From NCBI GenBank assembly GCA_947491475.1, contig CANLKN010000012.1:1-52929 (forward strand): 52,929 nucleotides of DNA, written 5' to 3'. Origin of the DNA: Akkermansiaceae bacterium. GTDB lineage: Bacteria > Verrucomicrobiota > Verrucomicrobiia > Verrucomicrobiales > Akkermansiaceae. Under the pieces are notes generated by a model that saw only the letters and a list, made by a program, of their open reading frames with translations, was not told the origin of the DNA and did not search any database. Below, piece by piece: positions 1 through 52,929 of this stretch (within the stretch, counting starts at the first letter, position 1; each line of letters opens with the position of its first letter). The position numbers and the translations under genes were made by a program.

Positions 1-2705
1 TTCTTGAGTTCGGCGGGATCGACTTTTTCCGCGCGTTTCTTGGCGAAACCGCTTTGCGAAACGCGGACGTCCTGAACGATACCGACGCAACCGGAAGGCA
101 CGCGCAGCGAAGTGTCCTTCACGTCTGCTGCCTTCTCGCCGAAGATGGCGCGCAGCAGGCGCTCTTCCGGGGCGAGTTCGGTTTCGGACTTCGGAGTGAT
201 CTTGCCGACGAGGATGTCGCCGGGTTTCACTTCGGCACCGATGCGGATGATGCCGTCGTGATCGAGGTTGCGCAGGGCGTCCTCACCGACGTTCGGAATG
301 TCACGGGTGATTTCCTCGGGACCGAGCTTCGTATCGCGGGCGGCGACGTCGAATTCGGAGATGTGGATGGATGTATAAACATCATCCTTCACCACCCGCT
401 CGGAGATGACGATGGCATCCTCGAAGTTATATCCATTCCATGGCATGAAGGCGACGAGCACGTTGCGGCCGATGGCGAGTTCACCGTCCTCGGTGTTCGG
501 TCCGTCGGCGAGCACCTGGCCCTTCTTGATTTTCTGGCCCTTCTTGACGATCGGCTTCTGGTTGATGCAGGTGCCGGCGTTCGAACGCATGAACTTGCGC
601 AGCGGATAAGCCATGATGCCCTTGTCGAGATTGCTCTTCACCGACTCCGGATCGGAGAGGAATTTCTCATCTGAAACGGGCAGTTTGCCATCCGAAGTGG
701 TGACGATGATTTCCGCAGTGGCGGCGGCAACGATGCCGTCCGCTTCGGAAACCACCACCGCGCGGGAATCACGGGCGGCCTTGCCTTCGAGCCCGGTGCC
801 GACGAGTGGCGCCTCGGACACAAGAAGCGGCACACCCTGGCGCTGCATGTTGGAGCCCATCAGCGCGCGGTTGGCGTCGTCGTGCTCAAGGAAGGGAATC
901 AGGCCGGCAGCCACGGAGACGAGCTGTTTGGGCGAGACGTCCATGTAGTGGCAGTCGGATGGCAGCGCTTCGATGAACTCGCCGCCTTTCTCGCGGGCGG
1001 TGATGCGCTCGGTGAGGAAGTTCCCCTTCTTGTCGATCGGGTTGTTTGCCTGGGCGATCAGGAAATTCTCCTCCTGGTCGGCGGTCAGGTATTCAATCTC
1101 GTTGCTGACCCTCGAATCCTTGACGCGGCGGTAGGGAGTCTCGATGAAGCCGAACTCGTTGATGCGCGCATAGGTGCACATCGAGTTGATGAGACCGATG
1201 TTCGGACCTTCCGGAGTCTCGATCGGGCAGATCCGGCCGTAGTGGGACGGGTGCACGTCACGGACTTCGAAGCCAGCGCGGTCGCGATTGAGACCACCAG
1301 GTCCAAGAGCCGAGAGGCGGCGCTTGTGGGTAAGCTCGGCGAGCGGGTTGGTCTGGTCCATGAACTGCGAGAGCTGGCTGCGGCCGAAGAAATCGCGCAC
1401 GACGGCGGAGAGCGCCTTCGGGTTGATCAACTTCTGCGGCGTCATGCCTTCGATGTTCACGTCGAAAAGAGTCATGCGCTCCTTGACCAGACGCTCGGTG
1501 CGGGCGAGGCCCACGCGGCACTGGTTGGCGAGCAGTTCACCCACCGCACGCACGCGGCGGGAACCAAGGTGGTCGATGTCATCAATGACGCCATCGCCTT
1601 TTTTCAACTTCAGGATGTAACGCACCGCGGCGAGGAAATCCTCGGGCACCATGATGCGCTGGTCGGAATCCACCTGGATGCCAAGCTTCTGGTTGATCTT
1701 GTAGCGGCCGACGCGGGTGAGGTCGTATTTCTTCGGATCGAAAAACAAACGCTTGAGCAGCGCGCGGGAGTTCGCGGCGGTCGGCGGATCGCCGGGGCGC
1801 AGCTTGCGGTAGATGTCCTTGAGCGCGGATTCCTCGTCCTTGGCGGGATCCTTGCGAAGCGACTTCAGTAGGATTTCGTCTTCACGGCCGTCGATGACCT
1901 CCACGGTCTTGTGGCCAAGCGCCAGAAGCTGGCGCACGATGCCGATGGTGAGTGGCTCGTAGGCCTTGGCTACGACCATCTCGCCCTCCTGAATGTCCTC
2001 GAAGGGCACTTTGTGGCCAAGTTCGCCTTCGTCCATCTTATCGCTCAACGCGAGAATTTCCGGCGTATAGAAATGGCTGACGATGTCGCGGTCCGTCGGA
2101 TAGCCGAGAACGCGGAGAAATGTGGTAGCCAGGAACTTGCGGCGGCGGCGGCGGCGGTCGAGATAAACGTAGAGCAGGTCGTTGGTGTCGAACTGCACTT
2201 CCAGCCACGAACCGCGGTCCGGGATGATGCGGAACGAGTGGAGCAGCTTGCCGTTGAGGTGCTGCGAGGTCTCGAAGCAGATGCCCGGCGAGCGGTGGAG
2301 CTGGGAAACGATCACGCGTTCGGCACCATTGATGATGAAAGTGCCGCGGCGGGTCATCATCGGCAGTTCGCCCATGTAAACGCGCTCCTTTTTGTTGCCG
2401 GTCTCATCCTTGAGCTTGAAGGTCACATAAAGCGCGGCGCTGAAGCTCTCGCTGTTGCGCAGCGATTCGAGCGAGGTGATTTTGGGGTCCTCGATGTCAT
2501 AAGTCACGAAATCGAGCCCGATGGCCTCATCATAACTCTTGATTGGGAAAACCTCGCGGAAGACCGCTTGCAAACCGGAATCGGTGCGTTCGGAAGGGGG
2601 CACTTCCTTTTGAAGGAACTCATCGTAGGACCGGCTTTGGACCTCAATGAGGTTGGGCGGTTCGATGACCTCTTCGAATTTCCCGAAATAGAGACGTTCA
2701 GCCAT
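1..2705 (-). CDS. rpoB: RNA polymerase beta subunit, 3' end outside window
   Basis: This is the N-terminal two thirds (about 901 codons) of the beta subunit of DNA-directed RNA polymerase. The reading frame starts at the ATG complementary to 2703-2705 ([17 protein letters not shown]...) and stays open to the left edge. Visible family landmarks are the fork/rifampicin region near residues 435-465 (1330-1400), with [12 protein letters not shown], then [15 protein letters not shown]. They are followed by [17 protein letters not shown] and, further on, [12 protein letters not shown]. The Asp, His and Ser positions usually altered in rifampicin resistance are the sensitive-type residues. A run of arginines near residues 180-190 (about 2140-2165) is unusual but in frame. 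It follows rplL in the normal order, separated by a 200-nt spacer with a strong hairpin. The opposite-strand open frames here are shadows. Confidence 0.98.
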
Positions 2706-2861
2706 GGTTTTATGTGGTATTTCTAATGACAAATTGAGCCCGAGCCGCGAACGGTCTCAGGCGGGGTGATTTTCAAGCGTGGAGAGTGTGTGTCGGAATC
2801 GGAGCGAAAGCCTCGGGTTGTCTGGAAAAAACGGGGATCTCGCTCCGGTTTCGGCGGAAGT

Positions 2862-2889
2862 TCCCGGGGCGGAACAGTCCGCCCCGGGA
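2862..2889 (-). promoter_or_regulatory. Perfect 12-bp hairpin between rplL and rpoB
   Basis: Arms TCCCGGGGCGGA (2862-2873) and TCCGCCCCGGGA (2878-2889) pair perfectly around a 4-nt loop. On the minus strand no U-run follows, so it is not a classical intrinsic terminator. Its place, between the ribosomal-protein genes and rpoB, is where many bacteria have an attenuator or RNase processing site. That role is inferred. It could instead be one of the genome's palindromic repeat elements. Confidence 0.6.
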
Positions 2890-2905
2890 GAAATCCAGTG
2901 GTGGG

Positions 2906-3277
2906 TTACTTGAGTTCGATTTTGGCACCAGCCTCTTCGAGCTTCTTCTTGGCGGCTTCGGCTGCGTCCTTGGCGACGCCTTCGAGCACCTTGGCAGGAG
3001 CGCTTTCGACGAGCTTCTTGGCGTCTGCAAGGCCGAGACCGGGAGCCACTTCGCGCACCGCTTTGATGACGGCGATCTTGTTGGCACCGCAATCGTTGAT
3101 GACGACGTCGAATTCGGTTTTTTCTTCGACGGCTTCGACAGCGGCAGGACCGGCGACCATGGCCACGGGAGCTGCGGCGGAGACGCCCCAGGTTTCTTCG
3201 AGTTGTTTAACGAGTTCGACGGCTTCCAGGACGGTAAGCTTGCCGAGTTCTTCTGCGAGTTGTGCGATGTTGGACAT
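2906..3277 (-). CDS. rplL: 50S ribosomal protein L7/L12
   Basis: A 123-residue protein forming the flexible stalk of the large ribosomal subunit, which recruits translation GTPases. It has the N-terminal dimerisation helix ([22 protein letters not shown]), an Ala/Val/Pro-rich hinge near residues 33-50, and the C-terminal globular domain with [20 protein letters not shown] and [15 protein letters not shown]. Length and domain order are those expected for the family. It lies downstream of rplJ after a 138-nt spacer, as usual, and upstream of rpoB. The N-terminus begins [13 protein letters not shown], consistent with an ATG at 3275-3277. Confidence 0.98.
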
Positions 3278-3415
3278 TATGTTTTTCCTTTTGCGGTATC
3301 GTCGCCTCCAGAGCCTCCGGAGATTTCAGTGCGGCAGCCGCCGCCCCGACGAGGAACCATTGTGTGTTCAGGCGGAAGCGGGAAACGCCGCCGCCATCCG
3401 TTCAGAGTGTTGTGT

Positions 3416-4009
3416 TTATTCGGCGGTGGTGGCTTCGGCAGGAGCTGCTGCTTCTTCGGCAACCGGGGCGGTTTCCGCAACCGCAGCTTCTTCCGCAGCT
3501 GGGGCGCTTTCTTCTTCCATCGGGCTGGATTCGCCCTCGGGATCGAACTTGTTTTTGATCACGCGGGCGATCATCGAGGCTGGCTCGAGGATGGTTCCGA
3601 GCAATTGCGAGAGAACCGCTTCGCGCGACGGAATGTCGGCGATGGCCTTGAGCTTCGCGCCGTCGAGCACGGCATTGCCGAGCAACCCGATTTTCATTTC
3701 CGGCTTCTTGAACTCTTTTTCAAAGTTCTTGATCACCTTGGCGGCAGCGAAAACCTCGCTTTCGCCCATGACGAAGGCCGTCTGGCCTACAAGGCCTTCA
3801 CTGATGTCCGGCAGGCCGGCTTCGGCGAGCGCCTTGCGCATGTAGGTGTTCTTGGCGACGGTGCAGCGTGCGCCGCCGGCATCGAGGCGGTTGCGCAGCT
3901 CGGTGAACTGCTGCACGGTGAGACCGGTGTAGTCGATAACGATCAGGTAGGGAGACGCGTTGACGCGATCCAGCAGCCCGTCGATGATGATTTTCTTATC
4001 AGGATTCAT
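3416..4009 (-). CDS. rplJ: 50S ribosomal protein L10 with acidic C-terminal tail
   Basis: A 197-residue L10, the stalk base that anchors L7/L12 dimers. The N-terminal part (MNPDKKIIIDGLLDRV...YLIVIDYTGLTVQQFTELRNRL) and the region with AKNTYMRKALAEAGL match the family. The last 40 or so residues are an extra tail of Ala and Glu (SPMEEESAPAAEEAAVAET...), longer than in the usual 165-175-residue proteins. The gene follows rplA by 18 nt, suggesting cotranscription. The acidic tail is not needed for the known L10 folds, so its role is unknown; it is low-complexity coding sequence rather than a frameshift. Confidence 0.97.
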   Translation of the reverse strand: MNPDKKIIIDGLLDRVNASPYLIVIDYTGLTVQQFTELRNRLDAGGARCTVAKNTYMRKALAEAGLPDISEGLVGQTAFVMGESEVFAAAKVIKNFEKEFKKPEMKIGLLGNAVLDGAKLKAIADIPSREAVLSQLLGTILEPASMIARVIKNKFDPEGESSPMEEESAPAAEEAAVAETAPVAEEAAAPAEATTAE

Positions 4010-4027
4010 GGTCGTGGTCGGTGCTGG

Positions 4028-4735
4028 TTAGGATGCGGATTTGGTGTAGGTGGCGGCTTCCAGCGGGATACCGGGAAGCATCGATGCGGCAAGCGTCACT
4101 GCCTGGATGTAGTTGCCCTTGGCGGAAGCGGGCTTGGCTCGCACCACGCTATCAAGGAAGGCGCGGGCGTTTTCCTCAAGCTGTGCGGGCTCGAACGATG
4201 ACTTGCCGATCGAACCGGAGATGTTGCCGTTTTTGTCGAGTTTGTAGTCCACGCGGCCGGCTTTCACTTCCTTGACGGCCTTGGCGGTATCGTCGGTGAC
4301 GGTTCCAGTCTTGGGATTGGGCATCAGGCCACGGGGGCCGAGCACGCGGGCGATCTTGCGCACTTCGGTCATGGCGTCGGGAGTGGCGATGGCGGAATCG
4401 AAATCCGTAAAACCCTCCTGGACCTTTTTGATGAGGTCCTCATAGCCGACATACTCCGCACCCGCAGCGATGGCGGCCTCCGCGGCAGCGCCTTGGGCGA
4501 AAACCGCGACACGGACATTTCGGCCGGTGCCATGTGGGAGTGAAACGGAGCCCCGGACCATCTGGTCGCTCTTGCGCGGATCCACGCCGAGGTGGAAGGA
4601 AAGCGTGACGGTGGGAGTGAATTTGGGCGCCGGGAATTGCTTCACGGTGGTGATTGCATCGGGCAGGGAGTAGCTCTTGCCTGCTTGGACGAGAGCGGCT
4701 GCCTTTTGGTAGCGTTTGCTGCGGTGTTTGGCCAT
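4028..4735 (-). CDS. rplA: 50S ribosomal protein L1
   Basis: A 235-residue L1, which binds 23S rRNA at the mobile L1 stalk and often represses its own operon. I place the start at the ATG complementary to 4733-4735 ([16 protein letters not shown]), which matches the conserved start. The open frame extends further upstream, but that part reads through the spacer and is not family-like. Landmarks include [45 protein letters not shown] and [13 protein letters not shown]. It lies 133 nt downstream of rplK, a spacer that contains a small palindrome, and 18 nt upstream of rplJ. Confidence 0.98.
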
Positions 4736-4840
4736 TGTGGTGTTTGGTTGGCAGTTCGTTCGGAAATTGCGGATTGCGTTTTCCTCCTGCGGGTGCCGCC
4801 GGCGGTGAAACCTTTGGCTGAGAATTTTTTGGTTAAGACT

Positions 4841-4859
4841 CGTTGGCAAGACGCCAACG
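4841..4859. repeat. 7-bp palindrome in rplK-rplA spacer
   Basis: CGTTGGC (4841-4847) and GCCAACG (4853-4859) form a perfect hairpin with a 5-nt loop. It resembles the other small palindromes scattered in the window. It could also act in the transcript as a processing or L1-related element, but nothing in the sequence decides this. Confidence 0.45.
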
Positions 4860-4868
4860 CTCCTTGAT

Positions 4869-5297
4869 TTACATGCCTTCGATTTCGAGACCCATCTGGC
4901 GGGCTGTGCCGGCAAGGATGCGGGCAGCGGCTTCAGGGTCCTTGGTGTTGAGGTCGGGCATCTTGATTTTCACGACGTCCATCAACTGGGCCTTGGTGAT
5001 CTTACCAACCTTGGTGCGGTTCGGCTCCTTGGAGCCCGATGCAAGACCGGCGGCCTTTTTGAGCAAGTTGCCGGCCGGTGGTTTCTTGGTGACGAACGAG
5101 AAGGACTTGTCCTTGTAAACCGAGATCACCACCGGAAGGACGTCGCCTACCTGGCTCTGGGTGGCAGCGTTGAATTCCTTGCAGAATCCCATGATATTGA
5201 CGCCTGCCTGACCGAGGGCCGGACCCACGGGTGGAGAGGGGTTGGCGGCTCCGGCTTTGATTTGGAGCTTGATGATTTTGACGACTTCCTTGGCCAT
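4869..5297 (-). CDS. rplK: 50S ribosomal protein L11
   Basis: A 142-residue L11, part of the GTPase-associated centre of the large subunit. It begins [34 protein letters not shown], the conserved proline-rich N-terminal domain, and ends with the RNA-binding domain containing [20 protein letters not shown] and [16 protein letters not shown]. Length is exactly typical. It follows nusG after a 53-nt spacer occupied by a four-unit octamer repeat, and precedes rplA. The methionine complementary to 5295-5297 is the conserved start. Confidence 0.98.
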
Positions 5298-5313
5298 GGT
5301 TGTTTAGGGGTAG

Positions 5314-5345
5314 ATGCTGAAAAGCTGAGATTCTGACATGCTGAG
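5314..5345. repeat. Four-unit 8-nt tandem repeat in nusG-rplK spacer
   Basis: Four consecutive octamers ATGCTGAA, AAGCTGAG, ATTCTGAC and ATGCTGAG place CTGA every 8 nt. The array fills most of the 53-nt spacer between nusG and rplK. It has the same four-unit architecture as the 7-nt arrays at 15631, 22263 and 44006, but a different unit. Confidence 0.7.
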
Positions 5346-5350
5346 ATGGA

Positions 5351-5920
5351 TCAGGCCCGTTCGACCTGCCAGTATTCGAGTTCGACCGGCGTGCTGCGGC
5401 CGAAGATGGTGACGGATACACGCAATTTGCCGCGTTCGGGGTCGATTTCCTCGACGATGCCGTTTTGACTTTGGAAAGGACCATCGGCCACCTTCACGGT
5501 GTCTCCGACTTCGAAACTGATGGCCGGGCGGACGCTTTCCTCGCGCTCCTTGATTTGTGAAAGCATGGCGTCCACCTCACGCTGGCGCATGGGCGCCGGG
5601 CGGTCCTTTGTGCCGGCGAAACCAATCACCCCTTCCATCTCCTTTATGAAAAACCAGGTCTTCTCGACGAGCTGGCCATCCTCATCACTGAGGTTCATGT
5701 TGACGATGATGTAGCCGGGGAAGAATTTTTTCTTGGTCTCGGTTTTTTTGCCGCGGCGGATCTCGGAAACCATTTCGGTGGGCACGAGCACCTCGCGTAT
5801 GTATTCGGTCATGCCTTCGGCTTCCGCGTTGCGCTGGATACGGTCACGGACTTTCCCCTCCTGGCCGGAGAGGACTTGCACTACATACCACTGGTCGCGG
5901 AAGGTCTTGGTTTCTGACAT
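5351..5920 (-). CDS. nusG: Transcription termination/antitermination factor NusG
   Basis: A 189-residue NusG, which binds RNA polymerase and links it to Rho or to ribosomal protein S10. The N-terminal NGN domain shows QWYVVQVLSGQEGKVRDRIQ and FFPGYIIVNMNLSDE. The C-terminal KOW domain shows FEVGDTVKVADGPFQSQNGIVEEID followed by RGKLRVSVTIFGRSTPVELEYWQVE. The gene sits between secE and rplK in the conserved order. The start MSETKTFRDQWYV fits a short N-terminal extension. Nothing is missing from the family. Confidence 0.98.
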   Translation of the reverse strand: MSETKTFRDQWYVVQVLSGQEGKVRDRIQRNAEAEGMTEYIREVLVPTEMVSEIRRGKKTETKKKFFPGYIIVNMNLSDEDGQLVEKTWFFIKEMEGVIGFAGTKDRPAPMRQREVDAMLSQIKEREESVRPAISFEVGDTVKVADGPFQSQNGIVEEIDPERGKLRVSVTIFGRSTPVELEYWQVERA

Positions 5921-5962
5921 GACGGGTCTGGCGGAAAAATATGGACGGAAACTGAAGGCGGA

Positions 5963-6190
5963 TCAGCGGCCGAGGTTGGTGAAGAAACCCACGATGAAGA
6001 CGTGGAGGAAGTCCCATAACTGGACGAATCCAGCGAGCAGGATCATCGCGATCAGCACGACGATGGTCGAATCGACCAACTCCTTGTATTTCTTCAAGCC
6101 CTTGATCTTCGGGTCGGACTCCCAAGGCCAGCTCGCCTTGCGGAGCTCGCCTTTGACTTCACCCAGAAAACCGGAGATTTTTGAAAACAT
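5963..6190 (-). CDS. secE: Preprotein translocase subunit SecE
   Basis: A 75-residue SecE with the single-membrane-span bacterial form. A short cytoplasmic amphipathic segment (FLGEVKGELRKASWPWESD) carries the conserved Lys-Ala-(S/T)-Trp-Pro motif. It is followed by one hydrophobic helix (TIVVLIAMILLAGFVQLWDF). SecE clamps SecY in the protein-conducting channel. The gene lies between the tRNA-Trp gene and nusG, its standard place. Confidence 0.96.
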   Translation of the reverse strand: MFSKISGFLGEVKGELRKASWPWESDPKIKGLKKYKELVDSTIVVLIAMILLAGFVQLWDFLHVFIVGFFTNLGR

Positions 6191-6223
6191 GATGCGCTGA
6201 CGTTGAGACGGATTTTAAAAAGG

Positions 6224-6299
6224 TGGCACGGCAGGAGGGACTCGAACCCCCAACACTCGGTTTTGGAGACCGATGCTCTACCAATTGAACTACTGCCGT
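6224..6299 (-). tRNA. trnW: tRNA-Trp (CCA anticodon)
   Basis: A 76-nt tRNA. The acceptor stem ACGGCAG/CTGCCGT is perfect, followed by discriminator G and an encoded CCA end (6224-6226). The anticodon loop CTCCAAA has anticodon CCA (complement of 6264-6266). The T-arm GGGGT TCGAGTC and D-arm bases are normal. It lies between tuf and secE, as in many bacteria. Confidence 0.97.
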
Positions 6300-6403
6300 T
6301 TTGAGGCGACTCAAGGGCACCCCGTCGTGGCGGAGTGCCCTGAGAGGCGTGGCTGGCGGCTCCGGGTCGGTGGCCGACCGGAACCGCAGCCATTGGAATG
6401 GGA

Positions 6404-7588
<1,185 letters not shown>

Positions 7589-7640
7589 GGTGGTTGTTGT
7601 TCTTACTTGAGACGTGGTGAGATTTTTTTCGTGATCGCCC

Positions 7641-7715
<75 letters not shown>

Positions 7716-7822
7716 GATGTTTGAAACGCCCCGCCTTCGACCCGACAAAAACACCGCGGCTTGTCTCAAAAATGCGAGACCAGACGCGGCACCCCTGTCG
7801 TGCTGTGGGGAAGAGCGGGCGG

Positions 7823-7882
7823 ACCTTAGCAAAGCCGACCACCCTGTCAAAAAAAAACTCAATGAAAAGAAAAATTTATCAA
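7823..7882 (-). promoter_or_regulatory. Predicted strong promoter of the tRNA-Thr-tuf-secE-nusG-rpl-rpo unit
   Basis: Read on the minus strand there is a perfect -35 box TTGACA (7845-7850), then 16 nt, then TAAGGT (7823-7828) in the -10 position. Directly upstream of -35 is an A/T-rich tract (7851-7881), including a run of nine bases of A on the plus strand, resembling an UP element of rRNA-type promoters. The -10 box is weak by consensus. The next gene on that strand is tRNA-Thr. Inferred from sequence only. Confidence 0.6.
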
Positions 7883-7903
7883 CCCCTTGAAAAATCAAGG
7901 GGT
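7882..7903. promoter_or_regulatory. 9-bp palindrome upstream of the tuf-rpo promoter
   Basis: ACCCCTTGA (7882-7890) and TCAAGGGGT (7895-7903) are perfect inverted repeats around AAAA. They lie immediately upstream of the A/T-rich upstream element. This could be a regulator site or a small repeat. The remaining sequence to 8077 shows no gene; TATAAA at 8071-8076 may belong to the divergent transporter gene. Confidence 0.4.
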
Positions 7904-8077
7904 GAAGTGCCTCTGGAAAGCTGTAACCGCCTCCTGAAACCCTCCTTTCCAAACATCTAAAGACTCGGGCCGCCGGCTTTGGCGCGCCAGCAATCAGCCC
8001 CATGATCTGAAAGTCGGTCTCGAGCAACTCCCCGCACGCCGAGGAGTCGTTAATACGAACGGATTCTCTTTATAAAT

Positions 8078-9127
8078 GTGAAAAATCGCAAAATCATGAT
8101 CTTGGGATTGTCGACATGCTGGCAATTCACAATGGTCCCCAGCCCGCTGGCCCTCGCCACATCCCACACCATGCCCGCGTTTTTCTTGATTGTCGCCTGT
8201 GCGCTCTGGGGCTTGAGTTTTCCAGCTGTCAAGACGTTGCAATTCGAGCACGCGGCGCGGCTTCCCGAGGCGGGCAGCGTGTTCACCAGCTTGTGGATTC
8301 AGGTGGCGCGTTTCGGCCTTGGCGCATTGTTCATACTGCCCTTCGCCCTTCGCGGCGGTGCTCCATCTCGTATGGAAATCCGCCAAGGCACGCGGCTCGC
8401 GCTTCTCGGAGGCTCCGGCATGGCCTTGCAGGCCGACGGCTTGGCCTACACCGATGTTTCGATCAGCGCCTTCCTCACCCATGCTTATTGCCTGGTGCTG
8501 ATGATCGCTGCCTGTATCCGACTGCGCCGCGCACCCGGCGCACGCACGCTGCTGGCCACCGTGATGGTGATGGCGGGGGGCGCGATTCTATCTGGCTTTT
8601 CGCTCTCCAAACCCCACATCGGCCGTGGCGAATTGCAGACGCTCGCGGCGGCGGTGTTTTTCGCCTTCCAAATCCTAACACTGGAAAATCCGGTCCATCG
8701 CGGCAATCGCAGCACGCACGTCACACTGGTGATGTGCGCCGTCATCGCACTGGTCTTCCTGCCCATGTCGCTGCTTGCCGCTCCATCCGCAGAAACTTGG
8801 TTGGCGGCCGGAGCCTCTTGGAACGCCATGGCGATAGTCCTGGTGCTGGCACTCTGTTGTTCGGTAGGTGCGTTCTTTCTGATGAACCATTGGCAGCCGC
8901 GCGTCAGCGCCGTGGAGGCAGGTATGATCTACACTTCCGAACCGGTCTTCGCCGCTTTTTATGTCCTATTCCTGCCAGCATGGATTTCGGCTGTCACCGG
9001 CTTAGACTACCCCAACGAATCTCCCGGCACCGGGTTGCTCACAGGCGGAGCCTTGATCTTGGCGGCCAATATCCTGATGCAAATGCAACGCAAGCCGCAC
9101 CCACCAACCATCGCCCCAGCGCCATGA
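8078..9127 (+). CDS. EamA/DMT-family membrane transporter
   Basis: A hydrophobic protein of up to 349 residues with about ten membrane segments arranged as two EamA repeats. The first begins at PAFFLIVACALWGLSFPAVK, and the second region includes ETWLAAGASWNAMAIVLVLALCCSVGAFF and SAVEAGMIYTSEPVFAAFYVLFLPAW, the usual end of the second repeat. Family members export or import small metabolites; the substrate cannot be read from sequence. The start is uncertain. The ATG at 8078 lies right behind a TATAAA box (8071-8076), which would put the transcription start after it, and the membrane domain begins at the ATG at 8171, so 8171 is a credible alternative. It is divergent from the tuf operon and convergent with the SulP gene. 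Confidence 0.88.
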   Translation: MKNRKIMILGLSTCWQFTMVPSPLALATSHTMPAFFLIVACALWGLSFPAVKTLQFEHAARLPEAGSVFTSLWIQVARFGLGALFILPFALRGGAPSRMEIRQGTRLALLGGSGMALQADGLAYTDVSISAFLTHAYCLVLMIAACIRLRRAPGARTLLATVMVMAGGAILSGFSLSKPHIGRGELQTLAAAVFFAFQILTLENPVHRGNRSTHVTLVMCAVIALVFLPMSLLAAPSAETWLAAGASWNAMAIVLVLALCCSVGAFFLMNHWQPRVSAVEAGMIYTSEPVFAAFYVLFLPAWISAVTGLDYPNESPGTGLLTGGALILAANILMQMQRKPHPPTIAPAP

Positions 9128-9131
9128 TCAC

Positions 9132-10868
9132 TCAGGCAGCACCCAGAATCTCCCGTGCGCGGACCAACGCATCGTCGAAGTGCGCCACAAGGTTCGGCCG
9201 GCCGATTACCTCGATAAATCCGGCCTTGCGCAGCATGTCGAGCGGTTGGCGGTGCAGACCGCTGAGAATCACGCTGCCACCGTGTTTCTTGAGTCGCTCG
9301 ACCACGCTCTCCAGCGCGTTGAGCGCGGTGGCATCCATGGCAGACACCAGGTGCAGGCGCAGGATGAGCACCTTGGGCGGTTCCTCGATACGCTCCATGG
9401 CGTCCTCCATCTTCTCTGCCGCGCCGAAGAGAAAAGGCCCGAAAATCCGATAAACCCGCACTCCCTCCGGGATTTCCTTGCCCGAAACGAGCTGTTCCGG
9501 CGATTCGAGCACATCGGATTCTAAAACCTGCGAAACCTCCGTGGTTTCCGAGACGCGTTTGATGAAAAGAATCGCCGCGAGCACCATCCCCACCTCCACC
9601 GCGATCACCAGATCGAAGATGACGGTCAGCGCGAAGGTGGTCACCAGCACCGCCGCATCGCTCAGCGGCATGCGGCCGAGACGCTTCATTTCATGCCACT
9701 CGCCCATGCGCAGTGCCACAAACACCAGCACCGCGGACATCGCACCCATCGGCACATAGGCAGCCCATTTTGCGAACAACAGGATGATCCCCAACAGCGT
9801 GAGCGCATGCACCATCCCGGCAAGCGGGCTGCGGCCGCCATTGTTGACGTTGGCCGAGGTCCGCGCGATCGCGCCGGTGGCGGGTAGTCCGCCGAAGAAC
9901 GGACACACAATGTTGGCGATGCCCTGCGCCACGAGTTCGGTGTTGCTATCGTGGCGCTGGTTGGTCAGGCCGTCCGCCACCACGGCGGAGAGTAGCGACT
10001 CGATCGCCCCCAGCAGCGCGATCGCTGTTGCTGGGCCGATCAAATCCCGCATCATCGCCCAATCGAAATCCGGCCATGAAATCGCCGGCAGTCCGGCCGG
10101 GATCGCGCCACTGCCAAACTTCGAGCCGATGGTGGAAATCCCCAGGTTTTCCTGCCAGCCGAACGCCGCCACCAACACGGTGGCTCCGAGCATCGCGACG
10201 ATGGATCCCGGCACCTTGCGGAATCCCAGCCGCGGCCAAAACATGATCACTGCGAGACATCCCACCGCTAACAAAACCGACGGCACATGCACCTCGCCGA
10301 TGTGACGGCCCAGCCAGTGAAGCCGTTCAAGAAACTCGCGCGGCGCGGCTTCACCGGTATGAATGCCCAGAAAATCGCCGGTTTGCGTGGCAATGATCGC
10401 CACCGCGATGCCGGTGGTGAAGCCGCTGGTCACCGGCCATGGGATGTATTTGATGAGCGAGCCCATTTTTGCCAGTCCCATGATCACCAGAATCACACCC
10501 GCCATCACCGTGGCCATCATCAAGCCGCCATAGCCGTGTTTTTCGATGATGAGCAAAATGATTGGAATGAACGCCGCTGTGGGCCCGCCGATCTGCACGC
10601 GGCTGCCTCCCAGAGCGGAAATCAAAAAACCGGCGATGATGGCGGTGAAAATCCCCAGTGCCGGCGCGGGAAACGGCGTTTCCGAGCCGGTCGGCACGCT
10701 TGCGATACCCAGCGCAAGCGCCAGCGGCAGCGCGATCATGCCCACCGTCAAGCCGGCCATCACATCCCGGCCGAGATCCGCGGGCGTGAATTTCCCGCTC
10801 AACAACTCCAGCGACTTCGGCCTGTAGCCCAAAGCCGCCGCCCACGACCGCTCCTTCCTCTCTTTCAT
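9132..10868 (-). CDS. SulP-family anion transporter with C-terminal STAS domain
   Basis: A 578-residue inner-membrane transporter. The start is placed at the ATG complementary to 10866-10868 (MKERKERSWAAALGYRPKSL); the frame runs further upstream without family-like sequence. The hydrophobic core begins DVMAGLTVGMIALPLALALG, the SulP signature, and shows PTAAFIPIILLI and a block of about 10-12 membrane segments to residue 440. The last 120 residues form a STAS domain (VRVYRIFGPFLFGAAEKM...RLHLVSAMDATALNALE), as in sulfate and bicarbonate carriers. The anion (sulfate, bicarbonate or dicarboxylate) cannot be decided. It ends 5 nt from the convergent transporter gene. Confidence 0.93.
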   Translation of the reverse strand: MKERKERSWAAALGYRPKSLELLSGKFTPADLGRDVMAGLTVGMIALPLALALGIASVPTGSETPFPAPALGIFTAIIAGFLISALGGSRVQIGGPTAAFIPIILLIIEKHGYGGLMMATVMAGVILVIMGLAKMGSLIKYIPWPVTSGFTTGIAVAIIATQTGDFLGIHTGEAAPREFLERLHWLGRHIGEVHVPSVLLAVGCLAVIMFWPRLGFRKVPGSIVAMLGATVLVAAFGWQENLGISTIGSKFGSGAIPAGLPAISWPDFDWAMMRDLIGPATAIALLGAIESLLSAVVADGLTNQRHDSNTELVAQGIANIVCPFFGGLPATGAIARTSANVNNGGRSPLAGMVHALTLLGIILLFAKWAAYVPMGAMSAVLVFVALRMGEWHEMKRLGRMPLSDAAVLVTTFALTVIFDLVIAVEVGMVLAAILFIKRVSETTEVSQVLESDVLESPEQLVSGKEIPEGVRVYRIFGPFLFGAAEKMEDAMERIEEPPKVLILRLHLVSAMDATALNALESVVERLKKHGGSVILSGLHRQPLDMLRKAGFIEVIGRPNLVAHFDDALVRAREILGAA

Positions 10869-11067
10869 CGACAATCTCCTTGTCCGTCGTTTCCTGGCGG
10901 GCAGGCGAAGAGTCGGCCGGTGGGCCAAGTGCCGCAAGGAAAATACCGGATTCGTGGATTTGTTAGAATGACAGCCTAATCCCAACAGAAAAACTGACTG
11001 GCGTTTTGACCGTCAAAAGCGCATGGCCGGACGGAAATCCAACATCAGAAACCGCGGCGGTGATATC

Positions 11068-12486
11068 TTACAAAATCGCTCCCGGCGCGTAATCCGCAGC
11101 TTGCGGGCGGGCGGCTTCAAGTTTTCTAACAGCCTCCGCAAAAGCCGCGATCTGTGATTTTGCCGCACCGGACTCGCGGTCGCCGCGGGCGAGGATGGCA
11201 TCGAGCATTTCACGGGAAAGTCCGAGCCGCTCATCACCGGCGAGGCGATCAACGAGGTTGTTGCGCTCGATTTTTCCGTTGCGCAGATCGTTCACGGTGG
11301 CCACGGCGTGCTCCTTGATCGCCTTGTGCGCGGTCTCGCGGCCGACGCCGGCTTTCACCGCTTCCATCATGATGGTGGTGGTCATCAGGAACGGAAGATA
11401 ATGCGCGGTCTCGGCGGCGATGACCGCCTCGTAGGCGTCCATCTGGTCGAGAATGGTGAGATAAGTCTCGAACATGCCATCGGTGGCGTAAAACGCATCC
11501 GGCAGCATCACGCGGCGGACCACCGAGCACGAGACGTCGCCCTCGTTCCACTGGTCGCCCGCAAGACTAGCGGCCATTGCGAGGTAGCCTTTGAGGATCA
11601 CATGGAAACCATTCACCCGTTCGCATGAACGGGAGTTCATCTTGTGCGGCATGGCGCTGGAGCCGGTCTGGCCCGGCGCGAATCCCTCGCTGGCGGTTTC
11701 ATGGCCGGCCATCAGCCGCAGTGTCTTGCAAAATGACGACGGCCCCGAGCAAAGGTCTGTGAGAGCGGCCACCACCCGGAAATCCAGCGACCGCGGATAG
11801 ACCTGGCCGACATTGGTCCACACCGCTGGCATGCCGAGGTGGGCGACGACGCGCTGCTCCAGCTCCGCAACCTTCGCCGCATCGCCCTCGAACAGGGAAA
11901 GCTGATCCATTTGCGTGCCGACGGCACCTTTCAGCCCGCGCACGGGATAGGCGGCGATGATATTTTCCAGTGCACCCAGCGAGTCTAACAACTCCTCACC
12001 GAACATCGCGACGCGCTTGCCGAGCGTGGTCGGCTGCGCGGCCACGTTGTGGGTGCGGGCTGTCAGGACGAGTTCGCACCATTGCTCCGAGCGCTCGCGC
12101 ATCCGGCGAAGCGTGGCGACCGTCTTGTCCCGCACGACCAGCAAAGAGCGGTGAACCTGGAGTTGCTCGACGTTTTCGGTGAGATCGCGCGAGGTCATGC
12201 CCTTGTGGACGTGCTCGTGGCCGGCGAGATCGTTGAACTCCTCGATGCGCGCCTTCACATCATGGCGGGTGATTTTTTCACGGGCCATGATCGAGGCTGT
12301 GTCCACCTGGTCTTTCACTTTTTCGTATGCGGCGATCGCCTCGGCGGGAACATCGAGCCCGAGATCGCGCTGGGCCTTCATCACGGCGATCCAGAACTCG
12401 CGTTCCAGAACGATCCGTCCTTCGGCGGACCAGATGGCTTGAATGGCGGGCGAGGCGTAGCGTTCGGCAAGGACGTTGGGAATCAC
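11068..12486 (-). CDS. purB: Adenylosuccinate lyase
   Basis: A 472-residue lyase of the fumarase/aspartase superfamily that acts twice in purine synthesis, releasing fumarate from SAICAR and from adenylosuccinate. The signature GSSAMPHKMNSRSCERV, with the catalytic loop serine, lies near residue 285. HKGMTSRDLTENVEQLQ and TARTHNVAAQPTTLGKRV are the other conserved regions. I chose the GTG complementary to 12484-12486 (VIPNVLAERYASPAIQAIW). A longer frame reaches 12645, but its first 53 residues do not look like the family and would overlap the divergent gpgS start. Neighbours are unrelated. Confidence 0.93.
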   Translation of the reverse strand: MIPNVLAERYASPAIQAIWSAEGRIVLEREFWIAVMKAQRDLGLDVPAEAIAAYEKVKDQVDTASIMAREKITRHDVKARIEEFNDLAGHEHVHKGMTSRDLTENVEQLQVHRSLLVVRDKTVATLRRMRERSEQWCELVLTARTHNVAAQPTTLGKRVAMFGEELLDSLGALENIIAAYPVRGLKGAVGTQMDQLSLFEGDAAKVAELEQRVVAHLGMPAVWTNVGQVYPRSLDFRVVAALTDLCSGPSSFCKTLRLMAGHETASEGFAPGQTGSSAMPHKMNSRSCERVNGFHVILKGYLAMAASLAGDQWNEGDVSCSVVRRVMLPDAFYATDGMFETYLTILDQMDAYEAVIAAETAHYLPFLMTTTIMMEAVKAGVGRETAHKAIKEHAVATVNDLRNGKIERNNLVDRLAGDERLGLSREMLDAILARGDRESGAAKSQIAAFAEAVRKLEAARPQAADYAPGAIL

Positions 12487-12622
12487 GCGCGGAGCTTGGT
12501 CGGCGGAGTTGGAAGTTTCAAGCGGAGCTTGCCGGAAATCAGACGTCTTGCATGAGCCTTGCACGCGCGATCCAGGACCGCTAACCCTTTGCCATGCCAC
12601 CTGAGGCTGGAATTTCCGGCTG

Positions 12623-13561
12623 ATGGACCCGCTTGTCCTTCTCATGCAGCGCTTTCACCACACGCAGTTCGCCGACGCCCGCCGCTTGGCGGAGCTCAAG
12701 TCCGCCGCCGGCCAGAGTGTCTCGGTGTGCATTCCCACGTTGAACGAGGCGGAAACCATCGCCGCGATCGTCACGACCATCCGCAGGGAACTGATCGAGA
12801 GCGTGCCGCTGGTGGATGAAATCCTGGTGATCGATTCCGGCTCCACCGATGGCACCCGCGAGCAAGCCCGGCAGGCCGGGGCCACGGTTTTCCTGTCCTC
12901 TGAAATCGCCCCGGAAACTGGAAGCCACTGCGGCAAGGGCGAGAATTTGTGGAAAGCGCTGCATGCGGCGAGGGGATCGACCATCTGTTATCTGGATGGC
13001 GATATCTGCAACTTTCACGCGGGATTCGTCACTGGTCTGTTAGGCCCGCTGCTGACCAATCCGGACATCGACTACGTAAAGGCTTATTACGAGAGACCGC
13101 TGGCCCTTGGCGATGCCACGCATTCCAATGGCGGCGGCCGGGTTTCCGAAATTCTTGTGCGCCCGATGATCTCGTTGTTCTATCCGGAGCTCGCCGGAAT
13201 CCTGCAACCGCTCTCCGGCGAATACGCCGCCCGCCGCGCGTTGCTGGAATCGCTCCCCTTCCCCACCGGCTACGGGGTGGAAATCGCCCACCTCATCGAC
13301 CTCGCGCGGGCCGGAATGCTTGGACGCATCGCCCAGACCGATTTGGTGAAACGCATCCACCGCAACCGCGATAACGATGACCTCGGCGACACCGCCTTCG
13401 CCATCCTGCGGGTGATTTTCCGCCGCCTTGAGCGCGATGGAAAGCTCACCCTCTCAAGCACTCTCACAGAGATCCACCAGCGTTGGTCGGTCGATGAAGC
13501 CCGCGTCGAACCGATCACCAAAAACATCCCGGAGCCCGAGCGCCCGCCGCTGCGTGGATGA
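12623..13561 (+). CDS. gpgS: Glucosyl-3-phosphoglycerate synthase-like glycosyltransferase
   Basis: A 312-residue GT-A fold glycosyltransferase resembling GpgS (GT81), which transfers glucose from an NDP-glucose to 3-phosphoglycerate on the way to the compatible solute glucosylglycerate. Visible motifs in order are VSVCIPTLNEAETIAAIV, EILVIDSGSTDGT, GKGENLWKAL, YLDGDI (DxD-type metal site), NGGGRVSEILVRPMI, ELAGILQPLSGEYAARR and PTGYGVEIAHLIDLA. These match the GpgS pattern closely. The matching phosphatase is not adjacent. It is divergent from purB and convergent with the anti-sigma gene. The reaction is inferred from family resemblance. Confidence 0.82.
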   Translation: MDPLVLLMQRFHHTQFADARRLAELKSAAGQSVSVCIPTLNEAETIAAIVTTIRRELIESVPLVDEILVIDSGSTDGTREQARQAGATVFLSSEIAPETGSHCGKGENLWKALHAARGSTICYLDGDICNFHAGFVTGLLGPLLTNPDIDYVKAYYERPLALGDATHSNGGGRVSEILVRPMISLFYPELAGILQPLSGEYAARRALLESLPFPTGYGVEIAHLIDLARAGMLGRIAQTDLVKRIHRNRDNDDLGDTAFAILRVIFRRLERDGKLTLSSTLTEIHQRWSVDEARVEPITKNIPEPERPPLRG

Positions 13562-13576
13562 AAATGACGGCTCACC

Positions 13577-14614
13577 TCACTGCGCGGTTGTCGGAGGGCC
13601 GCTGAGAATGGTGTTGGTTTCCGAAGGAGCGGCAGGCGCGTTTGACGGATCCAGCGTGAGCAGGAAACCCGCCGGCAAGACCATGGTGGAGCCAAGACTG
13701 AAATCGAACGAGTCCGCACCCGCAGCACTGCTTTCCGGCAGGCTTCCGAGATAGACCGGCCGCGCGCCCGCATCTGGAACGACCCACAGATTGTAAACCA
13801 TGCCATTCCCTGCGGGCAGCAGGTTGCTCACCACCAGCGTGCCTGCATCCCGCGCGGCGTCATAAATCGGCAGAGCCATCGGCGGGCCTTGCGGCTCGTC
13901 AGCTTCTACCACCGCTTCGGCATGATCGACATACTCCGCATCAAGGTGATCCGCGGCTTCCTCATCGGCGGAAATTTCCTCAGCCAGCGGATGGCGGTTG
14001 GTCACTGCCAAGGCGTCGCCGAGCAGCGCGGTGAGCGAGGTGCGCACCCCGGCCGAGGCCATGGTTTCATCCGGCGGAAGCAGAGTCATCACCAATGGCA
14101 AGGCCCGGCCCGGCAAAACTTGAAACATCACCCGGTCGCGCTGGTGGAATTCTTCCAAATTGCCGCGCAAAACTTCGATTTCGCGAGTCAACCGCGCCGC
14201 TTCCTGAGTGCTGTCCGGTTCCGCGATGGCAGGGAAAACCTGGGGCTCGATTTCCACTGGCATTGTTTCAGCCGCCACGGCAGGAGCGGGATCCTGCGGA
14301 GCGAAGCGCTCCCAAACCACGAAAGCCGCGAGCGCCGCAGCTACCGACCAACCGGCCACCGCGAGCCATAGTGGCGACTGGCGCGGCGAATGCGCCAGGC
14401 CGAGACGGCGCTGCAGGCGCTCCAGTTCGCCCGCCTGTGGCACCATCGGCTCTGCCGTGATGGAGGCGATCGCGGCCACCAGTCGATCCATTTCCAGACA
14501 GGCACGCCGCAGCCCGGGGTCCTGGCGCATGGCATCTTCGAAAAGCGCGGATTCATCGGCATCAAGCATGCCGAAGCTCCGCCATGCGGCGCTGTCGTAG
14601 GGATCAGAGTTCAT
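13577..14614 (-). CDS. Anti-sigma factor, RskA-like
   Basis: A 345-residue predicted single-pass membrane protein. Residues 1-75 form a cytoplasmic anti-sigma-type helical region (LDADESALFEDAMRQDPGLRRACLEMDRLVAAIA). One membrane helix follows at about 82-104 (PLWLAVAGWSVAAALAAFVVW). A coiled segment comes next, and then a C-terminal RskA-like beta domain (TLVVSNLLPAGNGMVYNLWVV...GADSFDFSLGSTMVLPAGFLLTLDPSN). Proteins of this kind sequester an ECF sigma factor and release it on a signal. It overlaps the preceding sigma gene by 11 nt, so the two are cotranscribed and probably partners. Confidence 0.85.
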   Translation of the reverse strand: MNSDPYDSAAWRSFGMLDADESALFEDAMRQDPGLRRACLEMDRLVAAIASITAEPMVPQAGELERLQRRLGLAHSPRQSPLWLAVAGWSVAAALAAFVVWERFAPQDPAPAVAAETMPVEIEPQVFPAIAEPDSTQEAARLTREIEVLRGNLEEFHQRDRVMFQVLPGRALPLVMTLLPPDETMASAGVRTSLTALLGDALAVTNRHPLAEEISADEEAADHLDAEYVDHAEAVVEADEPQGPPMALPIYDAARDAGTLVVSNLLPAGNGMVYNLWVVPDAGARPVYLGSLPESSAAGADSFDFSLGSTMVLPAGFLLTLDPSNAPAAPSETNTILSGPPTTAQ

Positions 14615-15194
14615 GGCGCGAGAGTTGGTTGCAGAGGGTTTCCAAAGCGCGACGGAGGTGGTTTTTCACGGTTGCGGATGCTGCGGCGGATTGCCCGGGT
14701 TCCGGCTGACGTGCATATTCCAGAAAAATGGCCCGCTCCAGACAACTCCGTTCCTCCAACTCGAGTTGATCCATGGCAGCCCGCAAGCGCTGGCAGTCAT
14801 CACCGGCCAGAACTTTCACATTGGCACCATGGGCCGCAGCTGGATTCACCGCCTCCCGTTTGCCCCGGCGGCGGGCCTGCAAGCGCTCGAGTGCCAACTC
14901 GCGCATCGTCACAAATGCCCACACGAATGGCGGCATCCGGTGTGGATCATAAGACTCCGCACGTTTCCACATCCGCTCGAACGCCGCGCGCAGCACTTCT
15001 TCCGCATCGCGGCGCTCACCCAGCATACGGCACGCGCCACCCAGCAATACCGGAGCCCACAGCGCGTAAAGCTCGGCAAGCGCGGTGCCATCGCGCCTGG
15101 CCATTCGCTGGATCAACCGTCCAGCTTCCCCGCTCGCATCCTCGCACAAACCCGAGGGCAAAGACTGGAACGGACCTGCTACAGTATCCATCAT
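14604..15194 (-). CDS. ECF RNA polymerase sigma factor, SigK-like
   Basis: A 196-residue group 4 sigma factor. Region 2 is visible as GRLIQRMARRDGTALAELYALWAPVLLGGACRMLGERRDAEEVLRAAFERMWKRAESYDP. Region 4 is seen in LEERSCLERAIFLEYARQPEPGQSAAASATVKNHLRRALETLCNQL. Region 4 is short and its helix-turn-helix has an alanine/serine-rich turn. The gene overlaps the anti-sigma gene downstream, the usual sigma/anti-sigma operon. Such pairs respond to envelope or oxidative signals, but the signal here is not evident. No clear autoregulated promoter was recognised in the 111 nt upstream. Confidence 0.85.
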   Translation of the reverse strand: MMDTVAGPFQSLPSGLCEDASGEAGRLIQRMARRDGTALAELYALWAPVLLGGACRMLGERRDAEEVLRAAFERMWKRAESYDPHRMPPFVWAFVTMRELALERLQARRRGKREAVNPAAAHGANVKVLAGDDCQRLRAAMDQLELEERSCLERAIFLEYARQPEPGQSAAASATVKNHLRRALETLCNQLSRHEL

Positions 15195-15305
15195 GCCGGA
15201 GTCATAACACGATACTCCCCCCGCCCCGCAATCATTATCGAAAATTGCCGCTCCTTGAGCATTCCGGGTGGAGCCTGCACACTCAAGACGCTTCCAGTCG
15301 GGCGC

Positions 15306-16523
15306 TCAAGACAAGCGGTCGCGGAAGTCCTCATAGGAGAACTCGCGGATGACTTCGAGGCGTCCGTCCTCATGTTGCAGCGCGATGGGCGGGTGCTTCA
15401 CACCGTTGAAGGTGGTGGTCTTGACCATGGTGTAGTGCGCCATGTCGTCGAAGACGAGAGTATCACCAATCCTCAACTCGCGTGGAAACGTGAAGTCGCC
15501 CACCACATCGCCGGCCAGGCAGGTGGGGCCGCCGAGGCGGTAAGTGAAAGGAGATTGTGGATTGGAATATTGGGGATCGCCGGCGGGAAGATAACTTTCG
15601 CCATCAAAGGTGACAGCCGGCTCCTTCATGTCTGGTCTCTGGTTTCTGGTCTCTGGTTTCTCCACCAGAAATACATCCGGGCGATATGGCATTTCCATCA
15701 CATCCGGCATGTGTGCGGTGGCGGAAACACTGAGGATGGCGAGGCGGTGGCCGGTGGATTCGAAAATGTCCATCACGGTGGCGCGCAGCACTCCGGTGTG
15801 GATGGCGATGGCCTCGCCGGGTTCCAGCCAGACCTCGATTTCGTATTTCGCCTTGGTTTCGCGCACCAGGCGGATGAGGCGTTCGCGGTCGTAGAACGGT
15901 TTGGTGATCCAGTGGCCGCCACCCATGTTGAGATAAGTGAATTGCGGCGAGCGCAGCAGGTGGCCGAATTTATCATCCACGGCGGCAAGAGTGGTTTCGA
16001 GATCATCCGAGTCCTGCTCGCAAAGCGTGTGGAAATGCAGGCCCGAGAGGCCGGTGAGGTCGGCTCCGGTGAGTTGCTCCGCGGTGATGCCGAGGCGCGA
16101 ACCGGCGATGCAGGGATCATAGATCGGCGTGTGGCCGGTGGAGCATTCCGGGTTCACGCGCAGGCCGCATTGCAACTCACCGCTGCGGAAACGCGGATGT
16201 GCCATGACCATTTCGCGGAAGCGAAACCATTGCGAAAGCGAGTTGAAATCCAGATGATGGGAAAAGCCGCAGAGCTCCGCCACATCCGCCTCGTCGTAGG
16301 CTGGCGAGTAGGTGATGATATGTTTTTGGAAATGATCGCGCGCGAGCAGCGCCTCCCACAGGCCCGAGGCGCAGCAGCCGTCGAGATCCGAGTTGATATA
16401 TGGAAATGCCTTCCAGCAGGAGAAGCCTTTGAGAGCGAGCACCAAGCGGCAGCCGGCGGCTTCCTTCACCTCACGGAGAATGGCGGTGTTGCGCCTCAGC
16501 GCGGCGATGGAGATGACAAACAT
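15306..16523 (-). CDS. nspC: Carboxynorspermidine/carboxyspermidine decarboxylase
   Basis: A 405-residue PLP enzyme of the alanine-racemase fold that decarboxylates carboxynorspermidine or carboxyspermidine, the last step of an alternative spermidine/norspermidine route. The PLP lysine lies in LVLALKGFSCW near residue 33. Other family motifs are LDGCCASGLWEALLA, HFHTLCEQ, YLNMGGGHWITK, WLEPGEAIAIHTG and GGPTCLAGDVVGDF. Residues about 288-320 contain an insertion made of low-complexity repeat DNA (EKPETRNQRPDM and GDPQYSNPQSPF; see the repeats at 15553 and 15631). It lies between the conserved ATAHMPDVMEMPYRPDV and YRLGGPTCLAGD blocks. No partner dehydrogenase gene is adjacent. Confidence 0.92.
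   Translation of the reverse strand: MFVISIAALRRNTAILREVKEAAGCRLVLALKGFSCWKAFPYINSDLDGCCASGLWEALLARDHFQKHIITYSPAYDEADVAELCGFSHHLDFNSLSQWFRFREMVMAHPRFRSGELQCGLRVNPECSTGHTPIYDPCIAGSRLGITAEQLTGADLTGLSGLHFHTLCEQDSDDLETTLAAVDDKFGHLLRSPQFTYLNMGGGHWITKPFYDRERLIRLVRETKAKYEIEVWLEPGEAIAIHTGVLRATVMDIFESTGHRLAILSVSATAHMPDVMEMPYRPDVFLVEKPETRNQRPDMKEPAVTFDGESYLPAGDPQYSNPQSPFTYRLGGPTCLAGDVVGDFTFPRELRIGDTLVFDDMAHYTMVKTTTFNGVKHPPIALQHEDGRLEVIREFSYEDFRDRLS
15553..15573. repeat. Imperfect 7-8-nt repeat inside nspC
   Basis: GATTGTG, GATTGGA and ATATTGG follow one another, with ATTG recurring at 7 and 8 nt. It lies inside the coding region and encodes part of GDPQYSNPQSPF on the minus strand, in the same insertion as the clearer heptamer array at 15631. 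Confidence 0.45.
15631..15658. repeat. Four-unit heptamer array inside nspC
   Basis: TCTGGTC, TCTGGTT, TCTGGTC and TCTGGTT are four perfect contiguous heptamers alternating at the last base. On the coding (minus) strand they are translated in frame as about ETRNQRPDM. The architecture is identical to the TYTCAAA array in alaS (22263). Confidence 0.8.
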
Positions 16524-16556
16524 GATGGCAGCGGCGACAGAAAGCCGAAATATCTG

Positions 16557-17891
16557 TTAGAAGTCCAGATAGATCTCGGTGCGGCGGTTGGCGCGGCGGC
16601 CTTCGGGATCGTCATCACCGGTTTCAGTCACGTTCGGACGGCGCGGCTGGCTGGCACCCTTGGCGATGGTGATGATCTGGGTGGCATCCACGCCGGATTT
16701 GGTGAGAAAATCCCGGACGACCGCAGCGCGGCGTGCGGAAAGGCTGTTGTTGTATTCCTCGGTGCCGAGCGCATCGGTATGGCCGCTGAGGGTGATTTTT
16801 TTACCCGAATCCGATTTCAGGATCATCACGACAATTTCCAACTGCCGCCGGGTGCGAGGATTGATCTCGTCCTCATCGAATTCAAAATAAAGTGCGAGGG
16901 TATCGCCACCGGCGGGATTTTTGACCAGCGGCGAGTAAAAGACATCTCCACCTGCCACGCGGCGGGCATAGTCGGCGAGCAGTTGGTCGAGATTGATTTC
17001 CGCGACGCGCCAGTTCGCGGGTGCCGGCGGCTGGCGCAAGGTGAGTGCGAACTGTGCGCTTTGCTTGCCATCGGCGGTCTCGACATTGGCGAGGTAGCCG
17101 ACGGTGTCCTCGCGCTGGAACATTGAGCGAAGCGGCTTGGACTTACGCAACCGGTATTCGCCTTCCTCAAACAGGATGCAGAGACCGGCGATCTTGGCAT
17201 CGGAAACCACGGAGGAGTCCACAAAAGCGCGTGCGAATTCGAAATCCTGATTGAGCACCGCCTGGATGAAGGCGTCCGCCACGCCAAGTGAGTCGGCGAG
17301 GGCGGCCTTCGGAATGGGTTCTCCCTCGGTCGGCGGGAGAGTGATTTTTTCGACGATCCACTTGCCGTCAACACGCTTGAGATCGAGGAAAATCCGGTTG
17401 CGCCCGGGTTCGCGGTCAGCGAGTTCGAGCGACCAGCGGGTGCGGGTATTGAGCTCAAGTTCACCAACCTCGCGGACACCATCGGGTTGGCGCAGGCGCA
17501 ACGGCGAGGTGGCCAACTGGCGGAGGCGTTCGGCGGTTGCGGGATCGAGAGCCTCGTCGCCGAGCAGGCGGGCAAGGGCGGTGAGGTCGCCATTTTCGAT
17601 GGCCTTGGCAATTTGTTGGACGAGTTCCTCAGGGTGAGCAGTGGCCAATCCGATGCCGAGATCCTTGAGAATGGTTTCTGGGCTTTCGGGCGCGGGGGTA
17701 TCGACGGAGCCAGCCGGATCAGGGATTGGGGTGGTTTGAGGCTCGGTCTTGGCGGCAGGGGGTCTTGCGGTGGGAGTTTTCTCCAACGGCTCTGGTTTCA
17801 CTCCGGGCCGCACGATGAGCAGGACCAATGCGGCCACGGCCAGCACGGCGGCGAGCCCGAGGAAAAAATAAGGAAGTTTGGATCGTTGCAT
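16557..17891 (-). CDS. OmpA-domain lipoprotein-like/envelope protein
   Basis: A 444-residue envelope protein. Residues 6-28 form an N-terminal membrane anchor (LPYFFLGLAAVLAVAALVLLIV), followed by a Pro/Thr/Lys-rich linker. A central region (about 75-310) has two NTF2-like stretches, for example IAKAIENGDLTALARLLGDEALDPAT and FIQAVLNQDFEFARAFVDSSVVSDAKI. The C-terminal 120 residues are an OmpA/MotB peptidoglycan-binding domain with LYFEFDEDEINPRTRRQLE, LSGHTDALGTEEYNNSLSARRAAVVRDFL and GRRANRRTEIYL. It likely tethers envelope material to peptidoglycan in the periplasm. Its neighbours nspC and the DegP-like protease share its strand; spacers of 33 and 50 nt allow an operon. Confidence 0.85.
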   Translation of the reverse strand: MQRSKLPYFFLGLAAVLAVAALVLLIVRPGVKPEPLEKTPTARPPAAKTEPQTTPIPDPAGSVDTPAPESPETILKDLGIGLATAHPEELVQQIAKAIENGDLTALARLLGDEALDPATAERLRQLATSPLRLRQPDGVREVGELELNTRTRWSLELADREPGRNRIFLDLKRVDGKWIVEKITLPPTEGEPIPKAALADSLGVADAFIQAVLNQDFEFARAFVDSSVVSDAKIAGLCILFEEGEYRLRKSKPLRSMFQREDTVGYLANVETADGKQSAQFALTLRQPPAPANWRVAEINLDQLLADYARRVAGGDVFYSPLVKNPAGGDTLALYFEFDEDEINPRTRRQLEIVVMILKSDSGKKITLSGHTDALGTEEYNNSLSARRAAVVRDFLTKSGVDATQIITIAKGASQPRRPNVTETGDDDPEGRRANRRTEIYLDF

Positions 17892-17941
17892 GGCAAGTGG
17901 TGAGGGAACGTGGCGGGAAGTGAGGAAATTTCATCGAGCTC

Positions 17942-19462
17942 TCATTTTTCCTTGCGTGGCAGGGCGGGCACGGTGGCTCGCAGTGTCTTTCCATCGCGCA
18001 AAAAGTGCAGCGTGGTTTCCTGCACGGCGGCGGATGCGGCGAGGTGGATGAAAAACTCGCTTGCGCCGCTGATGCGCGAGTTGTTCACCGCGATGATCAA
18101 ATCCCCCGGCTGGAGCAGGCCGGACGGCAGACTTTCCGCCGCGAGACCGGTGACCACCACGCCGCGCAAGCCGCGCATTCGTTCCGGCACCGAGAGATCG
18201 CGTACTTCTATGCCGAGGGCTTGCAGGATTTCCTCCGGATCGCCGGGGCGGCCTTGCTCGGTGCCATTCTGGGGAAGCCGGGCGGCGGCGGATGCCACGC
18301 CGCTTTCCGCGATGACGACTTTGAGCTCCATCAATTCCCCCTTGCGCCAGATTTGCATGACCATCTCCTCGCCGATGCCGGTGGCTTGCACGAGAGTGAA
18401 CAACTGGGTGGCGCTGTGGATTTTCTGGCCGTTGTATGAAAGCACCACGTCCCATGGCTGCAAGCCGGCCGCCTGTGCCGGTGAGCCGGGAGAGACTCCG
18501 AAAATCGCGGAACCCTGCTCGCCTTGATATTTCAACGCCGAGCGCACGGCTGGATCCAGATCGCGCATTTGCACGCCGAGAAAGCCACGAATCGGCCGGC
18601 CGCGCTCGAGGATCTGGAACAACGAGTCTTTCACATCGTTGGAGGGAATCGAGAAACCCACACCTTGGAAGCCCGGATTTTCCCGATCTGGCGAGAAAAT
18701 CGCGACGTTGATGCCGATGATCTCGCCGCGCAGGTTGACCAGTGGGCCACCGGAATTTCCCGGGTTGATGGCGGCGTCGGTCTGGAAAAGATCGCGCTGG
18801 TTGTCGGATAGCGAGCGTTCCTTGGCCGAAATGATGCCTTGAGTGACCGTCTCGCCGAGGCCGAAGGGATTGCCGACGGCAAACACCATCTGGCCTACCT
18901 GCGCCTGCGAAGAATCGCCGAGCTTGAGCGGCGTGAAGGGGCCATCGCCTTCGATCTTGAGCACGGCGATATCGAGCAAAGTGTCCTCGCCGATCAAGCG
19001 CGCGGCGTGGGTTTTTCCGCCGTGCAGCGTCACCTGAATCTGTTGTTGGCCAGCGATGACATGGTGGTTGGTGATCACATGGCCTTCTTTGGTGACGATG
19101 ACCCCGGAACCCTGCCCTTGGGTGGGATAGCGCCGCACGCGGGTGCGCCCCGAGAAGTCGAGCAAGCGCTCGGTGCGGACGCCGGCGATGTCGATGCTCA
19201 CCACGGATGGCACCACGGCGCGGGTGAGGCTGGCGTATTCGTCGTTAAGGCGCGAGAGCAGTTCGACATCGCCGAGGTCGAGCGCCGAGCGGTCCGGCAG
19301 GGTGAATTTTTCCGGCCGGAAGCGCCCGCCGTCTTTTGAAATGCCCGGAATCAAATCACCAAGATCCCCACCGGCGCGGCAGGTGCGCATGGCGGAAACA
19401 GCAACGAATGCCGTGAAAAACACGACAATCAAGGCCAGCAATCGGCGGAACGAAGCATTCAT
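17942..19462 (-). CDS. S1C (DegP/HtrA-type) periplasmic serine protease with two PDZ domains
   Basis: A serine protease of about 506 residues. The start is taken at the ATG complementary to 19460-19462 (MNASFRRLLALIVVFFTAFVAVSA), which gives a good signal sequence; a frame start 7 codons upstream is possible. The catalytic triad is visible: His in HVITNHHVIAG, Asp in LLDIAVLKIEG and Ser in NPGNSGGPLVN. PDZ domain 1 follows (GFLGVQMRDLDPAVRSAL...SPAQAAGLQPWDVVLSYNG). The second PDZ is near the end (GVVVTGLAAESLPSGLLQPGDLIIAVNN). It should degrade or chaperone misfolded exported proteins. Confidence 0.94.
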   Translation of the reverse strand: MNASFRRLLALIVVFFTAFVAVSAMRTCRAGGDLGDLIPGISKDGGRFRPEKFTLPDRSALDLGDVELLSRLNDEYASLTRAVVPSVVSIDIAGVRTERLLDFSGRTRVRRYPTQGQGSGVIVTKEGHVITNHHVIAGQQQIQVTLHGGKTHAARLIGEDTLLDIAVLKIEGDGPFTPLKLGDSSQAQVGQMVFAVGNPFGLGETVTQGIISAKERSLSDNQRDLFQTDAAINPGNSGGPLVNLRGEIIGINVAIFSPDRENPGFQGVGFSIPSNDVKDSLFQILERGRPIRGFLGVQMRDLDPAVRSALKYQGEQGSAIFGVSPGSPAQAAGLQPWDVVLSYNGQKIHSATQLFTLVQATGIGEEMVMQIWRKGELMELKVVIAESGVASAAARLPQNGTEQGRPGDPEEILQALGIEVRDLSVPERMRGLRGVVVTGLAAESLPSGLLQPGDLIIAVNNSRISGASEFFIHLAASAAVQETTLHFLRDGKTLRATVPALPRKEK

Positions 19463-19603
19463 GAATCGGGTGACGGGGCGCAAGATGCCCGGAAACCGAC
19501 AGATTCCAAGCCCGGATCACGCATGGCATTCGGTGTGCCAATTCGCTGGAATCTTCATTCTAAACGCTTGGTCCGAGCCGCACCATTTGCCATAACACGC
19601 GCC

Positions 19604-20542
19604 ATGAGAATACTCGCCATCATCTGGACTTCCCTGCTTGCGATATCCCCGGCCGGGGGACAGGCCTTGACCTCGGCGGATCGCGAGGCGCTTTTGGAAA
19701 AGCTGGAGGCCGTGCGGTCCAGCGCGGATTCCAAAGTGGACGAGAGGTTTCGCATGGCCATCGCAGCTTACCGAAACGCCTCGACCAGCGATCAGGCCGC
19801 TGCGGATTTCTATCTGGATTGCATCGAAAAAGTGAACTTCAAGGACCAGCGCCGGAAGAATGCCGACTTCCGCGAGTGGAAACGCAAGGAGGCTGAGAAA
19901 CTTTCCGCCCCGGGACTGGGTCTGGCTCTGCGACTTCAACTCAATTGGCTCACACTCACCCTGCGCGCCGCTTCCCAAAAGACCGACCGCGAATCACTCC
20001 TGCCGGAAGTGCAGCAAATCCTCGATGCCATCGTCCGCGATGCCGCCGCGCTTAAGGATCACCAGCAAATTCTCAACCAAGCGGTGAACTCATCGTTTTT
20101 TGCCAAGGCCTATGATCTGGGAAACATCAACGTGGACGGCTGGCCGCTGGCACCCGGGCAACTGGGCCTGGTTTATGAGCAAATCCTACTGCCACCGCAG
20201 CGCAAGCCGGACCGCCTGGAGAAGCTGCGCGCCGGATGGACCAAGCGCATCCAACAGGAAATGGCACTGCAGGAGGCATGGGCCGGAGCAGAGGACCCGG
20301 CCAGCAAGAAGATCGGCACCTCAGCCGCACTCCGCTCGCCTGCTTACGAGTTGTTTCTGGTCGAAGTCGTGCCCGAGTTGCAGTGGAAGATGGAGCTCGA
20401 CCTATTCAAAAGCGGTGACGAACAAGGTGCCGCGTTGAGAATGCTCAGCCACTTGGAGAAAAACATCGGTCACAAGTCGGCACGCTCATGGGCCGCGGAA
20501 TTCAGTAAACTGCTCAATCCCGTGGAGGCCAGCGGACCGTAG
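19604..20542 (+). CDS. Exported protein of unknown function
   Basis: A 312-residue protein starting at the ATG at 19604, chosen because it begins a clear signal peptide (MRILAIIWTSLLAISPAGGQA). The mature part is helical and charged, with ADREALLEKLEAVRSSADSKVDERFRMAIAAYRNA and a long amphipathic segment with QQILNQAVNSSFFAKAYDLGNINVDGWPLAPG. I recognise no domain. It is divergent from the protease (141-nt spacer) and 49 nt upstream of alaS on the same strand, so it may be read into alaS, but no shared function is evident. Confidence 0.75.
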   Translation: MRILAIIWTSLLAISPAGGQALTSADREALLEKLEAVRSSADSKVDERFRMAIAAYRNASTSDQAAADFYLDCIEKVNFKDQRRKNADFREWKRKEAEKLSAPGLGLALRLQLNWLTLTLRAASQKTDRESLLPEVQQILDAIVRDAAALKDHQQILNQAVNSSFFAKAYDLGNINVDGWPLAPGQLGLVYEQILLPPQRKPDRLEKLRAGWTKRIQQEMALQEAWAGAEDPASKKIGTSAALRSPAYELFLVEVVPELQWKMELDLFKSGDEQGAALRMLSHLEKNIGHKSARSWAAEFSKLLNPVEASGP

Positions 20543-20591
20543 CCCGTGCTTTACTTCCTCCCGCGGCCTCCTGCATCCTGCGCCCCCGCCC

Positions 20592-23426
20592 ATGACTGCC
20601 GCCGAGATCCGCAACAGCTTCCTTGATTTTTTCCGCGAAAAACAGCACTCCATCGTGCCCTCCGCCTCGCTGCTCCCGCAGTCGCCAGGCCTGCTTTTCA
20701 CCAATGCTGGAATGAACCCGTTCGTGCCGTATTTCCTCGGCGTCGAGAAAGCCCCCTACGATCCGCCGCGCGCCGCCGATACCCAGAAGTGCATCCGCGC
20801 CGGCGGCAAACACAACGATCTCGAAGACGTCGGCTACGACACCTATCACCACACGTTTTTCGAAATGCTAGGCAACTGGTCGTTCGGAAACTACTTCAAA
20901 AAGGAAGCCATCTCATGGGCGTGGGAACTCGTCGTCGAGCGCTGGGGACTGCCTGCCAACCGCCTTTACGCATCCGTCTATGCACCAAAACCCGGCGACC
21001 CCGGCGAATTCGATCAACAAGCCTACGATCTCTGGGCCGCTCTCTTCATTGCCAAAGGCTGCGACCCCGCCGTCCACATCGTCAACGGCAACGTCAAAGA
21101 CAACTTCTGGATGATGGGAGAAACCGGCCCCTGCGGCCCGTGCTCGGAACTCCACGTCGATCTCACACCCGAAGGAGACTCCCAAGGCAAGCTCGTCAAC
21201 AACGACTCCGACCTCTGCATCGAGATCTGGAACCTCGTCTTCATCCAATACAACGCCGAGGCCGACGGCAGCTTCCGCGAGCTGCCCGCCAAGCACGTTG
21301 ATACCGGCATGGGCTTCGAGCGCGCCTGCTCGATCATCCAAGGCACCAAGGGCTTCACCGATTTTTCCAACAAGCCCTCGAACTACGCCACCGACGTCTT
21401 CACCCCCATTTTCCGCAAGCTGGAGGAACTGAGTGGCAAAACCTATGTCAACATCTACCCCGAGCCCGGCGCCGACCGCTCCGCCTTCACGGAGGAAATG
21501 AAGGATGCCATCGCCTTCCGCGTGATCGCCGATCACTTGCGCACGCTCAGTTTCTCCATCGCCGATGGCATCATGCCCGGCAACAACGGCAGAAACTATG
21601 TGCTTCGTAGAATCCTCCGCCGCGCGGTTCGATATGGCCGCCAACTTGGATTCTCTGGAGAGAAACCGTTCTTCGCCGCACTTGTGCCGACACTCGCCGC
21701 GGAAATGGGCGATGTATTTCCCGAGTTGAAGAACCGCCAGGCAACGATCGAACAAACGCTCTCGCAGGAAGAAACCAGTTTCAACCAAACTCTCGACCGC
21801 GGTCTCAAACGCTTCGAAGAAGCGATCGGGGACGACACGCGGGACGCGTGTGGTCCCCATCAACTCTCCGGCGACATCGCATTCGAGCTCTACGACACCT
21901 TTGGCTTTCCCATCGACCTCACCGAACTGCTTTGTTCCGAGCGAACCATCAACGTGGATATCCCGCGCTTCGAAAAACTCATGGAGCAACAGCAAGACCG
22001 CTCCCGCGCCGCCAAAAAAACCAACATTGTCCGCGCTCTCGATATCTCTACCGATGCCGTCACCGAGTTCCTCGGCTTCGACGCCGATGAATGCGAAGCC
22101 ACCGTGCTCGAAATCCACCCGCAGGAAGACGCGCTCTTCGTCATCACCGACAAGACCGTCTTCTACGCCGAAATGGGCGGCCAGGCCGGCGACACCGGAA
22201 CCATCAATCAAATCCCCGTCACCGGCGTCCAACAAATCGGCAAGGCCCGCGCTCTTGTCATATCTCAAATTTCAAATCTCAAATTTCAAATCCAGCCCGG
22301 CGACAAGGTTACTCTCCGCATCGAGGCCACGCGCCGCCGCCCGATCGAAGCGCACCACACCGCCACCCATCTGCTGCATTGGGCGCTGCACGAAGTGGTT
22401 TCCAAGGACGCCGCCCAGCAGGGTTCCTCGGTGGATGAACACCGCCTGCGCTTCGACTTCAACAGCGCCGCTCTCACTAACGAGCAGATCACCATGATGG
22501 AGGAAATGGTCAACGGCGCGATCAAGCAGGACATGGCCGTTTCCTGGACAGAAGTCCCGCACGCCTCCATCAAGGATCGCAAGGACATCATGCAGTTCTT
22601 CGGAGACAAATACGGCGAGGTCGTCCGCGTTGTGGAAATCGGCGGCAAGCGCAACGCGCTCGATGGCTACTCGATGGAACTCTGCGGCGGCACCCACGTG
22701 CGCAACACCTCGGAGATCGGCCTGTTCAAAATCAAGAGCGAGAGCGCCATCGCTTCCGGCGTCCGCCGCATCGAGGCCGTCTGCGGCGATGCGGCATGGG
22801 CGCACCTCAATGAGATCGTCGAGAAGTGGGATCGCGACTTCAATGCCGCGCGCGCCAAGCTGGCGGCCGCCAACGAAAAGCTAACAACTCTCGGTGAAGC
22901 TGCCGTGGAAGTGAACGAATTCCCGCACATCATGGCTGCCATGCTCGTCGAGCGCGCCGACATCGGAGAGATCAACGCCACCTTCGCCTACGCCCAACGC
23001 ACGCTTGAGGAAACCCAACAGGCCGCCATCGAAGCCGAGAAGCGCATCAAGAAGATCCAATCCTCCCAAGCCGCCTCCCTCGCCGACGAAGCGCTCGCCG
23101 AACTCATTGCGTTGGGAAAACCCATCATCGTCTCCTTCGAGTCAGATGCCTCATTGCTGCAAGAACTGCAAAACGGCCTGAAAAAGAAAAGCTTCAGCGG
23201 TCCCGCCCTGCTCATCGTCGATGACGGCGAGAAACTCCACCTCGCCACCCACTGCGGAGCCGAGGCTCTAACGAAAGGGCTCAAGGCCGGCGACCTGCTG
23301 CGCGACCTTGCCGCCCTCGCCGGCGGCAAAGGCGGCGGCAAGCCGGATCAGGCGCGAGGTGCCGCACCGGATCGTGCGAAGTTAGAAGAACTCAAATCCG
23401 CGGCAGCCCTACTTTTCACGAACTGA
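20592..23426 (+). CDS. alaS: Alanyl-tRNA synthetase carrying two in-frame repeat insertions
   Basis: A 944-residue class II synthetase that charges tRNA-Ala, longer than the usual 870-880. It starts MTAAEIRNSFLDFFREKQH, with motif 1-3 regions (LLPQSPGLLFTNAGMNPF, RAADTQKCIRAGGKHNDLEDVGYDTYHHTFFEMLGNWSFGNYFKKEA). The editing domain has HTATHLLHWAL and CGGTHVRNT (zinc ligands), and the C-Ala domain ends the protein. Residues about 413-423 (GDDTRDACGPH) are encoded by a palindromic element and residues about 558-568 (SQISNLKFQIQ) by a heptamer array. Both interrupt otherwise conserved stretches. The remainder appears intact, so the enzyme is presumably functional. It is convergent with the pRiA4b-like gene. 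Confidence 0.97.
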   Translation: MTAAEIRNSFLDFFREKQHSIVPSASLLPQSPGLLFTNAGMNPFVPYFLGVEKAPYDPPRAADTQKCIRAGGKHNDLEDVGYDTYHHTFFEMLGNWSFGNYFKKEAISWAWELVVERWGLPANRLYASVYAPKPGDPGEFDQQAYDLWAALFIAKGCDPAVHIVNGNVKDNFWMMGETGPCGPCSELHVDLTPEGDSQGKLVNNDSDLCIEIWNLVFIQYNAEADGSFRELPAKHVDTGMGFERACSIIQGTKGFTDFSNKPSNYATDVFTPIFRKLEELSGKTYVNIYPEPGADRSAFTEEMKDAIAFRVIADHLRTLSFSIADGIMPGNNGRNYVLRRILRRAVRYGRQLGFSGEKPFFAALVPTLAAEMGDVFPELKNRQATIEQTLSQEETSFNQTLDRGLKRFEEAIGDDTRDACGPHQLSGDIAFELYDTFGFPIDLTELLCSERTINVDIPRFEKLMEQQQDRSRAAKKTNIVRALDISTDAVTEFLGFDADECEATVLEIHPQEDALFVITDKTVFYAEMGGQAGDTGTINQIPVTGVQQIGKARALVISQISNLKFQIQPGDKVTLRIEATRRRPIEAHHTATHLLHWALHEVVSKDAAQQGSSVDEHRLRFDFNSAALTNEQITMMEEMVNGAIKQDMAVSWTEVPHASIKDRKDIMQFFGDKYGEVVRVVEIGGKRNALDGYSMELCGGTHVRNTSEIGLFKIKSESAIASGVRRIEAVCGDAAWAHLNEIVEKWDRDFNAARAKLAAANEKLTTLGEAAVEVNEFPHIMAAMLVERADIGEINATFAYAQRTLEETQQAAIEAEKRIKKIQSSQAASLADEALAELIALGKPIIVSFESDASLLQELQNGLKKKSFSGPALLIVDDGEKLHLATHCGAEALTKGLKAGDLLRDLAALAGGKGGGKPDQARGAAPDRAKLEELKSAAALLFTN
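21828..21858. repeat. REP-like palindrome inside alaS
   Basis: GGGGACGACACGC (21828-21840) and GCGTGTGGTCCCC (21846-21858) are inverted repeats with one mismatch around GGGAC. It lies exactly in frame (first base is a codon first position) and adds about 11 residues ahead of the conserved LSGDIAFELYDTFGFPIDLTE segment. Confidence 0.65.
22263..22290. repeat. Four-unit heptamer array inside alaS
   Basis: TCTCAAA, TTTCAAA, TCTCAAA and TTTCAAA are four contiguous heptamers alternating at the second base. The first base is a codon first position; the array is read as SQISNLKFQ. The A/T-rich block contrasts sharply with the GC-rich gene around it. A related array precedes rimO at 44006. Confidence 0.85.
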
Positions 23427-23461
23427 AGTCCTCAAGCAGGCAATCAAGCGCTCGATCCGCA

Positions 23462-24010
23462 TTACTTCCGTTTCTTTTTCGGCTCGAAGTTCACCGCCTT
23501 CGGATCAAAGGCATTCGGATCATAGCCGGGATTCATCCACTCGATTTCACCGTGCAGTGCCTGCATGTATTGGAAAGTGCCACCAAAGTCTTCCGGCGGG
23601 CAGGCGCGCGTGCCGTCGAGCATTTGCGGAGTTCCCTCGCCAGCTTCGCGTTTTTCGAAAACAATTTCGTGAATCCATTCATCGGCGAAGTCGTAGCGGT
23701 AGAGGATACGGATCGGCAGTTTGCGCTTGCCAATGAACTCGGCGACGGTGAGCTCCGCCTCATCCTGGAAGTCGCCGAGCACCTGGTCCTGAAGACCGAT
23801 CGGGCCGATCACGTCCACCAACCGCTTGCCCTTGCCGTGGCGGAACTCGTGCGGGTGCTTGTTTGCCCAGCCCATCGCCGCCTGGATCGCATCGCTCAGC
23901 TCAATGAATGTAACCTCTTTGGAAATCGAGAAACGCCGCCAGATCTGCGGTTGGATGCCGTAGAGGAAGACTTTCACCACCACCCGGTTCTGATCGGTTG
24001 TTTTGGCCAT
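23462..24010 (-). CDS. Plasmid pRiA4b ORF-3-like protein
   Basis: A 182-residue protein with the pRiA4b ORF-3 (IS1096 TnpR-like) fold: VVVKVFLYGIQPQIWRRFSISKEVTFIELSDAIQAAMGW near the start, then YDFADEWIHEIVFEK and PPEDFGGTFQYMQALHG. A basic tail KKKRK ends it. Such genes are common on chromosomes and mobile elements; their biochemical role is not established. It is a stand-alone gene convergent with alaS, 35 nt away, with no transposase nearby. Confidence 0.88.
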   Translation of the reverse strand: MAKTTDQNRVVVKVFLYGIQPQIWRRFSISKEVTFIELSDAIQAAMGWANKHPHEFRHGKGKRLVDVIGPIGLQDQVLGDFQDEAELTVAEFIGKRKLPIRILYRYDFADEWIHEIVFEKREAGEGTPQMLDGTRACPPEDFGGTFQYMQALHGEIEWMNPGYDPNAFDPKAVNFEPKKKRK

Positions 24011-24071
24011 GCGCGAAGCATGAAAAAACCGCGCCGCGGAAGCAACGGGAATTCACCATCTGGAAAAATGT

Positions 24072-25358
24072 TCAAACCAAGCCGACTGGCTTGCACTCGT
24101 GGTTAGGTATCACGTGGCTGGTATTCGGGTTGCCGAGGTGTGATGAAACCGCCTCGGCGAGCACATCGCGGAAGTCGGTGGTGTGGCGGAGGTCCCGCTG
24201 CTGATGGAGTTTTTCCGGTGCGAGACCGGGCCACTCGCCGAGCACGGGTTTGCCGGAATTTGCGAGGCCTCCGCCGACGGCGATCATGCAGTTGGCCCAG
24301 CCGTGGTCGGTGCCGTTGGTGCCGTTTTCAGCCACGGTGCGCCCGAAATCGCTGAGTGTCAGGACCAGCACGTCGTTCATAGCATCGCCGAGATCTTTGC
24401 GGAAGGCGGCCATGGCGTCGCAGAGGTCGCGCAGGCGGTTGGCGAAGCCGCCGGTGACTCCGCCCTGATTGCTGTGGGTGTCCCAGCCGCCGTAATCGAG
24501 TTGGATGAGCTCGGTGCCGATGCCGGCTTTGATCAGGCGCGCGGCTTCGCGGAACTGGAGGGCGATTCCATTTTTGCCATAGTTCGCACCGTTTGCCGGC
24601 TTGTATTCCTGTTTGGCGATGGCTTCGAGCTGGCGGGTTCCTTCCAGCGTGGCGGCGGCAGTGCGGGACAGCAGGTCGGCCATGGCCGCGCGTTTTGCAT
24701 TGGGCTTGGTGCAATAGGCGGTTTCCAGCGCGGCGCGCAGGACATCGGCATCGCCGTGCATGTTCGGCATGGCGAGGTCGCCAATCCCGCGGATGGCGTA
24801 GGCGGGGGCTCGCCCGCGCAGGATGCGCGGCAGATTGCCGCCGATGGCAACCGCGCGGATGCCGCCGTGGCCGGTGGAACTGGCGAGGTGGCGATTGAGC
24901 CAGCCGTCGGAGGACAGCGTTTTGCCGACGACTCCGGTTTCCCAGGTGTCTTGTTCCTCGAAATGGGATCGCGTGTTTTTGGCATAACCCACGGCTTGCA
25001 GGCTCACCGCGCTTCCTTCCTTGAACAGTGGCAGTAGCGATGCGGCCGCCGGATGCAGCCCGAAAAAACCGTCGAGATCGCGGCTGGCGTTCGGATCGCC
25101 GCCGGGGCGCGGAATCGCAAGCGACTTACGGTGCTTGTAGTAATCGAGGTCGCCGTGGGGCACGACGAAGTTGAGTCCGTCGATGCCGCCGCGCAGGAAC
25201 ACGGCGACCAGGGTCTTGCCCTTGCGGACGGGCAGCAGTTGCGGAGGGTTGGCGGCGAAGAGAGGAAGCGGTGCGAGCCCGCCGAACATGGCGGCGGTGC
25301 CAGTGATGCGGATGAATTGGCGGCGGGTGGTGTACATTACGGTGTTTGTTAAATTCAT
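24072..25358 (-). CDS. DUF1501 family protein, Tat-exported
   Basis: A 428-residue protein of the DUF1501 family, related to the alkaline phosphatase/sulfatase fold. It has a twin-arginine signal near the start (TRRQFIRITGTAAMFGG). Conserved stretches include LVAVFLRGGIDGLNFVVPHGD, GWDTHSNQGGVTG, VLTLSDFGRTVAENGTNGTDHGW and KPVLGEWPGL. Its ATG (25356-25358) overlaps the stop of the DUF1800 gene by an ATGA arrangement, so translation is coupled; an internal ATG at 25337 is possible. The pair is a hallmark of Planctomycetota and Verrucomicrobiota. Its function is unknown, with inferred roles in exported macromolecule handling. Confidence 0.93.
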   Translation of the reverse strand: MNLTNTVMYTTRRQFIRITGTAAMFGGLAPLPLFAANPPQLLPVRKGKTLVAVFLRGGIDGLNFVVPHGDLDYYKHRKSLAIPRPGGDPNASRDLDGFFGLHPAAASLLPLFKEGSAVSLQAVGYAKNTRSHFEEQDTWETGVVGKTLSSDGWLNRHLASSTGHGGIRAVAIGGNLPRILRGRAPAYAIRGIGDLAMPNMHGDADVLRAALETAYCTKPNAKRAAMADLLSRTAAATLEGTRQLEAIAKQEYKPANGANYGKNGIALQFREAARLIKAGIGTELIQLDYGGWDTHSNQGGVTGGFANRLRDLCDAMAAFRKDLGDAMNDVLVLTLSDFGRTVAENGTNGTDHGWANCMIAVGGGLANSGKPVLGEWPGLAPEKLHQQRDLRHTTDFRDVLAEAVSSHLGNPNTSHVIPNHECKPVGLV

Positions 25359-28300
25359 CGGGTTTGGTATTCCGGCATCATGTGCAGGAACGATGCAAAA
25401 AGACGCCGGCGCTGAGTCTGATCCGCGATGTCATGTTGGAGGATGGCATGCAGGGCCTCGCGGGTGCTGACGGATGGCTCGCGGCCTTTGCGCGCGGTGA
25501 AGGCATGGTCGATAAGCGCGTCGCGATGATGCGGGTCTTCAAGAAGCTCCGCATCAAACCAGCCGTGCGGCAGGGTGGCGGAAAATGCCTGCTCCAGCTC
25601 CTTGCAGTAACTCCATTTCTGAAGTTGATAGTTCGAGTCGGCGTATTCCTCATTGGCTTCCGGATAACCATCGGGGCTGGCGCGGTCGAAAAGATTGCGG
25701 CCGCTGCGTGCGCCGAGGCCGATCACCGGCCACGGATGCAGCGAGCCGGCCGCGCGCTGGTGGGCGACGCCAAACTCGACGGGAGTCATCAGTTTCCCCT
25801 CGCTATCTGCAGCCATGAAACGCGGGGAACTGGCGAGCACGCGCATCATCCGTCGCATGTCGCCGCCGCTGCGGAGGAATTCCTCGGCGAGTATTTCCAC
25901 GGTCGCCTCGTCCACCGGCATGCCGAGGTAGTGGGCGGCCATTTTCTCCGCGATGAAACGCGCGGTCTGCGGGCGGGCGGCGAGCATCTCTATCACCATG
26001 CGGATGCGGTCGTCCGCAGTCTCGGGGGACTGGGCGGCGGGGACTGATAGACCGAAGATCTCAAGCGCCTGGCCATCGTTGAGATATGGAGAAAAGCGGT
26101 AATTGTAATCGACGCGGCTGCCATCCATCGCCGCCTCGCGCTGCGCGCCCCAACCGGTGAGCAGGTGGGCCAGGCTGGTGACATCGCTTTGTTGGTAGCC
26201 CGCATGCACGCCGACGGTATGAAGTTCCATCACCTCGCGGGCGTAGTTTTCATTCAACTGCCGTCCGAAGCTGTTCTGTTGGTCGAGATATACCATCATT
26301 GCAGGGCTGGTGGCGGAGGCGAGCAGCAGATCCTGAAAGCGGGCGATACCGGCGTCGCGAAAATTGCGGTGTTCCTCCCATTTGGCGCTGGATCCGGTCT
26401 TGGTAATCCATGTCGAGAAATGATTCTGCACAAACAATGCGAAGCGCGCCCGCGCCGGATGACGGGTGGCTAACAGCTCGGTAATGACTCGCCCGCGGAT
26501 GTGGTAGTCGGATAGCTCCGGAAACCAGACCCCGGCGAGCGCGTCGATGAGTTGGTCATGGGCGCCGCCCCACGGGGTGTCGATCTGTTCGTCGAGCCAT
26601 GCGTTTTCCCCAGTTGTTAGAATATTCACCAACGTCCGTGTGTCCGGCCCGTAACCCAGCGTGGCGGCGAGCCGCATGGCGCGCGGGTAAGCCTGCATGA
26701 GCACAGGCCCGGATGGATCGCGCACCTCGACTTGTATCGCCGGGGAGCGGGTTTGTTTGCCCGTGCTGTCGATGGCAGAAACTTCAATCTTGCGCTTCCC
26801 CTTGCTGAGCAAGGATGCGGGAAGATGAATCAACATCGGTCCGGTGTCCTGCGTCGCCGGAAAATCGAGCGGAGTTTTCGCATCGTCGATGCGGACCTCG
26901 AAGTGCGACAGCTTGAGATCATCAAAGGCGCTCAAAACCAAGGCATCACCGGTGGACGACATCACGCCGCCGGGTTTCGGATAGAGCACCACGAGCGTCG
27001 GCGGCGCGGCATCATGGCCGGCCACCAGTTCGTTTTCCGGATGCACCGGCGAATTGGCGAGCAGGGTTTGGCCGGGCGACATCGCATGGTTGCCGCAGGG
27101 CGAAACGGCGTGCGCTTCAATGCGGTTTTTGCCTTTTTTCAAATCGTGTGGATGCACGGTGAAAACCGGATGGCGTCCGGAAGCCGATGCCAGGCGCTCA
27201 TCGTTGATCCAAAGGTCGGTGCGGATGGCCTGGTAATCCCGGTCGTTCTTCAAGGCAGGACTGTGAAGCGTGGCGCGGATTTCCAACCGGCCGTTGATTT
27301 CCTCACAGTCGCAGAGCGTGGAGAACGCCACTTTCAGACCGCGGGCCACGGGGGCCTTGTTTTTTGCTTCCCCGGCTTTCGCATCACCTCCCTGCATCAT
27401 CATCGCGTCGCCCGCCATCATCATCATGCCGCCGCCCGAGCCACTCGCCACATCAGGAACGCGGCGCAGCTCGAAGCGGTCAATCTCGGCAAATCGCATT
27501 GTCGTGTTCCGGTAATTGAACTCGTTCGCCAGCGTGATTCCGATCCACTGCGGCCCCTTGTCGAGCCGGACCGGTCTGCCCACCGGCACGTTGTGCCACG
27601 TCGACGTGACGAGGCGCACCGACCCCGAGTCGCTTGCATTCTCGCCCTGAATGATCCCGAGCGAGGGATAGGCCGCGCCGGCGAGCGCGCCCCGGGCACG
27701 GACGATCCACTGGTAGCGGCCAGGCGTTTCGATTTCCGGCTGGATCATCCATGCCGGACGCCCGCGCCGCAGCGCGACCGCGCGATAGCCCGATGCCGCC
27801 GAATCCATCACCACACCCGGTGGCTCCATGCCCATGCGCTCGTTGCGCGGTGTGTCTAACAGATTCTCGCATTCATCGGAAAATACCACATCATCCTCGC
27901 CCGGCGCAGCGAGGATCGTCAGCGGATGGGGATCGCTCATCAGGGTCTCGATGCCCTTGCCGCCCTCGACCGGTGGCTTGCAGGAAACCGTTAGATTGCA
28001 ATCACCTGGCGGCAGCTTTGCCGTGTCGAGATGGAAAACCAAGCGCCAGAACGGTCCGTCGATCGGTGGAAACGCTTCGTCGGGAGCGAGTTTTTTGCCA
28101 TCGGGCAAATGAAGGAAAGCCTCGGGCTTCGCCATGCGATCCACTCCCGGCGCGCCGACCCAGATTTCCGCGCCAATTGCGACCACACCCCACGCGCAAG
28201 CGCCCTCCGCCGGACTGGTGAAGTGCGGCCGCATTTTCCGCAACAGTGAAAGCGGGCGTTCGTTGGCCACCTTCACCCGCAGTTTGGAGTCGCCGGATTT

Positions 28301-28609
28301 CAGGGTCACCACGCCGGGAACCAGCGTGCGGATTCGCGCGAATCCGGTTTCTTGGCCCGGCAGGATCTCCGGCTGGCGTAGGATTTCGATCACGCCGGGT
28401 TTATCTAAATGCAGGTCCATCTGGATCGTTTCCCCGGCCTTGGATGCCGCGCGGAACGGAATCATCACGCTCTCGCCAAGCCGGCATTCGACCTCATCGG
28501 TGAAAAACGACAGCGGAGCCGCGACAGCGGCGCAAATCGACAAGGCCCATCCTGAAACCACGGGAAAAATCCGCTCGAATCTGCCTGATTTGGAAAACAT
28601 CGTCCACAC
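25355..28609 (-). CDS. DUF1800 family protein with long N-terminal beta domains
   Basis: A 1084-residue exported protein. A signal-like hydrophobic segment (VVSGWALSICAAVAAPLSFF) lies near residues 17-36. Residues about 40-380 look like beta-sandwich or carbohydrate-binding material (ETPGRYQWIVRARGALAGAAYPSLGI). A methionine/glycine-rich linker follows near 390-420 (GGGMMMMAGDAMMMQGGDAK, about 27370-27435), then Ig-like segments. The DUF1800 domain proper begins around residue 635 (RAMRLAATLGYGPDTRTLVNIL) and contains LNENYAREVMELHTVGVHAGYQQSDV and AARPQTARFIAEKMAAHYLG. It is usually paired with DUF1501, as here. The function is unknown. Most DUF1800 proteins are 450-600 residues, so the N-terminal half is an unusually large extension. 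Confidence 0.9.
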   Translation of the reverse strand: MWTMFSKSGRFERIFPVVSGWALSICAAVAAPLSFFTDEVECRLGESVMIPFRAASKAGETIQMDLHLDKPGVIEILRQPEILPGQETGFARIRTLVPGVVTLKSGDSKLRVKVANERPLSLLRKMRPHFTSPAEGACAWGVVAIGAEIWVGAPGVDRMAKPEAFLHLPDGKKLAPDEAFPPIDGPFWRLVFHLDTAKLPPGDCNLTVSCKPPVEGGKGIETLMSDPHPLTILAAPGEDDVVFSDECENLLDTPRNERMGMEPPGVVMDSAASGYRAVALRRGRPAWMIQPEIETPGRYQWIVRARGALAGAAYPSLGIIQGENASDSGSVRLVTSTWHNVPVGRPVRLDKGPQWIGITLANEFNYRNTTMRFAEIDRFELRRVPDVASGSGGGMMMMAGDAMMMQGGDAKAGEAKNKAPVARGLKVAFSTLCDCEEINGRLEIRATLHSPALKNDRDYQAIRTDLWINDERLASASGRHPVFTVHPHDLKKGKNRIEAHAVSPCGNHAMSPGQTLLANSPVHPENELVAGHDAAPPTLVVLYPKPGGVMSSTGDALVLSAFDDLKLSHFEVRIDDAKTPLDFPATQDTGPMLIHLPASLLSKGKRKIEVSAIDSTGKQTRSPAIQVEVRDPSGPVLMQAYPRAMRLAATLGYGPDTRTLVNILTTGENAWLDEQIDTPWGGAHDQLIDALAGVWFPELSDYHIRGRVITELLATRHPARARFALFVQNHFSTWITKTGSSAKWEEHRNFRDAGIARFQDLLLASATSPAMMVYLDQQNSFGRQLNENYAREVMELHTVGVHAGYQQSDVTSLAHLLTGWGAQREAAMDGSRVDYNYRFSPYLNDGQALEIFGLSVPAAQSPETADDRIRMVIEMLAARPQTARFIAEKMAAHYLGMPVDEATVEILAEEFLRSGGDMRRMMRVLASSPRFMAADSEGKLMTPVEFGVAHQRAAGSLHPWPVIGLGARSGRNLFDRASPDGYPEANEEYADSNYQLQKWSYCKELEQAFSATLPHGWFDAELLEDPHHRDALIDHAFTARKGREPSVSTREALHAILQHDIADQTQRRRLFASFLHMMPEYQTR

Positions 28610-28636
28610 ACTACGGAGGATCGACGGAGCGTGTAA

Positions 28637-29026
28637 TCAAAAATTTTCCACCTCCACCCAGCCGATGCCATACTCGTTTGCAGCATTTGCCAGACGTTCG
28701 TCGCGGGTCCAGAGATCTGTGCCGCTGAGTTTGGCGGAGGCAAGCAGGAGCACGTCATTCCATTGCAAACCCCGTCCTGCCAAGCCCCTGCGTTCGATCA
28801 TCACGAGCACCTCGCGGAAATCGGCTTCGACCGCAAATGGCAGCGAAAGGAGGAATTGCCGGATGACCGCACGGTGCGGCGGGCTGCCCACCAGCACCTC
28901 GCCGATCACACACGGGTGGGTGATGACGCGTTTTTGCTTCAGCAGTTTGCGCAGTTCCGGCATCGGCTCCCTCAGGAAGTCGATCCAGACGTTCGTATCC
29001 ACCAGCACCCGGCGCGCCTCAATCAT
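28637..29026 (-). CDS. vapC: VapC-type PIN-domain ribonuclease toxin
   Basis: A 129-residue PIN domain. The acidic residues of the metal site are visible in RRVLVDTNVWIDFLRE, in CVIGEVLVG, in WNDVLLLASAKLSGTDLWTRDERLAN and near the end. VapC toxins cleave tRNA or rRNA when freed from antitoxin. The start overlaps the end of the upstream vapB gene by 8 nt, giving a standard antitoxin-toxin operon. The RNA target cannot be read from the sequence. Confidence 0.92.
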   Translation of the reverse strand: MIEARRVLVDTNVWIDFLREPMPELRKLLKQKRVITHPCVIGEVLVGSPPHRAVIRQFLLSLPFAVEADFREVLVMIERRGLAGRGLQWNDVLLLASAKLSGTDLWTRDERLANAANEYGIGWVEVENF

Positions 29027-29255
29027 TGCTGTCGTTCAATACGGGGCTCGACAAAGATTTGCGACCTGAGCGGTAGCCGCGCTCGGCATAGGCGAGATCT
29101 GGCATGGTGCCCTCCAAGGCGAGAAATCTCTCCAAAAGCTCCTGGTCCACCATCATTTTGAGCGCCTTGTTGATCAAATCCGACTTGGACTGGATCCCGG
29201 TGCACTTGCTGGCAGCCTCTAACAATTGGTCATCCAAGGTGACTGTCGTTCTCAT
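29019..29255 (-). CDS. vapB: VapB-type antitoxin (ribbon-helix-helix)
   Basis: A 78-residue protein starting MRTTVTLDDQLLEAASKCTGIQSKSDLINKALKMMVDQE, the VapB/MetJ-type ribbon-helix-helix DNA-binding domain. The C-terminal part (LALEGTMPDLAYAERGYRSGRKS) would wrap the VapC toxin. It overlaps vapC. A perfect inverted repeat directly touches its start codon and is a likely autorepression site. Confidence 0.9.
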   Translation of the reverse strand: MRTTVTLDDQLLEAASKCTGIQSKSDLINKALKMMVDQELLERFLALEGTMPDLAYAERGYRSGRKSLSSPVLNDSND

Positions 29256-29281
29256 GCATCAAAATTTGCATCTTTTGATGC
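29256..29281 (-). promoter_or_regulatory. Probable vapBC operator
   Basis: GCATCAAAA (29256-29264) and TTTTGATGC (29273-29281) are perfect 9-bp inverted repeats spaced by 8 nt, immediately upstream of the vapB ATG. The spacer itself contains GCATC. Ribbon-helix-helix antitoxins normally repress from such sites; the role is inferred. Confidence 0.6.
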
Positions 29282-29367
29282 GGTTTGGCAATCATTTTTC
29301 CATAAAGCATCACAAACCATTGATCATCAAAGAAAAAAACTCCGAAGCAAGCTCGCCGACTGCGGTT

Positions 29368-30078
29368 TCACGCGAGGTTGGTGAAAACCGCCTGCACGTC
29401 GTCGTCGTCCTCCAGCTTGTCCACGATGGCCTCCACTTCAACCATCTGCTCCTCGCTAAGTTCGATCGGCTGGTTGGGCAGGCGCTGCAGGCTGGACTTG
29501 GTGGCGTTGATGCCGAGATTTTCCACGGCTTGGGAAAGTTGCGCGAAGGCGGTGTAATCGCCGATCACCGAGACCACTCCCTCGTCCACCGACAATTCCT
29601 CAAGTCCGGCGTCGATGAGTTCCAGTTCGATTTCCTCGAGGTTTTTGCCAGCGGGCTCGGGAAACTCGATGACGGTTTTGCGCGAGAACATGAAATCGAG
29701 CGAACCGGAGTTGAGGAGTTGGCCACCGTTTTTGTTGAAGATGGTTTTGATGTTGGTGACCGAGCGGTTCGAGTTGTCGGTGGCGCACTCGATGAAGAAC
29801 TGCGAGCCATGTGGGCCCTTGCCCTCGTAGGATACTTCGGTGATCTCGGAGGCATCCTTGCCGGCGGCGCGCTTGATGGCGGCCTCGATGTTCTCGCGCG
29901 AGAGATTCTGCGCCTTGGCGTTGTTGATCGCCACACGCAGCGGCGCGTTCGACTCGGGATCCGGTCCGCCGTTTTTCGCGGCCAGCGTAATGGACTTGGC
30001 AAGCTTCGGAAACACCTTGGACATGGTGGCCCAACGCGATTCCTTGGCCCGGCGGCGGCATTCGAAGGCTCTTCCCAT
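29368..30078 (-). CDS. yebC: YebC/PmpR family protein
   Basis: A 236-residue YebC/TACO1-family protein, associated with translation of proline-rich stretches or with transcriptional regulation. The start is the ATG complementary to 30076-30078, giving MGRAFECRRRAKESRWATMSKVFPKLAKSITLAAKNGGPDP. This is the branch with MGRAFE instead of MAGHSKW, typical of Bacteroidota and Verrucomicrobiota. Further landmarks are RVAINNAKAQNLSRENIEAAIKRA, YEGKGPHGSQFFIECATDN and NGGQLLNSGSLDFMFSRK. The end carries an acidic stretch KLEDDDDVQAVFTNL. The upstream part of the frame (to 30126) is unlikely to be translated. Confidence 0.95.
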   Translation of the reverse strand: MGRAFECRRRAKESRWATMSKVFPKLAKSITLAAKNGGPDPESNAPLRVAINNAKAQNLSRENIEAAIKRAAGKDASEITEVSYEGKGPHGSQFFIECATDNSNRSVTNIKTIFNKNGGQLLNSGSLDFMFSRKTVIEFPEPAGKNLEEIELELIDAGLEELSVDEGVVSVIGDYTAFAQLSQAVENLGINATKSSLQRLPNQPIELSEEQMVEVEAIVDKLEDDDDVQAVFTNLA

Positions 30079-30157
30079 GATGAAATGATTTCGGTTGGTC
30101 CGGCGCACGCCGGGGAGCGGATTCAAGCACGCCCGCGCGGAAGCTCAATAGCGGATG

Positions 30158-31693
30158 TCATGGCACTTTGTAATGGGCGCGCATTTCCCGATAGAGCGTC
30201 TTCATTTCCTCCAGCAGCCCGGCACTGGCCGGATCGTCATGGATGCTGCGCATTTCCTGCGGGTCCTTTTCGAGATCGAAAAGCTGCCATTCCCGGGTGT
30301 CCGGCAGATAGAACAACTTGTGACGTCCGGTGCTCACGCCGTCGTGCGCGGCCACGCGGTGGGTCGGCTCGCCGGAGTAGAAATAATAGAGCGCCTTGCG
30401 CCAGTCGGCCGGGGCGATGCCGTCGTTTTTCAAAACCGGCAGCAGGCTGCGGCCTTGGATGTCGTCCGGCACCGGCACGCCTGCGACTTCAAGAAAGGTC
30501 GGCGCGTAGTCGATGTTCTGGATCAGCGCCTTGGAGCGGATGCCGGCTTTCACCACACCGGGCCAGCGGATCAGGAATGGCATGGTGAAGGATTCCTCGA
30601 ACATCCAGCGCTTGTCATACCAGCCATGCTCGCCGAGATAGAAACCCTGGTCGGATGCATAAATGACGATGGTGTTTTCCACCAAGCCGGATTCATCGAG
30701 ATAGTCTAACAAGCGGCCGATGCCTTCGTCCACGGCGCGGACGCAACGCAGGTAATTCCTGATGTAGCGCTGGTATTTCCAGCGGGTGAGAGTTTCATAA
30801 TCCATGCCGGCGGCAAGGTCCGCGATGAACTGCTCGTTTTCCGGGCCATAGGCGGCATCGAACTCTGCTTTTTGCTGCGGCGTCATGCGCATGGATTCAC
30901 CGTTCTTGAGCTGGGTCTCGAAACGGGGATCCACTGGCTTGCCTGGCAGCAGCATGTCATGAGCCCATTGAAAATCATTGGCGATGGACATCTTCTGCTT
31001 CTTGAGTGCATCGCTGCGGTTCGCATAGTCGTCGAAGAGCGTCTCCGGTTCCGGCAGGTCCATGCCGTCGAAGAGCTTGTAGTGTCGCGGAGCGGGCATC
31101 CAACTGCGGTGAGGCGCCTTGTGCTGGCTCATCAACACGAATGGCTTGTCCTTGTCCCGGCGGTTCTTCAGCCAGTCGATCGACTTGTCGGTGATGATGT
31201 CGGACACGTGGCCCTCGAAGCGCTTGGTCGATCCGTCCATCTGGATGAAGTCCGGATTCACATAACTCCCCTGGCCGGGAAGGATTTCCCAGTGGTCAAA
31301 GCCGGTCGGCTTGCTCACCAAGTGCCACTTGCCGATCACCGCCGTCTGGTAGCCGGCCTTTTGCAGGTATTTGGGAAAGGTCGGCTGGGAGCCGTCGAAC
31401 TCGCGGTTGGTGTTATCGATGTATCCATTGATGTGCGAATGCTTGCCGGTCAGCACGCTGGCACGCGAGGGCCCGCAGATCGAGTTTGCACAATACGAGC
31501 GCTCGAAAATAGCGCCTTCCCTGGCCAAGCGGTCGATGTTCGGCGTGGGCGCGATGTCCTTGAAGCGGCCGCCGTAGGCGGAAATCGCCTGCAACGCGTG
31601 ATCGTCGGAAAACAGGAAAATGATGTTAGGCCGGTCTGCGGCCGGCGTGTTGAGGGCGGAAACGAGGAGCAGGGTGGCGAGGCGCAGCTTCAT
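30158..31693 (-). CDS. Secreted sulfatase (arylsulfatase A family)
   Basis: A 511-residue formylglycine-dependent sulfatase. It starts at the ATG complementary to 31691-31693 with a signal peptide (MKLRLATLLLVSALNTPAA). It then has the N-terminal metal-site motif RPNIIFLFSDDHALQAISAYGG and the modification motif CGPSRASVLTGK, whose Cys becomes formylglycine. IYASDQGFYLGEHGWYDKRWMFEESFTMPFLIRWPG supplies later conserved residues. The substrate is probably a sulfated polysaccharide, as for most Verrucomicrobial sulfatases, but cannot be specified. No activating enzyme gene is adjacent. It is divergent from the HerA-like gene. Confidence 0.94.
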   Translation of the reverse strand: MKLRLATLLLVSALNTPAADRPNIIFLFSDDHALQAISAYGGRFKDIAPTPNIDRLAREGAIFERSYCANSICGPSRASVLTGKHSHINGYIDNTNREFDGSQPTFPKYLQKAGYQTAVIGKWHLVSKPTGFDHWEILPGQGSYVNPDFIQMDGSTKRFEGHVSDIITDKSIDWLKNRRDKDKPFVLMSQHKAPHRSWMPAPRHYKLFDGMDLPEPETLFDDYANRSDALKKQKMSIANDFQWAHDMLLPGKPVDPRFETQLKNGESMRMTPQQKAEFDAAYGPENEQFIADLAAGMDYETLTRWKYQRYIRNYLRCVRAVDEGIGRLLDYLDESGLVENTIVIYASDQGFYLGEHGWYDKRWMFEESFTMPFLIRWPGVVKAGIRSKALIQNIDYAPTFLEVAGVPVPDDIQGRSLLPVLKNDGIAPADWRKALYYFYSGEPTHRVAAHDGVSTGRHKLFYLPDTREWQLFDLEKDPQEMRSIHDDPASAGLLEEMKTLYREMRAHYKVP

Positions 31694-31806
31694 GGGCGCG
31701 TAATTATCGGCGAGGCCCGGCTTTGACCATGGATTTTTCACGGCGCAGCGTCACAAACCGAATAAGCACTGGCATTTTCAGGCTCCGTGGACACTATCTG
31801 CTCATC

Positions 31807-34260
31807 ATGAATGCGTCTGACGTCGATTACGAAAAGCTCGGCCAGTTTTACCTCGGCCGTGGATACAATCCGGATACCAAACAGGCCGATGGCGAGCTTC
31901 TGCTTTACGGCTCCAAGGATCTCGTCACCCACGGCGTGGTGCTCGGCATGACCGGTTCCGGCAAAACCGGTCTCTGTCTCGCTCTGCTTGAGGAAGCCGC
32001 GATGGACAATATCCCGGCCATCGTCATCGATCCCAAGGGTGACATCTCCAACCTGCTTCTCACCTTTCCCGAGCTCGATGGGCCAAGCTTCCGCCCGTGG
32101 ATCAACGAGGACGATGCCGCAAAGAAAGGCATAACTCCTGACGAATATGCGGAAAAAACCGCCGCCATGTGGAAAAACGGACTCGCCGAGTGGGGGCAGA
32201 GCCCGCAGCGCATCCGCGAGTTCCGCGACAAGGTGGACATCAACATCTTCACGCCCGGCAGCAAGGCGGGCATCCCGGTTTCCATTCTCAGCTCTCTTGA
32301 CGTGCCAGCGTTCGAAATAATGGACGACACGGAATTGTTAGGTGAACGGATCGAAAGCACAGTTTCATCACTGTTGTCGCTGGTCGGTGAGAGTTCCGAT
32401 TCCCTGCAAAGTCCGGAAGCCGTGCTCATTTCAAACATCTTCAGCAAGGAATGGGAAGCCGGACGCAATATCACATTGGAAAGCCTCATCCGCCTGATCC
32501 AAAGCCCGCCGTTTGAAAAAGTAGGCATCATCGACCTGGAGAGTTTCCTGCCGGAAAAATCCCGCCAACCACTTGCTCTCAAATTCAACAACCTGCTGGC
32601 CTCGCCCGGTTTTTCCACGTGGCTCGAAGGCCCGCCGCTCGACATCGCAAAGATGCTGCACGATCCCGCCGGCAAGCCGCGCATCTCGATTTTCTCCATC
32701 GCCCATCTCGACGACACGCAGCGCATGTTCTTCGTGAGCCTGCTGCTCAACCAGATGCTCGGCTGGATGCGCGCACAAAAAGGCACCACCTCGTTGCGCG
32801 CCCTGCTCTACATGGATGAGATCTTCGGTTTCCTGCCTCCCTCCGCCAATCCGCCGTCAAAGCGGCCGATGATGACAATTCTCAAACAAGGCCGCGCTTT
32901 CGGGCTCGGCTGCCTGCTCGCCACCCAGAATCCGGTGGACCTCGATTACAAGGCGCTCTCCAACATCGGCACATGGTTTCTCGGCCGCCTGCAAACCGAG
33001 CGCGACAAGCTGCGCGTGCTCGACGGTCTCGAAGGGGCCGCCGGATCGCAGAACGCGCCCTTCAACCGCAAGGAAATGGAAACGCTGCTCTCCGGCCTCG
33101 GCAACCGCGTCTTCCTGATGAACAACGTGCATGAGGACCACCCAGTGCTTTTCCACGTGCGCTGGGTGATGAGTTATCTCACAGGTCCGCTCACGCGTGG
33201 ACAGATCAAGGACTTGATGGACCCGAAGCGAGCCGCTTTTGAAAATGCAACCAAGCCCGCGGCTTCGAACCCAATGGCCTTACCCGGAGTCCCATCCGCC
33301 ACTGCCGGCACGCGCCCCGCCGTGGGCGCGGGTGTCACGGAGCTTTTCGCAACTACCGGTGGCGGAGACGGTATGATCTATCATCCCTATTTGCTGCGGG
33401 TGGGCAGGGTGCGATACTCGAATGCGAAAACCGACGTCGAGGAATCCCGCGAACTGCGCTTCGTCAACCCGATCCTCACCGATGGCATTGATTGGGAAAA
33501 CCCGGTTGATCCGCCGCAGGCCACTGGCAGCTCGCCGGCCAACGGCGCGGGTTTTACCGAACTGCCCGGCTATGCGATGAATGCCGCCAACTACAAGCAA
33601 GTGGAAAAACAATTCGCCGACTGGCTTTATGAGAACGATCGGCTGGAGGTTTTCTCATGTCCCGCGCTCAAGACATGGTCGAAGCCCGGCGAGAGCGAGG
33701 GCGAATTCCGCGCACGGCTAACTCATGCGGCGCATGAAGAGCGGGACGCAGAGGTGGAAAAACTCCGCGCCACCGCCAGTGGGAAAATCCGCACCCTTGA
33801 GACCCGCCTGCGCACCGCGCAAGCAAGGGTTGAAAAGGAAAAAACCGAGGCCAACGCCGCCAAGATGCAGGCCGGCGTCTCGGTGCTCGGTGGCTTGTTG
33901 GGTGGACTGTTCGGCCGCAAGGTGAACATGACCACGCTCCGCCGCGGCAGTGCCGCCATCGGCCGCACCACGAGCGCCTACAAACAACACCAGGATGTGG
34001 CCAACGCCAACGCACGTGTGGAGGATGTGGCAACGGAAATGGAGATTCTCCAAGCCGGGCTGGAAGCGGAAATCTCGCGACTCGCGCAGGAATATGATAC
34101 TGCCAATCTCAAATTGGAGAAAGAAACGCTCAAGCCCACGAGGACGAATGTGAAGGTGGAGACTGTGGCTTTGTTATGGATGTATCCCACCCGCATACGC
34201 TCAATCGCCGCCGCCACATCTGACACCCGGAACCGGACGGACTTGCCCATTTTGAAGTAG
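31807..34260 (+). CDS. HerA-like (DUF853/DUF87) ATPase, 3' end altered by collision with island
   Basis: A predicted P-loop ATPase of the HerA/FtsK-like group, 817 residues from the ATG at 31807 (MNASDVDYEKLGQFYLGRGYN); a start at 31723 is possible but not family-like. Walker A is GMTGSGKTGL near residue 46, followed by PAIVIDPKGDISNLLLTFPEL. Walker B is LLYMDEIFGFLP. The C-terminal third is coiled-coil (AHEERDAEVEKLRATASGKIRTLETRLRTAQARVEKEKTEANAAK) with a glycine-rich turn VSVLGGLLGGLFGRK. Its natural end seems to be near TVALLWM (about 34178). The final 25 or so residues (YPTRIRSIAAATSDTRNR...) are the antisense of an HTH gene, so its last codons and stop were replaced by island DNA. Confidence 0.88.
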   Translation: MNASDVDYEKLGQFYLGRGYNPDTKQADGELLLYGSKDLVTHGVVLGMTGSGKTGLCLALLEEAAMDNIPAIVIDPKGDISNLLLTFPELDGPSFRPWINEDDAAKKGITPDEYAEKTAAMWKNGLAEWGQSPQRIREFRDKVDINIFTPGSKAGIPVSILSSLDVPAFEIMDDTELLGERIESTVSSLLSLVGESSDSLQSPEAVLISNIFSKEWEAGRNITLESLIRLIQSPPFEKVGIIDLESFLPEKSRQPLALKFNNLLASPGFSTWLEGPPLDIAKMLHDPAGKPRISIFSIAHLDDTQRMFFVSLLLNQMLGWMRAQKGTTSLRALLYMDEIFGFLPPSANPPSKRPMMTILKQGRAFGLGCLLATQNPVDLDYKALSNIGTWFLGRLQTERDKLRVLDGLEGAAGSQNAPFNRKEMETLLSGLGNRVFLMNNVHEDHPVLFHVRWVMSYLTGPLTRGQIKDLMDPKRAAFENATKPAASNPMALPGVPSATAGTRPAVGAGVTELFATTGGGDGMIYHPYLLRVGRVRYSNAKTDVEESRELRFVNPILTDGIDWENPVDPPQATGSSPANGAGFTELPGYAMNAANYKQVEKQFADWLYENDRLEVFSCPALKTWSKPGESEGEFRARLTHAAHEERDAEVEKLRATASGKIRTLETRLRTAQARVEKEKTEANAAKMQAGVSVLGGLLGGLFGRKVNMTTLRRGSAAIGRTTSAYKQHQDVANANARVEDVATEMEILQAGLEAEISRLAQEYDTANLKLEKETLKPTRTNVKVETVALLWMYPTRIRSIAAATSDTRNRTDLPILK

Positions 34261-34382
34261 GGGATCAGGCCGCCCAAGCGACAATTGTGGAGTTGGCGGC
34301 GGCAGATTTTCAGATGGCGGGCGAGTTCCTGTTCGGTGATCAGGTCGAGTTCGGTGCGCGGCGAAGATGGGTGCGTATCCAT
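33978..34382 (-). CDS. Excisionase/MerR-type HTH protein, 3' end runs antisense into the ATPase gene
   Basis: The first 65 or so residues are a recognisable small DNA-binding domain: LDLITEQELARHLKICRRQLHNCRLGGLIPYFKMGKSVRFRVSDVAAAIERMRVG. This is the excisionase/HTH_17 pattern (helix-turn-helix, then 'wing' with VRFR). The frame then continues for about 68 residues through the antisense strand of the HerA-like gene, which has no meaning of its own. The original stop was therefore lost at the junction near 34178. Genes of this type often sit beside integrases, but none is intact here. It may still produce a DNA-binding protein with an artificial tail. Confidence 0.6.
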   Translation of the reverse strand: MDTHPSSPRTELDLITEQELARHLKICRRQLHNCRLGGLIPYFKMGKSVRFRVSDVAAAIERMRVGYIHNKATVSTFTFVLVGLSVSFSNLRLAVSYSCASREISASSPAWRISISVATSSTRALALATSWCCL

Positions 34383-34593
34383 GCCCGGTGGTGCGGTGTC
34401 AACTAGGGTTCCTGCAGGTGCTCATAATTTCCGTAAGTCTCTTACGCTACGTGACAAATGGTGACAATTTACCTTCCAGTTGTTGCTCAAACTTGCTCCC
34501 ATAGGGATAGCCGGAAATGGAAAAACCGGAAAAAACAAAGCATCTGCATGTATGCAAACGAATGATATTCAGTCAGATAGAGACATTCGAATC
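34383..34593. other. Intergenic accessory DNA with GTGACAA direct repeat
   Basis: No gene is seen. GTGACAA occurs at 34451-34457 and 34461-34467, exactly one helical turn apart, and GTAAG/CTTAC (34433-34445) forms a small inverted repeat. The segment lies upstream of the divergent HTH gene and could be its operator or the remnant of an attachment region. The composition is clearly lower in GC than the flanks. Confidence 0.35.
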
Positions 34594-34929
34594 CTAGCTG
34601 TAATCCAGTTGGAAACTGTCAGCAGGGAACATCCGCGACAGTGCCGCGATGGCCTGCATCGGCGGGCTCCATGCGGTGTCGAAGAAGGCGTTGCCGTATT
34701 CCAGCAGATCGCTGGCGACCTCGCGTTGTTCGTTTTCCGGCAGGTCTCACTTGGTTCCCCAAGCGTTGCAGTGGCTGTCGAGCATCGCCCAGCAGCCGTC
34801 GCGGTTGAATTTCCGGAGCTTGCTTGGCGAATTCATCTTCTCGAACGAGAAGCCTTCCTTTTTAAACCAGGCGCGAAATTCAGGTGTCGCGCCAGTCACC
34901 GTCAGTTGGTTTTGGCACCAGTTGGGCAT
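34594..34929 (-). pseudogene. api92/DUF1281-like ferredoxin-fold protein, broken by in-frame TGA
   Basis: From the ATG complementary to 34927-34929 the frame reads MPNWCQNQLTVTGATPEF, the characteristic start of api92/DUF1281-like proteins of plasmids and phages. It continues to HCNAWGTK and stops at TGA (34747-34749). In this family a Trp follows WGTK (NWGTKWD), so TGG has become TGA. Past the stop the same frame continues with family-like sequence, DLPENEQREVASDLLEYG, then FFDTAWSPPMQAIAALSRMFP and SFQLDY, to a TAG at 34594-34596. The stretch after FELxY that intact members carry is missing, so the end is also cut. I judge it a recent pseudogene of mobile-element origin. Confidence 0.7.
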
Positions 34930-35469
34930 GATATTTTTTGGGGGTTGGGGTGGGGTTTTCCGTCCGCTTGACCCGAGGGACTGTGGCGGGTACCTGCCAG
35001 GCCAAATCGAACGGTTTATCCTCCCTGCGGGACGCTCTGCGGGATGGCTTCGCATTCTTACGATGCCGCTATCGCGGCGGGGCAGTCGCTGTGTTGTGCC
35101 AGCTCACCCAGCCCGGACGGCCTTGTATGGGGTTCTTGTCCATCGACTTGCGGGTTTTGCCTAGTCTTCTTTCAGAGGCGTGGTCACCCACGCTGGTCTC
35201 CTTGACTTCAGCTCGTGCTTTCATGTTCATTTTCTGTTCATTTCGATTTTCACACAGGGGACTTGAACCCCTTTAGGACTGCGCCCATGCTGGGCACACA
35301 CAAGCCGCATCGTGCAACCCGCTACCAGCGGGGGTGTCTGCGGCGTTTATCGTAGTTTGAATATTCACCCCGAGTTCGTCTTCCCGTGTCGCTGGTAGTG
35401 GTGCACGCGCTCATCGTTGTTGCAGCAAATTCGACTGGAATTCTGAGCACAACAAGGTAGCTTAATGCC
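34930..35469. other. Gene-free stretch with structured repeats
   Basis: I find no credible gene here. It holds the first copy of the 40-bp GCCGCTATCGCGGC repeat (about 35046-35087). It also has three consecutive hairpins: GGGG/CCCC (35257-35271), GCCC/GGGC (35283-35295) and CCCGCT/AGCGGG (35318-35332). The segment resembles the other decayed non-coding element at 36.5-36.95 kb and is probably the remnant of a mobile or retro-element. Confidence 0.45.
35046..35087 (+). repeat. Island repeat copy 1 (GCCGCTATCGCGGCGGGGCA)
   Basis: Copy 1 of an about 40-bp element present three times in 1.75 kb: GGCTTCGC, about 10 variable bases, then GCCGCTATCGCGGCGGGGCA. The last 23 bp (35065-35087) are identical to copy 3. 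It contains the palindrome GCCGC TATC GCGGC. Confidence 0.65.
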
Positions 35470-35676
35470 GTGAGCACGTTCACCGAAATACGAGAATCTG
35501 TCGTCGGCCTCTCCAAGCCTGAGCGGGCTGAACTGGCCGTTTTGCTGCTTGGGAGCCTCGATGACACCCACTACTGGGTTGACGATGCAGAGGTCGATAA
35601 TCGATCTGCCGAGATGGACTCTGGAGCCGTAGTTGGCGTAACCAAGGAGGAATTCCGCAGGCTTTGCGGGCGATGA
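35470..35676 (+). CDS. Addiction-module antitoxin component (RelB-like, TIGR02574 type)
   Basis: A 68-residue protein starting at GTG 35470 (MSTFTEIRESVVGLSKPERAELAVLLLGSLDD). This is the typical 'putative addiction module component' pattern, with SKxERAELAxxLLxSL followed by a short acidic segment. It would bind and neutralise the RelE/ParE-type toxin encoded directly downstream, with which it overlaps (ATGA). It stands alone in an otherwise decayed patch, as toxin-antitoxin pairs often do. Confidence 0.85.
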   Translation: MSTFTEIRESVVGLSKPERAELAVLLLGSLDDTHYWVDDAEVDNRSAEMDSGAVVGVTKEEFRRLCGR

Positions 35677-35978
35677 GTGGCAGTATGAAGCCACTTATTA
35701 TCCATCCTAGGGCAGCGAAGGATGCACGCGAGATCGCCGCGATGTATGAGGAGATCTCGGATGAGTTGCGCGACAAGTTCTGGAAGGAGATTGATGACGC
35801 GATCGATTACATCGAGAAGTATCCAGAGAGACATCACTACGACCCAAGCGGAAGAAGGCGGAGCAACCTCAAACGGTTTCCATACCATATTCTGTTTGAG
35901 GAGCGTCTTCTCCACAATCGTATTGTGGTGATCAGGCATCATCATAGGAATCCTCGTTACGGGCTACGAAGGAGATAA
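35673..35978 (+). CDS. RelE/ParE superfamily toxin
   Basis: About 101 residues from the ATG at 35673, which overlaps the antitoxin stop as ATGA; a later ATG at 35685 gives MKPLIIHPRAAKDAREIAAMYEEISDELRDKFWKEIDDAIDYIEKYPERHHY. The C-terminal strands RRSNLKRFPYHILFEERLLHNRIVVIRHHHRNPRYGLRR are the standard ParE/RelE ending. RelE members cut mRNA on ribosomes and ParE members poison gyrase; the sequence does not decide which. Translation coupling with the antitoxin is expected. Confidence 0.88.
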   Translation: MSGSMKPLIIHPRAAKDAREIAAMYEEISDELRDKFWKEIDDAIDYIEKYPERHHYDPSGRRRSNLKRFPYHILFEERLLHNRIVVIRHHHRNPRYGLRRR

Positions 35979-36112
35979 CCCATGCACAACAAGCCCCGCA
36001 CAGCACGATATGAGTCCATCCACCAACAGGTCGCCAATCATGATCGAAGTTCCACCTGCGCGCATTCCTGAGGAGCCCGGTGCGGTAATTCCTCACGCCG
36101 GGATCTGCAAGG

Positions 36113-36142
36113 AGGGCGTCGGGCAACCGGCGTCCCTACCTT
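36113..36142. repeat. Imperfect palindrome ending in CCCTACCTT
   Basis: AGGGCGTCGG, GCAA and CCGGCGTCCCT form a bulged hairpin followed by ACCTT. The tail CCCTACCTT is shared with the perfect palindrome inside the helicase gene (51894-51914), suggesting one family of small repeats. It lies between the toxin gene and the small membrane protein gene. Confidence 0.5.
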
Positions 36143-36163
36143 AATCGCTAGAAAATTCCAAAT

Positions 36164-36487
36164 ATGATGACGATCACTCGAAGGAATGCTGTGAAGGCAG
36201 CGTGTGTCGGTGGATGCACCTATTGGATCGTAATCTGCCTTTCGCTTTTTTTTGATACTGTCACCCGGGCCGATTCTAAGTCTGGGTCGTTTGGTCTGGT
36301 TTTGATCTTTTCGACATTCATCGGAGCTGCTTTCTACACAATGATTTTTTGGACAATGGTGAAGCCAAGTAATCGTCAATCAGTTGCCGAGTCTTGGTCG
36401 TGGTCCGATGCCGTCTTGGGTTTCTCACCAGTGCCATTCATCCTTTTCTGGGCAGCTTTGATGTTTATCAAAGTAGCCAACGATTAA
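36164..36487 (+). CDS. Small membrane protein, unknown
   Basis: A 107-residue protein (MMTITRRNAVKAACVGG) with three predicted membrane segments: GGCTYWIVICLSLFF, FGLVLIFSTFIGAAFYTMIFW and AVLGFSPVPFILFWAALMFI. Codon use is richer in A and T than in the core genes, which fits an accessory origin. I recognise no family. It lies between a toxin-antitoxin pair and a decayed repeat region, with no obvious partner. It might be spurious, but the regular hydrophobic pattern and absence of a better frame argue for a real gene. Confidence 0.55.
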   Translation: MMTITRRNAVKAACVGGCTYWIVICLSLFFDTVTRADSKSGSFGLVLIFSTFIGAAFYTMIFWTMVKPSNRQSVAESWSWSDAVLGFSPVPFILFWAALMFIKVAND

Positions 36488-36605
36488 GACGCACCCAGTA
36501 ATCCAAGAAAGCGAACCGGGTCGAGGTGACGGGATTGCGCCCGTCACCCCTCCCACACCACCGGACGTGCGGGTTTGACTCCGTGCCTCCGTCCATGCGG
36601 TGAGG

Positions 36606-36643
36606 CTTCGCGAGTTTTTCCGCGCCGCTACAGCGGCGAGGCA
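36606..36643 (+). repeat. Island repeat copy 2 (diverged)
   Basis: GGCTTCGC followed by GCCGCTACAGCGGCGAGGCA (36624-36643). It differs from copies 1 and 3 at three positions in the last 20 bp, keeping the palindrome (GCCGCT/AGCGGC). Such compensating changes suggest the hairpin matters or mattered. Confidence 0.6.
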
Positions 36644-36747
36644 TTGCATCCGGCGGTTCCTATCAGACGACGGAGACATGCCGTGACTTGTCCCCGTAGT
36701 GCAGTTTGATCCAGATTTTCATCCATCCTGCGTCGGGATCTGCGGCG

Positions 36748-36789
36748 TGGCCTCGCTTCTAAACGAGCCGCTATCGCGGCGGGGCAGTC
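36748..36789 (+). repeat. Island repeat copy 3
   Basis: GGCCTCGC, variable bases, then GCCGCTATCGCGGCGGGGCA (36767-36786), identical over 23 bp to copy 1, 1.7 kb away in the same orientation. Confidence 0.65.
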
Positions 36790-36964
36790 TCATCCCAGGA
36801 ACCCCTTGTTCCTTCAGCCAGCGGACGCTCAGCTCTTTGCAGACGATGCTACTCATACTGAGGCGCCAGGGAGATTACGGCAACACACGGAGTGCGGCCT
36901 ACGGATTTTCAACGCAAGGGGACCGAGCATGTGCTGCGCGCGATCATGGCGTGAGAAGTATGGC

Positions 36965-37891
36965 TCAGGCGTGACCACTGAGATAGCGTTCGGCCTCAAG
37001 CGCCGCGGCGCAGCCCTGGCCTGCGGCGGTGATGGCCTGGCGGTAGTAGTGGTCGGCCACATCGCCGGCGGCAAACAGGCCCTCCGTCTTGGTGGCGGTG
37101 CGGCCCGGAGTTTGCAGGATGTAACCGTTCTCGTCCTTGTCCACGAGATCGCCGAGGAAGGCGCTGTTAGGAACATGGCCGATGGCGACGAACACGCAGG
37201 CGACTTCCAACTCGGACTCATCTCCATTGACCACGTTTTTGAGTTTCACGGCGCGCATTTCGCCTTTGTCGTCGGTGAGGTATTCGCTGACGGTAGAGTT
37301 CCAAACCGGCTCGATCTTGGGATTGGCCAGCACGCGGTCAGCCATGATTTTGGAGGCGCGCAGCGCATCGCGGCGGTGGATCAGATAGACCTTGCTGGCA
37401 AAGCGCGTGAGGAAGTCGGCCTCTTCGCAGGCGCTGTCGCCGCCGCCGATCACGCAGACCGGGACATCGCGGTAGAACGCGCCGTCGCAGGTGGCGCAGG
37501 AGGTGAGGCCATGGCCGATGAGTTTCTGTTCACCGGGCAGTCCGAGATGGCGGGGAGCGGCACCGGTGGCGACGATCACGGTCTTGGCCTCGAAGCTTTC
37601 CTCGCCGGCCTTGAGAAGGAACGAGCCATCAGCGCGTTTTTCCAGGGAATTCACACTGGCCCAGGCGATGCGCGCGCCGAATTTTTCGGCTTGGGCCTGC
37701 ATGCGCATCATCAACTCCGGCCCCATGATGCCCTCGGGGAAACCCGGAAAATTCTCGACCTCGGTGGTGGTGGTGAGTTGGCCGCCCGGCTGGGTGCCGG
37801 TGAGCATGATCGGGGTGAGATTGGCGCGGGCGGTATAAATGGCGGCGGTGTATCCCGCGCAGCCGGTGCCGATGATGATGACGTTTTCCAT
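36965..37891 (-). CDS. trxB: Thioredoxin reductase (NADPH)
   Basis: A 308-residue flavoprotein that reduces thioredoxin. FAD-binding [18 protein letters not shown] is near the start, the redox-active pair is CATCDGAFY (near residue 135), the NADPH-binding loop is [16 protein letters not shown], and the second FAD motif is [34 protein letters not shown]. Length and order are standard. It marks the end of the accessory patch. The spacer to pabB (257 nt) contains no further gene. Confidence 0.97.
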
Positions 37892-38148
37892 AATGACGAA
37901 ATTTCGTGAGGAGAGGAGTATTCCGGCGCATGCGTGAATCCGTCAACCCACAAGCTGTTTGGGCGCTGAATAACCCGTGCTCACAAAGTAGCGGTTGGAC
38001 CACTGGTGATGGTCCAGTCCGCGATTGCGGCCTTTTGCTTTGCGATGCGTTAAACTAATTTGCGGGCTTTTTGAGAAGCTGCTCGCGCGACGCCCGGACC
38101 ACATTTGCACTTGCTCCGCATCCTGCCCGGGGATTCCTTGCCGCAGCG

Positions 38149-39429
38149 ATGTCACTTGTGAAAACACGCATTCGGACCCACCCCGCGCGGCTCGATGGCA
38201 TGTCGCCCGTCGAGGTGGCGGCGTGCCTGCGTCATCTGCCGGGACTCGTTTTCTTCGACAGCTCCGGAAACCTGCCATCCTCCGCCACTCGGCCGGTCTC
38301 GGTAATCGCCGCGCGGCCCACGCGCATCCTGCGTGGCTCGATCCATGCGGCGGCGGATCGCGCCAAGTTGCGTGCCGCGCTGGCGGATGCACCGCCGTCA
38401 TCCGGCGATCACGGGTTTCCGCTCGGCGGCTTGTGCGGATGGGTGGATTATGAAGGCGCGTTTGTGTTCGGGGATTTTCCCGAAATGCTGGTCTTCAGTC
38501 ACGATGACCACACCTGGCATGAGATGGGTGGGCTTTCAGACTGCCTGAGCGAGATGCCAGACGAAACGGTGGAGATCGGCCCGTTTGCGCCGACCACCGG
38601 GCGACAGGACTTTCTAACAGGCGTGGAGCGGATCAAGGAATGGATCGCGGCGGGCGACATCTATCAGGTGAATCTATCCCAGTCCTTCGAGGCGGAGTTT
38701 TCCGGCGGCTCGTTGTTCGGATTGTATGAGGCCCTGCGAGACGCCTCGCCCGCACCGATGGCCGCGTGGCTTTCGCTCGATGGCCGCGAGGTGCTTTGTT
38801 CGTCACCGGAAACTTTCCTGAAAATCTCCGGCCGAGGCATCGAGACGCGGCCGATCAAGGGCACCCGCCCGCGTTTCGCCGATCCGGACGATGACCTGCG
38901 CTCGGCCTACGAACTGCAAACCTCTGCCAAGGAAATCGCCGAGCTCGTCATGATCACCGACCTGCTGCGCAACGATCTCGGGCAGGTTTGTGAGTTCGGC
39001 AGCGTCCAGGTTTCCGAAATGCTGCGGCTCGAATCGCTCGCGCAAGTCCACCACCTCGTTTCCACCGTCACCGGCACGCTGCGTCCGGACACCGATGCCA
39101 TCGAAGCTCTGGCCGCCTGTTTCCCCGGCGGCAGCATCACCGGCGCACCGAAGAAACGCGCCATGGAAATCATCCGCGAACTCGAACAGAAACCGCGCGG
39201 TCTCTACTGCGGAGCGATCGGTTGGCTCGGCTACCACGGCGAGAGTTCGTTCAACATCGCCATCCGCACGCTGATCCGCGAGGAAGGGCGCTTGGTTTAT
39301 CAAGTCGGAGCCGGCATCGTCGCCGATTCCGACCCCGCAGGCGAATACGAGGAAACCCTCCACAAGGCCGCCGGCATCCGCCTGGCGGTGGAGCGGCGGG
39401 CCTCTCCCCCGGGAAAGCCATGCGCATGA
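38149..39429 (+). CDS. pabB: Aminodeoxychorismate synthase component I
   Basis: A 426-residue chorismate-binding enzyme making 4-amino-4-deoxychorismate for folate. I start at the ATG at 38149 (MSLVKTRIRTHPARLDG); upstream frame is not family-like. The active-site region is typical: IAAGDIYQVNLSQSFEAEF, then RPIKGTRPRFADPDDD (PIKGTRPR is the PabB form, with lysine where anthranilate synthases have alanine). It continues with VMITDLLRNDLGQVCEFGSVQV, TGAPKKRAMEIIRELE and VYQVGAGIVADSDPAGEYEET. The amidotransferase PabA is not adjacent. Confidence 0.93.
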   Translation: MSLVKTRIRTHPARLDGMSPVEVAACLRHLPGLVFFDSSGNLPSSATRPVSVIAARPTRILRGSIHAAADRAKLRAALADAPPSSGDHGFPLGGLCGWVDYEGAFVFGDFPEMLVFSHDDHTWHEMGGLSDCLSEMPDETVEIGPFAPTTGRQDFLTGVERIKEWIAAGDIYQVNLSQSFEAEFSGGSLFGLYEALRDASPAPMAAWLSLDGREVLCSSPETFLKISGRGIETRPIKGTRPRFADPDDDLRSAYELQTSAKEIAELVMITDLLRNDLGQVCEFGSVQVSEMLRLESLAQVHHLVSTVTGTLRPDTDAIEALAACFPGGSITGAPKKRAMEIIRELEQKPRGLYCGAIGWLGYHGESSFNIAIRTLIREEGRLVYQVGAGIVADSDPAGEYEETLHKAAGIRLAVERRASPPGKPCA

Positions 39430-39551
39430 ACGCGTCATCTGTGCATACCCAGTGCTTTCAAAAATAACGCTTTGCATCACCTCGAAGCACCGGGAGACGT
39501 CCTGTGCCTGAGCCCGAAGGCGGGCCCCATGTCCAACGGCGCGAAAAACCC

Positions 39552-41432
39552 ATGATCCATCCTCCATTCTCTCAAATCCATCGGCTGACGGCCGCCGCCG
39601 TTTTGCTTTGCCTCCTTGCAGGCAGCGCCGCCGCCGACACCGAGGCCTTCACGCTGGGCGGCTCGGGTTCTCCAATCCGGATCGTCTTGGGTGGCGGCAC
39701 CAGTGCGGGAAAAACTCCGAAATTCACCAACAATTCCGGAAGGACCGCCGTCTTTGCTTCCAATGTCAGTTGGCTTACAGGTGGTGGGGCGGCATCCACG
39801 CTGACCTTCGACGGCTCCTCGGACTTCATCGTCGCAGGCGGGCTCTTCACCAATGCCCTCACCAGCAACCTCACCAAAACAGGCAACGGCACGCTGACCT
39901 TGTCCGCGAACAATTCGTTTTCCGGTGGCATGAACATCACCGGCGGCACGGTGGCCGTCGGCCACGACAACGCGCTCGGCACAGGCACGCTCAACATGAA
40001 CGCCACCACGGCCCGCATCCGCTCCGCAGACGCCACGGCACGCACGCTCGCCAATCCCATCACCATCTCCCTGGATAGCACCTTCGGTGCCGTGGGAACG
40101 GGCAACCTCACCTTCACCGGCGCGGTCAATGCGGGCGCGAATCCCAAAACCTGGACGACGACCGGCATCACCGCCTGGTTCAGCAATGCAATCAGCGGTT
40201 CCAGCACCCAGACCATCACCGGATCCGGCACACTCTGGTGGTCTGGAAACAATTCCGCCACGCTCACCGGTCCCGTCAACTTCATCGCCAGCCGCGGCGG
40301 CACCCTCCGCATCAGTCACCGCTTTGCGCTGGGCGGCACGTCGGGAACCACCACCATCACCGGCGGGACAGGCAGCACGAATCTGTTGGAAATCCTGGGT
40401 GACATCAGCTTGTCGGAGGATATTTCCATCGGCGGCAAAGACAATTTCAGCGCCACCCTGCGCAACGTCAGTGGCGACAACTCGCTCAGCGGCATCATTT
40501 CCCTCTTGGGCGGAGGCCTCGAATACAACATCGAGTCCGCCACTGGAAACCTCACCATCCGCAGCAAACTGACCACGCAGCCAACCCTTGTCCGCACCCT
40601 TAACATCAGTGGTGCCGGAAACGTGAGACTGGATGGCATCATCGCCAACAACGGAAACGGCACGATCGGCATCAAAAAATCCGGTGCCGGGACCCTCACC
40701 CTTACCGGCAACCACACCTACACCGAGAACACCACGGTGAGCGCCGGAAACCTCGTCCTCTCGAACACCGGCGGCTTGCGCTTCAACATCGGCGCGGCTG
40801 GCGTGAACAACAAGCTGGATGGCAGCGGCAGCGCCACACTCGATGGAAAGTTCATCTTCAATCTCACCTCGGCCGGCACGACGGTTGGCAATGCATGGGC
40901 CATCTTGGCCGCCAGCCTCGGCAAGAGCTACGGCGGCACCTTCGCTGTGGCCAGCACCAATGGCCCTTTCACCAATAGCAGCGGCATCTGGACGCGCAGC
41001 GAAAATGGAGTGACCTACCGCTTCGTGCAATCCACCGGTGTCCTCAGCGTCATCAACCCCGCTGCGAGCTACGCTTCCTGGGCCGCGTCCTTCACCGACC
41101 CGGCGCTTGGCGTCACCGACTCCATAGCGGATTCCGACCATGACGGCCTGACCAACGCCATGGAATACGCGCTGGGCCTGGACCCCCGCTACTCCTCCGG
41201 CTCGCCCGGCGCTTTCGACGGCACCACGCTCACCTTCACCAAGGGCGCGCTGGCCAAGGAGGACCCCAATGTCATCTATCAGATCGAAACGTCAGCCACA
41301 TTGGGCGCATCACCAAGTCCCTGGACTGTGGGCAGCGCGCCGCTCGTGACGGAAACCCCGGATGCCATCTCGATCACTTTTGCGGAGGGATCTCGAAACT
41401 TCGCCCGCCTCAGGGTGACCATCGCCCCCTGA
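39552..41432 (+). CDS. Autotransporter-associated beta-strand repeat protein
   Basis: A 626-residue exported protein. The start is the ATG at 39552 (MIHPPFSQIHRLTAAAVLLCLLAGSAAA, signal peptide). PATR-type beta-helix repeats are visible as NLTKTGNGTLTLSANNSFSGG, SGNNSATLTGPVNF and IKKSGAGTLTLTGNHTYTENTTVSAGNLVLSN. The C-terminal 130 residues carry WAASFTDPALGVTDSIADSDHDGLTNAMEYALGLDP, a calcium-loop-like motif. The protein ends in FARLRVTIAP, an ending frequent on Verrucomicrobial surface proteins. No beta-barrel autotransporter domain is present. It lies 34 nt upstream of the BNR protein, probably in one operon. Confidence 0.88.
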   Translation: MIHPPFSQIHRLTAAAVLLCLLAGSAAADTEAFTLGGSGSPIRIVLGGGTSAGKTPKFTNNSGRTAVFASNVSWLTGGGAASTLTFDGSSDFIVAGGLFTNALTSNLTKTGNGTLTLSANNSFSGGMNITGGTVAVGHDNALGTGTLNMNATTARIRSADATARTLANPITISLDSTFGAVGTGNLTFTGAVNAGANPKTWTTTGITAWFSNAISGSSTQTITGSGTLWWSGNNSATLTGPVNFIASRGGTLRISHRFALGGTSGTTTITGGTGSTNLLEILGDISLSEDISIGGKDNFSATLRNVSGDNSLSGIISLLGGGLEYNIESATGNLTIRSKLTTQPTLVRTLNISGAGNVRLDGIIANNGNGTIGIKKSGAGTLTLTGNHTYTENTTVSAGNLVLSNTGGLRFNIGAAGVNNKLDGSGSATLDGKFIFNLTSAGTTVGNAWAILAASLGKSYGGTFAVASTNGPFTNSSGIWTRSENGVTYRFVQSTGVLSVINPAASYASWAASFTDPALGVTDSIADSDHDGLTNAMEYALGLDPRYSSGSPGAFDGTTLTFTKGALAKEDPNVIYQIETSATLGASPSPWTVGSAPLVTETPDAISITFAEGSRNFARLRVTIAP

Positions 41433-41466
41433 GCAGGCCGCGAAAATCCCAACCGCTTTTCTGTCC

Positions 41467-43281
41467 ATGAAACCCTCATCCATCATCCCCGGCACCGCGA
41501 CGGCAACCCTTCTGCTCGCCGCCACGCTCACCGCACAATCCATCCGCACCTGGGATGGAGATGCCGCCACCTCCAGTTTCCTCGATGCCGCCAATTGGTC
41601 AGATGACACCGTCCCCGTGGCTGGCGATACCGCGCGCTGGAATGACAACGCCGGCGGAAATCTCAGCCTCACCTTCAACGCCAACCTCGGCGGGACATCC
41701 GGATTTCTCATGCGCATCACCGGCAGCCAGGCCGGATCGATCACGCTCACCAACGATTCCGGAGTCAGCAGGGACATCCGTTTCGCCGACAGCGCCTCGG
41801 CCTTCATCATGGATGCGCCCATCGTGCCGCCTCCCGTGCCCGAGCCTGCCATTCCAGTGATTTCCAACCCCGGGCAAATGGTCGCCACCCTGGGAGAATT
41901 GGCCGCATCCTATTCCACGGTCTTCCAGCTTGGCGACACCGATCGCCCAGGTGCCTGGTGCTGGTTTCAGGACGAGCGGGTGATAGTGGATGCTTCCAAT
42001 CCAAACGCACCTGTGCTGCTCACCGGCGCAGTGACCTATGCCGCAACCGGCAGCGACAAACGCGGCGATGTGGACTTGTATTGGCTGCAATTGAACTCGG
42101 TGACCAGTGGCGGCCCGTTGGTCCGCGGCCGCTTCGAGCTCGACGACCGCATGGAGATGGATGACCACGGCTCACCCGCGTTCATGATCCGCCCGGACGG
42201 CCGCTATCTGGTCACCTGGTCGAAGCACGGCAGCGACTCGCTCGTGCGCTCGCGCGTCTCCACCAACCCCGGCGATCCGACGTCCTGGATGCCGACGCGG
42301 ACCACCAGCGACACCGGAGGCGGCGTCACCTACACGAATCCGAATTTCCTCGCCGAGGCCAACAATGGAGCGGGCGTCGTTTTCAATGGCATCCGCTCGC
42401 AAGGCTTTGATTCCAATTTCATCCTCTCCGACGATCTCGGCGAAACCTGGCGATACGGCGGACGCGTGCTCGACGCATTGGATCCATGGCCGGATAGCAA
42501 CGATGGAGGCCGCGCCTATGTGAAATATGCGGGAGATGGGAAAACCAAGATTCACATTTTCTCCACCGATGACCATCCGCGGGTGAATTTCAACGAGGAC
42601 CGCACCGCGCCGGGCGATTTGTTGAATTCGATCTACTACGGCTACATCGAGAACAACCAACTGCATCGCAGCGATGGCCATGTCGTGGATGCCAATCTGG
42701 GTGATAATGTGGCGGTCCCTCCCACCCTGCTCACCACCTTGCTCAAGGACGGCACGGTCGTCGGCGGTGCCGCCATGCGGCGCGGATGGCAACTCTGCGT
42801 GAGCACGGATGATGCGGGCGAACCGGTCGGCATTTTCCAATTCCGCGCCGATGACAACAAGGATGACCACCGATACTTTTACGCGCGGCGCAGTGAGGGC
42901 GGATGGCTGGTCTCCTTCCTGGCCTACGGCGGCGACAATTTCGGCGGCAGTTCGGAACTGGATTACACCGGCCTGGCAGTCGTGGATCCGGCCAACCCGG
43001 ATGTCGTTTTCATCTCCACCAGCTCCGATCCGGTCACCAACGCGCCGCTCATCAGCAGCGCCACCGGAAATCGGCAAAACGAGATTTTCATGGGCAAAAC
43101 CAGCAATGGCGGCAGCTCATGGACCTGGGTGGCGCTCACCAAGAATTCCGCGACCGACAATCTCCGCCCCATCGTGCCCCGCTGGACCCTTGGCAAAAGC
43201 GTCGTTTTGTGGATGCAGGGGAATTATCCGAGTTTCTACACCTACAGCACCAAGATCGTAGGCCAGGTGATCGTGCATTGA
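41467..43281 (+). CDS. Exported BNR-repeat protein, possibly polysaccharide-active
   Basis: A 604-residue protein with a signal peptide (MKPSSIIPGTATATLLLAATLTAQS). The first 100 mature residues (IRTWDGDAATSSFLDAANWSDDTVPVAGDTARWND) resemble the opening segment of beta-strand-repeat proteins like its neighbour. From about residue 150 it has a BNR_4-type beta-propeller pattern (GAWCWFQDERVIVD, GHGSPAFMIRPDGRYLVTWSKHG-like, NFILSDDLGETWRYGGRV, IFSTDDHPRVNFNEDRTAPGDLLNSIYYG). Proteins with this propeller include polysaccharide lyases and sialidase-like enzymes; the substrate is unknown. Catalytic residues cannot be assigned by eye. Confidence 0.8.
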   Translation: MKPSSIIPGTATATLLLAATLTAQSIRTWDGDAATSSFLDAANWSDDTVPVAGDTARWNDNAGGNLSLTFNANLGGTSGFLMRITGSQAGSITLTNDSGVSRDIRFADSASAFIMDAPIVPPPVPEPAIPVISNPGQMVATLGELAASYSTVFQLGDTDRPGAWCWFQDERVIVDASNPNAPVLLTGAVTYAATGSDKRGDVDLYWLQLNSVTSGGPLVRGRFELDDRMEMDDHGSPAFMIRPDGRYLVTWSKHGSDSLVRSRVSTNPGDPTSWMPTRTTSDTGGGVTYTNPNFLAEANNGAGVVFNGIRSQGFDSNFILSDDLGETWRYGGRVLDALDPWPDSNDGGRAYVKYAGDGKTKIHIFSTDDHPRVNFNEDRTAPGDLLNSIYYGYIENNQLHRSDGHVVDANLGDNVAVPPTLLTTLLKDGTVVGGAAMRRGWQLCVSTDDAGEPVGIFQFRADDNKDDHRYFYARRSEGGWLVSFLAYGGDNFGGSSELDYTGLAVVDPANPDVVFISTSSDPVTNAPLISSATGNRQNEIFMGKTSNGGSSWTWVALTKNSATDNLRPIVPRWTLGKSVVLWMQGNYPSFYTYSTKIVGQVIVH

Positions 43282-43336
43282 GGTGCATTTCCGTGCCGCG
43301 TTGACATCCGCCACCGTCACCGCCAACGTCGCACGC

Positions 43337-44005
43337 ATGGACACGATGAAACTTCTCCTTGGCGCCACCATCGCGCTGCTGCTCGGCGCGCTCGCGGTTT
43401 CCTGGCAAGGCATGCAGAGCGGTGTCAAAAATGCCCCGGCGGATGAAATCGCACGTCTCAGAAAACAAGTGGCGGAACTCCGGGCGGAGCAGGACAAGCT
43501 GCAACTCGAGAAGCAAATCCAGCAACTCAAAAGCATGCCGGAGGCCACGCCCGCGGCTTCCCCAAGCCAGTCGGAAATGGCGGCCATCAAGGCCCAGCTC
43601 GATGCAAATCAAGCCGCACTCGCCCAACTCGAGGCCGAAAAGGCCGCCGCCGCGCGCGATACCAAGGTGGCTCAGGATGAGGAGGGCCTGCTCAGCCAGC
43701 GCGACCTCGAAAAAGGCGACTCCGAACTCCGCCGCGCCCGCATGATCGCCGAGGCCCTGCTCATCGGCCGCGTCAGCGAATTCGTCGAGGACGCGGAATA
43801 CGGCGGCTTCATCACCTTCGATGTCCTCATGCCCGAGCAGGTCCAACCCGGCACCGTTCTCGCCATCCGACGCAAGACCGGCATTCTTGGCCAACTCAAG
43901 GTTTCCGACGTCACCGCCGAGGGAGGCATCGCCAATCCTCTCCCCGGCTTCGGCCCGGTGAACCCGCAGATCGGCGACGAGCTCATCCTGCCGCCGCAGT
44001 ATTGA
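43337..44005 (+). CDS. Membrane-anchored coiled-coil protein, unknown
   Basis: A 222-residue protein starting at the ATG at 43337 (MDTMKLLLGATIALLLGALAVSW), with one N-terminal membrane anchor. A coiled-coil follows (residues about 35-135: EIARLRKQVAELRAEQDKLQLEKQIQQLKS and ALAQLEAEKAAAARDTK). A C-terminal globular part with GRVSEFVEDAEYGGFITFDVLMPEQVQPGTVLAIRR looks like a small beta domain. No known family recognised. Its stop codon directly abuts the heptamer array before rimO, and the gene probably belongs with rimO or the upstream gene only by position. Confidence 0.75.
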   Translation: MDTMKLLLGATIALLLGALAVSWQGMQSGVKNAPADEIARLRKQVAELRAEQDKLQLEKQIQQLKSMPEATPAASPSQSEMAAIKAQLDANQAALAQLEAEKAAAARDTKVAQDEEGLLSQRDLEKGDSELRRARMIAEALLIGRVSEFVEDAEYGGFITFDVLMPEQVQPGTVLAIRRKTGILGQLKVSDVTAEGGIANPLPGFGPVNPQIGDELILPPQY

Positions 44006-44033
44006 TTTCAAATTTCAAATTTGAGATTTCAAA
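44006..44033. repeat. Four-unit heptamer array between two genes, ahead of rimO
   Basis: TTTCAAA, TTTCAAA, TTTGAGA and TTTCAAA follow without gaps from the base after a stop codon to 5 nt before the rimO ATG. The unit is that of the array inside alaS, which has TYTCAAA. Any ribosome-binding site for rimO would have to lie in this array; none is visible. Confidence 0.8.
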
Positions 44034-44038
44034 TTCCC

Positions 44039-45442
44039 ATGTCCACCACCGTAGGCCTCATCTCACTTGGCTGTGCCAAAAACCTGATCGACTCCGAAGT
44101 CATGATCGGCCACCTCGCGCAGGCCGGCATGTCGCTCACACCCGATCCGGAACTCGCCGACGTCCTCATCGTCAACACCTGCTCGTTCATCGACATGGCG
44201 AAAAAGGAATCCATCGACGCCATCTTCGGCGCGGTGGACGGACGCAGGACCGATCCTGACCGAGAGCGTCAGAAAATCATCGTCGCCGGCTGCTTGTCAC
44301 AACGTTTTGCTTCCGAGTTGCCCGGCATCATGCCCGAGGTGGATGCCTTCATTGGTCTCGACCAAATCACCAAGGTCGCGCCGATCATCGAGAACCTGTT
44401 AGGAAAAAAGAACGACGCCGAGGTTCAGAAAACCGAAGGTCCGTCCGCCACCGACGACCCGCGCGATTTCGTCACGCTCAAGCCGCAGTATGTGCCGGAC
44501 TACTCGACACCGCGCATGCGGCTCACGCCGGACCACTTCGCCTACGTGAAGATCGCCGAGGGCTGCAACCACACCTGCACCTTCTGCATCATCCCGAAAA
44601 TCCGCGGCCAGCACCGCTCGCGGACGCAAGAGTCGGTTTTCAAGGAAGTCGAGGCGCTGGTGAAATCCGGAGTTAAGGAAATCAACCTGATCTCGCAGGA
44701 CACCACCTATTTCGGCATGGACCAGTGGGAAGGCGAACGCCCGAAACCATCCTCGCCAGTCGATTCCACCAAGGGCAACTCGCTCTGCACTTTGCTGCGC
44801 CAAATCAACACCATCGAAGGCGACTTCTGGGTCCGCCTGCTCTACACCCACCCGGCGCATTGGTCCGACGAGTTGATACAGACCATCGCCGAATGCGACA
44901 AGGTTGCGAAGTATGTGGACATCCCGCTCCAGCACATTTCCGACCGCATGCTCACCGCGATGAAGCGCGTGACCACCGGCGATTACATCCGCGACCTGCT
45001 CCGCCGCATGCGCGCCGGCATCCCCGGCCTCGGCATTCGCACTACGTTCATCGTAGGTTTCCCTGGCGAGACGGAAGAGGATTTCAGCGAGCTGCTGGAA
45101 TTCATCCGCGAATTCCGCTTCGAGCGCGCCGGAGTTTTCCAATACTCGAAAGAAGAAGGCACCCGCGCCTACAAGATGGACGGCCACCTCCATCACGCCA
45201 CCCGCAAGAGCCGCTGGTCCCGCGCCATGGCCGAACTCCAGAAAATCGCCGGCGAGCTCAACGCCGAGCAGGTCGGCAAGCAAGTCCGCGTGCTCGTCGA
45301 GCAACCCGGCATCGCCCGCACCCAGTGGGACGCCCCCGAAATCGACGGCTCGGTGATTGTGGATGAATCGTTACCCGTCGGCGAGTTCGCCGACATCACC
45401 ATCGGCGACTGGCGCGGGTATGACCTCGTGGCGGCGAGGTGA
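44039..45442 (+). CDS. rimO: Ribosomal protein S12 methylthiotransferase RimO
   Basis: A 467-residue radical-SAM methylthiotransferase that modifies Asp of ribosomal protein S12. The start is the ATG at 44039 (MSTTVGLISLGCAKNLIDSEVMIGHL); the longer frame from 44021 begins in repeat DNA. The N-terminal UPF0004 domain has the cysteine ligands in SLGCAKN, VNTCSFI and VAGCLSQRF. The radical-SAM motif is EGCNHTCTFCIIP (CxxxCxxC). The C-terminal TRAM domain ends VGEFADITIGDWRGYDLVAAR. The last 151 bp recur at 47674-47824, beyond the restriction-modification genes. Confidence 0.97.
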   Translation: MSTTVGLISLGCAKNLIDSEVMIGHLAQAGMSLTPDPELADVLIVNTCSFIDMAKKESIDAIFGAVDGRRTDPDRERQKIIVAGCLSQRFASELPGIMPEVDAFIGLDQITKVAPIIENLLGKKNDAEVQKTEGPSATDDPRDFVTLKPQYVPDYSTPRMRLTPDHFAYVKIAEGCNHTCTFCIIPKIRGQHRSRTQESVFKEVEALVKSGVKEINLISQDTTYFGMDQWEGERPKPSSPVDSTKGNSLCTLLRQINTIEGDFWVRLLYTHPAHWSDELIQTIAECDKVAKYVDIPLQHISDRMLTAMKRVTTGDYIRDLLRRMRAGIPGLGIRTTFIVGFPGETEEDFSELLEFIREFRFERAGVFQYSKEEGTRAYKMDGHLHHATRKSRWSRAMAELQKIAGELNAEQVGKQVRVLVEQPGIARTQWDAPEIDGSVIVDESLPVGEFADITIGDWRGYDLVAAR

Positions 45443-45505
45443 GAAAACGTGTATTTTTGCTAATTTCGACTTGAATCCTCAAAATAGATTGTTCACAAGA
45501 ACACA

Positions 45506-46855
45506 ATGAATTCCCAAAAGATTCACCGTAATACGAGGAGACCGGTGGGAGTCGATCTTTTTGCAGGGGCGGGCGGAATGTCGCTCGGATTCGAGCAAGC
45601 TGGATTCCAGATCGCGGCGGCCGTGGAAATTGACCCGATCCATGCCTGCGTCCACGAGTTCAATTTTCCGGATTGCGCGGTAATTCCAAGATCAGTCAAG
45701 GAGGTGACAGGACGAATGATCCGGGAAGTGGCCGGCATCGAAGGAAAAGTCGATGTCGTTTTTGGAGGTGCTCCGTGCCAAGGCTTTTCAATGATCGGAA
45801 AGCGGATTCTGGACGATCCGCGGAACAGTCTGGTCAAGGACTTTGTCCGAATCGTCACGGAATTGGATGCGGAGCACTTTGTATTTGAAAATGTCAAAGG
45901 TCTGACCGTCGGGGCACACCGCGGATTTCTCGATGAACTGATACAGACATTCGAAGACAACGGGTATTCGGTTCGTCTTCCATGGTCCGTGCTCAATGCC
46001 GCCTCTTACGGTGTTCCTCAAGATCGCAAGAGATTGTTTCTTCTGGGTTCGAAAAAGGAACTGCGACTCCCCCTTTATCCCGATCCCACAACATCCCATC
46101 CCGGCCGCCACCCGGAAGTTCATCTAAATCCCGGCCCTACCTGTGGCGATGCTCTCGACGATCTGCCGAATGCGGACCGATTCACAAGCCTGCACGACAA
46201 TGATGAAGTCAACACGACCGCGTGGGGCAATCCGTCCCATTACGCCCGCGAAATGCGTTGCCTGTACGAAGCCGCCTGGCACTTCGGTGTTCCGCGCATC
46301 TGGAATCCTGAAATACTTACCTCAAGCGCCCGCACCGACCATTCCCAAATCTCACGCCTTCGATTCACGGAGACCCCACCCGGCTCGGTGGAGCCCATTT
46401 CCCGTTTTTTCAAACTTTCGCAGGATGGAGTCTCAAACACGCTGCGCGCAGGCACGGATGCCGCACGCGGAGCATTCACAAGCCCTCGTCCGATTCACTA
46501 TAGATATGCCCGCTGCATCACGGTCCGGGAAATGGCGCGGCTGCACGGATTTCCAGATTGGTTTCGTTTTCATCGCACCAAATGGCACGGTGCGCGCCAA
46601 ATCGGGAATGCTGTTCCTCCTCCGCTCGCCAGAGCGGTCGCCTCATCGGTTATGAAGGCCATCGGCATTGTTCCTAAACAGTCCAACAATGCCATAGCGC
46701 TTGGAAATCCGGCACTTCTTTCGATGGACATGTCCGAAGCCGCCGCTTATTGCGGAGTTGAGAGTCCGATTCAAAAACGTGACCGCAAGAGCGGTGCGCG
46801 CAAACGCTCCCAAATAGAGACAGAAACCGAGCGTCTTTCCAATATTGCAAGCTAA
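45506..46855 (+). CDS. Type II DNA (cytosine-5-)methyltransferase
   Basis: A 449-residue C5 methyltransferase. Motif I is GVDLFAGAGGMSLGFEQAGF (SAM binding), motif IV is GGAPCQGFSMIGKR with the catalytic cysteine, motif VI is HFVFENVKGL, motif VIII is VPQDRKRLFLLG, and motif X is QIGNAVPPPLARAVASSVMKAI. The target-recognition region lies between motifs VIII and IX, about residues 195-335; the recognised sequence cannot be predicted. It precedes the endonuclease by 5 nt (stop at 46853-46855, next ATG at 46861). Base composition and codon use are less GC-rich than the neighbours, fitting recent transfer. Confidence 0.95.
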   Translation: MNSQKIHRNTRRPVGVDLFAGAGGMSLGFEQAGFQIAAAVEIDPIHACVHEFNFPDCAVIPRSVKEVTGRMIREVAGIEGKVDVVFGGAPCQGFSMIGKRILDDPRNSLVKDFVRIVTELDAEHFVFENVKGLTVGAHRGFLDELIQTFEDNGYSVRLPWSVLNAASYGVPQDRKRLFLLGSKKELRLPLYPDPTTSHPGRHPEVHLNPGPTCGDALDDLPNADRFTSLHDNDEVNTTAWGNPSHYAREMRCLYEAAWHFGVPRIWNPEILTSSARTDHSQISRLRFTETPPGSVEPISRFFKLSQDGVSNTLRAGTDAARGAFTSPRPIHYRYARCITVREMARLHGFPDWFRFHRTKWHGARQIGNAVPPPLARAVASSVMKAIGIVPKQSNNAIALGNPALLSMDMSEAAAYCGVESPIQKRDRKSGARKRSQIETETERLSNIAS

Positions 46856-46860
46856 TCGAA

Positions 46861-47664
46861 ATGAGCAAACGTCTTCCAAACCGTTATCAGGCCCTCGTGG
46901 AAGATCTGTTCTTCACCTCTTTCAAAAAGGGAGCCACCGCCATTGCCTTCACTCGTGATGAGCTGTTGGCAACAGCAGACAAACTCGGGATTAAGATGCC
47001 CAAGAATCCGGGTGACGTGCTTTACTCGTTCCGCTATCGCTATCCACTTCCCGAGCGAATCCTGAAAACCCAGCCCGGAAAAATGGAGTGGGTGATCGAG
47101 GGCGCTGGCAGGGCGATGTATGAGTTTCGGCTTGTGCCGATCAACCGGATCGCCCCCAACGAGAGTTTGGTGACAATCAAGATACCGGACGCAACACCGG
47201 AGATCATCGCGAGCAATTCACTCTCCGACGAACAGGCATTGTTAGCCCGTGTCCGTTACAATCGCTTGATCGACATCTTCCTCGGAATCACCGCATATTC
47301 GCTGCAAAACCATCTGCGCACCACTGTAAAAGGCCTTGGCCAGATCGAAATCGACGAGGTTTACACCGGAATTGATCGTCATGGATGCCAATTCATCATT
47401 CCTGTGCAAGCAAAGGGCGGCAACGATCAGCTTTCAACCGTCCAAGCGAAGCAGGACATCGCGTGCTGTGCGGAGAAGTTTCCGAATCTCGTATGCCGTG
47501 CCATCTCCGCACAGTTTATGGATCATTCTAAAATCGCGATGTTCGAACTGTGCCTCGATTCATCCGGACTCGTGAAAACAGTGGAAGAACGTCATTATTG
47601 TCTCGTCCAGGCGGATCAGATCGGAGCATCGGACTTGGAGAGATACCGCTTTACAAGTCATTAG
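46861..47664 (+). CDS. Type II restriction endonuclease (PD-(D/E)xK type)
   Basis: A 267-residue protein immediately downstream of the methyltransferase. A likely nuclease core is visible as IEIDEVYTGIDRHGCQFIIPVQAKGGND, that is an acidic residue, a spacer, and QxK in a beta strand. This fits a PD-(D/E)xK site in which Q replaces the second acid, as in some restriction enzymes. The N-terminal part (LPNRYQALVEDLFFTSFKKGATAIAFTRDEL) is helical and may bind DNA. It is the cognate nuclease by position rather than by recognised family. Its stop lies 9 nt before the duplicated rimO tail. Confidence 0.8.
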   Translation: MSKRLPNRYQALVEDLFFTSFKKGATAIAFTRDELLATADKLGIKMPKNPGDVLYSFRYRYPLPERILKTQPGKMEWVIEGAGRAMYEFRLVPINRIAPNESLVTIKIPDATPEIIASNSLSDEQALLARVRYNRLIDIFLGITAYSLQNHLRTTVKGLGQIEIDEVYTGIDRHGCQFIIPVQAKGGNDQLSTVQAKQDIACCAEKFPNLVCRAISAQFMDHSKIAMFELCLDSSGLVKTVEERHYCLVQADQIGASDLERYRFTSH

Positions 47665-47673
47665 ATCAATCCA

Positions 47674-47824
47674 GCTCGTCGAGCAACCCGGCATCGCCCG
47701 CAGCCAATGGGACGCCTCGGAAATCGATGGCTCGGTGATGGTGGACGAGGCATTGCCAGTCGGCGAGTTCGCCGACATCACCATCGGCGACTGGCGCGGC
47801 TGCGATCTTGTGGCTGCGCGGTGA
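47674..47824 (+). pseudogene. Duplicated 3' end of rimO
   Basis: This 151-bp segment aligns without gaps to the last 151 bp of rimO (45292-45442). By hand count 19 positions differ (about 87% identity), mostly at third codon positions, and it ends at the same TGA. It encodes VEQPGIARSQWDASEIDG, then SVMVDEALPVGEFADITIGD and WRGCDLVAAR, with five amino-acid changes. It has no start and no radical-SAM domain. The silent changes show it evolved as part of a working rimO in another lineage before arriving here with the restriction-modification genes. Confidence 0.92.
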
Positions 47825-47832
47825 GATACGAT

Positions 47833-49113
47833 TCAGCACATGAAATCCGCGCACTTGGTAGCGCGTTCCTCGATGGATTGGACCAATTGACCGATGAACG
47901 GGTGGTCACTGTCTTCAAACAGCGAATCCCGCACGGAGACAACATGTCGGATCACATGGTCCACCAACGCCAGCACGCACGCTTTCACCCACGACGTATC
48001 CAACCCGGCCTCCCCGGCCCATTTTCTCCATCGGCTGCCATCAATTTGATGAAGTCTGTAAGTGCCGCCAATACTCATGGCGAGTTTCACCTTGGTCGAA
48101 TTTGGATCGCGCTCGTAAGGCAGCCATGAGGCGAGATCGTAGAACGGAGCGAGGCGCACGAAGTTGCCGGGAGCATGGAGCAGCGAATAATTCTTGGAGT
48201 GGGCGTCGGTGCCGGCAATGACCCAGTTGAGCGCGAGCGCCATGATAAAGCGGCTGACGTCATCGGAGCGGTCATCTGAAAACCGATCCAACAACTTCAC
48301 GATTTCGGCGGCCGATGGTCCGCCGTCAGCCTGATATTTCTGATTGGGATATCGGCCCAGTGCCTGACAGAGATCCTCCTGGTGCCAACGTGTGATGTCT
48401 CCTGAAGCACTGGCACTGCGGTCGTAGCGTTTGACACACAGAACGCGCTTTTCTCCGATTTGCATGATCTGGCTTTCAGCCCTCATCAATCCAACCTTCG
48501 CCGCGAGTTGGAGGCAGAAATGTTCGTTGAGCGCATGGTGGGCTAACTCGTCCAACTCGGGCTTCAGGATGTGCGTCGTTGGAATCCTCCCGCCGGGGAT
48601 GAACCAAGAACCATTTTTCAGATGAAGCGCGTCTTTTGTTTGCGCGCCCGCGAGACTGAAGCGACCCTCGATCTGCACGGGAAACGACCGCGACTGGGCG
48701 TTGAGGTCTTCGATCCGCTTCGCCAAGTCTTCCCCGGTCAAAGGCGTAAGCGTGTCGAGCGCACCGGAAAGAATCGGCTCCAGCCGCTCTTGGCGGACAA
48801 ATTGCAGTGCTCCTGCGCAGTCTTCGCCGACGTGTTTGATCAGATCGAAGGGATTACGCGGCGATACTTGGAAGCGCTTTCCCCAAGCCTCGATCACTGC
48901 GGGGTTGTCCGGCAAAAGACCTTGCAGGAACGGGCGGATCACACTGTCCGGATGATTCCGCTTCGCAACAGGCAAAGAGAGCGAGATCGGAAAGCTCCCA
49001 CTGCCGAATTGCCATACTTCATCGTAGGACAGTGTAATTTCATCGATCTTCCTGTCGTAAACGAGCGTTCCGACCGGAGTATTGCCGTATAGGATGTGCA
49101 ATGATTCCTTCAT
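47833..49113 (-). CDS. hipA: HipA-family serine/threonine kinase toxin
   Basis: A 426-residue HipA-like kinase. E. coli HipA phosphorylates glutamyl-tRNA synthetase, causing growth arrest. The N-terminal subdomain is IDEITLSYDEVWQFGSGSFPISLSLPVAKR and the ATP loop is RFSLAGAQTKDAL. The nucleotide-binding THILKPE follows, then the catalytic segment IAGTDAHSKNYSLL and the metal site LAPFYDLASWLPYE. All appear intact. Its gene overlaps hipB by 4 nt. The 3' end lies 8 nt from the rimO tail copy, so before the restriction-modification genes arrived hipA probably faced rimO directly. Confidence 0.93.
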   Translation of the reverse strand: MKESLHILYGNTPVGTLVYDRKIDEITLSYDEVWQFGSGSFPISLSLPVAKRNHPDSVIRPFLQGLLPDNPAVIEAWGKRFQVSPRNPFDLIKHVGEDCAGALQFVRQERLEPILSGALDTLTPLTGEDLAKRIEDLNAQSRSFPVQIEGRFSLAGAQTKDALHLKNGSWFIPGGRIPTTHILKPELDELAHHALNEHFCLQLAAKVGLMRAESQIMQIGEKRVLCVKRYDRSASASGDITRWHQEDLCQALGRYPNQKYQADGGPSAAEIVKLLDRFSDDRSDDVSRFIMALALNWVIAGTDAHSKNYSLLHAPGNFVRLAPFYDLASWLPYERDPNSTKVKLAMSIGGTYRLHQIDGSRWRKWAGEAGLDTSWVKACVLALVDHVIRHVVSVRDSLFEDSDHPFIGQLVQSIEERATKCADFMC

Positions 49114-49355
49114 GGCTTCAGCGGCCCCTCGGCGAACGGGTTGCTCTTCAGCGGCCCCGCATCGAGCCCCAGGTTCATTTCCCGGAGGGTTTTCAACACA
49201 AGGCCCAGCTCAACGGTTTCCTTGCCGTTTTCGAACTGGCTCACCCACAGGCGGCTGACTCCGACTTTTTCCGCCAACTGACCTTGTGACCAGCCACGCT
49301 GCTTCCGCTGGTCCCTCACCAGTTCCCCGAGTGTGTTGGCCGCTTTGATTCGCAT
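49110..49355 (-). CDS. hipB: HipB-type Xre antitoxin/repressor
   Basis: About 81 residues from the ATG complementary to 49353-49355 (MRIKAANTLGELVRDQRKQRGWSQGQLAEKVGVSRLWVSQFENGKETVELGLVLKTLREMNL); a frame start 12 codons upstream is possible. It is an Xre helix-turn-helix repressor with the recognition helix in VSRLWVSQFENGK. It neutralises HipA and represses the operon. Three CGTTCGC boxes lie just upstream. Confidence 0.92.
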   Translation of the reverse strand: MRIKAANTLGELVRDQRKQRGWSQGQLAEKVGVSRLWVSQFENGKETVELGLVLKTLREMNLGLDAGPLKSNPFAEGPLKP

Positions 49356-49378
49356 GAATGGATTCGTAGCGCTGCATG

Positions 49379-49441
49379 CGTTCGTTCGCAATCATAAATT
49401 TGCATACGTTCGCATGCGCAAAGGATATTGCAATCGTTCGC
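49379..49441 (-). promoter_or_regulatory. Putative hipBA operator boxes
   Basis: CGTTCGC occurs at 49383-49389, 49407-49413 and 49435-49441, spaced 24 and 28 nt; a partial CGTTCG occurs at 49379. Two are flanked by palindromic GCATGC or GCATAC. They sit between hipB and the MFS gene, on the upstream side of hipB. Multiple operator boxes are usual for HipB. The role is inferred. Confidence 0.55.
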
Positions 49442-49455
49442 TTGCATCCTCCCCC

Positions 49456-50712
49456 TCAATGCATCCCACCCGGCTTGGGAGCCAAGGGATCGGCGGCGCG
49501 GCGGCGGCGGAGCGTTTTCGCCTCTGGGACGAGCATCAGCGAGGCAATGGCGATCGCACCGAGCGACCACCATGCCAGCGACGACATCCGGATCCAATCG
49601 ATGAGATAAAAGCCGAGCAAGGGGGCGAGCATGCCTCTCACGCCGGTTAGAAACGAATGCACCCCCATGTAGTCCGCGACGAATTCCGGTTTCGCCACCT
49701 TGGTCACCCACAGGCTCCACGCGACGTTGCCGCCGGACGTGGCCATGCCGAAGAAAAACCCGCCGAGAACGAATCCCGTGATGCCGCCGTAGATGAAGAA
49801 CGAAGTGATCGCGGCCACGAAGAAGGCGTTGAGAACGATGCGCAGGAGAAAGAAATTCATCCGGTCGAACAAGCGTCCCCAAAACCGGGCGAAGACGAGA
49901 TTGGTCAAACTCGGAATCATCGTCACCACCAGCGCGATCATCGGCGGTGACAACTCGATGCCATAGCGCGGGTTGGCGAGAAACTCGACCCGCAGCGGCA
50001 GCATCAGCAGGTTTCCGAAACCCATCAGCATCCAGCTTGCGAGCAGCCAGCGGAAGAGCTTGTCGCTGCGGACATGGCGCATGCCGTGCAGCGGATTGGA
50101 GGAAGTCGCGACGTGCAGCACGGTCGAAGGACATTTTTCGATCCACCACGCACCCATGCCTGCGGCGGCGGCGAATGCCAGCATCAGCAGGCGGTAGCCT
50201 TCCATGTGCGCATCCAACCAAAGCCCGCCCGCCCAGGCGAAGATGGCGGCTGATAGAACCCGCACCATCACCGCTTTGGAAAACAGGTCGCCCCGTTCGG
50301 ATGCCGGATAGTTTTCCTGATAGATCTGGGTCAGCATCGGGATGCCCATCGTCAGACTCATCACGCCGATCATGCAGGCCGGCACGAACACCCGCAAATC
50401 GCCGAACAGCGCGGCAGCCAGAAAAGCGGCGCAGCCCGTCCAGCTTGCCACCGCCGCTCCGGTGGCGGCTTTCCAATGCATTTTTCGCGTCAACGAAACG
50501 GCCAGCGGACTCAGCAAGAGACCCAGCGGCCCGCCCGTGACCAGCAGGGCTTTCGCCGTAGCGCCCGCTTGGAAATGTTGGACGGCGATGAGGAGAAGAA
50601 ACGTCGCCGCGGAGGTTTCGAGCACGCCCGCAGTGACGGCACGGCGCATTTCGAGATGAAAGGTGCGGTCCCTGCGTTGGCGGACCTCCGATGTATCCTC
50701 TTCCCCGCTCAT
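49456..50712 (-). CDS. MFS-type membrane transporter
   Basis: About 418 residues with 12 predicted membrane segments. The start is the ATG complementary to 50710-50712 (MSGEEDTSEVRQRRDRTFHLEMRRAVTAGVLETSAATFLLLIAVQHF); a GTG six codons upstream is possible. The sequence has MFS-like features such as LTRKMHWKAATGAAVASWTGCAA, the central PMLTQIYQENYPASERGDLFSKAVMVR and NLVFARFWGRLFDRMN. No substrate can be inferred. It lies between hipAB and the helicase gene and seems unrelated to either, and its GC-rich codons are like the core genome. Confidence 0.85.
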   Translation of the reverse strand: MSGEEDTSEVRQRRDRTFHLEMRRAVTAGVLETSAATFLLLIAVQHFQAGATAKALLVTGGPLGLLLSPLAVSLTRKMHWKAATGAAVASWTGCAAFLAAALFGDLRVFVPACMIGVMSLTMGIPMLTQIYQENYPASERGDLFSKAVMVRVLSAAIFAWAGGLWLDAHMEGYRLLMLAFAAAAGMGAWWIEKCPSTVLHVATSSNPLHGMRHVRSDKLFRWLLASWMLMGFGNLLMLPLRVEFLANPRYGIELSPPMIALVVTMIPSLTNLVFARFWGRLFDRMNFFLLRIVLNAFFVAAITSFFIYGGITGFVLGGFFFGMATSGGNVAWSLWVTKVAKPEFVADYMGVHSFLTGVRGMLAPLLGFYLIDWIRMSSLAWWSLGAIAIASLMLVPEAKTLRRRRAADPLAPKPGGMH

Positions 50713-50836
50713 CGTCGTTCCCGTCCGCACCTCGCCAAGCTAGGGGCGGGAGCACCGGTGTCAAATCTCCGGGCAGCAGGTGCGACGCAGCTATCCAGCC
50801 CCGCGCCTGAATCCGCTTCCTCACCACAGCGTGACT

Positions 50837-52929
50837 TCAATACGTTGGCATGGCCGCACAACGGAACACCGCGTCCAGCACGTTCTGATCCTTGGCGGGA
50901 TCATAGGTCACGGTCATGGCGGTGCGATTTTTCGGATCGTGCCAGTCCTTCCAATGAATCATCAGCGCGCGTCCGTAGTCCTTGTGCTCGATCACCGCCT
51001 TGATCTTGGAATCCACCGAACCGATGGCGTGCTTGGTTTCGATCAACAGAATGCCGTCCTTTCCCACGGACCGCCCTTTCACGCCGACCAGGAAATCCGG
51101 GAAAAAGCGTCCTCCATCAGGCCGCACGATGGCCACCGAATATTTTTTGCGCGGCGGGTTGCGGTGCCACCAGAGCACCGTGCCGCTGGTGTCGTTGTCC
51201 AGGAGTTTTGCAAACTCCACCTCCCACTCGTTCAGGTCCGACGGGAAAACTCCGTAGATGTTTTTGAACGACGGCAACAAAGCCTCGGCCGAATCCACGA
51301 ATCCCGGCAGCGGCTCGGCTTCGCGGGTGAATGAAAACCGCGCCGCGCATTGTTTCTCCACATCCTTCAATAAACCCGGATACCGCACGAGAATCAGTGA
51401 AAGCGCGGCTTCGAGGCGTTCTTCGTCTTGCGCCACTTCGCTCAAGCCGTGGTTCACAAACTCCTCGGCCAAACGTTTCAACAAGTGATCCTGCAATTCC
51501 TTCGGGCTGAGATAGGTCTGGCGCATCAGCATGAGCTGCGCCTGCCGCTCGGCTTTTTCCAGGTCGATCCGCGCCTGGATGATTGAACGATGTTCTTCCT
51601 GGGCGTTTGCAAAGTGCGTTTTCTCAACGCGGATGATCTGCACATCCTTGGCCAATGCTGTTAGAAGCGCGCGGTTATCGAAGGCCACTTGCTGCTCCAT
51701 GCAGGTGAGCAGGTGTTCGAGGATATCAAGCGGCAGTTCCTGAGTGAGGAAACGCAGCGGCATGCCGGCTTTCAGAGGATAGCGGTGCACGCCGGGCGCG
51801 GCTTCCGCTTCTGAGACCGCGTCCGTTCGGACCTTCGCCGCGAGCTCTTCCAACAAATCGAGCAATCCCTGGCCCACTAGAGGAGATAACTTCGGCGGAC
51901 CGGGCCGGTCCGCCCTACCTTTGGAATCTGTGTCCTCCTCCTCCTCCGGAAACAGGATCGGCTGGTTGTGGGAAATCAGTTGTAGGTTCGGTTCGCCGCC
52001 GACCTTGGTGAGCATCACGAACGGACTCGTCTGCGTGAGCTGGCTCTTGAGTTGGTTGATCTTATCCGCCGCCGTGGAAATCCCCGCCTGGCTGTCGTGA
52101 TCCGCGAGAAACAGATAACCGTGACGCAGCATCGGAGGCAGATCGCGGCCTTGAAGGCGTTTGTGGACTCGCAGGATGCGCCCGATCAACTGCGTGCCGA
52201 AATCCGTGCTCTTGATCGGCCGCATCGAAACCATGCAGAAGGCCCGCGGCGCGTCGAATCCCAGCGCCGCCGCCATTTTGAATATCAGCACTTCCTTCGT
52301 CTCGTCGTGCGCGAGCGAGAGGAAATTTTCATCCGGCTCATCGGAAGTGTGCGTGGATATTGTTTCATCGGAAAACCCGAGTCCGATCAGTCCGTGGCGG
52401 ATCTCCTTGATGCTCTCGGATGAACCCGCCTGCACCATCAGCAAGGGCACCAGATCAATTCCCGCCGCCGCCAGTTCCTGTTTGATGCGCGCATGCATCG
52501 TGCAGGCGTCCTGCAAGGCCGCTGCCTCGAAATCCGCCAGCACCGCCTGGTCCGGCGGAGAAATGTAGGCGATGGACCGCACGCCCTCCTTCACAAGACC
52601 CGCCTCCACCGCTTCCTCGCGCGAAACCTGCACGCGGTGCAGATCCTTGATCGCGGCCGCCTTCATGAAGTGCTCGGCATCCGCATCGTCCGGCGTGGCC
52701 GTGACCATCAGCGTGTAGTCCGGTTGCAACACATCCCGGAAAAACTCCACACTCTGCGTCTTCGCGCCGATCCCGTGATGCGCCTCGTCGATGATCACGC
52801 CGATGCGGAAACCCGCGCTCCGTAGATCTGCTAGAAAATCATCCAGCGAGGCGAGTTGTTCGTTGTCGGTGCGGAGCTTGCGGGCGTCCGCCGAACGCGC
52901 GACCACCGAGGCCCAGGTGAGCACGAAGG
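50837..52929 (-). CDS. DEAH-box helicase with C-terminal nuclease-like domain, 5' end outside window
   Basis: About 697 codons are visible; the frame runs off the right edge, so the N-terminus with the Walker A motif is not seen. The helicase core shows GVIIDEAHHG (motif II), MVTATPDDAD (motif III), VSMRPIKSTDFGTQLIGRILRVHK (motif VI with Q-x-x-G-R-x-x-R) and a long helical middle. The last 100 residues carry GGRFFPDFLVGVKG and GILLIETKHAIG, the pattern of a PD-(D/E)xK nuclease (PD and ExK). This combination is seen in type III restriction Res subunits and related defence helicases. A palindromic repeat element is inserted in frame (51894-51914). Confidence 0.88.
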   Translation of the reverse strand, partial: FVLTWASVVARSADARKLRTDNEQLASLDDFLADLRSAGFRIGVIIDEAHHGIGAKTQSVEFFRDVLQPDYTLMVTATPDDADAEHFMKAAAIKDLHRVQVSREEAVEAGLVKEGVRSIAYISPPDQAVLADFEAAALQDACTMHARIKQELAAAGIDLVPLLMVQAGSSESIKEIRHGLIGLGFSDETISTHTSDEPDENFLSLAHDETKEVLIFKMAAALGFDAPRAFCMVSMRPIKSTDFGTQLIGRILRVHKRLQGRDLPPMLRHGYLFLADHDSQAGISTAADKINQLKSQLTQTSPFVMLTKVGGEPNLQLISHNQPILFPEEEEDTDSKGRADRPGPPKLSPLVGQGLLDLLEELAAKVRTDAVSEAEAAPGVHRYPLKAGMPLRFLTQELPLDILEHLLTCMEQQVAFDNRALLTALAKDVQIIRVEKTHFANAQEEHRSIIQARIDLEKAERQAQLMLMRQTYLSPKELQDHLLKRLAEEFVNHGLSEVAQDEERLEAALSLILVRYPGLLKDVEKQCAARFSFTREAEPLPGFVDSAEALLPSFKNIYGVFPSDLNEWEVEFAKLLDNDTSGTVLWWHRNPPRKKYSVAIVRPDGGRFFPDFLVGVKGRSVGKDGILLIETKHAIGSVDSKIKAVIEHKDYGRALMIHWKDWHDPKNRTAMTVTYDPAKDQNVLDAVFRCAAMPTY
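51894..51914. repeat. Perfect palindrome inserted in frame in the helicase gene
   Basis: GGCGGACCGG, G, CCGGTCCGCC: a 10-bp perfect inverted repeat followed by CTACCTTTGG. In the protein it appears as RADRPGPPK after the acidic stretch PEEEEDTDSKG. The tail CCCTACCTT matches the element at 36113-36142. Confidence 0.6.

Follow-up and report, generated by a model that had tools for sequence, protein, structure and literature searches.

How do restriction systems move without mobility genes? This old open question is raised by a locus in the window (the whole 52,929-nt stretch of Akkermansiaceae DNA analyzed here), where a restriction-modification pair lies between two diverged copies of the 3' end of rimO. 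Restriction-modification systems have been described as inserting with a long, variable target duplication (Nobusato 2000 and Furuta 2010, as cited in PMC3031569 and PMC3154945; Nobusato 2000 is cited likewise in PMC2749054). The term 'long target duplication' describes such events and gives no mechanism.

A restriction-modification pair between two rimO ends

The rimO gene (44039-45442, forward strand), encoding the 30S ribosomal protein S12 methylthiotransferase, is intact: its 467-aa product scores 464.6 bits against TIGR01125 (cut-off 357) and matches TRAM_2, Radical_SAM and UPF0004. Behind it, on the same strand, a left spacer (45443-45505) leads into a C5-cytosine DNA methyltransferase gene (45506-46855; PF00145, 3.8e-65; PADLOC MTase_II PDLC03326, 6.4e-171), with relatives in the PDB in M.HaeIII and M.HhaI. 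A 23-nt stretch running from this spacer into the methyltransferase start is identical at 22 of 23 positions in the genome G024. The type II restriction endonuclease gene follows, again on the forward strand (46861-47664; PADLOC REase_II PDLC03404, 4e-119). A Pfam scan gave no match for the endonuclease; its structural model has a pLDDT of 71, the best folds, Cas4-like nucleases, matched weakly (E 1.3e-3, TM 0.25), and the protein is perhaps a PD-(D/E)XK nuclease. With both frames intact and side by side, the genes form a type II pair by gene content, and the pair is predicted to methylate and cleave DNA in a sequence-specific manner.

A right spacer of 9 nt (47665-47673, forward strand) separates the endonuclease stop codon from the second rimO end. 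Copy 1 (45292-45442, forward strand) is in frame in the functional gene and forms the end of the intact RimO; copy 2 (47674-47824, forward strand) is a displaced fragment consisting of the rimO end alone. The direct repeat as a whole (45292-45444 and 47674-47826) covers 153 nt at 88% identity without gaps, and the similarity ends 2 nt past the rimO stop codon. A blastn comparison of the two flanks gave an E value of 2.5e-51, far beyond chance, and other direct repeats in the examined 7-kb region were at most 30 nt long. Our recount returned exactly the coordinates given in a first-pass annotation of this DNA, and its 19 differing sites of 151; its description of the flanked genes as methyltransferase and endonuclease also held, as did that of the differences as mainly silent, 14 of the 19 falling on third codon positions and 5 of the 16 changed codons being nonsynonymous. 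The first 29 nt of the copies are identical. An origin of copy 2 as a chance match, or in a different TRAM-domain gene, which that annotation had raised, was ruled out: the 153-nt match at 88% identity keeps both the reading frame and the register of the rimO ends in the genus.

Beyond copy 2, on the reverse strand, lie a hipA toxin-type kinase gene (47833-49113; PF07804, PF13657) and a hipB-like antitoxin gene (49110-49391), the latter with HTH_31 and HTH_3 above cut-off and TIGR03070 slightly below it (68.2 bits, cut-off 71.65). In G059, the nearest relative found, a single rimO end leads straight into hipA (81% amino acid identity to that of the window). Two window segments, 43613-45436 and 47674-49412, match regions of G059 that overlap and are continuous, the second as one aligned stretch across the rimO end, hipA and hipB. 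Because G059 presents the empty site, the restriction pair is recognizable by alignment as an insert between rimO and hipA, with copy 2 at the native rimO/hipA junction. Several earlier proposals were thereby borne out, i.e., that the pair had been inserted, that rimO adjoins hipA in a relative and, with an empty site and a 153-nt repeat, that the locus resembles the long target duplications of restriction-modification insertions as these are summarized in the citing papers. Likewise, no integrase was visible between the copies: the two restriction genes fill the insert, leaving no room, and a Pfam scan of 8 window proteins brought up no integrase. Around this gene end, turnover is high: 34 sequences taken from behind rimO in 32 genomes represent 24 types of neighbourhood (a count that takes the window and G024 twice each, with and behind the insert).

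Divergence and descent of the copies

To evaluate the divergence, we simulated a duplication in place with a neutrally drifting second copy and counted nonsynonymous codons; this simulation replaced earlier Poisson P values (1.5e-7 for the window), which had used an uncertain silent distance. For the window, 10.3-10.8 nonsynonymous codons were expected and 5 observed (P 0.0035). For a second rimO case, in G024, 7.3-7.7 were expected and 3 observed (P 0.006-0.011), and for L171, a related locus from Acidobacteria, 19-20 were expected and 2 observed (0 of 600 runs under either of two settings). In G046 the copies are 97% identical, and the simulation was uninformative on divergence. In-place duplication with a freely drifting second copy is disfavoured by these codon counts, which suggest instead that the two ends come from two different working genes; both window copies look as though they had evolved in working rimO genes, in line with the first-pass proposal that copy 2 evolved in a working rimO elsewhere or that the resident end was replaced on arrival. 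Since copy 2 does carry nonsynonymous changes, part of its divergence is probably decay.

The 148-bp ends gave trees that lacked resolution both with a truncated row from G058 and without it. In the set without that row, AU p was 0.39 for copy 1 with copy 2 of the window (win_1 and win_2), 0.42 for win_2 with G059 and 0.36 for win_1 with G059, and no grouping was rejected. Over the final stretch of the window rimO, G059 is no nearer than the others. The trees therefore leave room both for the two segments falling into different lineages, as had been predicted, and for their grouping as a recent tandem duplication, in keeping with the first-pass remark that the native copy is not obvious. A recent tandem duplication is unlikely given the divergence of the copies; common descent is still compatible with the tree, and is favoured by a TTR leucine codon that win_1 and win_2 alone share among 37 usable ends, the others having CTN or ATC/ATT.

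Recurrence at rimO and at other genes

The same arrangement is found at rimO in G024, which represents a different species and in which copy 2 starts 10 nt away from the corresponding point in the window. At silent sites, d4 between the window and G024 is 1.3 and 2.7 for the restriction genes versus 0.37 for rimO, and the two methyltransferases, taken alone, do not group. The two rimO cases are consequently not simply one shared insertion, and a single insertion inherited by both is doubtful, the restriction genes being far more diverged than rimO. In G024, a hipB relative unaccompanied by hipA follows the endonuclease and precedes the rimO copy. Since a rimO end thus lies beyond hipB in G024, and a 33-nt rimO-end remnant likewise in G059, hipBA may itself be an older insert at rimO. 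The first-pass annotation contained neither the G024 case, nor the cases at other genes, nor these signs concerning hipBA. Apparent additional rimO ends of G053 and G058 proved to be genes split between contigs (overlaps of 143/144 and 107/107 nt). A recombinase gene stands beside rimO in G011, G015 and G017.

Among relatives of the pair, the arrangement recurs at yicC in G046 and at a TIM-barrel gene in L171 (genome G466). The L171 copies have 35 differences, among them 2 nonsynonymous codons. The host gene body there is 98.0% identical to an empty-site relative, G581, from which copy 1 differs at 13 of 435 sites and copy 2 at 35; these unequal distances point to two sources for the copies. 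Copy 1 of L171 thus resembles the native end and copy 2 is the foreign one; a simple displaced native end would have given the opposite pattern. Across the four cases at an upstream gene, the repeats measure 105-429 nt. In the window, G024 and G046 the similarity ends 0-2 nt past the stop codon, and in L171 it ends 4 nt short of it. The restriction genes cluster within three known same-gene pairs (L171 gene, 100; yicC, 99/95 and 93; rimO, 89/90 and 81/81). In G467, the same kind of methyltransferase sits directly behind the same gene as in L171; no flanking repeat was found for G467, nor for G016, where restriction genes lie behind yicC.

Over the restriction family as a whole, 9 of 72 loci with flanks had flanking direct repeats of at least 80 nt, versus 1 of 80 control segments (Fisher two-sided p 0.007). 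Most of the cases described here come from draft metagenome-assembled genomes. In L123 and L132 the repeat consists of the end of a downstream gene in convergent orientation and fits ordinary duplication with decay; by eye, the L154 repeat looks like a transposase gene pair and that of L169 like tandem paralogues, and L130 and L177 have flanking repeats without explanation.

A probable exchange of gene ends

We consider it reasonably probable that the rimO 3' end is an insertion hotspot at which no integrase is visible, and that modules enter it by recombination exchanging the gene end. The rimO end would take up small modules in this genus, hipBA probably having arrived first; in the window, the type II restriction-modification pair would then have been placed directly behind the rimO stop codon, with a rimO end of another lineage taking part in the recombination that brought it. 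One side could have been resolved by homologous exchange within rimO, the other by a non-homologous or duplicated junction right behind the endonuclease. Copy 1 would be the functional end that rimO kept or regained, and copy 2 the other end, left behind the module at the hipA junction. We infer this exchange as the source of the copy differences; it may have coincided with the insertion, or it may have come afterwards as an allelic transfer of an already duplicated locus.

Alternatively, 151 bp of rimO were duplicated in place in one step and diverged later, copy 2 becoming a pseudogene. Such long target duplications are known for restriction systems (PMC3031569, citing Nobusato 2000 and Furuta 2010), and the TTR codon common to both window copies, the near-identity of the G046 copies and the decay-like duplications of L123 and L132 all fit. 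We nevertheless think this somewhat unlikely, as nonsynonymous differences are too few in the window, G024 and L171, and as a random duplication would not place repeat ends so close to a stop codon. The cited insertions, as far as these papers describe them, share with our cases a compact pair, no mobility gene, a direct repeat of host sequence, a usable host gene and a single repeat copy in the empty-site relative (G059; G581 for L171), whereas here the copies of the window, G024 and L171 differ as two working alleles do, and each repeat stops no more than 4 nt from the stop codon.

Certain prophages and islands restore a gene end, as e14 does at icd in E. coli, supplying a new functional 3' end and displacing the old one. 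Our modules would likewise bring a working 3' end that differs mostly silently from the one it displaces. On this model a rimO-end attachment site might have been carried by the module, or by a larger element since lost, with the site-specific recombinase lost or acting in trans and hipBA and the restriction pair as tandem integrations; the seemingly tandem order of modules at a single gene end, the restored gene, the 10-nt spacing of the window and G024 copy-2 starts and the identical first 29 nt in the window speak for this. We regard it as quite improbable: unlike e14-type elements, the insert is filled by restriction genes, with no integrase among the 8 window proteins scanned, several unrelated genes are used, and L171 has its native and foreign ends swapped round, the reverse of the prediction. 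The G011 recombinase has relatives in 69 of 73 genus genomes and is therefore probably housekeeping. A pattern search of viral contigs gave no relative of the rimO end, phage matches to it were all below 46% identity (best E 3e-3), and neither search turned up a viral or phage attachment site with a rimO end.

Last, joining of two strains in a metagenome-assembled genome is conceivable for a draft of 182 contigs, and extremely improbable here, since the right junction, 9 nt past the endonuclease stop, has by eye nothing in common with the rimO stretch preceding copy 1 on which an assembler could join, further cases exist in G024, G046 and G466, and G059 matches both sides.

Gene-end exchange also recalls homologous-recombination hotspots, as far as their descriptions go, with no mobile-element genes seen, high turnover beside a core gene and, as proposed here, recombination in the flanking gene; unlike at those hotspots, a scar would stay visible in the form of the displaced gene end. 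If the ends come from two working alleles, this scar is a testable record of a recombination event, predicting silent-dominated differences, edges at gene ends and scar-free species with a restriction pair behind the same gene (as in G467, and G016 at yicC), and a displaced gene end becomes a simple sequence signature for tracing the spread of defence genes. A bolder generalization, which we hold to be unlikely, is that conserved-gene ends (rimO, yicC and others) serve as docking places where integrase-free restriction and hipBA modules stack in tandem, each carrying a working host-gene end that replaces the resident one and leaves it as a scar; if true, it would account for the long 'target duplications' seen with restriction systems and would need no transposition. 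By eye, and with no claim attached to it, the copy-2 starts of three cases may have a CAAC-like motif in common.

Two rimO ends around a restriction pair

In agreement with the first-pass annotation, we found the 3' end of rimO twice in the window, at 45292-45442, where the intact rimO (44039..45442) terminates, and at 47674-47824. The two copies (hereafter copy 1 and copy 2) align without gaps and differ at 19 of 151 nt, their opening 29 nt being identical. The space between them is filled by two restriction genes, encoding a C5-cytosine methyltransferase (45506..46855) and a type II endonuclease (46861..47664), and no integrase was found among the eight window proteins scanned. The G+C content of this insert is 52.9%, versus 60.7% for rimO. 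The endonuclease matched no Pfam family and had no significant sequence relative in the PDB; its structure model (pLDDT 71) gave weak matches to Cas4-like nucleases (E 1.3e-3, TM 0.25).

Across the genus, 10 of 73 genomes, a set that includes the window's own, contain a relative of the endonuclease. G059, which is among the closest rimO relatives (96% aa), lacks one; immediately after its rimO come convergent hipA (81% aa) and hipB, the adjacency that had been predicted for relatives. Window positions 43613-45436 align to G059 7-1836 and positions 47674-49412 to G059 1692-3430. Since these two segments overlap in the single rimO end of G059, the restriction pair is the insert, and copy 2 sits at the native rimO/hipA junction.

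Only one other genome of the 73 searched (58 with a rimO match of at least 81%) showed an extra rimO end. In this genome, G024 (rimO 92% aa), the same kind of restriction pair (79% and 83% aa) lies behind rimO, with a further rimO end 2.7 kb on; the copies share 90.8% identity across 142 nt, and the displaced one starts 10 nt deeper into rimO than in the window. Between endonuclease and rimO copy lies hipB (73%), without hipA. From 1.26 kb past the copy, G024 carries genes that in G065 are found downstream of an insert-free rimO; at the same position, the closer G024 relatives G013, G001, G011 and G041 have different neighbours. Partial rimO ends in G053 and G058 were rejected as extra copies, the genes being split between contigs.

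Past the 5' end of hipB in G059, where G024 carries its rimO copy, we spotted by eye a remnant of the rimO end, 33 nt long and aligned without gaps (locus L094, 4006-4038; 27/33 identical); when subsequently tested, its score of 36 was reached by none of 300 shuffles (null maximum 32). This suggests that hipBA had itself been inserted at the rimO end earlier, making the window a tandem of rimO, restriction pair, rimO end and hipBA (hipA 47833..49113, hipB 49110..49391, both on the reverse strand). The G024 rimO copy may belong to the hipBA layer and not to the restriction pair. Behind hipB in the window no such remnant was found; an MFS transporter gene absent from G059 (49456-50730) lies there, pointing to another insertion or loss beside the same spot. 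The helicase-like gene that follows (50837-52924; at least 695 aa, frame open at the window end) weakly matches type III restriction enzymes in PADLOC (2.5e-5) and is possibly another defence gene.

Displaced ends at other genes

We scanned the GTDB collection (84,980 species per its description) by endonuclease alignment and kept the best 80 of 171 relatives; adding the window and G005 gave 82 loci, of which 72 were tested after excluding 10 with a flank below 400 nt. Direct repeats of at least 80 nt between the 1.5-kb flanks were present in 9 of the 72 loci versus 1 of 80 control segments taken from these loci (two-sided Fisher p 0.007, the segments not being fully independent). In four of the nine, the repeat is the 3' end of the upstream gene: rimO twice, yicC in G046 (locus L124; 105 nt, 97%) and an AP_endonuc_2 TIM-barrel gene in an Acidobacteria MAG (L171/G466; 429 nt, 92.5%). 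Similarity stops 0-2 nt past the stop codon in the window, G024 and G046, and 4 nt before it in L171. In L123 and L132, the repeated 3' end is that of a downstream gene in convergent orientation (labelled by eye) and shows signs of decay; L154 has a transposase-like pair (by eye), and the repeats of L130 and L177 are without explanation. When 86 distinct loci were scanned under laxer settings, the only further matches were short, inverted or paralogue-like.

Short direct repeats of 44-45 nt and about 80% identity lie close around the restriction pair in G005 (L066, 5161-5204 and 7721-7763, beginning within the final codons of a pyruvate-carboxylase-like gene) and in G109 (oriented L209, 4488-4532 and 6846-6890); these are possibly eroded displaced ends. 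A decayed yicC end in G067 (C99:4423-4629; 52% identity, one stop), separate from the genome's intact yicC, may be a further displaced end; G067 yielded no relative of the endonuclease. In G081, the intact restriction pair is preceded, at a distance of ~1.2 kb, by a fragment of a second methyltransferase gene (oriented L067, 48-298 versus 1537-1917; 83-90% identical), which may be what is left of an earlier pair at that position.

Restriction-gene trees join the three same-gene pairs known to us. Support was 100 for the L171 gene pair, 99/95 and 93 for the yicC pair (G046, G016), and 89/90 and 81/81 for the rimO pair (window, G024) with both genes, the methyltransferase alone giving no resolution. 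In all three pairs, silent divergence (d4) was higher for the restriction genes (1.2-2.7) than for the neighbouring gene (0.37-0.74), although part of this excess may reflect faster accessory-gene evolution, as hipA shows the same tendency against rimO (0.62 versus 0.23).

Origin of the two ends

Differences at codon positions 1, 2 and 3 numbered 3, 2 and 14 in the window, 3, 2 and 8 in G024, 1, 0 and 2 in G046, and 3, 1 and 31 in L171. We simulated a constrained copy 1 and a copy 2 free to drift from birth, conditioned on the observed total differences. Nonsynonymous codons were fewer than simulated in the window (5 versus 10.3-10.8, P 0.0035), G024 (3 versus 7.3-7.7, P 0.006-0.011) and L171 (2 versus 19-20; 0/600 runs in each of two settings); for G046, the simulation was uninformative. 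With both copies constrained throughout, 2.7-2.8 nonsynonymous codons are expected in the window (P of at least 5, 0.09-0.14), so gene-like divergence plus some decay fits.

The annotation had proposed that the copies stem from different lineages, and a tree of the ends (37 rows, 148 columns) did not yield the predicted split: grouping win_1 (copy 1) with win_2 (copy 2), win_2 with G059, or win_1 with G059 was in no case rejected (AU p 0.39, 0.42 and 0.36), so that a pairing of the two copies is neither rejected nor favoured by this tree. A TTR leucine codon, found only in the two window copies among 37 usable ends, counts against separate origins. The G024 copies as a pair were likewise not rejected (AU p 0.34), yet copy 1 groups with G013 and G001 (96/87), away from copy 2.

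The clearest answer on copy origin, for one case, comes from L171. Its empty-site relative G581 shares 98.0% identity with it across the gene body and differs from copy 1 at 13/435 sites and from copy 2 at 35/435. The stretch that departs from G581 holds the restriction pair, a Vsr gene, copy 2 and a Uma2 gene that does not resemble the one in G581; past it, identity is again 97.6%. Contiguous import from another lineage via homologous recombination explains this best. As the foreign end here is copy 2, the native versus foreign direction in the window is not to be presumed. The core of the earlier interpretation was right, while either window copy may be the native one. In a further relative, G467, a methyltransferase of this kind lies directly behind the same TIM-barrel gene, and no second copy of that gene's end was found. 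The Vsr mismatch endonuclease gene (PF03852) lies alongside the L171 restriction pair at 6814-7266.

Precedents and the rimO neighbourhood as a probable hotspot

Restriction systems inserting with 'long and variable target duplications' are described in passages of PMC3031569 and PMC3154945 citing Nobusato 2000 and Furuta 2010, and a passage of PMC2749054 cites Nobusato 2000 for such insertions. Integrase-free hotspots exchanged via recombination in flanking core genes appear in passages of PMC5635113. A literature search for rimO combined with restriction-modification and duplication returned no paper. The case documents a known phenomenon well, with the informative twist that the 'duplicated' ends behave like a pair of alleles rather than a copy and its original.

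We fetched rimO neighbourhoods for the window and for 34 relatives; 32 of these genomes extend at least 1 kb past rimO. They gave 34 sequences, as the window and G024 each contributed one at the insert and one behind it, and these fell into 24 neighbourhood types. In G011, a tyrosine recombinase gene lies behind rimO; relatives of this recombinase occur in 69/73 genomes, and it is probably a housekeeping enzyme.
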